Source of the DNA: Micractinium sp. NFX-FRZ
Taxonomy: Eukaryota > Chlorophyta > Trebouxiophyceae > Chlorellales > Chlorellaceae
Direction of reading: 5' to 3'
Assembly (NCBI GenBank): GCA_029339195.1
Contig: JAPTJF010000182.1
Span: 1 to 64,000 of the forward strand
DNA length: 64,000 bases
In this document: positions 1-64,000 of the stretch, piece by piece
Layout: every line of letters begins with the position of its first letter
Position numbering within the stretch: position 1 is the first letter of the stretch
The notes under the pieces: generated by a model
The model's input: the letters and a program-made list of their open reading frames with translations, nothing else
The model's database searches: none
What the model was told of the DNA's origin: nothing
Program-made: the position numbers and the translations under genes

Positions 1-3000
1 TGCGGCATCCCGTGGGGCCATTTATAGTCCTGGTTCTTCACAAAGCCCGCCCGCGCCAGCAGCTCATCCGCCTCCTCGGGCCCTCTGCACGGTGGCAGGG
101 AAGGGGGGCAGTGGTGGGTGGGTGTGCAGCGGAACCCGTTCTTTGAAGGTTGGCACCAGCCAGGATGGCACGTGAGGTACTGGGGGAGATCGGGGGGGAG
201 GGCAGGGGGGGAGGTGAGATGGGCATGTAGAGCGGGGGCACACCAGTTGGGAAGGGGCAGTGGTGGGTGTGCAAGGGTTCAACCTGTTTCAAGCAAGGTT
301 GGCACTATTGATGGCATCAGATGGAGGGGTTCAGGGAGGGAGGGCGGGTGAGGGCAAGGCGGGCGTGCAGGGCAGCGCCCGCGTCGGCAGCTTGCGCGCC
401 CGCGTCCTCGGGTCGACACGTGCAGCCCCAGGCAGAGGTGGGGAGGGTTGGAGAGATGTGGGGAGTAGCAGGCGGCTGGTCGGGGGGGGCATGGTGATGT
501 GTACGCATGCCATGGCTGATGGTAAGCAGCGCCTTGGCAGGTGCCTGCGCACTCCTGCTTGCTGGGCAAACAACTTTCTGTTGTCTTTTTTTCACAACTT
601 CCAGGCCAGCCGACACATGTAGTGCCATGCTGCTAGATTGGGAGAGGCTCTGCCTCCCGCCTGCCCACCTCCCAGCCGCCCCGCCCCGCCCCCACCTGCT
701 GCCGTAGGTGTAGGGGTGGATGGGCAGGTGGCCAGCGTCCACGGCGTGCAGCAGCGGCGTGAAGATAGCCCACGCGGCGCGCAGCTCGTCCCTGTGAGCA
801 GAGTAGGCACGAGTGAGGGAGGGGCCGGCCGCAGCAACGGGGCGGAAATTTGGAGCGCTGCTTGGCACACGGAGGCGGGCCAGAAGAGGTAAGGGCATGG
901 TGGGATGCTACCGTGTCCCCCACCATACAGGCAGGGAGGCAGGCAGCCAAGCTGCACAACAGCCAGCCGGCAGGCAGGCAGGCAGGCAGGTAGGCGAGTG
1001 TTAGGGCAGATGGGCAAGAGGGCAGCAGAGCAGCGTAGCTATGCACAAATGCACCGAAAGAGTCACCGCCTGCCCGCCCAACCCACTCGCGCTCCTCGCC
1101 GCCCCCGCCCCCCAGCACAGCGCCTCACCGCGTGTCCCGCCGCACCTGCGCACAAAGTGCTGCTGGTCGCCGCGTATGGCGTCCAAAATGAGGCGGGGGT
1201 AGGCGTCAGGTATGTTGACCCCAGGGTAGCGCTTGCCGTAGTCCAGGTCCAGCTCGCTGATGGCGGTGTCGCCCGTCTCAATGCCTGCACACACACGTGG
1301 TGGCAGGGAAGCACCAGTTCGGGCTGTGTTTGAGGTAGAAGAGCAAACAGGGATGGGGTGCTGGCAGTGTCACCCGTCTCAATGCCTACACAAAACGAGT
1401 GGAAAGAAGCATTGGGCGTGGCGGAGCCTGAGATACAGAGCAGGCAGGGGAGGATGATGGCGGTGTCGCCCGTCTCAATACCTGCACACACACTTGGTGA
1501 CAGGAAGGGAGGAAACACAAGCAGTCGTGGCGGTGCCTGAGCTGCAGGGGCAGCGAAAGGGAGGGCGATGCCCGCGTGGCTCGCTTCCCATAAGCAAGAT
1601 GGTGCCTCCCCGCATCCCCCGGTGACCGCGAGGGTTTGTGACATGAGATGCTCAATGTTGCTACGTGGAGGAAGGCGGTGCAAATAGCTCGCTCCAGTGG
1701 GGGGAGGGGCGAGTGAAGGTAGTGGGAAGGAAGCGGGCAGGCAGGCAGGCCCCACCGTGCGGCGCCGCAACACACGACACCCAGAGCCCCACCCTCCCAG
1801 CAACCGCTCCCCAGAGGGCACCGACCTGGCCGCTTGACAGTCATCTTCAGGTAGATCGCCTCATCCGGCTGCAGGCGCACCACCAGCTGCACAGGCACAA
1901 AATGATGAAGGCAGAGGAGGGCGGGAAGGGCACGGGAGGGGTACGAGGATGCGTGGAGGGAGCCGGAGGCAGCAGAGCGGTGGTGCCAGCAGGCGGCGGC
2001 CGACGTTCCGGCACCGGCACTGCCCCTCCCCATGCGAGATCCAGCTGAGCACACGACAAGGCGGACGTGACGCAGTGCACACCCCACGTGCAGCAGGCCA
2101 CCCCACCCTTCGCTCATCCACACCGGCCGGGCCCCACCACGCAACACACCCATAACACCGAACCAAAGCCGCGCCTGCCACCCCATTGCAAGTTGACAGC
2201 TGCAAGTCACAGAATGTGTGATCGCCCCACCTCGTTCCTCATCTCATCGGGCTGGCCCCCAAACACGTAGTGCGGCGTGGGCCGCATCTGCACCCGAATC
2301 TCCGCCTTGCGCTCATTAAGCGCCTTGCCCGCCTTGAGCACAAAGGGGACCCCTGCCCACCTGCGGTGTGGCCAGGGACGGGGCGGTGGTGCTGTGAAGC
2401 GGGTGGGCATGCGGGGTGTATGGTGCGTATGCTCGACCGCAAAGCAGGCATCTAAGCAACAAACCCAGCACACGAGTCCCCAGCCACCCACCTATCGTTG
2501 TCCACAAAGAGCGTGACGGCGGCAAAGGTGGGGGTCTTGCTGCCATCGGGCACGGTGGGGTCGTCTGCAGGGTGCAGGAGAGGGCGGCAGCGGGTCGGTG
2601 GGCAGCCCAGGCGCCAGGTGTCGGTGGGCGTGCACAAAGCCAGCCCTCCCTGCACAACCACCTCACTTGGTGTGTAGCTCCCTGCACAACCACCTCACTT
2701 GGTGTGTAGCTCCCTGCACAACCACCTCACTTGGTGTGTAGCTCCCTGGCTCCCTGCCGCCGCCCTCCTTGTATAACCCAGCTTTAGGACCAGGCAGTCA
2801 GGTAAACCCAATCCCATCCTGCCCTGCCCGCCCGTGCCACCCCAGCACCGCGCACCCACCCACCGCTGTACCCCGGCTCCCCGCCCGCCGCTGTGTACTG
2901 CCCCAGCACCACGTGGTGCGACTGCACCGGCTTGATGCAGCGCAGCACCTTGACCTGGGGAGCAGGGGCCGGGAGGTGCGTGGGGGCATGGGGGGAGGTG

Positions 3001-6000
3001 GGGGGGCGTGTGGGGAGGCGAGGGTGGGCAGCGGCGGCATGGTGCACGTGCAAGAAGCCCCAGCACCCACTGCCGGCTGCCGGGGCGGTGCACCCTTGCG
3101 CCAAGCCCGGGCAGCGACCCCAGGCCTCAGCTCCTGGCCCTGCTAGAATATCTCCAACTCCCTTGGCCGATGCCTCTCCTCCGTTATACTACCTTCATCT
3201 CCCCAGGCATGATGTCCCTCTTCTGCCCTCCCTCTTAGCCCCCCCCCTCCCACACCCACACACACACCTTTTCGTCACGGATGTCGTCGGGGTGTATGCT
3301 CAGGGGCTTCTCCATGGCAACAAACGCCAGCAGCTGGGTCAGGTGGTTCTGCGACGGGGGGGAGGGGGGCAGAGGGGGCGGCCAGAGGAGCAGGGGGCGG
3401 TGTGATGCTAGATGGGGGAGGAAGCGGAGGGGATGCAGGAGGGCAGCGCTGGAGAGGCGCATACCACCACACCACCAACACCTACACGAATACCACCACG
3501 GCGCGCACACACATTACGACGCACACGACAAACCCACACCACCACCACCACCCACACGTATACACACGCCCCGCCTGCCCCCCCCACCTGGATGACGTCC
3601 CGAATGATCCCAAACGTGTCAAAGTAGCCGCCCCGACCCTGGGTGCCAAAGTCCTCCTGCAAGGCACGGGATGATCACGGGATGAGATGAGGCAGGCTCA
3701 ATGTGACGGCCACGTCAGGCTAGTGCCTGCGTTTGTGAGAGTGTGCCCTCACACACCGCCCTAACCCGGGTGGCCGTTGAAGCCATGCAGACCTCGGCCA
3801 ACAGCCCGGGCACGGCCCCCCAAAAAGACACGCACCTCCTGCAGCCGTCTTGCCCTCACACTCCACGGTGCTGCCCCCCGCACAGCCAGCCGTGTCGCGC
3901 ACACCAACCCCTGCCCCCCGCACATCCAGCCCCGCCGCACCCGCCAGGCCCTGCCCCGGCCCCCCTCTCACCTTGAACGTGATTTGGACGTTTGAGATGC
4001 AGTTGCGGTCCCACACGGGGGACAGGAACATGTTGGCAAACCCTGCGGGCAGGCGGGGTGGGGCAGGCGGGGCGGCAGCAAGGGTGGGATAATCGGGCGG
4101 CGTCCGTTAATGCAGGCGCGGAGAATCGCGCAGCTCCCACGTACCACAGCACGCTTCACGCCCAAACAAACAAGCCTCCCCCCACCTGCCCCCTGCAACA
4201 GCAGCCCCCCCCCCCCCCCCACTCACGCATGACAAACAGGTTCTGCACCATCTCCTTGCCCTGCAGCCCAGGAGGAGTGGCACGGCGGGTGCCGCAAGCA
4301 GGGGGCCGGGGTATGGGCGGCAGCCAGGGCGACGCCGGGCAGGCAGGGGGGCAAGCAGGGGATGCTTGGGTAGGACGTGATGCAACGCTCGTCGCCAGCA
4401 GTGCACGCTAGGGCATGGCGCAGCAACGGTGCTTAGGAGAAGCAACTCAGCCAGTACTGGTTGAGCCTTGTTAAACCAAAATCAAACTGAAACAGCCCTG
4501 CCCGTCCTGCCTCACGAGGCAGAGATCTATGCGGTATAGCTCGCTGTCACGGTACGACCACCCCACTCCACAAGGTTGTACTGGAACCAAGGCCCCCCCT
4601 CGGTCCCGCCTCACCAGGTAGTGGTCTATGCGGTACAGCTGGCTCTCGGGGTACAGCCGCCCCAGCACCTCTGCCAGCTCCTCGCTGCTCCCCAGGTCGT
4701 GGCCAAACGGCTTCTCCACAATCACCTGCAGGGCAGCGGGGGCGGGGCAGGGCAACGATGCAGGAACAAAGACATGAGTGACAAACGGGTGTCCCTGACC
4801 GCAGGGGATCTCAACAATTACCTGGGCGGCAGCGGGGCCGGGGGCAAGGCAAAGTGGAATACAAACAAGAACGCATGGACGTAACAAAGGGGTGCCCCTG
4901 ACCAACGAACGAGCTGCTTCGCAAACGCCGGCAAAGCCTGATGTGGGCAGCGGGGAGCAGCGGGTGGGCGGGGCGGGGCAGGGTGGACGAAAGGGGGGCA
5001 GTGGGAGGGTTCGGCAGCAGGACTGTACTGCCGCTGTACTGCGCCGTGAGCATGCGCCCCGGGTGGAACCCTGAGCAGCAGGCAGGGACCTCGGCTGCAC
5101 CCGCCGCCCCTCCTCACCCGCAGCCAGGAGCCTTCCGTCTCAGGCAGATTGTCGCAGTAGGTCTGCAAGGAGAGGGGGCGCAAAACAACGCAAAGCACGG
5201 CAGGAAGCAGTTGCCTCAGTAGGTCTGCAGAAGGGGCGCTATAAGGAAGCAAGCAGCCAGCAGGGGAAGAGGCGGGAGCGGGGCGGCACGGGGCGCTTGG
5301 GTGCAGCTGAGGCGCCATGGCTCCACTCTCAGCAAGCGCCTGGCCGTGCCCTGCCGGTGCAGCTGCAGGCCCCCTGTCCACCTTCCCTGCCCGCCGCAAT
5401 GCGCAGCAGGAGCGCTCGCCACGCTGCTCTTGCTCCCCGCACCCACCACTCCCCTCGTCACGCACCTTCCACACCCACCATTCCCCTCGTCACGCACCTT
5501 GAGCCCGTGGCAGACTTGGGGGTATACAGAGGGGGGCAGTGCGAGGTAGTAGAGGCGGCCGCAGGGGCAGTCGGTGTACCGCCCCTCACGCTGGCTCAGA
5601 GCCGCCTCCAGCCCCTGCCAGCCTTCGGCGCCGTCATACGAGCCTGGGGGGGTTGGGGGGGGACGCGAGGCATGGCGGATCTGCTACGATGCACAGACAG
5701 CAGGCATTAAGGGAGACAAGCAGGGAAACAGCGAGACAGCAAGCCAAGGCAAACGTGGACGCCCGCTTGTGCACCTGCGGTGCTGGGAAAAGGCGCCTTC
5801 CTGTGCCTGGCAACTCCCCATTCACGCAATCAAGCTCGAAATTAGAACAACCAAACAAATAAATAACCAAGATGTCTCGCCTTGGATGTAGGTGCAGCGC
5901 TGCAGGAAGGCGTCCTTCTCCGCCTGGCTGCCCTCCAGGCGGGGCGCCAGCTTGGCGCGCAGCTGCTCGCTGGTCAGCGGGGAGCGGGCATAGCCGATGA

Positions 6001-6955
6001 TCTGCACGTTGCGGGGCAGGAAGCTGCAGGGGAGGGCAGAGGGAGGGTGGGGGCAGAGGGTCAGAGGAAGGGAGGGCAGAGTGGGAGATGGACGGGAGGC
6101 TGGGGGCTGGGCAGGGCACGGTGCGGGTGTGGCCACAGGGTGTCTGCAACAAGGGGTGGAAAGCTGCAGCCAGGAGAGAAATCAGGGAGGGCAGGTGCTG
6201 CGCCTGAGAGGGTGAGGGGAGGGGATGGCCGAGCGTCAGCATGAGCCGGGCAGCTGGGAGCGGTGGGGGGCAGGGAGGGAGGGCAGGCAACAGTGCCGTT
6301 ATAAGAAGGTGGCGCGGCCAGCACCAATGCCTGATTACATGTTTGAATATCTGTGAGGTGCACACTAGACTGAGAGCAGTGCCTGACGTCCTGTCCGATG
6401 CAAGACATGCACCCTGCAGGGAAGCGTGCTGCAGGGAGGGCCGGCGTGCTTGCCACCATGCGGCTGGCACGGGCAGGAGGTGAGGAGGCAGGCAGGGCGG
6501 CTCACATAACCCGCCCACCCCCGCTCAGCTCACCCCTTGCAGAACAGAAACTGCAGCGCTGGGTACGTCTTCTTGCCAGCCAGGTCCCCGGAGGCGCCTG
6601 CAGTTGTGTGTGGGAAGGCAAAGGGCAGCAGCAAGCCCCGGATGGCATGACGTGAGCCAGGATACTGCTGACGGCGGCAGCGGCGACAGCGGCGGTGGTG
6701 GCGGCAGCATGTCTCAGCGTCTCGGGCACGCTTGCACGGCCCGTGTCCAGCCTCTGCACAAGGTACCAGAGCCTTCAAGGCTCGGCCAGCTTGGAGCGCT
6801 CAAGAAACCCTGCCGCGCGCACCCGCGACGACAATGCTCAAACACAGGCCTCTTTCGATGGAGCAGCGCCAGCAGTCGCGATCTGAAGGTGCGACTGAGG
6901 GTTCCGTCTCCAGTAGCGTGCTAGACGTCGGCCGTGAGAGGGTGGCGCTCGCCAT
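1..6955 (-). CDS. G6PD: Glucose-6-phosphate 1-dehydrogenase, cytosolic type (3' end just outside window)
   Basis: Catalyses the first, NADP+-dependent step of the oxidative pentose phosphate pathway. Seventeen exons join in phase on the minus strand: 6955-6823, 6597-6534, 6023-5881, 5643-5498, 5162-5118, 4725-4615, 4260-4227, 4042-3972, 3656-3588, 3348-3268, 2954-2864, 2564-2492, 2360-2231, 1886-1826, 1284-1146, 791-696 and 84-1, giving about 523 residues (family about 500-520). Visible motifs: the NADP-binding [16 protein letters not shown] across exons 1-2, [14 protein letters not shown], the active-site RIDHYL with [26 protein letters not shown], and the C-terminal [16 protein letters not shown]. 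Start chosen because ATG 6953-6955 opens exon 1 in phase; the N-terminus lacks an obvious transit peptide and reads like cytosolic plant isoforms. Intron 3 appears to use a GC donor. Several introns hold copies of exon edges. The last exon is open at the left edge, so the stop is not seen. Confidence 0.95.
1367..1500 (-). repeat. Two copies of a G6PD 3' splice site and exon start inside the intron
   Basis: The G6PD exon that begins at 1284 opens with codons for IETGDTAI after a GTGCAG acceptor. Near-identical stretches, with acceptor-like AG, recur upstream in the same intron at about 1367-1391 and 1455-1495. Only the copy at 1284 leads into the full conserved exon, so the others are taken as decoys or alternative acceptors. 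Confidence 0.8.
2646..2741. repeat. 32-bp tandem repeat, three copies, in a G6PD intron
   Basis: Three head-to-tail copies of one 32-bp unit (2646-2677, 2678-2709, 2710-2741) lie in the G6PD intron between the exons at 2954-2864 and 2564-2492. Read on the gene strand each unit contains a GTGAGG donor-like and a GTGCAG acceptor-like site. Confidence 0.9.
4511..4560 (-). repeat. Copy of a G6PD exon 3' end and donor site
   Basis: This stretch is an imperfect copy of the end of the exon at 4725-4615. The copy would read [13 protein letters not shown] against [13 protein letters not shown] in the true exon and also ends in a GTGAGG donor. It lies about 100 bp into the following intron. Confidence 0.75.
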
Positions 6956-7607
6956 TGCGCTTGGGGAACGTCAGCGGCGTTGGACTGAACGATGATCACT
7001 TCGCAACTCACCAGATCGCCCGAAGGGCTCAGCTGTGGAGAATAAGCAGGGCGTGCTGAGCATGCTGGGGCTCATGTTGCCGCCCCGCCACTGACGTCGC
7101 CGCTGCGCCTCGCCACTGATGAATAGGCGTGTGCACTAGGGTTAACACAGGCCGATTGATCTGCCTCGAGAGCCCTCCATGCCCACAGCACCAGCCCGCC
7201 CAAGGCATTCAAAAGATGAGGCTGCTGTTCGGACACAAGTGGCTACGCTGCATCCCACCCTCTCGTGCATCAAGGATCGTCCCCACCATTCGGGAGCAGG
7301 GTGCCACTTGCACATGGTTCCCTCGCATGTGCATGCTCACTCACACATGGTGCTCCTGCCAGGGGCAACCAGTAGCAAGCAGCAAGCAATGCCAGCCGAC
7401 GTCACAGCCCGTTGGCATGTCCTGGCGATGCATCGTCATTCCCTTCACGGGCGCAAAGCACACTGTGCTGCGCCAATTAAAGCTGAAGGTGCCAGCGGCC
7501 GTCTGTTGAAAGAGCAGGCGTGGGGACGGAAGCAGGAACGGCATGGCGCCATGCCGCCAAAAGTGCCCCTGTGCACAGCGCAGCGCAGCACAGCATGCCA
7601 TATTTGC
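6956..7607. other. Intergenic and G6PD promoter side; no gene seen
   Basis: This lies upstream of the G6PD start and runs to the left flank of the mobile element. Several open frames exist, but none has convincing codon structure, domains or splice-linked neighbours. The part next to 6955 presumably carries the G6PD promoter and 5' UTR; no clear TATA box was recognised. Confidence 0.5.
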
Positions 7608-7615
7608 CTGACTGC
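7608..7615. repeat. Target-site duplication, left copy
   Basis: The 8-bp CTGACTGC directly abuts the left inverted repeat of the element and is repeated exactly at 8761-8768. Confidence 0.85.
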
Positions 7616-8760
7616 CAGGCCTTGAGGAACGCTGAGTTATTTGCCCGTCAGTTTTGACGGGCTGGCTTTAATTTGCCCGTAGGATACTGAAATTGAGGCC
7701 AAAAACTATTTTAGAGGTGTGTGTGGCCTCCCCGGGTGCTGCCGCACCCAGCCGACTCTTGCCCTGCCTCGTCCGCTGCCTCAACACTGATTTATCAGGA
7801 TTCACAGGCCTCATCAGCATTCCCACAGCAGTGAAAGAAGGCAAAATAGTGGGAATATTACTCTACAGCATGCGGAATGCACCATTTCAGGCTTGTTGTG
7901 ACTATGCCGTGCTGCCAAGGCTGCCCCGCCCAGCCAACCCCGCGTGCTGGGTTCTCTACTCCTGCCCCCCAGGCTGCGCCATGCTGCGCCACTGCTCATC
8001 ATCCAGCTCTCTCTGAAGGGATGCCATCTGTTGCTGTTGTGCTGCCATGTGCTGGTTCTGCGCCGTCATCTGGGCCATCATCTGCTGCATCTGCTGCATC
8101 AGCACCGCTGCGTGCTGCCCAGTCGAGTGCTACACGACAGCCTGCTGTGCAGCCTGCTGCCTCGCCGTCTGCAGCTGAGAAGTCAGCACCGCCCACTGCT
8201 GAGCTTCCTGCTGCTGCGCCACCTGCCTTGCCACGCTGCAGCCTGCTGCAAAGCTTGCAGAGCAGCTTGCCCGGCTGAAGCCTCCCGCTGCTGGCGCTGT
8301 TGCGATGCAACAGCTGCCACCTGACCCGACAGAGCTGCCTGCCCCTCCGGCTGCAACCTGGTGTGCACAGTGCGCACTGAGGGCTGCTGTGCTGCCACAG
8401 CCGCTGGTGGCGCATATTCAACCTCGTCCTCCTCTGCCCTGGTGCTGGCCATGCGGCGGGGGTGTGGGGCTGGAAGCAGCGGTGCCTGGTGGCGCTCCTT
8501 GAAATGCTGCGGCAGCTGAGCCAGGGTGCTTGCGCCCCTCCACGTCGCCACCCTTGTCGGACCATTCTAGGCGATTGGGGTACAAAATTGCAGTTTTTAG
8601 GGACGTACTGCCCCTGTACCGCCGACGGGCCGCCTGCGGCGCCTCCGAGTTATTTTGCCCGTTTCGCCGACGGGCGCGACTCTGGGTTTGCCCGTTTGAG
8701 GCCCTCGAATTCTTTTTTTTGCCCGTTCTGACGGGCAAACGGGCTGTTCCTCAAGGCCTG
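7616..8760. mobile_element. hAT-like DNA transposon, probably non-autonomous (1145 bp)
   Basis: Ends are perfect 15-bp terminal inverted repeats, CAGGCCTTGAGGAAC at 7616-7630 and its reverse complement at 8746-8760. They are flanked by a perfect 8-bp direct duplication, CTGACTGC. An 8-bp target duplication with ends starting CAGG is the hallmark of the hAT superfamily. Subterminal regions carry many copies of TTTGCCCGT and its complement GACGGGCAAA (7640-7682 and 8651-8745), some as hairpins, like the subterminal motifs bound by hAT transposases. The interior holds only a broken minus-strand reading frame, with no recognisable transposase catalytic domain or RNase-H-like fold, so it would need a transposase supplied elsewhere. 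The intact duplication suggests a fairly recent insertion. Confidence 0.85.
7956..8550 (-). pseudogene. Broken Gln-rich coiled-coil reading frame inside the hAT-like element
   Basis: A minus-strand frame opens near 8550 with TLAQLPQHFKERHQAP and continues through an acidic EEDEVEYAPP and a Gln/Ala-rich heptad-like stretch. It then needs a frame change near 8230 and passes one in-frame TAG at 8130-8132 before ending in MQQMMAQMTAQNQHMAAQQ and ASLQRELDDEQWRSM, with the stop at 7956-7958. Gln-rich coiled-coil continuity across the breaks argues that this was once one protein. The function is not recognised; it may be a captured gene fragment or an accessory part of the parent transposon. Confidence 0.45.
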
Positions 8761-8768
8761 CTGACTGC
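8761..8768. repeat. Target-site duplication, right copy
   Basis: CTGACTGC directly follows the right inverted repeat and is identical to 7608-7615. The next bases (about 8767-8797) hold a short direct repeat of GCTATAGTGTGATGT. Confidence 0.85.
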
Positions 8769-9335
8769 TATAGTGTGATGTTGCTATAGTGTGATGTGGA
8801 CGCCTTGCGCCAACTTACTTTCAAGTCGTGTGGGTACGCTGCTGAGGCAGCGCCTGAGTGAGACCGTCCGGAAAAAACCGCTGTGCGGCTACTGGCCTTG
8901 CTGCACTGCTGCGACACCTGCGGCATAATTTTGCACCAAGAGGAACAAGCGGTAGATGCAAAGCAGCGCCGGAGCCATCCTGCCTCTGGAGGTGATGGGC
9001 CCACCTGTCTCAACTGCAGCTCCACCCTCTGCCTCTTGCTCCTCTGCAGTGCAGCTGTGGCCACCTCATCCTGCCACCAACCATTGAGAATTGCGGCCAG
9101 CGCAGGTGAGAGGGGCAGGTTTCTGGCTTCAGCGGCGGCAAGCCGAGTGGACCATTCCCCAGCGCCATCGGCAAGGTGCCGCCGTGCTGTCGGCGGGCTC
9201 CAGGCGGGATCTGCAGATCTTGATGCAACTGTGGCTGCCACGCATGCCACTCCCACTCATGCCACTGCTGCACAGCGTAACCCACGCCAGACCACCACCT
9301 CCAAGCCCCCCCTGCTGCGCTGTAGGCATAGCAGC
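8769..9335. other. Upstream region of the sedolisin gene; no supported gene
   Basis: Open frames exist on both strands, including a 162-codon minus frame at 8768-9256, but none shows a domain or a splice-linked partner. The stretch most likely holds the promoter and 5' UTR of the protease gene starting at 9336. Confidence 0.4.
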
Positions 9336-12300
9336 ATGGGTGCACTGCGGTGCGCAGCTTCCTGCTGCGCCGTCCTGGCAGCCCTGGCGCTGTTGGCGTC
9401 GGGCGCCGGCGCCGACCCCAGCGACGCATGCGTCCTGCTGCGCATGCAGGTGAGGGTTGTGTGCGTGCTTGTGTCAGCTGCACGTGAATGGCAGCCTGCG
9501 GGGCACAGCGCACACTCCGCCTCATGCCCGGCTGTGTAGACAGGGGATGAGCGACCCGTGAGCATGCATGTCATAAGACACTGCCAACGGCAGCATGGGC
9601 AACACTGGGCACTCCCAAGGGCATTAAATGACACCTGCCTGCCTCCCCCCCTCCCCTCTGCAGGACCGCAACATGCATGACCTGCAGCGCGCCGCTGACG
9701 AGGCCGCCAGCTCAGCCGGCCCCCGCGCCGGCGCCTACCTGACGCCCGAAGAGGTGGCCCACCTGACTGGGCGCACCGACCAGGAGCTGCAAGCCCTTGC
9801 AGCTTTCCTGCAGCGCTTGGGTGGGCAGGCGCAGCAGGTGGGCCCGCTTCGGGATCACAATGGCCTGCCTGCCCCAGGCGGCTCAGGCAGCGCTGGCAGC
9901 CGTGGCAACCGACAGCAGCAGCAGCAGCCAAACAGATGAGAAGCAGCAGCTGGCAGCCACACAGCGGGCAGTTCGCGGGCAGTCTGCTGGCAGCCCCGCC
10001 CATCCGGCAGCGGCGGCAGCGGCCGAGGCGCTGGCCGCAGCACTGCCGCCCGCTCTTGCGGGCATCGTTTCCTACATTGAGCCCCTGACTGGCACCTCGC
10101 CGGGAGCGGAGCAGCAGCGCCGGCGCCGCCTGCAGCATAATGCATCCAGTGGCGAGAAGGCCGCCGTGCCTGGCTGGCGTGGGCCCGCCACTATCGTGCG
10201 CGTCGCCCCGCTGCAGCCGCCCGCATTTGGCGCCGGCGGCGTGGGTGGCGTGGCAGCAGCTGCAGCGGCATCTGCCTGGCAGCCCATTGGCGGCAGCCTG
10301 AACCTCACCGTGCCCAGCGGCTATGGCCCACCCCTGCCCGCCAGCCTCGGCTTCTGGAACGGCTTCAAGGACACGGCGACGGGCACGGCCTGGGGCGTGC
10401 CCCAGTTCCCCTCTGGCTCCCTGCTGCACTTTTTGGGCGTGCGCAGCGTGTCAACCATCCTGAACAACATCAACACGGCCTTCATGGCCACCGCTGTCAT
10501 GCTGCCCTGCAAACTGGAGCAGGGCCCGGGTGGCAGCATCACCAGAGTGGTGAGTGCCTGGGCAGGAGCTGCACCAAGAGTAGCGGATGGACGCCGGAGA
10601 GCCGTCAAAGTCCCCTCCCGGAGTTTTTTGAGCTCCGTAGCGCTCAGTGCGGGGGAGGGGCCGGGCGAGCAATCTAGCGCCGATGGTTGGTGCATGCCGG
10701 GGTCTAGGCAGGCGCCAAGTCGCCCCAGCTGCCCTGTGCCCGCTGCTCTCCCTGCCGCACCCCTGCCCACCTGCCCACCTGCCCACCCCCTTGCACCCCC
10801 TCCTCCTCCTCAGCCCCCGCACTCCTTCCGTCTTCCTTGTGCGCAGACGTATGCCACCAAAGCCACTGCTGCGATCTGCGCTGGCCAGTACTCCCTGAGC
10901 TACCGCGCCACATACGCCAGCACACCCGGCATGCAAGGTCCCACCGCCACGGCAGCGGTGCCCTTCACCGTGCTCTCCTGCGGCGAGGCGGTGGCGCGCT
11001 CCCGCGGCCGCCTGCCACCCGACACGTGCCTCCACATCTCCCGCCAGCTGGCAGCTGCCACGCGGCTGCCCAGCGCCAACGCAAGCATCGGCAACGACAC
11101 CGCTCTCTACCTGTTGGACCCTGCCAAGGCGGTGCCATCATACACGGGGCTGGCCGAACTCACGGTCTCAGTGCGCCTGGCCGCCTCGGTGCCGGAGCGG
11201 TACCGCTCCTTTGGGGTGCTGGACGCCGACAGCATGGCATCCTTCCCCGTCAGCGTGGCGGGCCCCAACCGCCCGCACGACCTGCGGAAGCTTTATAACG
11301 CGCCCCTGCAGAACCTGGGCACAGCCAAGGGCCTGCTGGCAGGCGTCTCCCTCTTCTTCCCCTTCCCCTACACATACTCCCCTGCTGACCTGGCGACCGC
11401 CAACCGGGCGCTGGGCGCCGACGTGCCGCGCGTCGTGGCCACCGTCAACCGCCCCTTCTTCCCGCCCAACACCCCCGCCGTCTGCTACGTCAGCGACGGC
11501 GACTGCCTGGAACCATCGCTCGACATCCAGATGATTACCCAGTACGGGCAGGGGTCGGGGGCGGCCTTTGGCTTTGCCGCCAGCACCTACAGCGAGCGGT
11601 GGGCCAACACCACCAACCCGCAGCTCTTCCGGGCCACGCTGGGCCTGAAGCCGCTGCCGGATGTGCTGAGCTGGAGCTATGGAGACATCAGCATGGCCCC
11701 CAGCCAGCGCCCTATCGAGGTGGGTGTGGCCCACACGGCGGACGGGCAGTGGTGGGCAGGGGCGGTGGGTGGGTGGGGGCAGAAGGTGGGAGGGGCGGGG
11801 CACGGCAGCCGGTGCAGGCAGCCGGGCTGTGGCCGGGCGCTGCTCGGGCCTGCCCCCTGCGCTTGCGCTGCTGCACCTCGCGCCACCCTAACCCTTGCAC
11901 CCATTACCACCCACCTGGCCCAGCTCACCGGCTCCCATGCTGTGCATGCCGTGCTGCGCCGTGCCGTGCAGGGCGAGGCCCTCCTGGCCAAGATGGCCGC
12001 CATGGGCATCACCCTGCTGGTCTCCTCCGGGGACCAAGGCGCCTTTGTGCCGCAGGCGCAAGACCTGAACGCCTCCAACGTGTGCCAGCAGCCGGTGGCC
12101 CCCAGCTACCCGGCGGCGTCGCGCTGGGTCACGGCGGTGGGGGCGGTGATGGAGGCGCGCCCCGCGCCGGGCCGCCGCCCCGAGCTGGTGGCCGCCATGT
12201 CGTCCATTGGTGGCATCATCACTTCAGGTGGGTTGTGGATTCAAATTGCCTTCTTGCTTTGTTTTTCGCTAGTTAGAAGGGCCTGCTCGTTGTTGCCGTG

Positions 12301-13391
12301 CCCCTGCATTGCCCTAGCCACGTCGCACACCCTTGCCGGGAGGGGCACGAGGATTGCCCTGTCATGAGGATTGCCCTGGACCCTGTTCATGTGTTGCTAA
12401 GAATGACAAAACGTGGTGCCACCGGGGAGGCTGCTTTGTCGGGGCTCATTGGCACGGCACGGTTGCATTGCAATACCCACTGGGACCCTGGCTGCAGGGG
12501 GCGGGTTTGGCAACGTGTCTCTGGGCGCCACGCCCGCCTGGCAGGCCGCCCACGTCAGGCGCTACGCCTCCGCCCAGCGCGCCCGCCCCAGCTGGCCCCT
12601 GTCGCCGGCCGCTGCCTCAGCCAACGGCGCCTCCCACAGTGTGCGCTGCAAGGGGGCGGCAGCAGGGGCCACCTGCACCTACGGCAGGGGCTACCCGGAC
12701 CTCTCCCTCGTGGGTGCTGGCGTGCCCATCATGTCCGCAGGTGCCCCTGAGCTCGTGAGTGGCACCAGCATCAGTGCACCAGTGATGGCTGGGCTGGTGA
12801 TGCAGCTGAACGCCGCCATTCGTGCCACCCACGGCCTGGAGCGCTGCCGCATTGGGTACATGACGCCCTTCCTCTACTGGGCTGCCGACCGCTACCCGCG
12901 CGCCTTCCGCGACGTCACCGTCGGCAGCAACGCGTTTGGGGAGTCGTACCCCACGCCCTGCAAGTACGGCTACCACGCCGCCAAGGGCTGGGACGCGGTG
13001 AGTAAAAGTGGTGGGGTGAGGCGGTGGGGGGTGAAGCCGGGCAGCTGGGTGCTTGCAGCTGGGTGCTGGCTCGCTGCACTTACAGATGAGAGTTTGCATC
13101 GGTTGGGAGCGGTGCAAGGGCGTGGGGGGTCAATGCTTGCCTGCCAGCCTACCTGTTCCCTGCCGTGCCTCTCACCTCGGCTGGTTGTGCTCCCCTCTTG
13201 TGGTAGCTGATTGGTGCCTTTGGCTTGATTTCCTGTTGGCTTCCTCAACCCCACGCCCTCGGGCTGCAATCTGCGTCTTCTTCTGGGTGCTGCAGGTGAC
13301 GGGCCTGGGCGTGCCCAACATGCGTGTGCTGCAGAAGGCGGCGGTCGAGTACGTGCGCCTGCAGCGCCGCAACACCGGTCCGTGCCGCTGA
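9336..13391 (+). CDS. Sedolisin-family serine-carboxyl protease (tripeptidyl-peptidase-like, S53)
   Basis: Predicted secreted or lysosome/vacuole-type acid protease that removes tripeptides or cuts internally at low pH. The start at 9336 gives a clear signal peptide (AALALLASGAGA), followed by a prodomain with LTPEEVAHLTG and the catalytic domain. S53 residues seen: Glu and Asp in EPSLDIQ (about 11512-11526), the oxyanion Asp in SSGDQG (about 12025) and Ser in SGTSISAP (about 12755-12780). Exons read 9336-9449, 9664-9837, a long exon to about 10549, 10849-11719, about 11972-12228, 12497-12998 and 13296-13391. The junction after 9837 is unresolved: the frame changes there and the shortest fitting intron is only 40 nt. 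SYIEPLTGT appears near the start of the mature domain. The stop is followed by a TGTAA signal. Confidence 0.88.
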
Positions 13392-13459
13392 CTGGCTCAA
13401 TGTATATTGTGAAACCAGTATCTATCTGACTACTTGTGGACTGAAACAACTCGAATCCC

Positions 13460-13464
13460 TGTAA
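13460..13464 (+). terminator. TGTAA polyadenylation signal of the sedolisin gene
   Basis: TGTAA is the usual green-algal poly(A) signal; this copy lies 69 bases after the stop codon at 13389-13391. Confidence 0.55.
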
Positions 13465-13678
13465 CCAAGACCAGGAAACCAGTGGCGGGGAGAGCAGGTG
13501 CAACATGCGGTGGCGGAGCGCTGTGCTGAGCAACCTTGGCCCAATGCCCGGGGCGTGCCTCGCTTGTTTTAACTGACGCGTGCCCTCTGAAGGGCGCCTT
13601 TCCGCATTCCTGCAGCGGCTCTGCGACGAGGGGTGTGTAGGCCGGCGACTTCAAAGGGGCGGCGAGGCAAGGAGGGCG

Positions 13679-16600
13679 ATGGAGGCGCAGCCTCCTGACA
13701 AGGAGGCGGAATGCCCGTGCGGGCGCTATGCAGGTGGGCGAGTCAGGACCGCGACGTGTCGCGCCCGCCCGCCTGCCGCTGCCGCCGCGCCCGCCAACCA
13801 CTGCCACCCACCACCCTCCCGCCCGCCCCTTTTGTTCAGCGGTCCTCTGACTGCCCGCTGAACGGCATGCAGCACCACTGCTCTAACCGCCCACTTGTGC
13901 GCGCTGAATGTGTGCAGGGGAATGCAAAAATGACTTTGAGATGCGCTGCTACTGCTCACGCTGCCCAAAGGGCGGCAGCCCACTGCATGAAGCAGCAGGG
14001 GTGGGGGATGTGGCAGCTTTGTCAGCGCTGCTCACGCAGGTGCCCGCCGGCGAGCCGCTGCCCACTGATGGCTGTGGCAACACGCCGCTGCACCGTGCAT
14101 CTGCCCACGGGCAGCGCCTGGCTACGTGGGTGCTGCTGCAGCACTGCGCGCAGCATGCCGCTGCAGAGCTGTCGGCGGTCAACTGCTGCGGCTGGACACC
14201 AGCGCACGCCTGCGCTGCCAACCCGGGCTGCGAAGAGGCAGCAGAGACGCTTGCGCTGCTGGCCACCTGCGGGGGGGACCTTGACGCCCTCACCGCTCCC
14301 CCTGATGAGGACCGGCAATTTGAACCATTTGCTGGCGACAGCTGCCTGTCGCTGGCAGCTCAGCACTCGCGCGCGCCGCTGGCCTTCCGGCTGGTGCACT
14401 TCCTGGTGCAGGGGGGCCATGACCCCCTGCAGACGGCAGGCTTTCTGGACACATCGCCTCTGGAGTTTGCCTGCGCCGCTGGAGGTGGGTGCATGTGTGC
14501 TTGTGGACAGGCCGGGGCGGGAAAGGTGGGGTCCTTGGCGCCAGGTGCAAGGAGGTGAGTGCTGCCCAGTGCTGCTGCACGTGGGTGCAGCGTGCCCTGC
14601 TGTCCTGTCTACTCAGTCTGGTGTCTGCCTGAAAGCCTGCCCACAAACCCACACTGCTTCTTGACAGCACCCACCAGCCCCACCCGCTCCCAATGGGCTT
14701 CCTGTCCTCTGCTAGGCCTAGACGTGGTGAAGGTGATGCTCTGGGGCGCCGCCTGCTCGCCTTTCTACCACCACCAAGGTGAAAGATGGACCCTCTGAAC
14801 CTATTGGGTGTCAGCTACTGGGTGCGAGCTGCCCGGCAGCTCTGTGCCGGTCTGGGTGCTGGGTGCCTGCCCGCCTTCCTCACCTGCAGACACCTCGGCG
14901 GGTGCAAGGGAACCCTGCTGTAACCAACGTGTTGGCTGTTGCACTCAGTTTCTGGCTCCGGCCGTCCCAACACCTGCTCCTCTTGTGTATCTCACTGCCG
15001 CCACTTATACCTGTGCACAAGTAGCAGAGCTTCTGCTCCCACCATCGTCATTTTCCCTCCTGCCCCTTCTCCCTACTGCCTACCCATGTGCAGGACTGGA
15101 TGTGCTTGGCCTGCTGGCCCTGGCAGCAGCCCATGTTGACTTGGAACAGTTTGGAACAGTTCGTGCCCTCCCCTTTGGTTACACCACACATCCCCCTTCT
15201 TTCTACTGCTATGCGCAGGTCTAGATGTGGCGTACCTGCTGGCCCTGGCGGTGGCCCACGGCTGCGCTGACGTGGCAGAGTTCCTGCTCTTCCCGCCGCC
15301 CTCCTTCCACCGCCTGCTCACATGCCAGCTGCACCCGCCAGAGCCCCGCTCGGTGCTGGAGGGGCGGGACGGTAGCAGGGAGGCCAGCAGAGGGGCAAGC
15401 GAGGACGGCAGCGGCAGCATGTCGCCAGACGAGGTATGGCGGTGGGATCCCTGTGGGCCGCTCCACTTGCAGGCACACAGAAGAAGGCGGGGCTGCACCT
15501 GCGCCCGGCGTTTTGCACCGCATGCGCAGTTAGTCATGAAGAGACTTCACCCCTTGGGACCCACCTTCGTCTCTGCCACCTGCAGAGGCGTTGCGAGCAC
15601 CCGCTTGCACCCCACCTCTCCCCCGACATCCCACGCCCTGTTTTCCCTCCTCCGCCACCCGCAGAGGTGCCTGTCCACCTATGACGCTGAAGCCCTCACT
15701 GTGGAGCCGCACGAGGTGGACTGGTGCCTGCGGCTGGCCATCCGGCAGGGCAGCCTGGGCATGGTGCGCCTGCTGGTGGGGGTGGGGGGCGCCAGCGGCT
15801 CACACTGGCGCTGCTCCCACGGCGAGCTGGAGGAGCTGGACCGCCGCATGCACCGCCAGGGCTGGCAAGACAGGTGAGGCAGGGGGCAAGGCTCAAAGAG
15901 GAGAGAGTAGGGAGGGAGGGCTGTAGTGAGCCGGCTGGATGACCTGGGACGATGTATGCACCACCAGGGTCCTGGCAGGACAGGCAAGGATGTTGTTTGG
16001 AGGCGGCAGGGCTGGGATCTAGGGCGGGCGGGGAGGAGGAAGCGTGGAGATTGATGCACGAGGGTCCTGCAGAAGCGGGGCTGGCTAAAGGTGTGTGGCC
16101 CCCCATGCACCCAGTGCCGTATTGTGGCAAGTACTGAATGTCCCCCCGCCGCTCATGCAGGTTCCCGCTGCTGCACGGGGCGACAGTGAGGGCGGACCAC
16201 CGGGAGACCCCGCTGAGCCTGGCGCTGCGGGAGCGCAATGTGCACATAGCTGAGGTGCGAGGCGCTGGTAGGGGGCTGCAGGAGTGGGGCGGGAGTCAGG
16301 CAAGGGCGTGGTGCAGTGGCGTGCGATGCGCAAGCCAATGAGGAGCGTGGTTGAGGAGGGGGCCCCAGCCAGTTTGCTTCCTGCAGTCGCCATGACACAC
16401 AAGGGCCCCCAGGACACACCTCCTGCTTGCTGGTGCCCTGAGGTGTCACCCCTCCCCCTGGTCCCCCCACCCCCCGCAGTGGCTGATCAAGCGCACCAAG
16501 GCCGCCTTCCCGCGCCTGGATGGGCGCTCCCGCACCGGGCTGCACCACACAGCGCAGCAGGGGCAGACCCAGCTGCTGCGCTGGCTGCTGGAGACGGGGC

Positions 16601-19204
16601 TGTACAGGTGCGCACGGCTGGGTGGCAGGGTTGCATCCTGTGAACGGCTGGGATTGCAATGAGTGCAGACTGCTTGCTCAAGGGGCATCTCATCGGAGAG
16701 GCACCCAGGAAAGCAGTTGTGGGCCAACACTGTGCCTGTAGAGCACTCACACAGAGGCTGCTGTCCTGCGGTGCTATTGCTGCCGGTCATGCACCACTTT
16801 TCGTCTGCCTCTCTGCGCGGTGAAGGGCTGCTCGCCACGCACTCCGCTGCCTGCAGGATGCGCAACGAGAGCGGGGAGCGGGTGATAGACATGGAGGACA
16901 GCAAGCACTACTCAGCCCTGGCACACGCACTGGAGCGCGGGTGAGCGGCGCGAGCGGCGGCTGGCGGGGCTGGCTGCTGGGAGCTGGCTCACTGTCTGTT
17001 CAAGTCGAGCCCTGGCTGGTCAGGGAGCGCACAACAGCAACGCCTGCCTCGCCGCCATGCCCGCTTTGGTGCCAGGCAGCAGCTGTCTGCGCGCAGCGTT
17101 TACCACATGGCATGATTACCTGCCCGGCCGCCCATCTGCCGCCCATGCCTCCTTGCAGGCACATCCAGGAGACTGCGCTGCTGCTGCAGCATGGAGCAGA
17201 TGTGCATGGCTTCGTGGCCACTGCCTACGGGCCCAGCACGCCGCTGGGTGCTGCGCTGCTGCACGGCCAGCACGACACGCGCATGCAGCTGCTGCACCTG
17301 CTCATCCAGGCAAGGGGGCAGTCTGGGTTGCATGCAGATGGTCCGTGGGCAGAACAATGAGATGTGAAGCTTGCAGCAAACACAATTGGGAGCCAGTTGC
17401 CCAGGGCCTGGTGCAGCCTCAGCAGAGAGCTCCCTCCCTGCTTCTCTCCCCTGCCCAATCCTCACCCTCACTTCTCTGCTCTGCCCTGCAGCACGGTGCT
17501 GAGGTGGACATAGACGATGCCGTGGAGGCGGTGGAGGGAGGGCAAGCCCCCGAGCTGCGCTACCTGCTGCGCTGCCTGATGGAGGGCGGGTGGGAGCCGG
17601 AGGGCAGGCCAGCTGCGCGCCTGGTGCTGGAGGCGGTACGGGAGGACGAGCCCGAGTGCCTGGAGGTGGGTGGGTTGGTGGTGGTGATGGAGGTGGGGGT
17701 GGGGCGGGGCAATTGAAGCAGACGCATGCATGCATGCCTTCCTGCCTGGTTTCCGCAAGCTGCCCCAAGTACCAAACTGCACGCCCACCTGCGATCAACA
17801 GCCCCGCTCACCCTGCCCTGCCCTGTATCGCGCGAAGGTGCTGCTCTTGGCGGGGCTCAGCCCCAATGTGCTGCTCAGGGCCCAGGGCGGAGTGCGGCCC
17901 AGCCTGCTGGAGGCTGCCTTCTCACGCAACCGCCTCATGTGGATGCCCTCCTTTGGCTACAACGAGTCCGAGGGGCGCATGGTGAGAGAGGGCTGACACG
18001 GGGAAGGTTGAAGGCTACCCAAAATGTGCACGGGCTAGAGAAGGCTGTGCAGACGCCGGGCAGCTTTGCAGCATAACAGGGCTCGTGAGGCTTGCCTCCC
18101 TGTGTGGCTGCGCGTGCTCCGGCCACACTGTGGTGCTTGGGCACAACACCACGCCCATACCTCATCAATCGATTGACCCTCACTATCTTTCTGCAGGGCT
18201 GGCAGCGCGGCCCAGATGACAAGTCCACCAAGCTGTGCTGGTCGCGCTCGCGTGTGGGGGCGCTGAGGTGAGCGCTGTGCTGGGGTGGGAGGCAAGGCCT
18301 GGCCTGAGGTGGCCTGGTGCCGCACTGAGAGCAGGAGTAGGCTGGCTCTTGATCGGTCAGACTCAGTAATGTCATTTTCTTGCTCACTCAGCACTTCTTG
18401 TTTCTTTCTTTAATCACTGTGTCACCTGCAGGATCATGCAGGCGCTGGTGCTGGCAGGGGCGGACCCGGCACCGGTGCTGCGCCAGATTGAGGAGATGGC
18501 GGATGCCGGGGAGGCAGGGTGAGCTGGGTCTTCAGGGGCAGGGCTGGGCTGGGAGCTGGTCTTTGGGGCTGGCTGCCACCAGAGGGTGGGGGCTTGCTGG
18601 TCTGGGGGGGTGGATGCGGAAGGACGGCTGGCGGCAAAGCTGGGGAGGGAAGGGTGACGTGGGCTGTGCCGAAGGGCGCCAGCTCAGGCCAACACCCCAT
18701 GAGCTGAGAGGCTGGTGCCAGCTCAGGCCAACAAATTCTGAGCTGAAATGCTAGGGGGATGGACTGGTGAGATCCCGCCCCGCACCCGTGGTGCCCCACG
18801 ATTGAGGGGATGCTCCTCTCCGAATGCATCAACGCCATCATCACTGCTCCAACCATCCCCCCTTGCCTATTGTGTGCGCCCCGCTCTTATGGTCGTGCAG
18901 GCAGGTGGCCGCCATCCTGGCCAAGCCGGTGTGGTTCCAGGCGCAGCACGGGCTGTGGCCGCCGGGCTTCAGGGCAGCTGTGCAGGTGCTGCTGCGCGGC
19001 CTGCACCGCGTGGCACGCCAGCTGGAGGCTGCGGGTGGCAATGGCGGCGGCGATGGAATGGATGTGGAGGCGGGCGGCGCAGCGCAGGTGCTGCCACCCC
19101 CCACCTTCCCACGCGCAGCAGCTCTCAGCATCGTGGGATCCCTGGCGAGTCTGTGGGAGCCGCCGGCGCCGACGCCAGCGCACCTGTCAGCGGGACAGAG
19201 CTAA
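13679..19204 (+). CDS. Large ankyrin-repeat protein with N-terminal Cys cluster
   Basis: The start at 13679 gives MEAQPPDKEAECPCGRYAG. The next exon joins in phase 1 at 13920 to give ECKNDFEMRCYCSRC, a compact Cys cluster that could bind zinc, directly before the first ankyrin unit (GGSPLHEAAGVGDVAALSALL). Further ankyrin-like helices follow in some 12-14 exons, for example GNTPLHRASAHGQRLATWVLL, GWTPAHACAANPGCEEAAETL, RTGLHHTAQQGQTQLLRWLL, YSALAHALERG, ETALLLQHGADVHGF and VLLLAGLSPNVLL. The C-terminal exon (from 18901) has a Gly/Ala-rich linker and no known domain, ending at TAA 19202-19204. Ankyrin arrays mediate protein-protein contacts; no enzymatic domain, signal peptide or membrane span is seen. 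One intron near 15.0-15.2 kb carries a copy of the next exon. The partner is unknown. Confidence 0.8.
15020..15136 (+). repeat. Intronic copy of the following ankyrin exon
   Basis: A tract reading VAELLLPPSSF at about 15021-15053, and another reading GLDVLGLLALAAAHVD after an AG at about 15094, mirror the true exon starting near 15219 (GLDVAYLLALAVAHG, then VAEFLLFPPPSF). The order is permuted as expected from tandem duplication. The copy keeps an acceptor-like GTGCAG, so it could serve as an alternative 3' splice site. Confidence 0.7.
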
Positions 19205-20104
19205 GGAAACTCATCTAACACCGTCGAGCAACATGGCCCTGTTTGCCTGCCATCTATCGGTGAACTGTCAAATCTGTCTGCCTTCTCTTCACTACCTGTA
19301 GCACTGCCGTTTTGTGACGCAGAGCAGGGCGGTGGCGCGGCTAGCTATTGCCAGAATTATTTTGGTGTTGGCCATGGCTGCATGCAAAGGATGCCGCAGC
19401 CCAGCCCGCCGCCACCACCAGATCCTGCTGCCACTCCCCATGGAAAGGGTGCATTGGTGCCAACGGGCTGCCCGGCGGGTTTCGAACCATCCCCTCTCAG
19501 TTGCAGAAATGGGCAGGGTTGGAGCTGCACATTTCCCCTCTACAGCCATGTTGAGCCTCAAGTATGGTGTGCACGTGTGGCGTTTCTCAGTCATCTGGCG
19601 TAGGCTCTAAGCATGGGGCCCCAAAGTTGTTGCGAGGCGTGGCGGCCCAGCGGGATTTGCTGCGGTGACGAGGCGTGTGCCAACCAGGAAGGAAGTGCAG
19701 GGCTGGGGGGTAGCCGGCTGTCAGCTGGCTGGCATTGGTTTCAACCATCCGATTCAACCAAAGCCAGCCACTAACTTCACTGAATCGAGGATGTGGGTGA
19801 CAACGCTTAGCCTGCGCAGCTGCCAGCTGTCATGCCCGCTCGCTTCCTGCCTCCCGCCTCAACCACATGCATCCTGCTCTGCTGGCGTTCCCCAGTTGCT
19901 TGCAGAGAGCAGTGGAACCTAGCCTGCACCATAGTCACACTGCGAAGTGGAAAGGCACACGGTACAGAGGCCCTGCCAGTTTGCAGAGGGCAGCAGGCAT
20001 GCATGTACGGCGTACGGCGGCGGCGCCAGACAAGGGCCCTTTCCACCATCCACCCCCGTTGTCCACCAATCGCTCCACTTCTTTGATCACCCCGCACAGC
20101 AGCC
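19205..20104. other. Intergenic region, ankyrin gene to GNAT gene
   Basis: About 0.9 kb without a supportable gene. Open frames near 19314-19610 have no domain and poor splice context. The region should contain the 3' UTR of the ankyrin gene and the promoter of the acetyltransferase gene starting at 20105. Confidence 0.45.
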
Positions 20105-22569
20105 ATGAGCGACAATGCAGCAGCAGCAACCTTGCCCGTCGAGCCAATCGTGGCTTTGGACGAGCTTCAGTCCGAGGAGGCGCTAGCTCACCCCATTGAG
20201 AGCGCCATCCACACAATCGTGGAGGTCAGCAGCCTTGTTTTGGCGCAACACGAGTCGATTGTAGCGAATGGCGGGGCAGGGGAGGGTCGGTGCCGCCGCC
20301 GTCGCCGCCCTCTGTGCCAGCTTCTTCCGAGCATCCTCTACTGTGGTTGCCCTGCCCCCCTCCTGTGATTCGGAGAAACCGCACCTTAGACGGCCCAGCC
20401 TGCAACAGATGTTCACCCTTTCAAGCACCTTGGCGCACCATGCAGGCCCTCGCCGACGCCCCGCTCACCCGCTTCCTGGCGCGGCCTGGCCACGAGCGCC
20501 AGCTGGTGGCGGCCCAGGTGGCCCTGGACAGGTGGGCCGGCCGCCCTGCCTCCCCCCGTCCTGCCCTGCCCGCATCAGCGCCTTGCAGTGCCGGATTCCA
20601 TACACTTGTCCAGCAAAGCAGCCAACTGCTGGGGCAACGGGGAGGCACCCGAGTGCCAACACATGGCGCTCGCCCCTCGTTGAGACCTGGCAATGTTGGT
20701 TGGCCAAACAGACTGGATCTGGGCATGACCTCTACCGCTGCTTTTGCTCCCAAACCCGGGCTGCCCACCCTTGGGGGGATCAGGCAAACTTCACCCGATG
20801 CCTGTGCTCGCTGCACCCCCGCTTCTCGCGTCCCCCCATCAGGGCTGCCCACCGCTGGGAAGTGGTAGAGAATCATGATTTTCGGAGCGTTGCGCTGGTA
20901 AGGGAGGTGCCTGAGGCAGCTGCGGCAGCAGGAGCAGCGGACGAGGAGGAGGAGGAGAGGGGCGGCGGCGGAGGTGCAGCGGAGGGGCAGCAGCGGCGGA
21001 GGGACGGCCTGCCGGGCAGCAGGCCTGTGGACACCAGTAGAGCGGAGGCGTCGGCAAATGTGGAGGGACCTGCCGCCGGCGTTGGCGGCGCTGCTGGCAC
21101 AGGACAGCAGCAGCAGCAGATGGAGGGACAGGAGCAGCAGTTGGCAGCAGGGGTGGATGGGGAGCAGCTTCGGGCGGCAATGGAGGCGGGCTCTGTGGGG
21201 GCCCTGCTTGCCGCAGGGGTGGCGCGCCTGGAGGCGGGTGGGTGGGTGGTTGGGTGGGTCATGGCAGCAGGAAGGGGGGCGTGGCTCGCTGTGGAGGGAG
21301 AGGAGCAGCGAGGTTGTGTGGGGGTAAGCAAGAGGACAGCCAGAGTGAAGTAGGCGGCACGTCTACGTATGCCGCCCATCCCCACCCCTGCCCCTGCGAC
21401 GTGCTCACGCCCCCAGCCCCCTTTACTTACTTGTGCTCACGCCCCCAGCCCCGCCACTGCTGAGCAAGTGCCACCCGCAAGGGCGCTGCCCACCCCCTCG
21501 GTTCTGCCCTCCCGCAGAGCTGCTGCTGCACGTGCACCCGGAGCGGGTGGGGGCGCTGCAGCAGATGAGGCGGGAGCTGGGGGGCAGCCTGGAGCGGTAC
21601 TGCCAGGTGGGAGGAGTAGGGATGATTGGGGCCAGGCGTGGGGGCTTAGATGTAGAGGAGGTCGGGGGGCGGTGCAATTGTGACTTGCATGCACACGGGG
21701 CGCTGCGGAGCATTGGGCCTGCCGTAAAGTGGTGGTCCTTGGGTAGCTTGGCATGCGCCATTTGAGGGGGCGCCATCTTGGCACAGCACCTAGTGCTGGG
21801 TGATCCGCTTGGCAGGGCACCAGTGCTGTGCCTCCTGGTGCCCTGACTGCTTCTGGCCTGTCCTGCTCCCGCCCACGCCTGCAGGCTCATGGCCCGCTGC
21901 TGCACCTGCACTACTTTGCCACCCGGCCAGAGGGCAAGGAGCATCCGGGGGAGGGGGAGGGGGCGGGTGTGCTCCAGCACTTGGAGCGCATGGCCGACGC
22001 CGGTGAGTGCGCGCTGACGTGGCGGCAGGGGTGCTTGGGAGCAGGCTGAGCAGCAGCTTGTGCCTGTGGCTTTGGGAGGCTGGAGGGTGTGCCTTCCTTG
22101 CCCTCTCGCCTTTGAATGAGGAACACCATCAGGCAAACTTGCGACCCTGCCCACCAACTTGATGCCTGCCTCCCACAGAGAGCCGGATTGTGTATGCGGA
22201 GGCCGGCAGCGAGCAGGCGCGCCGCCTGTACCTGCGCCACGGCTTCAGGTGGGGGCGGGCTCACTGGGGAGGTGGTGCCGAAAAAGCAGGGTGGGGAGGT
22301 GGTGCCAGCACAGTGGGGCAGTCTCATGAGGACACCCGCCCTGGCTGCGCTGCTTCTTCATCTTCTTGTTCATCTGCCATAAGGGTACGTCTCAGGCTTG
22401 CCCCCTCAAGCCGCATGCCCTGGCTTGGCTGCCTGCGGGTTGCAGGGAGGTGGAGCAGGTGGAGGTGAGCGGGGAGGGCGCCCCCACCCTCACCATCCTG
22501 GCCCGCCCGCCTGGCGCCCCATCAGCTGTCGCCTCAGAAGGGGACCTGGCGGCTGTGGGGGAGGACTAG
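20105..22569 (+). CDS. GNAT-family N-acetyltransferase with an unusual low-complexity insert
   Basis: Transfers acetyl from acetyl-CoA to an amine; the substrate cannot be inferred. Exon 1 is 20105-20224, exon 2 20446-20531 and exon 3 starts at 20843; they join in phase to give SAIHTIVEALADAPLTRFLA, typical of the GNAT N-terminus. Later exons give the central strand (GPLLHLHYFATRPEGKEHPG), the helix VLQHLERMADAE, and the C-terminal IVYAEAGSEQARRLYLRHGF, the classic motif A/B signature. Between the N-terminal part and this core lies an insert of about 130 residues (20930-21240) rich in Glu, Gly, Gln and Ala. The acetyl-CoA loop reads RPEGKEHPGEGEGAG, a loose version of the R/Q-x-x-G-x-G/A motif, so activity is not certain. 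The stop is at 22567-22569. Confidence 0.78.
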
Positions 22570-23028
22570 CAGGCAGCAGCGCGGCAGTCGGCGCAGAGGC
22601 GGGGGACGGGGTGCTTACTTTTGCGGCGGTGCGGTGCAGCCTCTTGAAGCAGCCCTGGCCAGGCCACGAGAGACGACGGTGTAGCATGCATGCCCAGCGT
22701 GCCGCGTTACGAATGCATATGCGACAGTCACTGTGATGGACAGGCAGCATACAAGTTTTGACAGCGGGTGAAAACAGGCTGGGAGAGATCGCTCGGCCGC
22801 TGCCACCGCCCATGTCACCGCTGCCACCACCACCCACATGTGGCCTGCTCCGTGCAACATCGCCTCGCCTTATCAGCGCATCAAACGATTACCTTTGCCG
22901 ACAAAATTTCACCGGCACCGGCGACCAGAACCCCGGGCAATGGCAGCCGGAAGGGAGCAAGTTCCGCGCCCAGCTTGTCCCGGCCCTATTGAGCGCCTAA
23001 GAGCGCTTTAGGACGCGGTGTAGTTACG
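22570..23028. other. Intergenic region upstream of the AT-hook/AlkB/PHD gene
   Basis: Holds the 3' UTR of the acetyltransferase gene and the likely promoter of the next gene. No coding feature is supported. No TGTAA was found directly after the acetyltransferase stop. Confidence 0.4.
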
Positions 23029-26000
23029 ATGATGGGGGCAGCGCGCCAGACGAGAAGGTGGGTGTCGCAAAACCCTATCGACCCACATGCCGTGAAGCAA
23101 AGGTTTGCTTGCGTTATATGGCTCTCTTGTTTATTTTAGCCACCCAGAAATGCATGACGGCGCCGACACACTTCGCTGACGCTTCCGCAGGAGTGGCAGC
23201 GGCGGCGGCACTGGCGGCAGCGGAGGTGCCGTCGCCCAGGCCGAGACTCGTGCTCTGGCGGCCACACCAGCGAAGCGCAAAACAGAAGAAGAACACCATG
23301 ATGCGCAAAGCAGCAAGGCCAGCAGCAGTTGCCCCGGCACTGGCCCCAGCAGCGCTGCTGTTAAGCGGCACAGGTCGGCGGCAGCAGCGGCAGCGGGAGC
23401 GGCCGCAGCAGCGGGTACCTCCTCTTGCAGCGGCACCAGCTCAGCAACAGCTGTGTCAGCGTCAGTGGCCTCATTAATGGTACTTTCAGGAGCATCAGCA
23501 TCAGCAGCGACACGCTCAGGCGCAGCATCGCATCTAGCACAGCCTGGGCCGGCCATGCTGCTGCCGGGCATGAGCACCAGCAATGCCCTTCGTCCCGCCG
23601 CCATGTCGCTCGCCATGCCTGCGCCTCACCACACCCCACTGGCCATGCAGAGCCCCACGCCACTACAGCAGCGCCCGCCCGCTGCCGCCGCAGCGCTTGC
23701 GCAGCTGGCAGCAGTGCTGCAGCCTCCCGTGATTCCTCGCAAGCGGGGCAGGCCACGCAAGCATCCGCTGCCGCCCGAGAAGGAGCGACAGGAGCAGGAG
23801 CGAGCGGTGGCACACCTGCGCCAGCAGGCCAGTGCAGCGCAGGCAGCTCTGCAGGCAGCTGGGGCAGGCGCACCTCCTGCTGCGCCGGCATCTCAGCAGC
23901 AGGCCCAGCAGCAGCAGCGCCAGCAGCAGCAGTGTCAACAACTGCAGCCGCTCAAGCCCCCTCAGCCGCCGCCGGCGCCGCCGCCGCAGCAGCCGCAGCA
24001 ACCCGTGGCATCTTGGATCAACCTCCCACAGGCCCTGGTGGCGGCAGCCCAGCATCATCATGGGCCGCTGATGCGTGGACTGGCGCTTGACCTGCCCCGC
24101 CTCCTGGCCCTGCTGCAGCAGCACGGTGCTCCCCCCGCTGCCACACAGCATGGCACAGCAGGCGGTGGGCAGGGCGGGAGCAACCCGGGCCTGCCGGCGC
24201 TGTGGCGCCAGGCGCAGGCGGTGGTGGCGCAGCAGGCGCTGCGCCTGCTGGTGCAGCGGCTGGAGAGTATGGCGCCGCCACCCACAGACCAGGCAAGCAG
24301 GCAGGCGGGCGGTGCTTTGTTGTTGTTGGGGGCGCCCAGCCTGGCTCTCTACTGGGAGCCCTGCCCAGAGTGTGTCTCCCTCTTGCATGCGAGCAGAGGC
24401 GCTGGGGCAGCCATAGATGCAGCCTTCTTCAGGGCCCTCCACCAGGGCTCCCGCCAACAAGCTTGACCCCCGCTCCCGCTGCTCCCCCTATCTATTTATC
24501 TCTCTCTTGCAGGCAAAGCCGACCGCGGGGGTGTCGTATGTGATGCACACGGAGAGCCGGCAGATTGGGGCAGATGGCATGCCGCAGCTGCCGCACCTGG
24601 GTAGGAAGCCGGGCAGGGGCAGGGGCATCGGCAGGGGAGCATGACCTGCCCTGCCAGCTGCGCCATCCACCGCTGGCATCTGCCAGACAGCCTAACGACC
24701 GAGCTGCACGCTCTGCTGTCCGCCCGCCTGTCTGCCTGCCCTGCAGTGATCCAGCCCCCTGGGCTGCAGCAGATCAGCGGCCCCACAGTGGATGCGCTGG
24801 CGACGACCATCGCCTCTGAGGTATGTACCGCCCTGCCGTCTGATGAGAGGCAGCGGACTTGCATTGTGTAAGGGGGGCTCACTCCGCTGCCGCCTGCGGC
24901 ACTGTCGCTCCACCCCTGCCCCTCATCCCGTCGGCTGCTCTGTCTGCCCTTCATCTGCCCGGCCAGCCGTCTCTCACGTGATTTCCCCACGACGCCCACC
25001 CCCTGCTGCCCGGGCTGCCCCTGCAGCCCACCGCCGCCGCCGTGCTGCCTCTCAGGGAGGAGAACCACATGAAAGCCTACCTGCTGCTGCCCCAGGGCCG
25101 CGCCGCGCTGCTGCACCAGCAGGGCGGGCGGCTGGTGGAGGCGCCAGGCGGTGCTCTGGGGCTGGAGCCGCTGCTGCAGGTGCGTGGGTGGGTGGGTGAG
25201 CAGGTGGACGAGCGGGCATGTAGCTGGGGCACTGTGTGCTGTTTGGCCAGGCTGGCAGCGATGCCAGGTGGAGCTCTGCCAGCGGGGCCTGGAGCCTGTA
25301 GGTTTGTGCATGGAGGTGACGGGGCAGGCTGTTCAAGGCAGTCGGCGGCGGCTTTCTGCTGGCTGTAGTGCAGCCAGGTTGTGGGCGCATGCGACAAGCA
25401 GCGAGCCGTGTAGAGATCCCATGTGCCCCAGCACCACGTGTCGCCACTGCCGCCTCCCTCCTCACATCACCGCTCCCTCCACCTCCATCCCCCTATCACC
25501 GCCTCCCCGTTCCCGCACCCTCCCATGGCCTGCCCCTCCCAACCTCCTATCTATTGCAAGCTCCTGTGCAGGACCGCTCCTTCATCTGCCTGCACTACCA
25601 CCTGGACCCTCAAGGTCGCCTGCACCCGGTGGCCACATCCCCTGCTGCCACCTGTGCTGCCGCCAGCGGTGCCGCCAGCGGTGCTTCCGTCGGCGGCGAC
25701 ACAGCAGAGGGCGGCAGTGGCAGCGGCAGCGGCGACGGCGGAAGCGGGTGTACCGCCGGCGGTGTGAGGCGGTACAGTGTGGAGCAGTCGAATGTGCAGC
25801 TGGGAGTGATGGTGCGGAAGGGCGTCGGCGGCACGTGCCCACTCAGGTGCGCCTGCCCGCCTGCCCGCCCCGCCCGCCCGCCTGCCCATGGCCGCCTGCC
25901 TGCCTTGAGCATGCCGGTCGGCTGACTCATCTCGTTTCCGGTTCACAGTTCCCACTTCCCGCCTTCCCCTCCTCACTTCCCACTTCCCACGATCTTCCCA

Positions 26001-26330
26001 CATCCTTCCCACATCCGTCCTGCTTCCTCCCCGCCTCCCTCCCGCCTCCCCCCCGCCTCCCTCCCATATCCTTCACACATCCCTCCCACCCACTGCCTGC
26101 CTGCCTGCACTTTGCGCAAGCCTTGGGGTGCTTGATCTGTTGCTGCACGTGCCAGTGCGCCTTGACGAGCAGGATGGGTGATGCTCCTCCGTCTCATCCG
26201 CCCTGCTTCTGCTGCTGCTGCTGCCGCCACATGCATCCCTGCAGGGCCGCGGCCCGCCGGCTGGCCGCCTGTGGCGTGCTGTCGGCCCTCCTGGATGACT
26301 CGGTGCAGGCAGCAACAACCTGCACACCAC

Positions 26331-26363
<33 letters not shown>

Positions 26364-29288
26364 TGCAACCCACAGGCCCCGCCTCTGGCACCTCGGCACC
26401 CTCTCTAGCCAGCAACAGTGCTGTGCAACCACCGGCGACAGCAGCACCGCTGGCACCACGCTCCCAGCCGCTGCCGTCACCGCAGCAGCAGGCGGCTGCG
26501 GCACCAGTCACGCCTGGCTTGCTTGCGGCTCCGGTGCTTCCCATGGCACCCACATCAGCAGAGGCATCAGCCTGGCACCCTGTGTCGACCAGCCCAGATG
26601 CCCCTGCCTCTGCCTGCGCTGCTCCGGCACCCCAGCCGCCGGCCTCAGGCAGCGGCAGCAGCAGCGGCAGCACAGGCCGTCCTGGCAGCGGAGGCAGCGG
26701 CGACGATGGCGTGTGCAGGAGCCTGGCGGCAGCGTTTGTGGATGCTTTGGTGGGAGCCGCTGAAGCTGACGAGGCGGCTGCTGCTAGGGCAGCTGCAGCG
26801 GCCCCGGCAGCGGCGCAGCGCACAGCAGCAGCAGCATCACCAACGCCGCCTGCAGCGGCCCCGCCAGTGACAACACTGCCAGTGTCACTGCTCCCCACAG
26901 CAGCGTTGCCGGCAGGTCCTGTTCCTGCCACGCTGGCTCCTGCAGCCTCTACACCACCAGCGGCAGCAGCAGGTCCCGCTGACCGGCTCTGCCACCTCAC
27001 CACTGCTGAGCTGGAGGCAGCGCTGCATCGTGCTGCGGCAGACCTGAGGGCGGCGGAGGCGGCAGCCGCGGCAGCTGCAGCAGCGGGGGATGCAGACATG
27101 CCTGACTTTGATGCCGAGGACGCAGCGGCTGAGGTAGCTGAGGAGGCTGCTGAGGTGGCGGCAGCAGCGGGGGGTGGTGAGGGGCAGCTTGACGGCTGCG
27201 AGGCTGAGGGCGAGGGGAGCGCAGCAGGCACAGCAGGCGCAGCAGGCACAGCGGGTGCTGAGCTGGCAGGGGAGGAGGGAGTGGAGGAGTTGCTGCAGGA
27301 GATGCGGGAGGAGGAGGCACAGCGGGCGCAACAGGCACAGCACGCAGAGCAGGTGGAGCCTGCGGTGTCGCCAGCAGCAGCCGCGCAGGTGCTGCCTGGA
27401 ACGGCTGGACCTCATCATGTGTCTCCTGCAACTGTTGCCGCGGGTGGCAGACCGGCAGACGGCGCATGCGTGGCATCGCCTGTGGCTGCACAAGCTGCGG
27501 CCGCTGCTGCTGCGGCGGCGACGGGCGCAACGCCGCCGCCTGGCACCGTGCCGGTGCCAGGGCCACCTCCACTTCACCAGCCGCACCACCGCCTCAGCAT
27601 GTACACTCTGAGCAGTAGGCGAGCCCTCCATCCGCCCCTGGCAGCTCCCTCGTGCGGATGGCTGCCGCCTCCACCTTGCTGCCTGTGCTGCCGCCGGTTG
27701 CTGCCTCTGTGCCCGCAGGGCGGAGGCTGCATGTGCTGCAAAGGGCGTCGCCCCTGTAAGTGGCTTCCTTAAGGGGACATAGTGCTGTACTGCTTTTCGT
27801 GCCTGCAGGATTGAGCTGTATGTGCAGCGGGAGACGTGGGAGCAGTTGGATGCGTGAGTGGGGCCTGGTGCGAGGCCTGGTCACTGCCCAGGGCCAGGTT
27901 AAGGCCGCCTGCTGCCATCATGTGTGCAACCTTGCGCTGCGGAGGTGCCTGGGGCTGGCAGGCAGCATGGCGGGGCAGCCTGCCTGGTTACTGGGGAATG
28001 GAGACGGGCTGCTGCTGAGTGCTCTGGGCCATTGCCGTTGCCGTCGCTGTGCTTCCCCTTTGCTGCCTGGCAGACCGCAGCGTGGCGCACCTTGCCAAGG
28101 TCGCTCCACCTCCCAACACAACCAAAGTGCCTCTCCATTCCGTGATCCCCTGCCTGCATCTCCCCCCCACCCGCCCGCCCTCTGCAGTCCGGCACGCAAC
28201 GCGCTTTACTCTGCGGCACGCCAAATGGAGCGCCTGCTGCTGCAGGCGCTGGCTGCCGCCAACCACCGACGCCTGACCGATTTTGCGCGCCGGCTGCAGG
28301 CACGCTGGGGGGCAAGTGCAGGCAGCGCTTAGGGTTGGGCCATTCTCAGTGTGTTGTGCGAGGAAGGCGAGGCAAGTGGGGTGAGCCTGTGCCGCTGCCC
28401 ACGCGCCCTGCTCTGGGCAGTCTGCCTTGTCACCTTTGTTTAATCAAGTCCCATCCCTCCCACCAACCAACACCCTGCCCACATGCAGGCAGCAGTGGGC
28501 ACAGATGCGCTGCACTCACCGCTAGGCCGCCTGCTGCTGGGACCAGACCCCGACGTCCAGGATGCTCAGCATGCTCAGCAGGCCCAGCAGGCCCCTCAGT
28601 CGGAGCACAGCGTTGATCTGGACTACAACGCTGCCGTGGTGCTGGCTGCCAGCTGCCTGCTGGCAGCAGACAGCTGCGGCGGGCGCGGCTCGACCCTGCA
28701 GGTGCCCGGGGGGGGGGGGTGCGATGCGTGCATTTGAGGTGTGGCCTTCTCGGTCTCGCCGACCTGGCACACTCCATCAAGCAGTATGCTCAACTCCTCT
28801 GCTAGCTCCATCCAAGTGCCTGCATGTGGGGTCTGTTTGGCGGGGGCACGTGCTCCTCTGCTAGAATTGCCTGGGTCCAGGCCTGTATTGATATTGATGG
28901 ATCCGTCCGGTTCTCCCTTGTTGCTTCTGTGCTGCCCTCCTGCAGGTGCCTTGGCCCTACTACTTCATTGCCACCCGGGACAGCTTCACACACCGCCTGG
29001 TGCCCGTCGAGTGAGCGAAAGGGCTGTGTGGGTGAGGGTGTGTTGAGGGCTGCTGAAGGCTGCACAGGGCTGCACAGGGCTGCAGTCTAAATCGCGTGTT
29101 GCAGCTGCCAGCCCGCCTGCACCCTCATGTTGCAGCATAGCCACTACTATTGTCATATGCATGCCTGCCCGCCTTGCGCTGCACATCTCCCCGCCCCTGG
29201 CTGTCCTCCCTTGCTTACCTTGAGGTTTGGATCCTTTGCCCTGCCGAAGCTCTGATCCGCATGAATTCACACTGACGTACGTTACATT

Positions 29289-29332
<44 letters not shown>

Positions 29333-32300
29333 TCGTTACATTCTTTCTTCTCCCTCGCTTCCCAGGACGTCTGTGGAGGCAGGCGGCCGGCGGTACACCA
29401 AGACTGAATACTTTCTTCAGGAGGATGAGTGCCCCGAGAACTACAGTGAGACCCTGGCCGCCTGGGCAGCCAAGCACGGCGGCAGCCAGAGCCAGCAGGG
29501 CAGGGAGGGCACCGGTGGCGGCTCTGGCGGCGGTGGGGAGACGGTGTCTGATGGGCACGCTGCGCCGGCGGACTCGGCGCTGGCGCCTGGGACCCCCGAG
29601 CCTGCGCCCGGTCGGCTGCTGCCCATAGGAGTGACGACATACTGCCAGCTGTTCAGCGATGCTGAGCTGGCAGCCATCGAGGCGGGCTCAGGCAAGGGTG
29701 AAGGGAGTTTTGTAGGGCGGAGCACAGTGTGTGTGTTGGTGGTGGAAGAATGAAATGGGGCTCAGTGGCTCTTACACGCAGCTGTTCAGCGGCGCTCATC
29801 TGTGGAGAGCTCTATGACATTTGGAATGGGCTGCGTGCTGCTTGCTGGGCGTCATACTGCACCAACCTCGCCTGCTGTGCCCGCTCACCTCCCTGCCCGC
29901 TGTTTACTGATTGTCATCAGCTTGCCTGCCTGCCCCGCCTGCCTTCCTCTCCTGCAGACAGCGTGGATGCCCAGTCACGTGCCGGGCTGCTCCCAGACAG
30001 CTGCTACCACCAAACCGTGGCACGTGGCGGGGCGCTGAAGCGCACCAAGTACTTTTTCGGCGCCAGGTCAGCAGCTGGTGCCTGCCTGCCTCCCTCTGCC
30101 TGCTGTGGATGCTGTCAAAACGGCTCCGCAAGTCGGCAACTGCCATGCGCCCGCTTGTGGCCCCAGCCTGCTCCCATCTTCTGTGTCTTCCCTGCAACTA
30201 TTCAATCCTGCTTGTCAAGTGATCGATGTGCAGCAAGTGCTCAGCCGCATGAGCGTGAATTCTGAAGCAGCAGACAGACAAAGCTGTGTTCAGTCAAACT
30301 CATACAACCGCATTGGCCACATTACTTGCCCTGTGCTCCTGGATGGCAACATTGGCCACATTACTTGCCCTGTGCTCCTTATGGACTATGCTGCAGGTAC
30401 ATGTGGACGCGTGAGCAGCTGGGGGAGGCGGATTCCAGGGTGGCGGGGGGCGTGCGCATCGACGTGCCGCAGGCAGGTGAAGGGAGGGAGGAGGGGGCAG
30501 AGGCCGGAGGGGTATAGGTGGCAGGCAGCCCTGGCTGGAATGCACCCATGCTCCTGCTCTGCCTGCCCTGCCTGCTGCTTGTTAATCACTCACTGCCTTG
30601 GCCTGGCCTGCCCAGCGGGTGCAACAGTCAAGCGCCAGCTCACAGTAATCTCCTGCCGCCCAATAACCCTCCCACCACATGTGATGCGTGCAGCCGCCCG
30701 CCTGGATGCGGCAGCGCGTGGAGGCGCCGCTGGTGGGGGCGCGGCTGCTGCCAGAGGGGTATGTCGACTCCATCGCCCTCAACATGTACCACGACGGGTC
30801 AGAGGGCATCCAGGTGGGCACTCTGCCTGTGGCCTGATGCTGCGGTTGTGCCTGCGGATTCTTTAACGCGCAAGAAGGCAGGCATGCCAAGGGACGTGCA
30901 AAAGCCGGCCCAGCACCGGTGATGCAGGGAGGCAGGGAGACGGGGCAGTGGAGACGAGCAGGGGGGGAGGAGGGGGGGGCGTGCAGTTTTGGTGCGATGC
31001 GCTGCACGATGCAGCCCACCTGCCCACCTGCCCACCTGCAGCACACCTCTCCCCTGGCTGCCTCCCGCTGAGGTGGCATATCTGCGTGCTGCCCCAACCC
31101 CACATATATAACCTATGTAGCCACGCATAGCAGCAATGCCGGCGCCGTGCTGCTTGCTCCCCGAACATAACCACCTGCCTTTCCTCCTCGCCCCTCGCCC
31201 GCTCCCCTCCCTCCCACGCAGAGCCACTATGACGACGCCGACCGCTTCCAGCAACCCATCTTCTCGCTGCGCCTCTTCAGCGACAGCCGCCTCAGCTTCG
31301 GCACCCAGCTGTACGGGTGAGCTTGTATGCCGGCAGAGGGGCGCGGCGGGTGTGCACCGCCCGCCGCCTGCCCGCCAGACAGCCCCTGTACAGCCACTGC
31401 ACCAAGGGACCCAGTAGGGAGGCGCCAAATGCACGCCCTCGTTGCCTCACTGTCGTGCCTAAAGTCACCGTGCAGCCCGCACACCCCAACCTGCCTGCCT
31501 GCCCGCTGACCCACCCATCCCGGCCGCTACCTGCCTGCCCGCCAACTGCCGCCATGCAGGTACACCAACGGTGCCTTCTGCATCCCCCTCCCCCGCGGCT
31601 GCATCATGGGTGCGCACCTGCCCTGCCTGCCTGCCTCTCCACCTGGCCTGCCTGCCGCCCCACCCTGCCGCTGTACGTGCCCTTTGAACTTGTCACCAGC
31701 GGCTTGCCTAAAGCCGCCCGGCTGTGCATGCCTCCCGTTCGAGTGCGGTGATGACTAAACTTGGCTTTGCCCTGTCGGCCCCTCTGCCCCACCCCGTGCC
31801 CTGCACCTACATCCCTGTTCAGTCATGGAGGAGGGGGGCTACGCAGCCAACGGGCTGAAGCACTGTGTGAGGCCAATGGACATGAGCGGCAAGAGCGCGG
31901 GCATGATCCTGAGGCGCATCAACCCCCGGGCGTGGCGGGAGGCGGAGCAGGCACGGGGGTGGGGCGGCTGGGATGGGAAGAGGTGCAACACACGGCCAGC
32001 CCAGCACATTCACACCCTGGCACGATTGTCCGTTCAGCATCAGCGAGCAAGCAGGTCAGCCCCTTGGACTCCCCCATACGTGCAGTGTCGTCACCTGCCT
32101 GCCCTGCTCCACGGCCTTTCCACCCTCTTTGTGGTGGGCTCTCTCTGCTTTTCCTTTCCAGGGCACCCCACCCCGCTTGACCTGCCCCCTCCCCCGCAGC
32201 CACATCTGGACGAAACCCTATTGTCTGCGCTGCCTGTCCACTTCTATACACACTCCTTTACACCCCACCTGTTGCCGTTGCAGCTGCACCTGGACGAAAC

Positions 32301-35300
32301 CTGCGCCTGGCTGCGCTGCCTCTCCCTCAACACCAGCGCCCGTGCCGCCGCGCTGCTTGCGCAGCGGCGCGCCGCCGCGGGCGGCTTGGGCACTGGCGCC
32401 GGGCCCCGCCCCGCACGGCAGCCACGCGTGCCGGCGGCCGAGCGCCGGGAGGTGTGGCGCATCATGCAGGTGGGAGGGAAAGAGGGCACGAGAAGGGATG
32501 GGATGCCTGGGGGTGTGGGGCTGCAATGGTAGCGGTGCTGCCATGCCAGTGCTGGCAGGCCACTTCCTTTCTTTCCCCCACCCCACCCCAAACCGCGCCC
32601 TTCCCCTGCTCCCCATCCCAACCCCACAGGAGCTCATCCGCCGTGTGGAGCAGGCAGAGCGGCAGGAGAGGCTGGCCGACGTCACCGCCCAGCTCATGCT
32701 GCTGTCCGCAGTCAGGAAGGTGTGGCGGAAAAGGAAGGGCGTAGCCAGGGGTGGGGTCACGCGGTCAGTGGAGTCTAGTGGGCAGCCCGCTTTACAGCGA
32801 TTTTGGGGGAACTCACTGGTTGCCTTTGCGGCAGCAGTGCAAGTTAAATTGTGAGCCACCCCCTTCTCTGCAGGTGGAGGCAGCAGACCGGCTGGGCGTG
32901 GATCTCGGTGCCGAAGGCGGCGAGGCCTGTGCCGTGTTCAGCGTGCTTGACGACATCGTCAGCTGGGTGGAGCGGCCCGCTGCCAGCCTGGCACAGCACC
33001 CACAGCACCCCGCCAGGTGAGGGGTGACACTCGCCAGCACGGCTTTACCCTGTGTGTGTTTCGTGTTGCCTGGCATTGGCCGATGCCATCCCCGTGCACG
33101 ACACAGCAAGCACAGCCTCCCGTCATGTGAGGGATCCGCATGGCGTGCACACATAGCGTTCACACATGGGATTGGCGGACAGCGGTGGGAGGCCTCAGCA
33201 ACATGGGCCTGCTTGCCTGACTTTTTCATGCTTGCCTTTGTGACCACCCCGTCTGCCGCCGCCGACGCCGCTTCTCCGGTCGCTGCGTGCAGGGGGCGGC
33301 GGCGCGGGCCGGCCTCGGCAGCGCACGAGGTGGGCAGGACGGTGCAGCGCATGGTGCATGCAGTGGAGGAGGAGGAGCGGCAGGAGCAGCAGGCAGTAGC
33401 TCAGGTGTCCCACAGCTTGGTGCGCTGCATCGAGGCGGGCGCCGCTTGGGACGCAGGCGGTCAGCACGGCCTGCCGCCGCCCTACCGGCTGCTGCCGCTG
33501 CCCTCGCCTGCGCCGGCAGCAGGCGCGGTGCAGCAGCTCTGTATGCAGCGCCTGCTGCTGCTGGCCAGCAACGTGGCTGCTGTGGCCTTTACAGGCAGCA
33601 TGCCGGCCACTGCTGGCAGCATGGGAGTTGACGCAGCAGAGGTGGCGGCAACCAAAGCAGCCGTGCTGGCGCAGCTCCAGTTGCCCAATGAGGCAGCGCT
33701 GCGCCAGGCATTGATGCTTGCAGCAGCGCCGGCGGTGGTAGCTGCCACCAAAGCGGCGGCAGCGGCAGCGGGGCCGGCGGTGCCCGCACCTGGCACCCTG
33801 GTGCAGGCGCAGGTGGCGGCAGTGCAACAGCAGGCCATGCTAAGTGTCCTGGCCTCTGCTCTGCTCCAGTCTGAGGCCACAGTGGCAGCCGTGCGAGCCT
33901 GGGCAGAAGAGCAGCGGGCACAGGAGGCCAGGTCAGCAGCCGTGTATGCTGCCGCCCTGCTGCCACCACCACGTCACCCTGCCAGCGATGCACCGCTTGG
34001 CAGCCCCTACCTGCTTCCAGAGGGCGGCAGCCGCGACGATGGTGGTGGTCAGAGAGGGAACAGCGGCAGCATTTGCGGGACAGGACAGGCGCGCACGCAC
34101 GCAGCGGCGCTGCCGGGAGGCGCTGGCGGCGGCTTGGCGGCCAGCCGGCAGCTGCCGCCGGGGCGGTCGCTCACAGCCGGCAAGGCATCAGCAGCGGTAT
34201 GCTTTGCATGCTGTGCTGGGGTGCACCAGGAAGGTGAGCGGCATCTGGCCAACTGCCAGTGGGCGGCCTTGACGTCTGACCGGCTTTGACGTCAATGCTG
34301 GTAGTGGAACTTGAACATGGCGGTACTGCTTGCATGGGTAAGAAGTTGTACTTACCGAAATTTCACTTTGGTAATGTCGCTGCCCTATCCCCTGAAGCCT
34401 TTCTACACCTGTACCCCCCTGCTTTCCATGCGCAGCTTCGGGGCAGGAGCTGTGGGCGTGCGAGGGCCCCTGCCACCGCACCTTCCACCCGCGCTGCCAG
34501 CAGCCTGCAGCAGGCGGCGGGCCGCTCCGCCGCTGCCAGCAGTGCACCACCAGCAGGTGGGCAGCTGCCTGGCAGGGCTGCTGCATTTTCCTTTGTACTG
34601 GCAGCAAGCCTGGGCTGCCTCCTGACCCTGCTCATGCTGTCCGGCGCTTACCAAGTCCCCGGCTACAACCCCACTTGCAAGTGTGTTTGACCGTTTATCT
34701 TGCCTGCCTGCCTTCCCTGTCCGCCTGCAGCCACCCGTGCTTTGCGTGCAGCGGGCCGCCGGGGCCGCACGGAACCGTCAAGTGCAGCATGGGGCATTGC
34801 GGGCGGCACTACCACTGGCAGTGCCTCATTGCAGACCCACTGACCAAGGTAGGAAGGGGAAGGGGAGGAGGCACCTGTCCACAGCGGTGTGCACGCCTTG
34901 CACAGGTATCCTTCAGAGCTCGGCCTCTGCTCCTTTGGCGCGCACTGCACAAACGGAGGCAGGGCGACAGGTGCACCAAGCGTCCCATGTCTCCTCTGCC
35001 CCATGCTGCTGGCAGCACCTCCTGCCTCAGATGCTCGCATCCACACCGCCACTCTGCTGCCCAACCCGTCTCCACCGCCCCAATCTCCCCCCCGCAGGTC
35101 AGCCCCAGCGGGCGCAGCGCCAAGTGCCCGCTGCACTACTGCTCCGAGTGCGGCGCCAGCGGGGACGGAGTGCCCATGGTGCAGGTGAGGGGGAGGGTGT
35201 GATGAGTTGTCTGGTTGGGTGGTTGCGCGGCACAGATGGAGTATGAAGGGGGGGGGGGGGCTTGAGAGATGAGGTTTGTGCCGGCATGGCTGCGGCGCTC

Positions 35301-36445
35301 CCCCGCCCAGCCATCTCGTTGCTGCGTGGCAGGAGGGGCAGGCCACTCTGCAGCTGGTGCGTTGTGTGGGGCCCATCTGCACACTTACGCGGCTCACCCT
35401 GCTCCTCCCCTTCACGCAGTGCCTGCGCTGCAACCGCGGCTGGCACATGCGCTGCCGCCCACCCGGCTCACGCCTTGTCTCGAAAAAGTTTCTGCTCTGC
35501 CCCCGCCACGTCAACGAGCAGCAGGCGGAGCAGCAGCTGGAGCAGCAGTCGCGGGCAGAGCAGGGGCAGCAGCAGACATCGGGAGCGACGGTGGCAGCGG
35601 CAGAGCAGGGGCAGTCGCAGCCTCATTCGCCGCTTGAATCTGACCAACAGCAGCAGCAGGAGCAGCAGCGACAGCAGCAGCCCTCGCTGCCACAACTGCA
35701 GCAGCAGGTGCAGGGGGCAGAGGATTCTAAAGAGGAGGGAGAGCTGTCGCCCACCAGCCAAGCCCCACCCGAGCAGCAGCCGCAGCAGCAGGCACAGCAG
35801 CGCGTGCACCCTGCGCCAGCTGTGCCGATGCGGGAGCCGCCGCTGGCACGCGGGGGAAGCAGTGCAGCCTCTCCAGGGGGCCGTGCCGCCACTGCGCATC
35901 TCCTGCGCTCGCTGTCCAGCTTTGGCAGCACGGCTGCCTGCACGGCTGGGGCCGAGGAGGGGGAGCGCCTTGTGAGCAGGGCCGGTGTTACTGCAGCCAT
36001 TGCACTGGACTTTGGGCAAGGCGTGGAGGAGCGGCGTGCCTCTACCACAGCCGACGCCTCACTGGTCCGCTCGCTCTCTACCTGCGGCAGCCAGAAGTTG
36101 ACAGGCGTTGGGCGGCGCCAGCAACAGGCGGGCAAGGCGGCCCAGCAGCAGCTGCAGCCACTGCCGCAGGAGCAGGAGCAGAAACCGCAGGCCAGGGGGC
36201 AGCAAGCAGCGCCACACGCAGCACAGCAGGCGCCCCGCCCAGGCGGCGGCAGCGTGCCCTCGGCAGCAGTGCCCCAATCCCCAACCCAGCAGTTCCAGCA
36301 GCAGCAGCAGCTCGACCTGGATGCCCCGCAGCCCGCCCAGCAGGCGCTGCAGCAGCGTGGCTCGCTGTCGCGGGGGCTGTCGCTGCAGCCCTCCTGGCAG
36401 GCCAGCCTGGCCAGCCGGCAGGAGCTTGACTATGGGGAGCTGTGA
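23029..36445 (+). CDS. Giant AT-hook / AlkB dioxygenase / NSD-type PHD protein (about 2,300-2,400 aa)
   Basis: Probably a nuclear oxygenase that uses Fe(II) and 2-oxoglutarate to demethylate a nucleic acid, tethered to chromatin; the substrate is unknown. Exons placed: 23029-23057, 23191-24292, 24513-24600, 24747-24820, 25027-25179, 25572-25846, a long exon from 26245, then many short exons, one at 33293-34233, and the last ending at TGA 36443-36445. In order: basic patches AKRK and VKRHR, an AT-hook KRGRPRKHP (23741-23767), Ala/Pro/Gln linkers and an acidic stretch (27.05-27.35 kb), the AlkB domain (29.6-31.95 kb), helical linkers, three PHD units (34.2-35.5 kb) and a Gln-rich tail. Phases fit across 23058/23191, 25846/26245, 33016/33293 and 34233/34437, which ties AlkB to PHD. 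The weakest link is 28312, where continuation needs a GC-AG intron; otherwise the gene could stop at 28332 and a second one start at ATG 28484. Confidence 0.72.
23741..23767 (+). other. AT-hook DNA-binding motif
   Basis: Encodes KRGRPRKHP, a canonical AT-hook core (GRP flanked by basic residues) that inserts into the minor groove of AT-rich DNA. It is the only DNA-binding motif recognised in the giant protein. Confidence 0.85.
29287..29334 (+). repeat. (TTTC)12 microsatellite in an intron
   Basis: Twelve uninterrupted TTTC units, shortly before the exon that opens ETSVEAGGRRYTKTEYF. The tract could act as an extended polypyrimidine tract for that acceptor. Confidence 0.95.
29620..31945 (+). 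other. AlkB-type 2-oxoglutarate/Fe(II) dioxygenase domain (multi-exon)
   Basis: Successive exons read GVTTYCQLFSDAELAAIE, ALKRTKYFFGARYMWTREQL, VEAPLVGARLLPEGYVDSI, ALNMYHDGSEGIQ, SHYDDADRFQQPIFSLRLF, SFGTQLYG, YTNGAFCIPLPRGCI and GLKHCVRPMDMSGKSAG followed by MILRRINP. The iron ligands are visible as HYD in SHYDD (H-x-D) and the distal His in KHCVRP; the Arg pair in ILRRINP matches the 2-oxoglutarate-binding Arg. The pattern is closest to plant/algal ALKBH9/10-like and ALKBH5-like proteins, which act on RNA, but the substrate cannot be deduced. Confidence 0.85.
30308..30384. repeat. Tandem duplication of about 38 bp in an AlkB-gene intron
   Basis: A stretch containing CATTGGCCACATTACTTGCC and the following CTGTGCTCCT occurs twice in a row, immediately before the exon encoding MWTREQLGEAD. 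Confidence 0.8.
32199..32240 (+). repeat. Intronic copy of an exon start and its acceptor (AlkB/PHD gene)
   Basis: The tract after the CCCGCAG at about 32194-32200 is an imperfect copy of the exon beginning after the GTTGCAG at about 32276-32282. Both contain CTGGACGAAACC and both continue CTGCGCTGCCT. Either acceptor looks usable. Confidence 0.75.
34197..35520 (+). other. Three PHD-type zinc fingers resembling the NSD methyltransferase cluster
   Basis: Finger 1 spans a splice at 34233 and reads CFACCAGVHQEASGQELWAC with EGPCHRTFHPRC and RRCQQC. Finger 2 reads HPCFACSGPPGPHGTVKCSM, GHCGRHYHWQCL and KCPLHYC. Finger 3 shares that last pair and reads CSECGASGDGVPM, CLRCNRGWHMRC and LLCPRH. The spacing and the CPLHxCSxCG join match the tandem PHD block of NSD/WHSC1-type histone methyltransferases (and EDM2-like plant proteins). 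No SET domain follows; the protein ends in a Gln-rich tail. Confidence 0.82.
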
Positions 36446-37005
36446 CGGACAGCCAGGCCAGTAACAAGTCAACCATTCTAGCTGACCGCCTGTTACCCAC
36501 ACTTGACAGCCACTTCGGCGCTGCACCCCTTTGCTGTTGAAACCACCAGCCAGCGTCACTGCTCACCCACATGACCCCAACCCTTGACAGACAATTTCCT
36601 TCACAGCCGCTTGATCAACGTTCAAGCTGATACACACTTGACGGAAGCGGGAGCGCATGTAAAACATTGTCAGTAGGAGAAGGCTGTACAGGGCTATCAA
36701 GGCAGCGGGGCGGTACTGAAGCACAAAAAGGGGGAAATTGAGAACGCGGACATTTGAGGGAAGGGGGAGTGGTGAGCAGGGCCAGGTGTTGCACTGGCGC
36801 ACCCTGCACAGCTGCTGTTGGCACAGCTCTGCAGGGAGAAAGGATCACTAGCTGTTTGCAGCCCTAAGCCTACGGATTGAAAATCATTAGCTGGGTGCCT
36901 ACTGTCCTGGGTGCTATCACAAGTCTATAACGTGCCGCGTCAGCCGGGGAGCTTGCTTGCAGCTGGCGGGCCAGATTCTGATTGCCGGCAAGCCGCCGGG
37001 GCTGG
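36446..37005. other. Convergent 3' region between the AlkB/PHD gene and the coiled-coil gene
   Basis: Contains the 3' UTRs of the two convergent genes. A minus-strand open frame (36563-36802) has a hydrophobic run, YRPAALIALYSLLLLTMFYM, but no start context, splice partner or domain, so it is not called as a gene. Confidence 0.45.
36658..36662 (+). terminator. TGTAA polyadenylation signal of the AlkB/PHD gene
   Basis: TGTAA 213 bases after the stop at 36443-36445, on the gene's strand. Confidence 0.45.
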
Positions 37006-40000
37006 TCACGACTGCAGGCCCAGCAGCCTCCAGAAGGGGCTGGGGGGCGGCGTGTTGATGCGCTGCACGGGGAACTCCCACTCGCGCACCACCTGCGGCA
37101 CACAGGGCGCGATATGATGGATGCTGCTGCGTTCTATTGGTGCACGCGCAAGTGCAGCGTGATGCGGCGCCTCAGTGCCTTGCATTCTGGTGCAGAGGAA
37201 AGGGGTGACCTCCACGGCTCAGTGCCCTTCCCTCTGCCACGCCACAGCTGCCTTGCAAGCTCACGGCCCTGGTGGCCTAAATCACCTGCATCGCCTGCCC
37301 CGCCAGCGCACGCTCAGGCGAGGTGTCGGCAGCAGCCGCCGCAGCCGCCAGCGCCTCCTCGGCACATGCCCTCAGCGCCTCGAAAGCAGCGCGGTCCATG
37401 GGGGCGCTGGATGACGCCGCCTCCTCCCCCTGGTCCACCTGCAGGTCAGGGCCAGAGAGGAGGGATACAGCAGGCGGCATGGGCGCTGTGTTAGCTGCCA
37501 AGTGACCCAGCAGCTCCCCCCCACAGCCAGCCCTGCTGTGTGGACGGATCATCATCCTCACCAGCACCAAGACCCGCTAACCCCCACTCCCATGCAAGCC
37601 AAGCGCGCCACCCCACCCCGCCCACCTGGAAGCCCAGGCTGCGCACAAAGCCCGCCAGGTCCCAGCCGCTGTGCTTGGCGCGCGCCTCCGCCACCCGCGA
37701 GTGCGCCGACTGCCAGGCCGCCCGCATGGAGCCGTCGCTGGCCGCGGGCGTGCAGTCGCTGCCAGCCGGGGACTTGCTTGCTGCGGGCGACGGCGTGGCC
37801 TGCAGGCTGGTGTTGAACCGCCGGCTGCTGCCCAGCACCGAGCACTCCCCCTCTGCCGGGCGGGCGCCTGCCATTGGTGTGCCCGACAGCTCCTCCTCGC
37901 CCTCCCACCCCTCAGCCTCAAAGAGGGGGTTAGTCTCCACGCCAGCGGGCAGCGGTGTGACTGCGGCTGGCGACCCAAACGGCGCCGGCTCAAGTGCCGA
38001 TGAGGCGGCCGGAGACGCCTCCTCCTCCTCCTCCCCATCGCTGCTGTCAGCCGCAGCGGTGAAGGCGCCCGCCAGGCCGCCCTGGGCCACCTGGCAGTCG
38101 GCAATCATGGCCTCACACACACCCTGGCTGTGTGCCAGCCTGTCGGCCAGCTGTGCCCGTGTGGCACGCATCATCTCCAGGCATGACTGCGTTGCCAGGC
38201 AGGGACAGGCAGGGGCAAAAACTCAGAACACCTAGGGCTCTCAAAACTAACGCAGGCCAAAGCATTGCCTGGATCAGGGTGCATCACCCACCAGCGCTGG
38301 CCCTGCCACTGCTTGATGTGCTCACCTGCACCTCACGGCTCAGGTCGGCGGGCGTGCCTGGCACGGTGGAGGCAGCAGAGGCCTGCACACGAATGAAGAG
38401 GAGGGGCACAGACAACCTACTGAGATCCCTAGTGCATCAAGGGGATGCCCTGCCTGCCCGCCTGACTGCAGCGCAGAGCACCTGCAGCTCAACTCCGCCC
38501 TGCCCTTTCCCCCTCTCACCGGGCGAGCACCGTTGGCGCCAAACGCGCCCAAAGCCAGCGCCTCGCCCGAGGCGGAGGCCGCGGTCAGCTGCGCGCGCAT
38601 CGCCTCGTAGGCAGACGTCACGCTCTGCAGCTGCGCCACTAGCTCCAGGTTCTGGCGCTGCAGCTCGCTGTCGCGCCCCTCCAGGCTGGATGCAGACTCC
38701 TGCAGGCGGGGCAGTGATGCATGGTGATAGGTCTTGGTGGTTTGGCGGCCCAGCCTGCTGTAAGGCCAGTGGAGCAGAGGGCAGGTGCACGCAGCACCTC
38801 CAAATAGAATCTGGGCCACGCAAGCATAGCTCATTGCAGGCCATTCCCGGCCCACAGCAGTCCACACCCACCCACCTGTGCACCACCCGCCACCGTATGC
38901 ATCGCCTCCAGCTGGCTGCCCACGCGCCGGCACTCGGCCTCGCGCTCCTGCAGCGCCGCCTGCGTTTCCAGCAGCTCCTCCTGCGCCTCATCCAGCCAGG
39001 CGCGCACCTGCGCCAGCTGGTCCTCGCAGCTGCGCAGTTCCTGCTGCGAGCGGCGCAGGCAAGGGCAGGCAGGCAAGGATGTGAGACACAACAGAGGCAG
39101 TAAATGAGGCCAGCAATTCCTCATGGCCGCGTGGTTCCAACCTGTGCCATCGCACAGGCAGGGCAAGGAGGCAGGCACACAGGCAGGCACCACATGAAGC
39201 AGATATTGCTTGGGGCAGATGGCGGTGAAGGGCTAGGCTGGTGAAGGACACCCCTTTGCTGCCACACACATGCACCCAGCATCGACCCACAGCAGCTGGC
39301 ATCGGTGGGGACGCTCCCCGCCCTGCATCAACGCTGCCCTCCACCACTTGCTGTGCTGTGCGAACGCCGGCCCAGCCTACATGTGTGTGCTCGTTGACGG
39401 AGGAGAGGTCCTGCTCGTACGCGGCGATCTGGGCATCCTTCTCAGCCAGAGCGCCCTGCAGCTCCTCCAGAGCCGCCTGCATCTCCCCATACTGCTGCTC
39501 CATCTCCAGCCACTCCTGCAGGGGTCAAACATGGTAACAATTGGCATTTCGATTGGCTGGTACATACGGTATGGCGGGCAGGTTGGCAGGCAGGCGAGTG
39601 CTCAGGGGCACAGCACATCGATGCTCAGCCCCGCGCAGCTTCCCCCCTGCCCCCACAGCCCCGCCCGCCCACCGTCATCTGCTCGTGCTGCACCGCCAGG
39701 AAGTTGTGGTCCCGCAGGAACTTCTCCACCAGCGAGGCGGGGGGAGGGGGCAGCTCGCCACGGCCAGGCGTGTGCAGCACACCACCCGGCAGGGGCGGCG
39801 CGAGGGCGGTGCCGATCTTGGGGGAGGCTGCAGGGGAAGGGGCGGAAGGAGGGAAGGATAATGGGGAAGCGTGAGCCACCCCATGGAGCAACAGACGACA
39901 CGCTCTGAAGCTGAACTTCATGAAGGTAGGGCATGGCACAAGACATGGAGGAGCAGGCGAGTTGGGAGGTGGTGGGCCAGGCACATGATGCTGCATGGAC

Positions 40001-41482
40001 AGACGACCCCAGCTGCATCGTCGAAGGCCACATCCAACGCTCCCCTTGTCCGCCGGCCCCCCATGCACCCCGCTCACCTGCCTCTGCAGCTGCCTGCTGC
40101 GCATCCTCCAGCTGCTTCATGCGCCGCTGCAGCTCGCGCTCCAGCAGCCCCAGGCTCTGCTCGGCAGTGTCCTTGGCAAACGCGGCCTCCTTGAGGCGCG
40201 CAGCCAGCGTTGCTGCACGCGCCGCCTCTGCCGCCAGCCGGCGCCGGCTGCGCAGGTGCAGCAGTGCTGCCGCCAGCGCGGCGGCAGCAAAGGCGGCGGC
40301 CGCGGTGCAGATGGCCAGGGACAGGGAGGCGGTGGCGGGCGGGGGAGCGACGGCTGTGGGGGCGGGGGGCGCCCAGGAGGCGTTGGACCAGGAGTCGGCC
40401 GCGCTGGGGATGGCGGCCGAGGAGGGGATGCTGAGCTGCTGGTGGGGCAGCACGTGGGCCGCCTCCAGCTCCGCCATCACCGCTTCCAATGGCATGGCAG
40501 CGGGCAAGGGGGCGTCAGCAGGCGCAGGGAAGTGCTCGCTTGGGGGCGCCTCCAGCAGGACGGCGGCGGCGGATGCGGTGGCCTCAGCCAGGCTGGCGGC
40601 CGCGGCGGCAGCCGCCTCTGCTGCCACCACCTCCTGCCGCATGCCCTCAAGCTGCGCCGTCAGGTGGGCCAGCAGCTCTGCCGCGGCTACCTCCGAAAAG
40701 CGCGCATCTGCCTCCTTGGCGGCAGCTGCCGCCTCCAGCTCTGCCAGCCGTGACGCCACCAGCTCACGCTCCTCCTCAGCGGCGGCCAGGCGCAGCGTCA
40801 GGTCGGCTGCTGCGTCCTCTGCTGCCTCGGCCTCTGCCTGCGCTGCCTGCATGCGGTACTGCGCCATCTCCAACACCTGCTGCACCTCCTCTGGCGACAA
40901 AGGGGCGCCGCCAGCTGCGGCGGCGCTGGCAGGCACCGGCGCGCTGTTAGCGGCGGCGGTGGCAGGGGCGTCATCCACCGGAGTCACTGCTGCGTCGTAG
41001 AAGCCGAAGGCAGCAGCATAGGTGGCTGCCTCGGTGGTCAGGTCGGCAGCCAGGTGGGCAATTGGGTCAGCTGCGGCTGGTGCCGGAACACGAGGCGCCT
41101 GCGGGGAGAGCGGGAGGCAGCGTGCGTGAGGTTGCGAGTGCAGGACGGGGCGGGCAGCGCATGCAACAGAGCCGGTCACTGCAAACCAAAGGAATGGGCC
41201 CTTCAAGCAGTCTGTCATGTCCTGCCACCGCCCACTCGGGCTTACCGGCGCCGTGGCGGCGGGCTTCAGCAGCGCCATGGTCACCGCCAGAGCGACGCAG
41301 GCGGCGACAGCCAGCAGGTTGGTGACGCTGCGCGCGTTGTTCTCGCGGCGCGCCTTCTTGGCCTGCCACTCGTGGAAGGCCGGGTCGTTTGTGAGGGCGG
41401 CCAACTGCTCCGCTGTCGTCTGCGCGGCTCGCTGCTTCACGGCCTCCCCGGTGAGCCGGCCGCTTGCAAATTCCACCGCCAT
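37006..41482 (-). CDS. Coiled-coil protein with two predicted membrane segments
   Basis: Not recognised as a named family. The start at 41482 gives MAVEFASGRLTGEAVKQRAA. A first hydrophobic span, NLLAVAACVALAVTMALL, follows at about residue 52. Next come an Ala/Glu-rich heptad region (AEAEAAEDAAADLTLRLAAA and similar), a second span, LSLAICTAAAAFAAAALAAA, and a basic stop-transfer HLRSRRR. After that, coiled coil continues over several exons (LEEQ-type heptads such as LEELQGALAEKDAQIAAYEQ, and CEDQLAQVRAWLDEAQEELL). The C-terminal part is acidic and Ser-rich with GWDLAGFVRSLGFQ, ending EWEFPVQRINTPPPSPFWRL and the stop at 37006-37008. Alternating coiled coil and membrane spans suggests an organelle-membrane tether or golgin-like scaffold; this is inference. 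It shares a 295-bp upstream region with the divergent gene at 41778. Confidence 0.65.
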
Positions 41483-41777
41483 GGCTGCCGAGAGGCGGCG
41501 GGGAGGGCCGGCACAAACACGGGGCTGTCAAGAGCGGGCTGTCGGCACTTGAACGGGGGTTGGCAGCTGAGCTTTCGGGGCAGCAGAGGGATGCCAGCAG
41601 CTAAAAAGGGCAGGTGCAGCGTCGGGTGATTGATAGTGGGCGCCAGGGCATCGCTGAGAGGCAGGGCGCACCGCCGCCGCCAGCGCCGCGCCATGTCGCG
41701 CGCGACAGCAGGCCTCAAAAAATCCCATTGCCAAGAGCCCCACTTCAAACCCTGTGCCCTCTCAGCCACCATCAACC
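41483..41777. promoter_or_regulatory. Short shared upstream region of two divergent genes
   Basis: Only 295 bp separate the start codons of the minus-strand coiled-coil gene (41482) and the plus-strand membrane-protein gene (41778), so both promoters and 5' UTRs must lie or overlap here. No TATA box was recognised. Confidence 0.5.
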
Positions 41778-42390
41778 ATGCAGGGCCTTGTGCAGCAATT
41801 TGCCGACGCTCGGCTGGCTGACTGGCAGGTCACCACCAGCTATGCCACCGAGCTGCTGGAGCAGGGCAGCCTACTCCCCCCAAGCGACGCGCAGCTGACG
41901 GCCCTGCTGTCCACCGCGGCTCTGGCGGTGGGCATAAACCTGCTGCTAATGCTGCTCGTGCCCAAAGGCCGCAAGCTCGTGCTGGACACCATCGAGACGG
42001 TGCTGGCGATTGCGCTTATTGTGGTGCTGGTGGCCGTCGTGCTGGGCCTGCCCCTAGGTGCGCCGCCACCAGCGTCTTTGGACGGACGGGTGCCGCGCTG
42101 GGGAGGCTGGGCACTTGCATCATCCACCCTCCGTCTGCATCTGCTTTCATGCTGCTTGCCATCTGTGCCCGCGCAGCCTGCCCATGCTGCTGCAGTAGTA
42201 GGCCACCCACTGTGCCCGCCCCAGCCCAACGGTTCCCATGCCGCCCCCCCTGGTGTTGTGCCCCCGCATTTTGAGTGCAGCCATCATTTACTTGGTGCTC
42301 AAGGCATTCGCCTTCCTGCTCAACGTGCTGCTCTCCATCCCGGCAATAAGCGGACTGGTGTCATCAGCCAAGAGCGCGGTGGGGTTGTGA
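41778..42390 (+). CDS. Small hydrophobic membrane protein, 129 aa, unknown function
   Basis: Two exons, 41778-42057 and 42281-42390, join in phase 1. The N-terminal part (MQGLVQQFADARLADWQVTT) is soluble. It is followed by three hydrophobic spans: LSTAALAVGINLLLMLLV, VLAIALIVVLVAVVLGLPL (which runs over the splice into AIIYLVLK) and AFAFLLNVLLSIPAISGLV. The end is SSAKSAVGL. There is no signal peptide and no known motif. The upstream in-frame codons before ATG 41778 lack another ATG, supporting this start. A TGTAA lies at 42718-42722. Confidence 0.65.
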
Positions 42391-42717
42391 CCTGCTGCCA
42401 GCAATGCGCCAGCGCGCCAGCGCCTCGCCTCCTCTGCTTTTGCTGCATGGTGGAGTGCATATTGACCGCGCCCCTGTTCCGACCCTGCTCACGTTGCTCT
42501 CCCCTCTCCTGTGCTCTATGCGCTTGCTCGTTTTTCCTCCCATTCATACGCCTCTATAGACTGACGCTCGCTCGCTTTCATTCACCCTTCACCTGCCGCG
42601 CGGCCCACTTCAGCTGTGCTGCTCCCACCCGACCTGGTACGTGCCACGGCCCCGAGAGTTTCTCCCCGTCCCTGACCCTCATTTTGTTGCTGTACTATTC
42701 CTCGCCCTTCAATCTCT

Positions 42718-42722
42718 TGTAA
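42718..42722 (+). terminator. TGTAA polyadenylation signal of the small membrane-protein gene
   Basis: Plus-strand TGTAA 328 bases after the stop at 42388-42390. Confidence 0.5.
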
Positions 42723-42748
42723 CCCCATGTTACCCTCCACATTTAGAG

Positions 42749-42753
42749 TTACA
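42749..42753 (-). terminator. TGTAA polyadenylation signal of the signal peptidase gene
   Basis: Minus-strand TGTAA about 110 bases after the stop of the peptidase gene. It faces the plus-strand signal only 26 bp away. Confidence 0.6.
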
Positions 42754-42862
42754 TAGGGTTGCAGCAGCAGCAGCAGCAAGCGGATGGGAGATGAGCGGGC
42801 CGGGGCTGTACTTGCTGGCGAGCGCTCCCGCCTGTCATCTGCCCGCCTCCGCGGGCCCGCTC

Positions 42863-45769
42863 TCATTTGAGCGCCGGCGCCACCGGCAGGGCCGCACCCC
42901 CCGTGCTGTCTGCCTTCAGCGCCAGCTGCGACACATCGCTCCAGTCCTCCAGGCTGCCCCACTTCTGGGGCGGCCAGTACTTCCAGCATGCGCGGCCAAT
43001 GATGTTCTCCGCCGGCAGCGGGCCCCAGATGTGGGAGTCGTACGAGTTGTTGCTGCACACACGAGGGGCAGAGGGAGTGGAAAAGGAACGTTGGGTGTTC
43101 GAATTGTTGTGTGTCGTGACAGGCAGGGGCAGGGGGACCCGGGTGTGGGAGTCGGAAGAAGGCTGCTGGTGCACAGACGGGGGGCTGGGCCAGCTGGGCG
43201 AGAGGTCCACAGCACAGCAGTGAGGCAGGGGGATTGCTGAGCTTGGGCGTAGATCCATGCATGGGGTGTAGGCGGGCTACGGAACGTGGGAGCAGCAAGC
43301 AGGCGGGCAGGCGAGGGGCGGGCAGCACGTGGGCGCTGGCTGCTGCCTGCCCTCAGCACAGACGCCCCATGTCGCCCCCAGCGCTGCTCTCTCGGTGCCC
43401 TGCCCTGCTGTGCTGCACCCACCCACCCACCCACCGGTTGTCTCCCATCACAAACACGTTGCTGCGGGCAGACAAGGGGAGGTGGGGGCAGTGGCTGTCA
43501 GCAACGTGACGGATCAAGTCGAACCAAGGCAGGCTCAAATCCCGGCGCACGTTGCGGCACGTGGCAGCGGTGGCAGCGCATCCTTAACCCCTCGATGAAC
43601 ACCCAGGCGCCCACCGGCCAGCCCTGCCATGCCCCTTCCTGCCCCGCCCCTCGCTCCCTGCCAGCAGCAACCCTCATCCGCGACTGCGAGGCCCGCCAGA
43701 AGCAGAGAGGCCTGCAATGCCCAGACTGCGACCAGGAGATGCAGGTGGCTCACCCCTCGGGCACCACCAGCTGCGGCAGCTCGTATTTGGGCATCTCAAA
43801 GATGTAGGGCTCGTCGCGCGCCTGCCCATTCACGATCAGCCGCCCGCCCCTGACCTCCACGGTGTCGCCTGCCGGGAGGGGAGCGAGGGGCGGTATTATT
43901 AGTAGTTTATGAACTCATAACTATTTATCATGGCGCAAGGGCAGGGCAGGTGGGCGTGGGGCACGCGGACGGGCTGGAAGGCAGTGTGCATGTGACTGGT
44001 GGGCACGCACGGGCAGGACGTGCAAGCACAGGGTCGGCAGGGGAGGGTTTTAACCATGCCACCTGCCTCTGCCTGCCTGCGTCCCATTTCCCCCTCCCCT
44101 CGCGGCTGCGCCCCACCTTCCCGGAGATCCTGCAGGTGGGACACCCCGGGGGCAGGCCCCTCCATCCAGCTGTCCTCCCACCCTACCCGCCACAAACACC
44201 TGCCCTCCCAGTTCCCCCTGACTGCCCTCCTTCCACCACCTTACAACCCGCCCTACCACCCAACCCTATGCACCACCAAAGAAAAGGACAGCAGGGGAAA
44301 AGTAAGCAAGCCCACCTGCCACCGCCACGATTCTCTTGATGAAGACGTTGTCGTCGAGGAAGGATGACTCGCGGCCCACGCCCTTGGCGGGGCGGAAGAT
44401 GACCACGTCGCCGGTGGAGGGGGCCCTGCGACGGTGGGGAGACAAGGGTTGGATAACCAGGCCAAGCTCAGACGCGGCAGGGAGGGAGCGCGGAAGAAGA
44501 CCAAACGCGGGTGGAAGGGGGCTGGGGGGTAGTGGCAGTACACGGGCGGAGCAGGGGTGCAGGGAGTGGAGGAAGGTGAGGGGCAGGGTGGAGCAGAGGT
44601 GGGGCAGAGGGGGCAGGCGCTGGCGGAGCAGCAACCAAGAAACGGGTTGGGGTCATCGGAGAGCAGCACCCAGCGACAGCGGGCGGGGGCAGGCAGCACC
44701 GGTCTCCACCCATCAGCCAGCGCCCGGGCCGGGTGTCGTACCCAGCCGTCTTCCTTGCTCCTGCATCATGCACATCCGCCCCGCTGCGCACGCCGCGCCA
44801 CCTGCCAAGCATGGGCTGCGCCTCCCCCTGGCGGGCTCACCGGGTGAAGCGGAAGGTGAGCTTCTCCGCCACCAGGCGGTCGCCCACATCGAACGTGGGG
44901 TACATGGAGAGCGAGGGGATGAAGCGGGGCTCTGCGATGAGAAGGCGGATGCCGTAGGACACCGCCACGGCAATGGCCACCGTCTCCACGTCGCTCTTGC
45001 TGAGCCAGGCGGGCCAGCCGTCGCTGCCGCCGCCGCTGCCGCCGCCGCTGCCGCCGCTGCTGCTGCCGTTGCTGCTGCTGCTGGAGGGTGCGCCAGGCGG
45101 CGCCCCTGCTCCGTCGCCAACAGAGGTGCCAGCACCCACCAGCGGCGGCGCAGCGGTGGGCGGTGGTGGCAGGCCGGAGCCTAGCCCCTCCTCATCACCC
45201 TGCTGCTGCCGGGTGCTGCCTGCAGCACCGGCGGCGGCGGAAAGCGCATGGCAACAGAGGGTTGGTGTGGTGGTGGTGGTGTCGGTGCCGGGGCGATGCA
45301 TTATAAACAAGCAGTACCGGTACGAGGCTGCCGCTGCAGGCGTCAACTGTGGCAATTGTGAAGGACAGCTGTATGTGATCTGCCAGTGCGCCACCAGTGC
45401 GCCACGCGCCTCCTGGCAAGCGGCAGGGAACGGGCATGGTGCAAGTGACCAAAGCCGCACCAAAGCCGCACCTTTGCCAGACTGAAGGGCCTCTACGCGA
45501 AGCGCTCGCCTTCTGCACAAGGAGCAATGCCATGCTCAGGTAGGGCGGGGCAGTAGCGCAGCGCGCGGGCGCACCAGCGGCGGCAGGCGGCAGGCACCAG
45601 CGGGCGGTGGCGGCAGGCAGGCAGGCGGCACAGTCCTCCCATACACGCACAGACGCCCTGGTGAGGCCCCTGCGTCGCGCATTCCTTGCCTGGTTGCCTC
45701 CCGAGCCTGCTGCACGCCGCTCCTGAACGGCTGCAGGCTGCAGGGGGCCGCAAAGGCGAGGACCTGCAT
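42863..45769 (-). CDS. Type I signal peptidase, plastid/thylakoid type (Plsp1-like)
   Basis: Membrane-bound Ser/Lys endopeptidase that removes thylakoid-transfer signals from imported plastid proteins. Motifs in order: box [21 protein letters not shown] (nucleophile Ser), box [14 protein letters not shown], box [14 protein letters not shown] (general-base Lys), then [24 protein letters not shown] and box [21 protein letters not shown]. The closest resemblance is to plant thylakoidal processing peptidase. A hydrophobic stretch ([19 protein letters not shown]) before box B is the membrane anchor; an Ala/Gly/Ser-rich linker precedes it. The start is uncertain: ATG 45769 opens an Arg/Ala/Pro-rich transit-peptide-like exon ([20 protein letters not shown]) that can splice in phase at about 45600/45220, while ATG 45301 would open directly upstream without a transit peptide. 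Confidence 0.88.
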
Positions 45770-46062
45770 GGCTGCTGCTAGCTGTTCACTCTCACAACAC
45801 GCTTTGCGTATGGTAGGCCCCCCTGTACTCGCCACGTCCAAAACAACCCTGTTATCCTGCTGGGCATGGGTGGAGGGCGGCAGCATGCAGCGCACGGCTC
45901 GGCTCGACTGGTGAAGCCCCATCGCACTGCACAGTAATCTGCAACTGGTGCACTGTTCAGGCAGGGGCCAGCGATACTCGCCCGCCCGGCAGTTGGCACC
46001 CCCATCACCCCGCCCAGCCTCCCGCTTTCGGCTGCGCCCAAACCCGCCCCAGTTAGCCCAAG
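45770..46062. promoter_or_regulatory. Short shared upstream region of two divergent genes
   Basis: If the signal peptidase starts at 45769, only 293 bp separate it from the divergent TMEM161-like gene start at 46063. No specific promoter element was recognised. Confidence 0.35.
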
Positions 46063-49000
46063 ATGGGCCGCCTGGAGAGCTCCTCGCTGACAGTGGCGCT
46101 GCCCACCTTCCTGCTGGGCACGGTGGTTGCCCTGGCGGTGGTTCCGCTGCGGTGGCTCACAGGCAAGAGAGCAAGGGTCGCTGCCGAGCCCTTGGGAAGG
46201 CAGCACAGCGCAGGACACATAGTGGCACGCTCTTGCTGCTTCCTCCACAACACGTTGCCCTCATCTTGCTTGCCTGCAGGGCTGCGCTGCTACTACGCTG
46301 CCAGCAGCAAGGAGGGCGAGGCGGCGGCGGCGCTCTCGGGCGGCAAGCGCGTGCGTGCACGTGGCAAGGCGGGGAAAGATGCTGCCCGGAGCGACGACTA
46401 CGACCTGGGTGGCGCAGAGTCCCTGGTGCTGGCCAAACTGAGACTCCCGGTGGCGGCGCAGCTAGTGCACCGGGGCGCGTTTGAGAACCTGGTGGGTGCT
46501 GGGGGCAGGGCGAGCTGAGCTGGCGGGGTGTGGCGAGTGAGCGTGATTCGTAGGCCTCGGCCGGGTGGGCGGGCGCACCTCTGCCCGCTCATGCACCCCT
46601 TGCACATTCATGTGGCTGCTGCTGCTGCTGGTGTACACAGCAGGCCCCCAGGCACCTCCTCATCACCCGGCCCCCTGGCCCCCTGCCTCCCCGCCCCAGG
46701 CTAGCGCCAGCGTGTTTGCCCTGTGCGCTCTGGCGTGCGGCCAGGCGGGGGAGCGGCTGCTGGGCTGGGCGCCGTCGTTGCTGCCCCCTGCCATGGGCTT
46801 TGGTGCCGTCTTTGTGGCGCTGACCATGCTGGCAAAGGTGAGGGCACAGGGACGTGGAAAGGCTGCCTGTCACGCGCTGGGTGCAGGCTGGGTGAGCGGG
46901 CCACCCTCGTCCGTCGTCAGGCGTATGGTGTGCACACACTCCGTGCCAACCAGGTCAGACTGGCCGCATGCTCTCTCCCTGCCTGCCTGCTTCCCACCTC
47001 CACCCTCCCCACCTGTCGCGCTTGCCTGCCCCATGCCACCCCTCCTGGCCCAGGTGGACCTCGCCTCCTCCACCACCTCGCCCACCAACAAAGTGCTGGC
47101 TGCCGTCTGGGGAGTGCTCGGCTTCTCTGCGGCGCTGGCGCTGCACGTGCTGCAGCCGGGGTGGGTTGCCGCCGGGCTGGGCGGGGCTGCTGAGGGCTGC
47201 TCTTTTCAGCTGTGTGTTGTGCTGTGCAGTGCTGCACCAGCAGCGGCCTGGACCAAGGCTGTTGCCTGGGCCTGGGCACCAGATGCAACATCTGTGGGAG
47301 CTAGCCTGCCCCGCCAACCAAACACTCGCCTGCCTGCCTGCCTGCCAACCCCACACTTGCTTGCACGCCTGCCCCCCCCACCCGACCCGACTCACATTGC
47401 AGCGGCGGCCGCTTGCTGGCTTGGGACCTGCAGCGGGCGGCAGCCGCGGTGGGGCCCACCATACACGCGGTGGTGCAGGCGCTGGCGGGCAAGGCGCTGC
47501 AGGCGGCGGGCAGCAAGGCGCGGCTGCAGGGCAAGGAGGTGCAGCCTGGGGAGCTGCCCATACCCGAGCTGGCAATGTCGGGTGAGGGCGTGCGCACCAA
47601 GGCCGCTGTTGTTGTGGGGGTGGGGGTGCGGTGGGAACTGCCCATACCTGACTTGGCAGCATTGAGGAAGATCGCATGGCCAGGCCTAGCGTTGTGCCCT
47701 CATCTGTTCTGCTGATGTCTGGGTGGTGGTACGGCCCCGGGAGCTGCCCCCACCCCTGGGCTGGCAACGTCAGGTGAGTGCGCACCCAGGCCTGGCGTCT
47801 GGCCGTGTTGTCGTTTGTGAATGGTGGCTCGGCTGCAAGGAAAAGAGTGCAGGCGGGGGGAGCTTTCGACCAACCCTGCCTGCCCCGCCCTTGCTCCCTC
47901 CCCCCCTGCCCTGCACCCCTCCTGCCCGCAGACTCTACGCTGCACGTGCTGCTGGCGCTGGCGGCGGCCGCCTTTGCCGTGCTGCTTTTTGCGCCAGCGC
48001 AGCGCTTTGTCAAGTCGTACTTCCTCCAGATGCGGCCCCCCGAGTGGGCAGCGGACTACATTGTGCCCCGCCCCGCCGCCACCGCCGCACTCACCCTCCA
48101 CTTTGTGCTGCCCGCGCTGACGGCGCTGCTGTGGGTGAGGCGGCGGGAGGGCAGGGGGTGCTGGCGTGCGTGCTGCCGTGCGCAGCCCAGCCCGCCCCTT
48201 GGCCAACATCCGATGCCTTTCTACTGTTGTGTGCCTGCTGCTTCTTTCTTATGCTGCTGCTGCTGCATGCATGTCGAACCCTCCGTGCCTGCCTCCGATC
48301 TGCTGCCTCCGATCTGCTGCCCCCTTTTTGGTGCGGCATGTCATGGGAAGCTCCATCCTCCCCTCCTCCCCCAGGCCTGCTCATTTATTGCGTGCACCAG
48401 GGTGTGCAGGTGCAGCCGCCGCTCACTCTCACCCCCCTTTCCCACCGTCCCTCTCTCCCTGCCTCCTCCCCAAACAGGTGCGGCCCATGTTCCAGGAGCT
48501 GCTGAAGCTGCCAGACCGCTCGCTAGCCCTGGCCCAGACGGCGGCGCTACTGGTGACGGCGGCCGCCATGGGCGCCAACCTGCGCACCCTGCTGCAGCGC
48601 TACCTCGACCGTGCCCTCACAGGTGGGGGGCTGAGTGGGCGGAGGCGGGTGCTTTGGCTGGTGCAGGGCGGGGGACGGGTGGGGCAGCAGCTTGCCTGCC
48701 CAGCCTGCTGCAGCGCCGCCTCGACTGCACCCTCACAAGTGAGGCATGCGTGTGCGACGTTGTGCTGGACGGCACAAGTGCTGTGCTGGGCAACTCCATG
48801 GGCGGGGGGTGGGGATGCCGGTAACGCCGGGCGGTCGGCCTCGGCTGTGACCCTGCCAGGGCCGCCTCTTTGTGCATCGATCCGGGGGCGGGGGCGGGGG
48901 CGGGGGCGGGTGCTGCAGGCAGGGTTTCCGTGTCTGCATGAACCCCTTAGACTCTCGGCTGGCTGCAACCTTGCCCTGCCCTGCATGGGCGGGGCAGGTT

Positions 49001-50223
49001 GATGGCTGTGCTGTGCGCACACACAGCTCCCACTTCCAGGCGGCAACTGCCCTGCCCACTGTGCCCGCCTGCTCCGCCCCCCTACCCCCCCTACCCTCGT
49101 GTTCTGCCAGGCTGGCACCAGCTGAAGCACGGCAGCCGGGCGGCGCGCGGCAACAAGGAGGAGAAGCGGAGCTTGGGTGACCTCATCCGCATCCACTGCC
49201 AGGTCAGCAGGGGTGCCTGCTAATTGAAGGGGGGTTGCTGGGTTGCCAGGCCAGCAGGGGGTGTGCTGCGCTGCCAGGTCAGCAGGGGCGCTCGCTCAGC
49301 ATGCCCTCTGCCCTATTCTGCCGACCGCCACCTTCCTGCTGGGCAAGGCGAGGCGGCCCTCCCCCTCCCTCCCGCCCACGCACCCTCCCTCCCCTCCTTT
49401 TCACCCGCCAACCCTCCCGCTAGTCTAGTCTAGTCGTTACAGCTTTTCACATCCCCAAGGGGATTCAACTTCAGGACGAACCATTATCCTGACCCTCCCG
49501 CTGTGTGTGCAGACCACCAACTTTCTGCTGGGCAAGGTGGCGGTGCAGAGCCTGGGCCCCGCCGTGCTCTACCTGGGCCTGGGCCTGCTGCTGGCCAACT
49601 CTGGTGAGAGAGAGGGTGCACGCTGTGCTGTGCCCTGCCGTGCTGCGCTTCCCAGCCCTGGCGTTGGTCTGCTGCCGCTGCCGCTGCTGGGGCTGCTGCT
49701 GGACTGCAGGGCCCCTCGCAGTGGGCACTCACCCGGCCAACCGAAGCCTGTGTGTTTGGTCCAGGCCAGTTGTTTGGCTGGCCTGGCATCTGACTGCACC
49801 CTCTGCCCCGTGCCGCCCCGCCCACGCCGCAGTGCTGCACCCCGCGGAGCCAGGCAGCGCGGCAGCGGAGACGGAAGTGCTGGTGCAGGTGAGTTGGTGC
49901 CAGGGGGGCGAGGCATCGGAGCGGGCCCGCCTGCGCCCCGACTTACCATCACCTGTGCCAACCCTGCTGCGGGGCGGTGGTGGTCTGCCTTGCTGCCCTG
50001 CTGGCGCCGCTAGAAAACGGCAGCGTGCTTGCCTGCAACCCCGGGCCGTCCCACCGGCAAGCTCTCCTCTCGCGCCACCCGCGTGCCCTCCCGCCCCGCC
50101 CCTCCCTCCTGCCCCGCCTTGCAGAGCTGCGTGGGGTTCCTGTCCTTCTGGACGGGCATCTGCTGGTTTGCCTACTCAGCGGTCATGCTCTGGATGTTCC
50201 GCACCGGGGTGCTGCAGCCGTGA
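46063..50223 (+). CDS. TMEM161-family multi-pass membrane protein
   Basis: Eleven or so exons encode a polytopic membrane protein. The start at 46063 gives a first span, LTVALPTFLLGTVVALAVV, then a basic Lys/Arg-rich loop (GKRVRARGKAGKDAARSDDY). Further spans include VFALCALACGQAGERLL, MGFGAVFVALTMLAK, LAAVWGVLGFSAALALHVL, LHVLLALAAAAFAVLLFAPA, LTLHFVLPALTALLW followed by VRPMFQELLKLP, LAQTAALLVTAAAMGANL, LGPAVLYLGLGLLLANS and the C-terminal SCVGFLSFWTGICWFAYSAV. The motif pairing a hydrophobic helix with LLWVRP, then a Leu-rich helix and RxxLQxYL, and the final FLSFWTxxxWF, match animal TMEM161A/B by recognition of pattern. Animal TMEM161B affects membrane excitability; the role in algae is unknown. 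The stop is at 50221-50223. At least three introns carry copies of exon edges. Confidence 0.72.
47635..47800 (+). repeat. Two intronic copies of an exon end and its donor (TMEM161-like gene)
   Basis: The exon near 47549-47582 ends ELPIPELAMS before GTGAGGGCGTGCGCACC. Downstream, 47635-47668 reads ELPIPDLA, and 47741-47800 reads ELPPPLGWQRQ followed by GTGAGTGCGCACCCAGGC. The third unit keeps a full donor-like site. Confidence 0.75.
48705..48745 (+). repeat. Intronic copy of an exon end and its donor (TMEM161-like gene)
   Basis: CTGCTGCAGCGCCGCCTCGA and following bases copy the exon end at about 48588-48621 (LLQRYLDRALT), including the adjacent donor region (AAGTGAGG against AGGTGGGG). Confidence 0.75.
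49235..49352 (+). repeat. Intronic copies of both flanking exon edges (TMEM161-like gene)
   Basis: Two tracts containing CTGCCAGG(C/T)CAGCAGGGG at about 49235-49255 and 49273-49290 copy the exon end and donor at 49195-49212. The tract at 49318-49352 (CTTCCTGCTGGGCAAGGCGA) copies the start of the next exon at 49513 (CTTTCTGCTGGGCAAGGTGG). Confidence 0.75.
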
Positions 50224-50980
50224 GGGGAGCTACCAGAGGCGGGCGGGGGAGCGCAGGGCCAGAGCCAGCCGGTGCGGCGAGGCACAGAGTGGGGGGCGGG
50301 TAGGCCCCAGCAACAGCTGCAGGGAACGCAACCAGGCACCAGATGTGCTGGCCTGCGCTGCCGTTGTCGCCGGCTTTCCCGGTGTGCAGTACCACCGCCA
50401 CTCCTTCCTGTCGCGCGGATGAGTTCTTGTCCTCCCACGTACTGCTCATTGTACTTTTGCCCCTGTTAGCACATTTTCCATCGTTGTGCTGACTTTCTAT
50501 AAGCAGCCCATTCATGGCAGTACGAGAGCGCAGCCAGAGCGCACTTCACACGGGGGCCCGCCAGTTGCGACGGGCAGCTGTGCAGCCATCGGCAGGCCTA
50601 GAGTGGAGGCTGGCACTGTGCAGGCGCTTCTTTCCCAAGACTGCCAGCTAGCCCACTGGGAACTGAAGGCTCTTTGGCGCCTTACAGCAGGGGGCAGGTC
50701 TTGAGCTTTTTTTATTGGCCGAGTGGGCTATGCGACGGGGAGAGTAGGCTATGCGGGGGGGCTCTAAACACCTTGGGCAGGGGAAGGACGGGCGGCACAC
50801 AGAGGCGAGGCGGCAAGGGCAGGGGCGCCACAACACTGTCACAGCTCTTACGTTGCTCCCTGAGCGCTGCGCTGCCTTGGAAGCAGCACCTGCAGCTGGA
50901 GGTGGCCAGTTCCTCGAGACTTTCTGGGCCCCGTCGCCACTGTTGCCCTTGCATTTTCCTGCAATCAGAAGATGTCACCA
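50224..50980. other. Intergenic region downstream of the TMEM161-like gene
   Basis: No gene is supported. A minus-strand open frame over 50712-51227 shows no domain. The stretch holds the 3' UTR of the upstream gene. Confidence 0.4.
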
Positions 50981-53443
50981 TGCTACGGGTAAGGGCCAAG
51001 AGTAGGGAGACGAGCGGGGACCCCAAGCTGTTGCATCTGTGTTTGGACTTTCCACCAGGTGTGGCCAGGAAGACGAGGCCAGCTTCCTCCGGTCCGAAAC
51101 TGCAAGATCTGCCCCGAACCCGAGCTGCGTGAGAACCCTTGGAGCCTGGGACGCACGCCGCAGCCGCAGCAGCCTCCCAACGCCTTTGGCAGCACACAGG
51201 TACGTGACCCTGCTCAGGGGCAGACAAGGTGAGGCGGCTTTAGGGCAGGCGGTAATTCCAAACCCCGAGCCGTGTGCGGCACCGGCCAAACAACCCGCCC
51301 ACCCATCCACGGGTGGGGCTCCCGCGCCGCCCCGCCCCGCCCCGCTTCAGGCAGCGCGTCACCTGCCCGCTGTCGCCAGATCAGATGAGCCACTTTGTGG
51401 AGCCCCCAAACTGCTGCGAAACGTGCCGCGGCTTCTTCTGCGAGTGCGGCTACGACTCATCAGTGGGAGGCGAGTGAAGGTCCTATCAGAAATCAAAGAG
51501 GGGAGGCGTGGGAAGCGGGGGCGCCCGCTGGGGAGGCGAGCGGGCACTGTCACCACTTCCCTCTGGGGCCGGCGGGCACACACGGCGCGGTTGCTCGTCA
51601 GGCGGCCCCTGAGCTCCCCAGTGTGGCCCATGGCACTGTGAACCGACTGTTGCTGCCCTTGTCTCTTGCTGGTTGGATCACATCAGCTCCTGAGCTGCCT
51701 TCGCCAGCCCCACTCACATGCAGGGTGCGCCGGCGGCTGCGACTGCCCCACCTGGTGCCAGTGTCCCACGTGAGAGCACTGCCCAATTTGGCTCTGCATT
51801 CTTGAGAGCTTCCAAAACAGAAGTGTTGGTGGCAGATGTTCCATTTATGGTGAGATCTCACAAGCACTGGTCGTCTGCTTATGTATGCAATCCAGTCTGT
51901 GCTCCCTGGCTGCCACTGCAGCTGCCGCCCGCTAGAGTCGGTTGAGTATGAGCCGCGGCCGGGGCCGGATGGGCGGCCAGTCTGGCACAAGACATCCAGG
52001 GTGAGCGGGGCGCCGAGCTGCCTTCATCGGGCGTGGCTGGGGCGTTTGCAGCAGCAGGCAGGCGGACTAGTGGCGGGCGACCGGGGCTCTGGGCACGTCC
52101 CGGTCTGGTACAACTGGGCGAGGCGCTGGCCTAGCCGTGCTGCCGCTGCTGTGGGCCGCAATTGATCAGATGGACATCATGCCCTGCCGCGTGCCCCGCC
52201 CCCCTGCCTGCTGTTTTCTGCCAGCAGGGGACGCCGCAGGGTTCCAGTGCGCAGGTAGCCAGCCAGGTGGGCTGCCAGCTGCACTGGCAATGCCCCTGAC
52301 AGCGATGCCTTGGCGGCATTGTGTCTGCTGCTGTGTGGTGGCAGTGCGGTGGATGGACTGTGGGGATGACCAACCCAAACCACATATGCACGTGTCCTGC
52401 ATCTCTCTCTGTGTGCAGGGGCAGGGGCAGGGGCAGGGGCATGAGCACAAGGGTAGCTCAGTTCCCACGGCGGCTGACGGCCGGGCGGCTGCAGACGGCA
52501 CGGCGCCAGAGGGGGGCGGTGCGCAGCAGGGAGGGATTGAAAGCCCGCCAGCATGACATCCAGTGGAGGAGGGGGCGTGTGCCAGCGCTGCACTTTCCCA
52601 ACCGAGTTGAACGTGCGTGTGTGCGTGCTGCTGTGCTGCTGAGCATTTTGTTCCAGCTGGGAGCAGGACAAAGAGCTACGACTTGTGGGACCTCAACCTG
52701 GCAGGGCTGACCTCGTGCATGCTCGTGCTTCCCCCCAATTGCAAGTGTCTGTGTGTAACGGCAACCTGCTACTACCACGGCAACCTGCCTGCATTTGCCA
52801 GGTGCCCAAGCAGTGCGTGCACGTCAGCAGACTGGTGCAAGTTGCCCCTCCTTGTGCCAGTGTCACGTGTGCCGAGCGGGGCAGGAGGAGGAATGTTAGG
52901 CGCGGCCAGGGACAGGCGGCGTCCCGGTGGGCCGCAGCAAGCAGCCTCCCCAGATGGGGCTTGCATTCAAGGGTGCATCTGCCCAAGCACAAGTGGGTGC
53001 TGGGTATCAGGTGTCCAGGCCTGAACTGCTGCCTGCTCTGCACCCACCTGGCCTGACCACCTGTCCCGCCTCACCAGGCAGCGCCACCTGTGATTGGAAT
53101 TGATATTCCAATCTCCCTCACCCTGGCCAACATCACCAGCCCTTTATACCTGCTGTTTCGACACGTGTGCAATGGCAGCGTGGAGAAGACACGCAGGGGT
53201 GCCAGGGCTCTGCAAGGCTTGGCAGGAGCTAGCAGAGAGAACACACGGTGGGCGTGGGACGGCGGCGAGAACGGGCAGGCACCCAAGACAGCGCTGCCTT
53301 CCTTCACGACTTCATCAGTGGCGCCCCCCACTTTCCAGGCCTGCTGGACGTCAGTGACGCAGTTTGCGCTTGGGTCTGCTTATAACCGCGCTTCTGGTTC
53401 TGCATGGCAGATGGGGTGCTGCAAATCCACACGTGAGAAATGA
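50981..53443 (+). CDS. Possible multi-exon gene of unknown function, Cys-rich pieces
   Basis: Several plus-strand pieces look exon-like by splice context but no domain was recognised. They read NCKICPEPELRENPWSLG (about 51095-51150, before CAGGTACGTG), NCCETCRGFFCECGYDSS (about 51410-51465), ESVEYEPRPGPDGRPVWHK (about 51930-51990, before AGGGTGAGC), TKSYDLWDLNLAGLTSCM (about 52670-52720) and GIDIPISLTLANITSPLYL (about 53097-53152). A consistent single reading frame joining all of them was not found, and parts of the region are duplicated (51745-51780 resembles 52840-52875). It may be a fast-evolving gene, a decaying gene or chance. Start and end are approximate. Confidence 0.25.
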
Positions 53444-53836
53444 TGCAATGGTCGTGCGGCACTCAGAGGGCTTCCTTTTAAATGGAAACCAGCACTGATT
53501 GGATGTGAGAACAGGTAGTCGAGTGCACGCCAGTGGCGCCTTGCTCTCTCAGGGGACTGTTTCAGACATGCCAAAACTGTGCCAGCTGTCTTGTGGACGC
53601 CGCACACTGGCGTCATGGGCGCCGTCATTACAGGGCAGCTGCAACCTCATGCTCCAGGCGCGCGGCAGAGCAGTGAAATAGACTCAATCGAACCATGGCC
53701 CGTTTTGGCGCGAGCCAGCGTCCGGCCAGCTTCGCTGCGGGCGAATAGCTCTCGCAGCTCACCGTTCGCTGCAGAGGGCACCGCACCCCGCTATTGGCTC
53801 TGTGCGCTTTCCTAAGCTTGTAGGGGCGCTGGAAGC
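53444..53836. other. Upstream region of the LRR receptor kinase gene
   Basis: About 0.4 kb with no supported gene; the presumed promoter and 5' UTR of the receptor-like kinase starting at 53837. Confidence 0.4.
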
Positions 53837-56800
53837 ATGCGGCGGGCTGGGCTGCTCGCCGCGGTCCTGCAGTTGGGTCTCTGCGCTCTGGCTGCGGGGC
53901 ACTCGGGCCCCGGGCTTCCAAGCCACCCTCTCACAGGTGAGCAGCGGGCTTGCGACATCCAGAGCGGGCGGGGGTGCGAGGGGCACTGGTGCCGCTGCCG
54001 CCGCCGCCTGTGCCCCCCCCCTGCCAGCTGCCGCAGCCAAAGTCGCAGCAAGCTGCTGGGTGCTTGCTTGCTACGCTGTTACCTATCCCCCATTCCTGCA
54101 CTTGCAGAGAAAGAACTGCTGTTAACCTTCCGAGATGGAATCACGAACTGGGCAGAAGTGCAGGCGGCATGGGGTTTGCTGGGCTGGTGCACCGGCGAAG
54201 ACATCGACTGCGCGTCGTCCGTCTGTACCTGGGGCGGTGTCGAGTGAGTGGCCCGTGCCCGTTCCGGAAACCACGCACACACATGGTGTGGGCTTACCGT
54301 GCTTCCTGATTGTCGCAGCTGGCAGAATGGGGGCGCTGCGCTGGGCTTTGTTCGCCTGCACCGGCGCCCGGCCCAAGCTGCTGCTGCTGCCGCTGCCCGC
54401 CATGACATGCCCCCCTTGCCCCGGCCTGTGTCACCGGCAGGTGCAACCCCTACCACGTGCACGAAGGCAACTTTGTCACCACCTTGTGAGCAGAAGCACA
54501 CCAATGCCAGCCCACACCGCATTGGGCGGGGCAGAGGGGCTGGCAGGCGTTGCCAGCGGGCACAGCGGCTGCTTTGCCAGCTCATGCCCCTGTCCTCGTG
54601 TGGGCATTGTACAGGCCGCCTCACCTGCCGCCATGCCGGTGCCTGATGCAAGCCCAAACCTCGCTGACAGCTCGGCCCGCCATCTGCCCCCTGCCCCTCC
54701 GCCCGCCCCTGCGCTGCAGGCGGCTCGCCTGCTCCGGCTGCGCGGTGCCGCTGCGCGGGGAACTGCGGCCTGGCCTGCACCGGATGCAGCACTTGGAGGT
54801 GTTGGACCTGCAGGGGAATGAGCTGTCGGGGCTCCTGCCGCCCGAGTGGGGCGAGCCCAACTCGTTTCCCGAGCTGCTGGAACTGTGAGCAAGCTGTGGG
54901 CGCAGCTGCCGGGGGCCTGGGTGGCAGGTGGGGGGTGAGGCCTGGCTGGGGCGGTGACGGCGTGCTGTTGTCTGGTGTGCTATCCTTTGGCGTGCTAAGT
55001 TGGCAGTGGCAGGCAAGCAGCGCATGTGCCGCTGCCCCGATCGGCACATGTCCCGCGGCTGTGAGCGGTATGATCGCCGCGGGCTGACCCACACTGATGC
55101 TAATGGCTTGTCCACTGCTGCCTGCTGCTGCCCCGCTCAATGTGGGCTGCAGCAACATCAACAACAACCAGTTTACGGGCAACATGCCAGAAAGCTGGGC
55201 CATAGGGCCCGCCTTCGAATTGCTGGCAGACCTGCAGGTGGGCTGGCGTGGGTGTGTTGCCGGGGCGCAGGCTGCAAGTAGGGTTTGCTATGCATGTGCT
55301 GCTGGGGCGCAGGTTGCAGGTCGGAGTTGGCATGCATGTGTTGCTGGGGGGCAGGCTGCAGGTAGGGGTTGGCATGCATGTGTTGTTGGGGGGCAGGCTC
55401 CAGGTACGGGCTGGCATGCATGATTGCTGGGGGGCAGGCTGCAGGTCGGAGTTGGCATGCTTGTGTCGCTGCGGGGCAGGCTGCTCTCACCCCAGCGTGC
55501 CCCCACGCTGCGCCGCCGCCCTGTCCATCCGTGCAGATGGCCGGCAACCGATTCAGCGGCACCTTCCCGGCGGGGTTTGCCGTCACCAACACATCCTTCA
55601 TCTCGGTCATGTCCTTGTGAGCACACACACAGGCGGGATGCATGCCTCGCCAGCAGCTTCAGGCGTTGCCAGAGGCAGCGCACCGGACAGCCCTACTGCC
55701 AGTCATGCACCCTCCCTGCTGACTCTGTCCGCTGCTGGCCCCGCGTGTCACACCCCTTGTCGTGCTCACTCCACCCCCACCCGCACGTCACCCCTTGCCC
55801 TGCAGCTCCTTTGCCAACAACCAGTTCTCTGGTCCACTGCCTAGGTGGGTGGGCGGGTGGGCGGGCGGGTCTCAGGATCAATCGGCTATCAGGGTTACAA
55901 CACAGGCTACAGAGGCAGTACAGAAGCGCAGTGGCACGCTTTGCACGACTTGCACGTTGCAACCCTTGGTGTCCGCACGGGGTAGGGTGGGGAGGTGGGT
56001 GGGGAGGGACGCCAGCAGGCCGCGCACCCGAGCGTGCCCCACAGACTCATACCACGTTCCCGTCCCGCCCCGTCACCCCCCCTCCCCCGCATTCCTTCAG
56101 CTATGTCAATGGCATGATCACGATGTCGGTGGCAGAGATGCACAACAACCGCTTCACAGGTGTGCCAAGGGGCTGGCTGGGACTGAGGGCCCGACCCGCT
56201 GCTGCTCCCTGCGGATGCGGCCAATGCCGCCGGCGCCGCCACAACTGCAGCCGTGCCGTGCAGCTGCCGCTGGATGTGTTACGCTTTGGCAGGAGGAGCG
56301 CACGGAACGCGGCAAATGCATGCAGCTGTGGGCGCACGGTGCACCCTTCTTGGGCCTGTGAGCCCTGCCTGCTGAGCCTGCTGCCCTCCTGTGGCGCTGC
56401 CCGTGGCCCCCGCTCCCCCTGCAGGCACGCTGCCACCTCACTGGGGCACGCAGGGATATTGGTGGAACAGCACTCTGAACAACACGCAGGCACTTGAATA
56501 TCTGTGAGTATGCCAACGAGGCGCCAGCGAGGCGGTGGGCTGCCTGCTGCAATGCCTGCTGCCCGCGGGCCGCTCGCTGCGAGCTGCATGCGGCCGCCGT
56601 TTGGGCCCTTTTCCCTCGTGGTGCTGTGCTACGCCAGGCGCGCCTGCAACAAGGAGCGAAGCCCTGCCTGGCTCACCTGCCCTGCCCCGCTGTGCCCTGC
56701 CCTGCGCTCCACACCGCGCTGCAGGACGCTGCACGGCAACAACCTGACAGGGGGCTTGCCCGATGCCTGGGCCGTCCCCGGCTCCTTCACTGTGCTGCAG

Positions 56801-59800
56801 CAGCTGACGCTGTCGGACAACCCGCACCTGGGCGGCACGCTGCCACTGTTGTGGGGCAACCACACAGAGGGCCTGCCGCTGCTGCAAAACATGAATGTCT
56901 CCAACTGCGGGATCACCGGCCCGCTGCCCGCCTGGGGACCCGGCCTGCAGAAGCTGCGCACACTGTGAGTGAAAATGTATGCATTGCAATAGCCCTGCAC
57001 TGCCGGCATGCCACATGCATCCTATCTATTGACAAGGGGGGCTGCTGCGCCTGTTCTGGGCTGCGCCGCCTGCTTGACACCAGGCTGGCTGGTCTAGGGG
57101 GCACCCCTGGAGAGGCTGCAGTCCGCGAGGGTGCACCCACCGCCTGCCATACCAGGCCCGCCTCGGCGGATGTCTGCCAGCCTGCCAGCCAGCCTGTGTG
57201 CATTCCTGCCGCCTGCCCCCTTTGCTTGCCGCGCGCGGTGTGCTGACATCCCACCGCTCTGCCGTGCCTCCCGCGCTGCCCAACCCTGCAGCACCCTCAC
57301 CGACAACGCCTTGACAGGCACCATACCCCCCAGCTGGGCCAACCTAGCTTCCCTGACGGAAGTCATCATGCAGCCAGGGTGCGTGCCGAGGCCGGGCGCG
57401 CCTCCCCACGCATGCATCCTCACCCGCCTTGCAATGGCGCCGCCAGTGCGAGCATCATGCCGGTGTGTACCTACCTCCTAACCGCCGGCCAGCACGCAGC
57501 CTGACACCTGAGGTCCTGTGCTGCTGCTGCTGCTGCCCCTGCCCCTGCTCCTGCCTGCGTGCTGCAGCAACCCAGACCTGTGCCCCGTCGTGCCAGCTGG
57601 CGCCTCCTTCAAGCTATGCAACGGCCTTGACCGCATCTGTGACGGCCGCGACCAGCTGGCCACCAACTCCACCCTGTGCGCTGGCCTCATCTCAGACAGC
57701 ACAGCAGGCGATGACGGCGGCAGCAGCTTCCCCGTGGCCGCCGTGGCGGCGCCGCTGGCCGTGACGGCCGTTGCGCTGCTGGCAGTGGCGGGGCTCCGCT
57801 GGCGCCACCACCGAGTGGCGGCCGCCCGGGGGCAGCGAGACGCCGCGCTGGCAAAGCAGCCTGTGTACCAGGCAAGCAGCGGCCCTGCCCGGCCGCGAGG
57901 GCGCTGAGGGATTGTCACGCGGGGTCGCTAGCGCCCACGGTGGTGGGCTCCTGCTTGGGTGCACCAGCTGGCCAGCTGGGGGGCTCCGTGTGATCCGCCA
58001 TGCTGCCTTACCCCCTGCCTCACCCTGCCACGCCAAGTTTGTGCGTGCAGGATGCGGAGACGGGCCTGTTCTACGATGCCACCGGCATGCCGCTGCCGCC
58101 CGAATCGTCGGCGGCAGCAAAGGGCGAGGCAGCGGGCCCCGCGGCAGGGCAGAACGGCGCCCCCCACAGCGGCGCTCACACCACCTGGCTTCCCTGCTTT
58201 CGGCACCATCCAGCCGAGGTGCGCGGCGCTGCTGTGACACTACCCTCTGTTGGGCGGGTGGGTATGTGCGCGCTTCAGCAGGCCACGCACGCAAAACCAG
58301 ACGGGCCCCAGCCCCACTGCTGGCGGTGTCCCTCGTTTGAGGGCCTGTTGGCACCACCCAGCTTGCTGGTAACCTCTGGCCCCCATGCACCTGCAGACCC
58401 TGCAGTCAGAGAGCAGCGTGTCTCTGTCCCCGCGCGCCGCCAGCCCCGGTGCTGCGCCCGGCCAGCACCGCGTGCCAAGCACACCCAACGGCGGCTCAAA
58501 CCTGGGCGCCGTCCCCTCTAGCGGCGGCAGCGGCAACATGCGGGCCGGCTCCTCCGAGCGAACCAACAGCAGCTGCCTGGCTGGCGGCGCCGGCAGCGTG
58601 GACAACCCGTGCTTCTCGTCACGCGAGCTGGCGGCGCTGCAGCTGTCCGATTGGGAGATTGGGCAGGAAGGTGAGGACAGGGTGGGCGGGTGGGGTGGAC
58701 AGAGTGGATGGACGGCGGTGCATGGTGTGTGTACGTGGCACAACAGTGTTGCGAGCTGCGCCCGCTGCACGGCTGGGGGGGCCAGCTGGAAGGTGGGCGG
58801 GCACTAGCCGCGGTGCGGCGTGGGGACGCGGCTCGCGGGGGCGCGATGTTGGTTGGTTTCAAGGGCATTGCGGGCAGCCAGGCCTGCCGTGCATGGCCGC
58901 AGGCAGGCCAGCTGCTGTGTTCCACGATCTCCTGCCCTCAGACTGCAGTGCACACACACGCCCACCCCTGCCCTCCTCTCCCTGTACCCCGCAGAGATTC
59001 AAATCTTGAAGCGGCCGGACGGGTCTGACTGGCGCCTGGGCTCCGGCGGCTTTGGCACGGTGCGTGTGCTGCCCGGGGGGCCTCTGCTGCCCTGCTGCCC
59101 TCTGGTGCCTGCCCGGCAGCACACCGTGTGTGGCGGCCCATGCCGCTCACCCCATGCTTGCCCATCCTTGAATGTGTGTGTGTGTGCGCGGCTGCATGTC
59201 GCATGAGGGATGGGTTGCTCATCCTGCCACACCCCTGCTGCCGCACACTCCCACCTCTACCTGCCCGCCGTGCCTGCAGGTGTTCAAGGCGATGAGGAAC
59301 GGGGTGCAGCCGGTGGCGGTGAAGATCCTGGGCACGGTGAGCATTTCTCTTGTTTCCTCACCTAGTGGCAGCGAGGAACTCTTCCTGCTGGCGGCCCCCT
59401 CCTTCCTGGGTGCCTTCCTGGGCCCGCTGGCTGGTGGGTGTCATGCACTGCCTCGCTCTTGCCAACCGCCCGCTCCACTGAGTAGCTTGCGCCTTCCTCC
59501 CATCATTCACGCATGCATTCTTACCGTGCGGTCGTGGACGTTACTGTATCTGGACTGCATGTTCTCGTCCAGGGCACCTTGCGCGTTCCGTGGCATGAGC
59601 CAGCCAGCGCTCCAAGCTCTCTCAGCACCACTGAGCACTCTCAGCACCCCTCCCGTGCTGCGCCCATCGCCACCGGTGCAGGGCAACTCAGAGGTGATCA
59701 AGGCGATGACGGAGTCGGAGTTTGCGCGTGAGATCTCCATCCTGCGGGCCTGCCGGGACACAAACATACTGCAGTTCCAGGTGGGGAGGGGCGGGGCCTG

Positions 59801-62093
59801 TGGGGCTGGGGCGTGGGGCATGGGGGGAGGGTGGGGGCCATGTCCAGCAGGGCAGAGGGCTGGGCCTGGCAGGGCAATGGTGGAGGCTCTTTTGGATGTG
59901 AAGCAAAGGAGGGGTCTGGCCGTGCCTGTGCGGCCATCCCAGGCCTGCCCTTGCCAGCCTCTGAACTCTGTGCTCTCGTGCCTTCTCATGGCAGGGCGCC
60001 TGCTTCCAAGACACGCGCACCATGCTGATCACCGAGTACATGGAGGGGGGCAACCTGACGCACAACCTGCGCTCCCAGAAAGTCTGCTGGTGGCGCCGCG
60101 GCAAGAAGGTGGGCTGTCCGAACAGAGCGGGCGGGCGCGCCGCTGTGGGGCGGTCTGGAAGCGGGCAGAGTTGGACTGGAGGTTGGACTGGAGGCGGGCG
60201 ATGATGTCAGATGCCGGGCCAACCGTGCTGCTCGTCACGGTGCCCTGCCCCCGGCCCCCTCTCATGCCCTGCCCCCCACCGTGCACCCCGCACCTCCAAC
60301 CAGACCTCCCACCATGCGCCCCTTTCCGCCCGCAGATTGCGCTGGACGTTGCCCGCGCCCTGGCCTACCTCCACTCCCGCCGCATCGTGCACCTCGACAT
60401 CAAGAGCGCAAACGTGCTGCTCACGCGGTGCGGCGGTGGCGCGCGGGCGGGCAGGGCAGAGTGGGGGCGACCGGCCGCAGCACCCCGTGCTGCTCTGCAG
60501 TCTCGTCACATCTGCAGGCACAGGGTGTGCTGCTGCTCACTTCTTGCGACCTCGTGCTCCTTGCAGGGACGGCACTGCCAAGGTGGGCGACGTGGGGATG
60601 GCGCGCATCATGGCAGGAGACTACGTGTCAGGCGTGGTGGGCACGCTGGCATGGTGAGTGGCCCCTGTGCGGCATCGCCCTTGTGCGCGCCCCGCCTGCC
60701 GTTACGACCAACAGGCGTCCGCACCTGCCGCCCTGCACGCCCTGCCCTTGTGCTGCTGCTGCCGTTGCCCTGCGTGTGCGCTGCTGTGCCCAGACCCTGC
60801 CCTTGCTCGCTGAGCCAGACCAACCAACCACTCAATGGTGTGCAGGTCTGCCCCCGAGCTGCTCATGGGCCAGCGGTGCACCACCAAGGCCGACATCTAC
60901 TCATTCGGCGTCGTCCTGTGAGCCCCTACCCGCCTGGCGCGCCCGCCTGGCGCACCTTAGGCCTGCAATGTGCCCTTGCCCGCTGATCCGCCAACCTGTC
61001 TGCATGCCGGGCTGCCTGCCCGCCCGCCTGCCTGCCGACCTGCTCGCTCTCAAACTGCCTCGAGTGCCAGTCTTGCATGCGAGCTTTGCTGCTTGCTTTG
61101 GTCACGCCCCTGGTTGCTGGCGTCCCGCCGTCCTGCCCTTGTCTTCCATTACCACCCAACAACCTGTCGGTCACATGCTCTCCCCTTGTGTGCCTGCCCC
61201 GCCCCGCCCCTCCCCTGTGCAGCTGGGAGATCTGCACCGGCGAGCTCCCCGTCAGAGGCCAGCTGCGCGACCCCCGGTGAGCACGGCTCTCTCTCTCTCT
61301 CTCTCAAGGCGCCTGCACCCGGCCTCTGGCCTGGCCTCCGCTTGTCGCCCGCCGTGCACTGCTTGGCAATCCCCCGCACTGCTCTCCTCCCCCGCGCACG
61401 TACCACCGGGCTTTCGAAAGAAGTGCCACCTGCGCCACCCTCCCCCGCTGCAGGGTGCCCGAGGAGTGCCCGCCAGAGGTGGTGGATGTGCTGTACCGCT
61501 GCCTGAGGCCGAACCCTGCGGGGCGCCCCACCGCCACCGAGCTGGTTGAGCTACTTCTCAACGCCCCCAGCTCGCCGCCCGCCAGCACTCAGCCATCGAC
61601 TGTGGATGTGGGCGCGGCAGCAGCAGCAGCAACAGCGGGCAGCCCACTGGACAGCAGCGACAGCGTGCCACAGCAGGCGGAGCAGCAGCAGGCGCAAGCG
61701 CGGCAGCAGTCGCAGCGGCGGCAGCAGCGGCGGGGCGGCGGTGCAGCGCCAGTAGGAGGGGCGCAGCAGCCGTCCTGCCCCGTGTCCCTCGGCACCCAGT
61801 GGCTCTCGGGAGGCACCATCGCCTCTGTTCAGTCACAGGAGGAGCTAGAAGAAGAGCTGGTGGCGGAGCTGGTGGCGGAGAGCGCTCCCACCAGCGGGGT
61901 GAGCATCGGGCGCTGTGCACCGCTCTCTGGCGGCGGCAGCGTGGGTGCGGCCGGCGGGCTGCAGCGCCGGCTGGTGCTGCCCCCGGCAGGCAGGCTCACG
62001 TCGGCCTCCCCCTTTGCCGCCTCGCCGTTTGAGCAGTCGCCTTTTGTGCAGTCGCCGCAGCAGACGTCGCCGCAGCAGCCGCCGCCGCTGTGA
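53837..62093 (+). CDS. Leucine-rich-repeat receptor-like protein kinase
   Basis: Plant-style receptor kinase in over 20 exons. ATG 53837 opens a signal peptide (GLLAAVLQLGLCALAAG). An LRR N-cap follows (LLTFRDGITNWAEVQAAWGL with CTWGGVE), then about nine LRRs, for example LEVLDLQGNELSGLLPPEW, NNNQFTGNMPESW, GNRFSGTFPAGF, LHGNNLTGGLPDAW and DNALTGTIPPSWANL. A Cys-containing cap and the membrane span VAAPLAVTAVALLAVAGL (about 57745-57800), followed by RWRHHR, lead into a Ser/Gly-rich juxtamembrane region. The kinase shows the Gly loop LGSGGFGTVFKA, the catalytic Lys in VAVKIL, HLDIKSANVLL, GDVGMAR, SAPELL and DIYSFGVVLWE; the fold is TKL-like. Odd points are Leu for Arg in the HRD motif and DVG for DFG. 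A Gln/Ser-rich tail of about 180 residues ends at TGA 62091-62093. Confidence 0.88.
55253..55485. repeat. 42-bp minisatellite, about 5.5 copies, in an LRR-kinase intron
   Basis: Imperfect head-to-tail units of 42 bp, each with GGGCAGGCTGCAGGT and GGCATGCATG cores. The period is a multiple of three, so frames on both strands stay open through it (for example repeated VLLGGRLQVGVGMH). Each unit contains CAG followed by GT, resembling acceptor and donor together. Confidence 0.9.
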
Positions 62094-62806
62094 GGCGCGC
62101 CCCGAACTTGCAATCCTACAAACCAGCCGCCCATATGGCGCCCACTATCCTTGCATGGCGCCCCGTTTTTGTTCCTGTACTGACCCCCTCAACGACCGAC
62201 CCAACACCAGACCTCTCGCGGCCAGCGCTGGCGCTACCCGCTCCCCGTCCTGCCCTCTTATGTATCCCTCTATGCGGCCGCTGCCACCGTCAACGTGGCA
62301 GCGCACAGCTGCGCAGCCTCGATCCTTGGGTGCCGCACTCTTCACTGAAGGTCCGCTCTCCCTCCCCGTTTTCCCCACACCGCTTGTACCCTCCCCGTCC
62401 TCGCTCTGCCGCTTCTTCCGAATTGTTTTGCTCAATGCTCCTCCCCATTCCCTATAATATCTTCTATATGCAATGTACGTTCCTCACGGCTGCCACAGTG
62501 CATGCACAAAGGAAGCGCGCATCACTAGAGGGCCCCTGGCCGGCGTGGGCCGCGCGTTGCGTTGCTTTCTTTTCTTTTTGTGCGCCCGCAGGCATGGGGC
62601 ACCTGGGGTGCGGGCTTACATCCTTGGCATTCTAGTGGCCCAAGGCCTTGCCCAGGGCGGCCCTGGGCGCATCATCACCTGTTCGCTTGCCAAGCGCGCG
62701 GCGGCTGCGAGTGGCGCAGCCCAGCGAATGACCGCAGCCGGTGCAGCCGCATCACACGCTGCACACGCGTCCAAACTGCCGGGATAGCAGCTGCCGTGGC
62801 CGCACT
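62094..62806. other. Intergenic region, LRR kinase to PHD-like gene
   Basis: About 0.7 kb without a supportable gene; the 3' UTR of the kinase gene and the promoter of the next gene. The AT-rich stretch near 62440-62475 is the least GC-rich part. Confidence 0.45.
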
Positions 62807-64000
62807 ATGAGGTGGGGGTGCAGGGCGCATCCCACGTCCCGTGGGCGGCTGTCTCCCGCCTGTGCGCCCCGCTGCTTCACCTTGAAGTCGTATCACCTGC
62901 TCAATGCAGGCCGCCGCGCTTCCGGGAGAGCCTGAGCGGGGAGGCCGGGGCTGGCAGCGGGTCGCCGCCGCCCCCTCCTCCGCCGCCATGCGCCCTCTGC
63001 CACGAAGACGCCCAAGGACCCCTGCTGCTGTGCTCGGACTGCCGCACTGTTTACCACGAAGATTGTGCAGCACAACTTGTGGAGGTGGAGGGCCTGCAAT
63101 CAACAGGTGGGAGGCCCAGCAGGACACGCGCTGGCTGCCTGCCGCTGCCGCTGCCGCTGCTGCTGCTCATATATACGTTAGGCGGGCCTCCAGTATGCTG
63201 CCGCCAGGGGCCCTGCTTGCCTGCGTTTGCCCTACAGTAGGTGCATAAAATCACACTGAGGCTCCAAATCTCTGCCTCACATGGCACCCGCTGGCCGCCC
63301 AAACTGGGTGCGGTGCAAGGAGGGAATGCTACATGGAAGCAAGTGCAACAACTGTAGGATTGCCACATGCCTCTCCCCGCCCCCTCCCTGCCTGCAGACT
63401 CCGACCCCATGCCCTGCGCCCGCTGCGCCGCCATGCAGCGCGCTGGCGCAGCGGTAGAGGTAGTCGACTTGCTCAGCAGCGAGGAGGAGGTGGAGGAGGA
63501 GGAGGAAGAGGCTAGGATTGGTGCGGGTGCAGACACGGCGCAGGCTGCCAACGCACCGGGGCCTGCCGTTCCCGATGACACGGCAGCGGGCGCCGGCGTG
63601 GAAGCAGCAGAAGCGGCGGCAGTGGCGGCAGGAGCAGCGGCAGCAGAAGCCTCTAAGGCAGCAGCGGCGGCAGCAGAGGCAGTGGCAGCAGGAGCCGCAG
63701 CAGCAGGGCGGCTTGAGGCAGCAGAGTCGGAGGCAGCAGCAGATGTTGAAGCAGCAGCGGCATTGACAGCAAGGCCCGGACCCGCAGCAGGGGGCGCCAT
63801 TTCAGAAGCGGAGCCAGACGCAGCTGCTTCAGATGCATCAGAGGCAGAAGCAGTGCCAGTGCCAGTGGCAGTGCCAGTGGCGGCGGGAGCAGTGTCCCCA
63901 ACAATGGCAGAAGCGCTGGCAGCAGGACAGGCAGCGGCATCAGCAGCGGGCGAGGCGGTAGTGCCAGCAGGAGCAACACCAGCGGTAGAGGCTGCTGCAG
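62807..64000 (+). CDS. PHD-like zinc-finger protein with SUMO-interaction-like motif (3' end beyond window)
   Basis: Start inferred at ATG 62807: five coding bases (ATGAG) precede a GT donor and join in phase 2 to the exon after the AATGCAG near 62908, giving MRPPRFRESLSGEAGAGSGS. A Pro run leads into a finger: CALCHEDAQGPLLLCSDC with RTVYHEDC, and after an intron (about 63106 to 63397) MPCARC. This fits the PHD order C2-C2-HC-C2 closely, with the last pair on the next exon. Then comes EVVDLLSSEEEVEEEEEE, a hydrophobic core followed by acidic residues as in SUMO-interaction motifs. The rest to the window edge is an Ala-rich low-complexity frame (63.5-64.0 kb) with Glu, Val and Pro. The gene continues past 64000. 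Probably nuclear; the partner is unknown. Confidence 0.6.

Follow-up and report, generated by a model that had tools for sequence, protein, structure and literature searches.

Does a single nuclear gene in a Chlorella-like alga carry both an ALKBH5-type dioxygenase and the histone-reading fingers of an NSD protein, and what would such a protein do? An earlier note on the window (the whole stretch of 64,000 nucleotides analysed here) had traced one reading path from an AT-hook through an AlkB domain to three PHD fingers. We propose that the gene encodes a chromatin-tethered Fe(II)/2OG dioxygenase of the ALKBH5 type. The PHD triad would dock on histone H3 tails, the AT-hook, if it belongs to the same protein, would hold AT-rich DNA, and the AlkB domain would oxidise N6-methyl groups on adenines of nucleic acid at the docked site; the ALKBH5 class suggests m6A in nascent RNA as the most likely substrate. 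The family matches of both domains, and the residues for iron binding and m6A handling, are established at the level of sequence. That the histone-docked enzyme acts on N6-methyladenine at chromatin is a prediction to which we give slightly less than even credence.

Exons from AlkB to the PHD fingers

The AlkB–PHD part comprises 19 exons on the + strand, beginning at 27809 and closing with a stop at 36445, all joined in phase and together encoding 1355 aa.

27809 to 29010, + strand: pre-AlkB region (exons 27809-27853, 28188-28311, 28489-28701 and 28946-29010, in phase)
29366 to 31950, + strand: ALKBH5-class AlkB dioxygenase domain, from PDB phmmer and residue map, last end uncertain (exons 29366-29697, 29958-30066, 30397-30472, 30694-30813, 31222-31316, 31560-31609 and 31823-31950)
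32284 to 34199, + strand: linker from AlkB to PHD (exons 32284-32469, 32630-32719, 32874-33016 and most of 33293-34233)
34200 to 35509, + strand: three NSD-type PHD fingers (starts at 34200, 34738 and 35140; last His codon 35507-35509)
35510 to 36445, + strand: Gln-rich C-terminal tail and TGA stop (sequence, in-phase assembly)

Codon usage was scored with a table of 1495 codons from 23 loci elsewhere in the genome. These were taken from 44; 12 loci from the AlkB–PHD locus itself were excluded, as were nine others (L004, L031, L037, L039-L044), and three of the 23 used (L019, L020, L038) are weak family matches only. The model frame is the best of six in 19/19 exons between 27809 and 36445, including all four of the pre-AlkB region and all four of the linker, and the best + frame score is negative in all 18 introns. 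One exon within the PHD part, 34731-34848, scores slightly below zero (-0.7). No Pfam family rises above cut-off in the pre-AlkB region. The exon–intron model of this part can be read from the DNA itself; a single mRNA spanning it is predicted. The splice 33016/33293 is in phase, as previously described; for 34233/34437 the donor stands and the acceptor moves to 34436. TGTAA poly(A) signals were dropped as evidence: the window holds 24 against 19.5 expected, and the copy at 36658, 213 bases past the stop codon, therefore proves little.

Where does the last AlkB exon end? The best phase-matching donor is 31950 (GCACGG, score 4.2), and the best donor of any phase is 32054 (GTCAGC, score 8.5), on a splice-site matrix that is small and trained mostly on this gene's own sites. 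Joined to 32284, donor 32054 shifts the frame into a stop at 33397, ahead of the PHD fingers. Its score, above that of every phase-matching donor, would favour a main transcript whose protein ends before the PHD fingers, or AlkB and PHD exons that belong to separate genes. We consider this highly improbable: the frame of the AlkB exon is open across 31759-32532, retention of the intron after 31950 keeps it open as far as 36445 (1466 aa), the linker exons are coding-like in the model frame, and the first PHD cysteines share a 941-base exon with the linker. AlkB and PHD as separate products are thus unlikely.

The fingers themselves are NSD-like, as had been claimed. They match the PHD fingers of NSD3 at E 2.2e-15, in an alignment that begins inside the first finger (query residue 13), and the NSD-specific Pfam models fit the second and third (PHDvar_NSD 2.2e-16, PHD_NSD 9.4e-14). 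Finger order and ligand pattern are shared with NSD2 and NSD3, whose matched fingers we take to be their first three. Unlike those proteins, the alga has AlkB in place of SET; the earlier claim of no SET domain holds for the contig (C182), which gave no match at E<=0.01, with 14 matches listed elsewhere in the genome. An exon-level search of the genome at E<=0.01 found no second PHD-triad locus. Arabidopsis EDM2, which connects H3K9me2 chromatin with polyadenylation, is likewise described as lacking SET and as having PHD fingers of NSD1 type, of which the C-terminal one is C4HC2H, but it carries an EDM2-like domain and no AlkB is named for it (PMC3776765, PMC7529245). General Pfam scans of parts of the algal protein reported no EDM2-like methyltransferase domain. 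Elsewhere in the genome, C178 bears a separate variant PHD exon, which presumably resembles EDM2.

The AlkB active site

Is the AlkB domain a working enzyme? Its presence in seven exons is confirmed by a phmmer search of the PDB in which ALKBH5 is the best match (E 1.2e-26, 39% identity; 73/189 aligned residues identical to 4o61). The ALKBH5 matches represent five distinct sequences, and ALKBH8 follows at E 0.96. The profile searches proposed by the earlier note gave a divided answer: the NSD PHD models match, but PF13532 misses the AlkB domain and also finds nothing on C182 in the genome scan (run without an ALKBH5 control), although it does match other AlkB stretches in the same genome. The domain includes a GC-AG intron after 30472, which is supported because the ALKBH5 alignment is gapless at the joint (six residues upstream there is a gap of two residues). 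No second ALKBH5-like locus appeared at E<=10 in an exon-level search of the genome. Three places in the domain bear on catalysis.

31225 to 31233, + strand: iron-site HxD, equivalents of H204 and D206 (residue map)
31861 to 31863, + strand: third iron ligand, equivalent of H266 (residue map)
31894 to 31896, + strand: Ser434 at the position of ALKBH5 R277, the 2OG-binding first Arg of RxxxxxR (residue map)

All three iron ligands are intact in the model, as first reported. Also shared with ALKBH5 are the 2OG contacts N193, Y195 and R283 and the m6A-recognition residues R130, K132 and Y139. In ALKBH5 itself, R130A, H204A and K132R are reported as inactive and Y139A as leaving about 1% (PMC9023255). 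The further statement that the 2-oxoglutarate residues are intact does not survive: the motif reads SxxxxxR, with a Lys one residue before the Ser. R277 contacts 2OG in ALKBH5 (PMC11351023), and PMC544882 describes the first Arg of the motif as a 2OG-binding residue that known AlkB homologues conserve. It is kept in both of the other AlkB stretches that reach the motif (two of the six AlkB matches in the genome). Catalysis is therefore less secure than the earlier note held.

With Ser at this position 2OG turnover could be poor and the domain catalytically weak or dead, serving as an N6-methyladenine-binding module or a chromatin scaffold. We judge this rather unlikely. Retention of 3/3 iron ligands, 3/4 2OG contacts and R130, K132 and Y139 goes beyond the needs of a dead domain, and the Lys sits one position ahead of Ser434. 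We continue to favour an active dioxygenase. Its other departures from ALKBH5 are the fused PHD triad, a long N-terminal part and the disulfide cysteines, of which C267 is kept while C227 is replaced by Ser and C230 by Thr. The C230-C267 (or C227-C267) disulfide has been tied to the single-strand selectivity of ALKBH5 (PMC7835257).

The AT-hook and its joint to the AlkB part

The case for an AT-hook in the same protein is weaker. It depends on the following features.

23029 to 27352, + strand: 5' part of 943 aa, in phase and stop-free, mostly low complexity, its downstream link presumed (seven exons: 23029-23057, 23191-24292, 24513-24600, 24747-24820, 25027-25179, 25572-25846 and 26245-27352)
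23735 to 23767, + strand: single AT-hook-like motif PRKRGRPRKHP
27353 to 27808, + strand: ambiguous joint between the 5' part and the AlkB part (many in-phase splice paths)
28312 to 28488, + strand: GC-AG intron (donor GCAAGT, acceptor ATGCAG; best + frame score -7.1)

By codon usage the model frame is the top of six in 5/7 exons of the 5' part, and the two pieces of it that were scanned returned no Pfam domain. The DNA-binding AT-hook claimed earlier exists as one motif, but it falls below the Pfam cut-off (PF02178, 12 against 17.4 bits), and a six-frame scan finds the loose core at two other places in the window.

Of the single path first drawn, the AlkB-to-PHD portion is joined in phase, whereas the joint of the AT-hook portion is ambiguous. 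The earlier note made the link depend on the GC-AG intron at 28312. That intron is present and its donor after 28311 joins in phase, but it is not the sole dependence, since the interval 27.35-27.81 kb admits 3367 in-phase paths without a stop. Could the path instead cover two genes, the first with the AT-hook and closed by TAG 28330, the second with AlkB and PHD and opened by ATG 28483? The ATG is in frame, two codons ahead of the acceptor; the GC donor is the lowest of the 22 scored (3.4), and without it the frame runs into the TAG at 28330-28332; the ambiguous upstream joint points the same way. Yet stop and start would lie only 150 bases apart, the acceptor at 28489 scores high (11.5, on a matrix partly built on that acceptor), and a second GC-AG intron is likewise required at 30472 within AlkB. 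The lack of a TGTAA between 28330 and 28483 proves little, since the window shows no enrichment of this signal. Two genes are improbable in our estimate, though by no means negligible, and we retain the single gene.

RNA or DNA as substrate

The chromatin-targeted nucleic-acid demethylase first suggested is still the natural reading, and its target can be narrowed. N6-methyladenine is the likelier target because the AlkB domain matches ALKBH5 among solved structures; we would place m6A in RNA first and 6mA in DNA second, both likelier than 5mC or alkylation damage. ALKBH9B and ALKBH10B are plant ALKBH5 relatives; the sequence comparison here covers ALKBH5.

Might the enzyme instead erase DNA 6mA at histone-marked chromatin? 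An MT-A70 exon on C69 matches PDB chains named 'MT-a70 family protein' at 4.9e-9, against 5.7e-4 for METTL3, and another on C577, under the Pfam cut-off, is closest to AMT7 and MTA9 (1.2e-4); these chains are presumably the Tetrahymena DNA 6mA writer. A genome search for METTL3 turned up nothing beyond one exon, itself nearer to a different MT-A70 type, which counts against our main proposal. The missing selectivity cysteines C227 and C230 also lean towards DNA, an AT-hook would favour it, and 6mA is reported to mark expressed genes in Chlamydomonas (PMC12695648). On the other side, the match is to an RNA demethylase with R130, K132 and Y139 kept, and two adjacent YTH exons on C193 suggest that RNA m6A is read as well. 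We regard DNA as the substrate in place of RNA as unlikely, and RNA m6A remains our preferred target.

Partial parallels exist. In ichthyosporeans the 6mA writer AMT1 has a PHD-bearing subunit, p1, which also ties a PHD reader to adenine methylation, but as the partner of a writer and not as an eraser (PMC12695648). The AlkBH of Physcomitrella patens is listed as a plant protein of m6A-eraser type with one zinc finger motif, whose type is unstated and which is not named PHD in the main text (PMC6576107). Among the papers listed from one open-access library, titles and abstract openings yielded no report of an ALKBH5–PHD fusion, and 'PHD' is absent from the main texts of two microalgal or plant m6A surveys, a literature that lists a Chlorella variabilis m6A eraser (PMC6576107, PMC11312118). 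Pattern searches for relatives gave zero matches in viral_contigs and 11 in genome_contigs, none of them a relative.

Chromatin marks and adenine N6-methylation affect each other, and to our knowledge this coupling is known only through separate proteins. It is possible, though we hold it with clear doubt, that the genome's only ALKBH5-class adenine-N6 eraser sits in a histone reader with a remodelled 2OG site, that chromatin state decides where N6-methyladenine is removed, and that the substrates may include DNA. The Ser at R277 raises a further question: can an AlkB enzyme function when its standard 2OG clamp is missing? If the proposal is true, having an ALKBH5-type eraser and an NSD-type reader in one protein would allow direct coupling to be tested in an alga that grows fast.

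Exon structure and the link between AlkB and PHD

On the + strand, 19 exons join in phase from 27809 to a TGA ending at 36445 and encode 1355 aa, in agreement with the earlier note, which had placed AlkB and PHD on one reading path. The splice junctions are GT-AG in 15 of 18 cases and GC-AG in three.

GC donors of the 27809-36445 model
after 28311, + strand, GCAAGT
after 30472, + strand, inside AlkB, GCAGGT
after 31950, + strand, last AlkB exon, GCACGG

The joint at 30472 is ungapped in the ALKBH5 alignment, with a two-residue gap six residues upstream; the joint after 31950 is the weakest of the AlkB-PHD part. Could the reading frame end before the PHD fingers? Among donors in phase with 32284, 31950 scores highest (4.2), and the top donor irrespective of phase is 32054 (8.5), use of which would shift the frame to a stop at 33397, upstream of the fingers; we have therefore moved our estimate for a single protein from highly probable to a shade below. 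Because the frame is open across 31759-32532 (+), stays open as far as 36445 if the intron after 31950 is retained, and carries supporting coding scores, AlkB and PHD are very probably encoded in one protein, a fusion that is well but not fully supported. Within the 31951-32283 intron, about 32197-32250 resembles 32281-32330 by eye; it nearly repeats the acceptor and the opening bases of the exon that follows, and is a possible alternative splice site. The intron preceding the first AlkB exon holds a TTTC microsatellite (15.5 copies, 29287-29349).

Coding potential was scored with a table of 1495 codons from 23 of the 44 loci fetched from the same genome, none of them from the gene under study. 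The model frame ranks top of six in all 19 exons from 27809, and the best + frame is negative in all 18 introns; scores are not uniformly strong, with 1.8 for exon 33293-34233, 0.2 for 35420-36445 and -0.7 for 34731-34848. When the 5' part and 27389-27560 are included, the model frame is top of six in 25 of 27 segments and top among the three + frames in 26. The segments failing are the first exon (29 bases) and the AT-hook exon 23191-24292 (-52.8); exon 26245-27352 is also negative (-25.1), and both of these longer exons are of low complexity.

The 5' part runs from an ATG at 23029 to 27352 (+) as seven in-phase exons encoding 943 aa. The earlier note had joined its AT-hook to AlkB by a GC-AG intron at 28312: the GCAAGT donor is present, but the AT-hook is a single motif under the Pfam cut-off, and the join from 27352 to 27809 can be made by 3367 stop-free in-phase paths within the limits set. 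A frame-0 stretch at 27389-27560 (coding score 4.2) is unused by the best paths and partly used by 516. If splicing did not use the GC donor at 28312, a stop would follow at 28330, and a second gene could start from the ATG at 28483; we lean towards one gene across the whole 23.0-36.4 kb. The end of an upstream gene (20600-22570, +) weakly resembles GNAT acetyltransferases (Pfam, 17.8 bits against a cut-off of 27).

An AlkB domain of the ALKBH5 class

Among solved structures, the assignment of the AlkB domain to the ALKBH5 class is firm by sequence: the PDB search returned five distinct ALKBH5 sequences (best E 1.2e-26) and, as the sole other match, ALKBH8 (E 0.96). The earlier note had suggested an HMM search with AlkB and PHD profiles: PHDvar_NSD and PHD_NSD matched, but the AlkB profile PF13532 did not match this domain. 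PF13532 does match other AlkB stretches in the genome; of its six genome matches, two extend to the RxxxxxR region, and both keep the motif (RINISIR on contig C624, RISLTFR on C75).

A residue map anchored at H204 gives 73 identities to ALKBH5 over 189 positions, ungapped from H266 to R283. R130, K132, Y139, N193, Y195, H204, D206, H266, C267 and R283 are kept, while Ser replaces C227 and R277, Thr replaces C230 and Lys replaces R276. The iron residues (H204, D206, H266) are thus intact as claimed; of the 2-oxoglutarate residues, also said to be intact, N193, Y195 and R283 stand but R277 does not. The 2OG contacts of ALKBH5 are given as N193, Y195, R277 and R283 in the part of a review cited here (PMC11351023). 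A 2005 paper gives HxD, H and RxxxxxR as about the whole of what is invariant among known AlkB homologues, with 2OG bound by the first Arg of RxxxxxR (PMC544882). Catalysis by this putative dioxygenase is made less secure by the Ser at R277. In the data cited for ALKBH5, R130A is inactive, Y139A retains about 1% activity or is inactive, K132R is inactive and K132E retains 19% (PMC9023255); since such variants lose most or all activity, the conservation of R130, K132 and Y139 speaks for a predicted m6A-type chemistry. The ALKBH5 cysteines linked, in the text cited, to single-strand selectivity (PMC7835257) are absent from the residue map of the algal domain.

NSD-type PHD fingers outside a methyltransferase

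The claim of an NSD-like PHD triad lacking SET agrees with the matches on this contig. The PHD stretch aligns with NSD3 (query residues 13-152, E 2.2e-15) and with NSD2 (3.3e-9). The third finger matches Pfam PHDvar_NSD (2.2e-16), and PHD_NSD (9.4e-14) has its best stretch at the second; the first finger is recognised by its alignment to NSD3 and by the pattern of its cysteines, the earliest of which are encoded in the last part of the 941-base linker exon. The genome searched comprises 66 Mb in 838 contigs, the 113.5-kb contig that includes the window (C182) among them. Consistent with Chlorellaceae, one of its PsaD exons has PDB 6zzx, from Chlorella ohadii, as top single-copy PsaD chain among the 60 of 77 rows listed (174.6 bits against 156.2 for the runner-up), although the summed score of a chain with three repeats is higher. 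An exon-level triad search across the genome gave four matches at E<=0.01, all of them at the gene's own locus; the variant PHD model by itself found seven places at E<=1, three above cut-off, the gene's locus among them. No SET match at E<=0.01 lies on the gene's contig, and the 14 SET matches listed in the genome are all elsewhere. One SET exon, apart from the triad (L027 1501-1653, minus strand, C240), is presumably of the NSD/SETD2/ASH1 class. A variant NSD-type finger at L015 1501-1611 (G000 C178:3939-4049; PHDvar_NSD, 35.4 bits) looks to us like plant EDM2.

Of the precedents we met for an NSD-type reader that is not part of a methyltransferase, Arabidopsis EDM2 is the nearest; it shares with the algal gene NSD-type PHD fingers and no SET. 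In the passages cited, its fingers are NSD1-like, the C-terminal one C4HC2H, without SET (PMC3776765), and it controls polyadenylation at H3K9me2 chromatin (PMC7529245).

Candidate adenine methylation genes and possible substrates

What might a putative eraser act upon? Exon-level searches of low sensitivity, by which much is missed, found MT-A70 and YTH exons elsewhere in the genome.

MT-A70 and YTH exons, with E values
C69, L037 1501-1635: MT-A70; PDB 'MT-a70 family protein' chains 4.9e-9, METTL3 5.7e-4
C577, L038 1501-1704: MT-A70; AMT7 and MTA9 1.2e-4, METTL14 0.051
C177: MT-A70; 'Methyltransferase-like protein 2' 2.7e-10
C193: two adjacent YTH exons; 3.8e-6 (above cut-off), 0.0048 (below)

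The PDB chains nearest to the C69 and C577 exons are, we take it, those of the Tetrahymena 6mA writer, and the two exons are possibly a DNA 6mA writer pair. A METTL3 stretch used as query matched C69 only (E 0.0054) in a low-sensitivity exon-level search, so METTL3 and METTL14 may yet be present. MTA and MTB are listed for Chlorella variabilis in the portion cited of a published survey (PMC6576107). RNA m6A and DNA 6mA are both possible substrates of the putative eraser.
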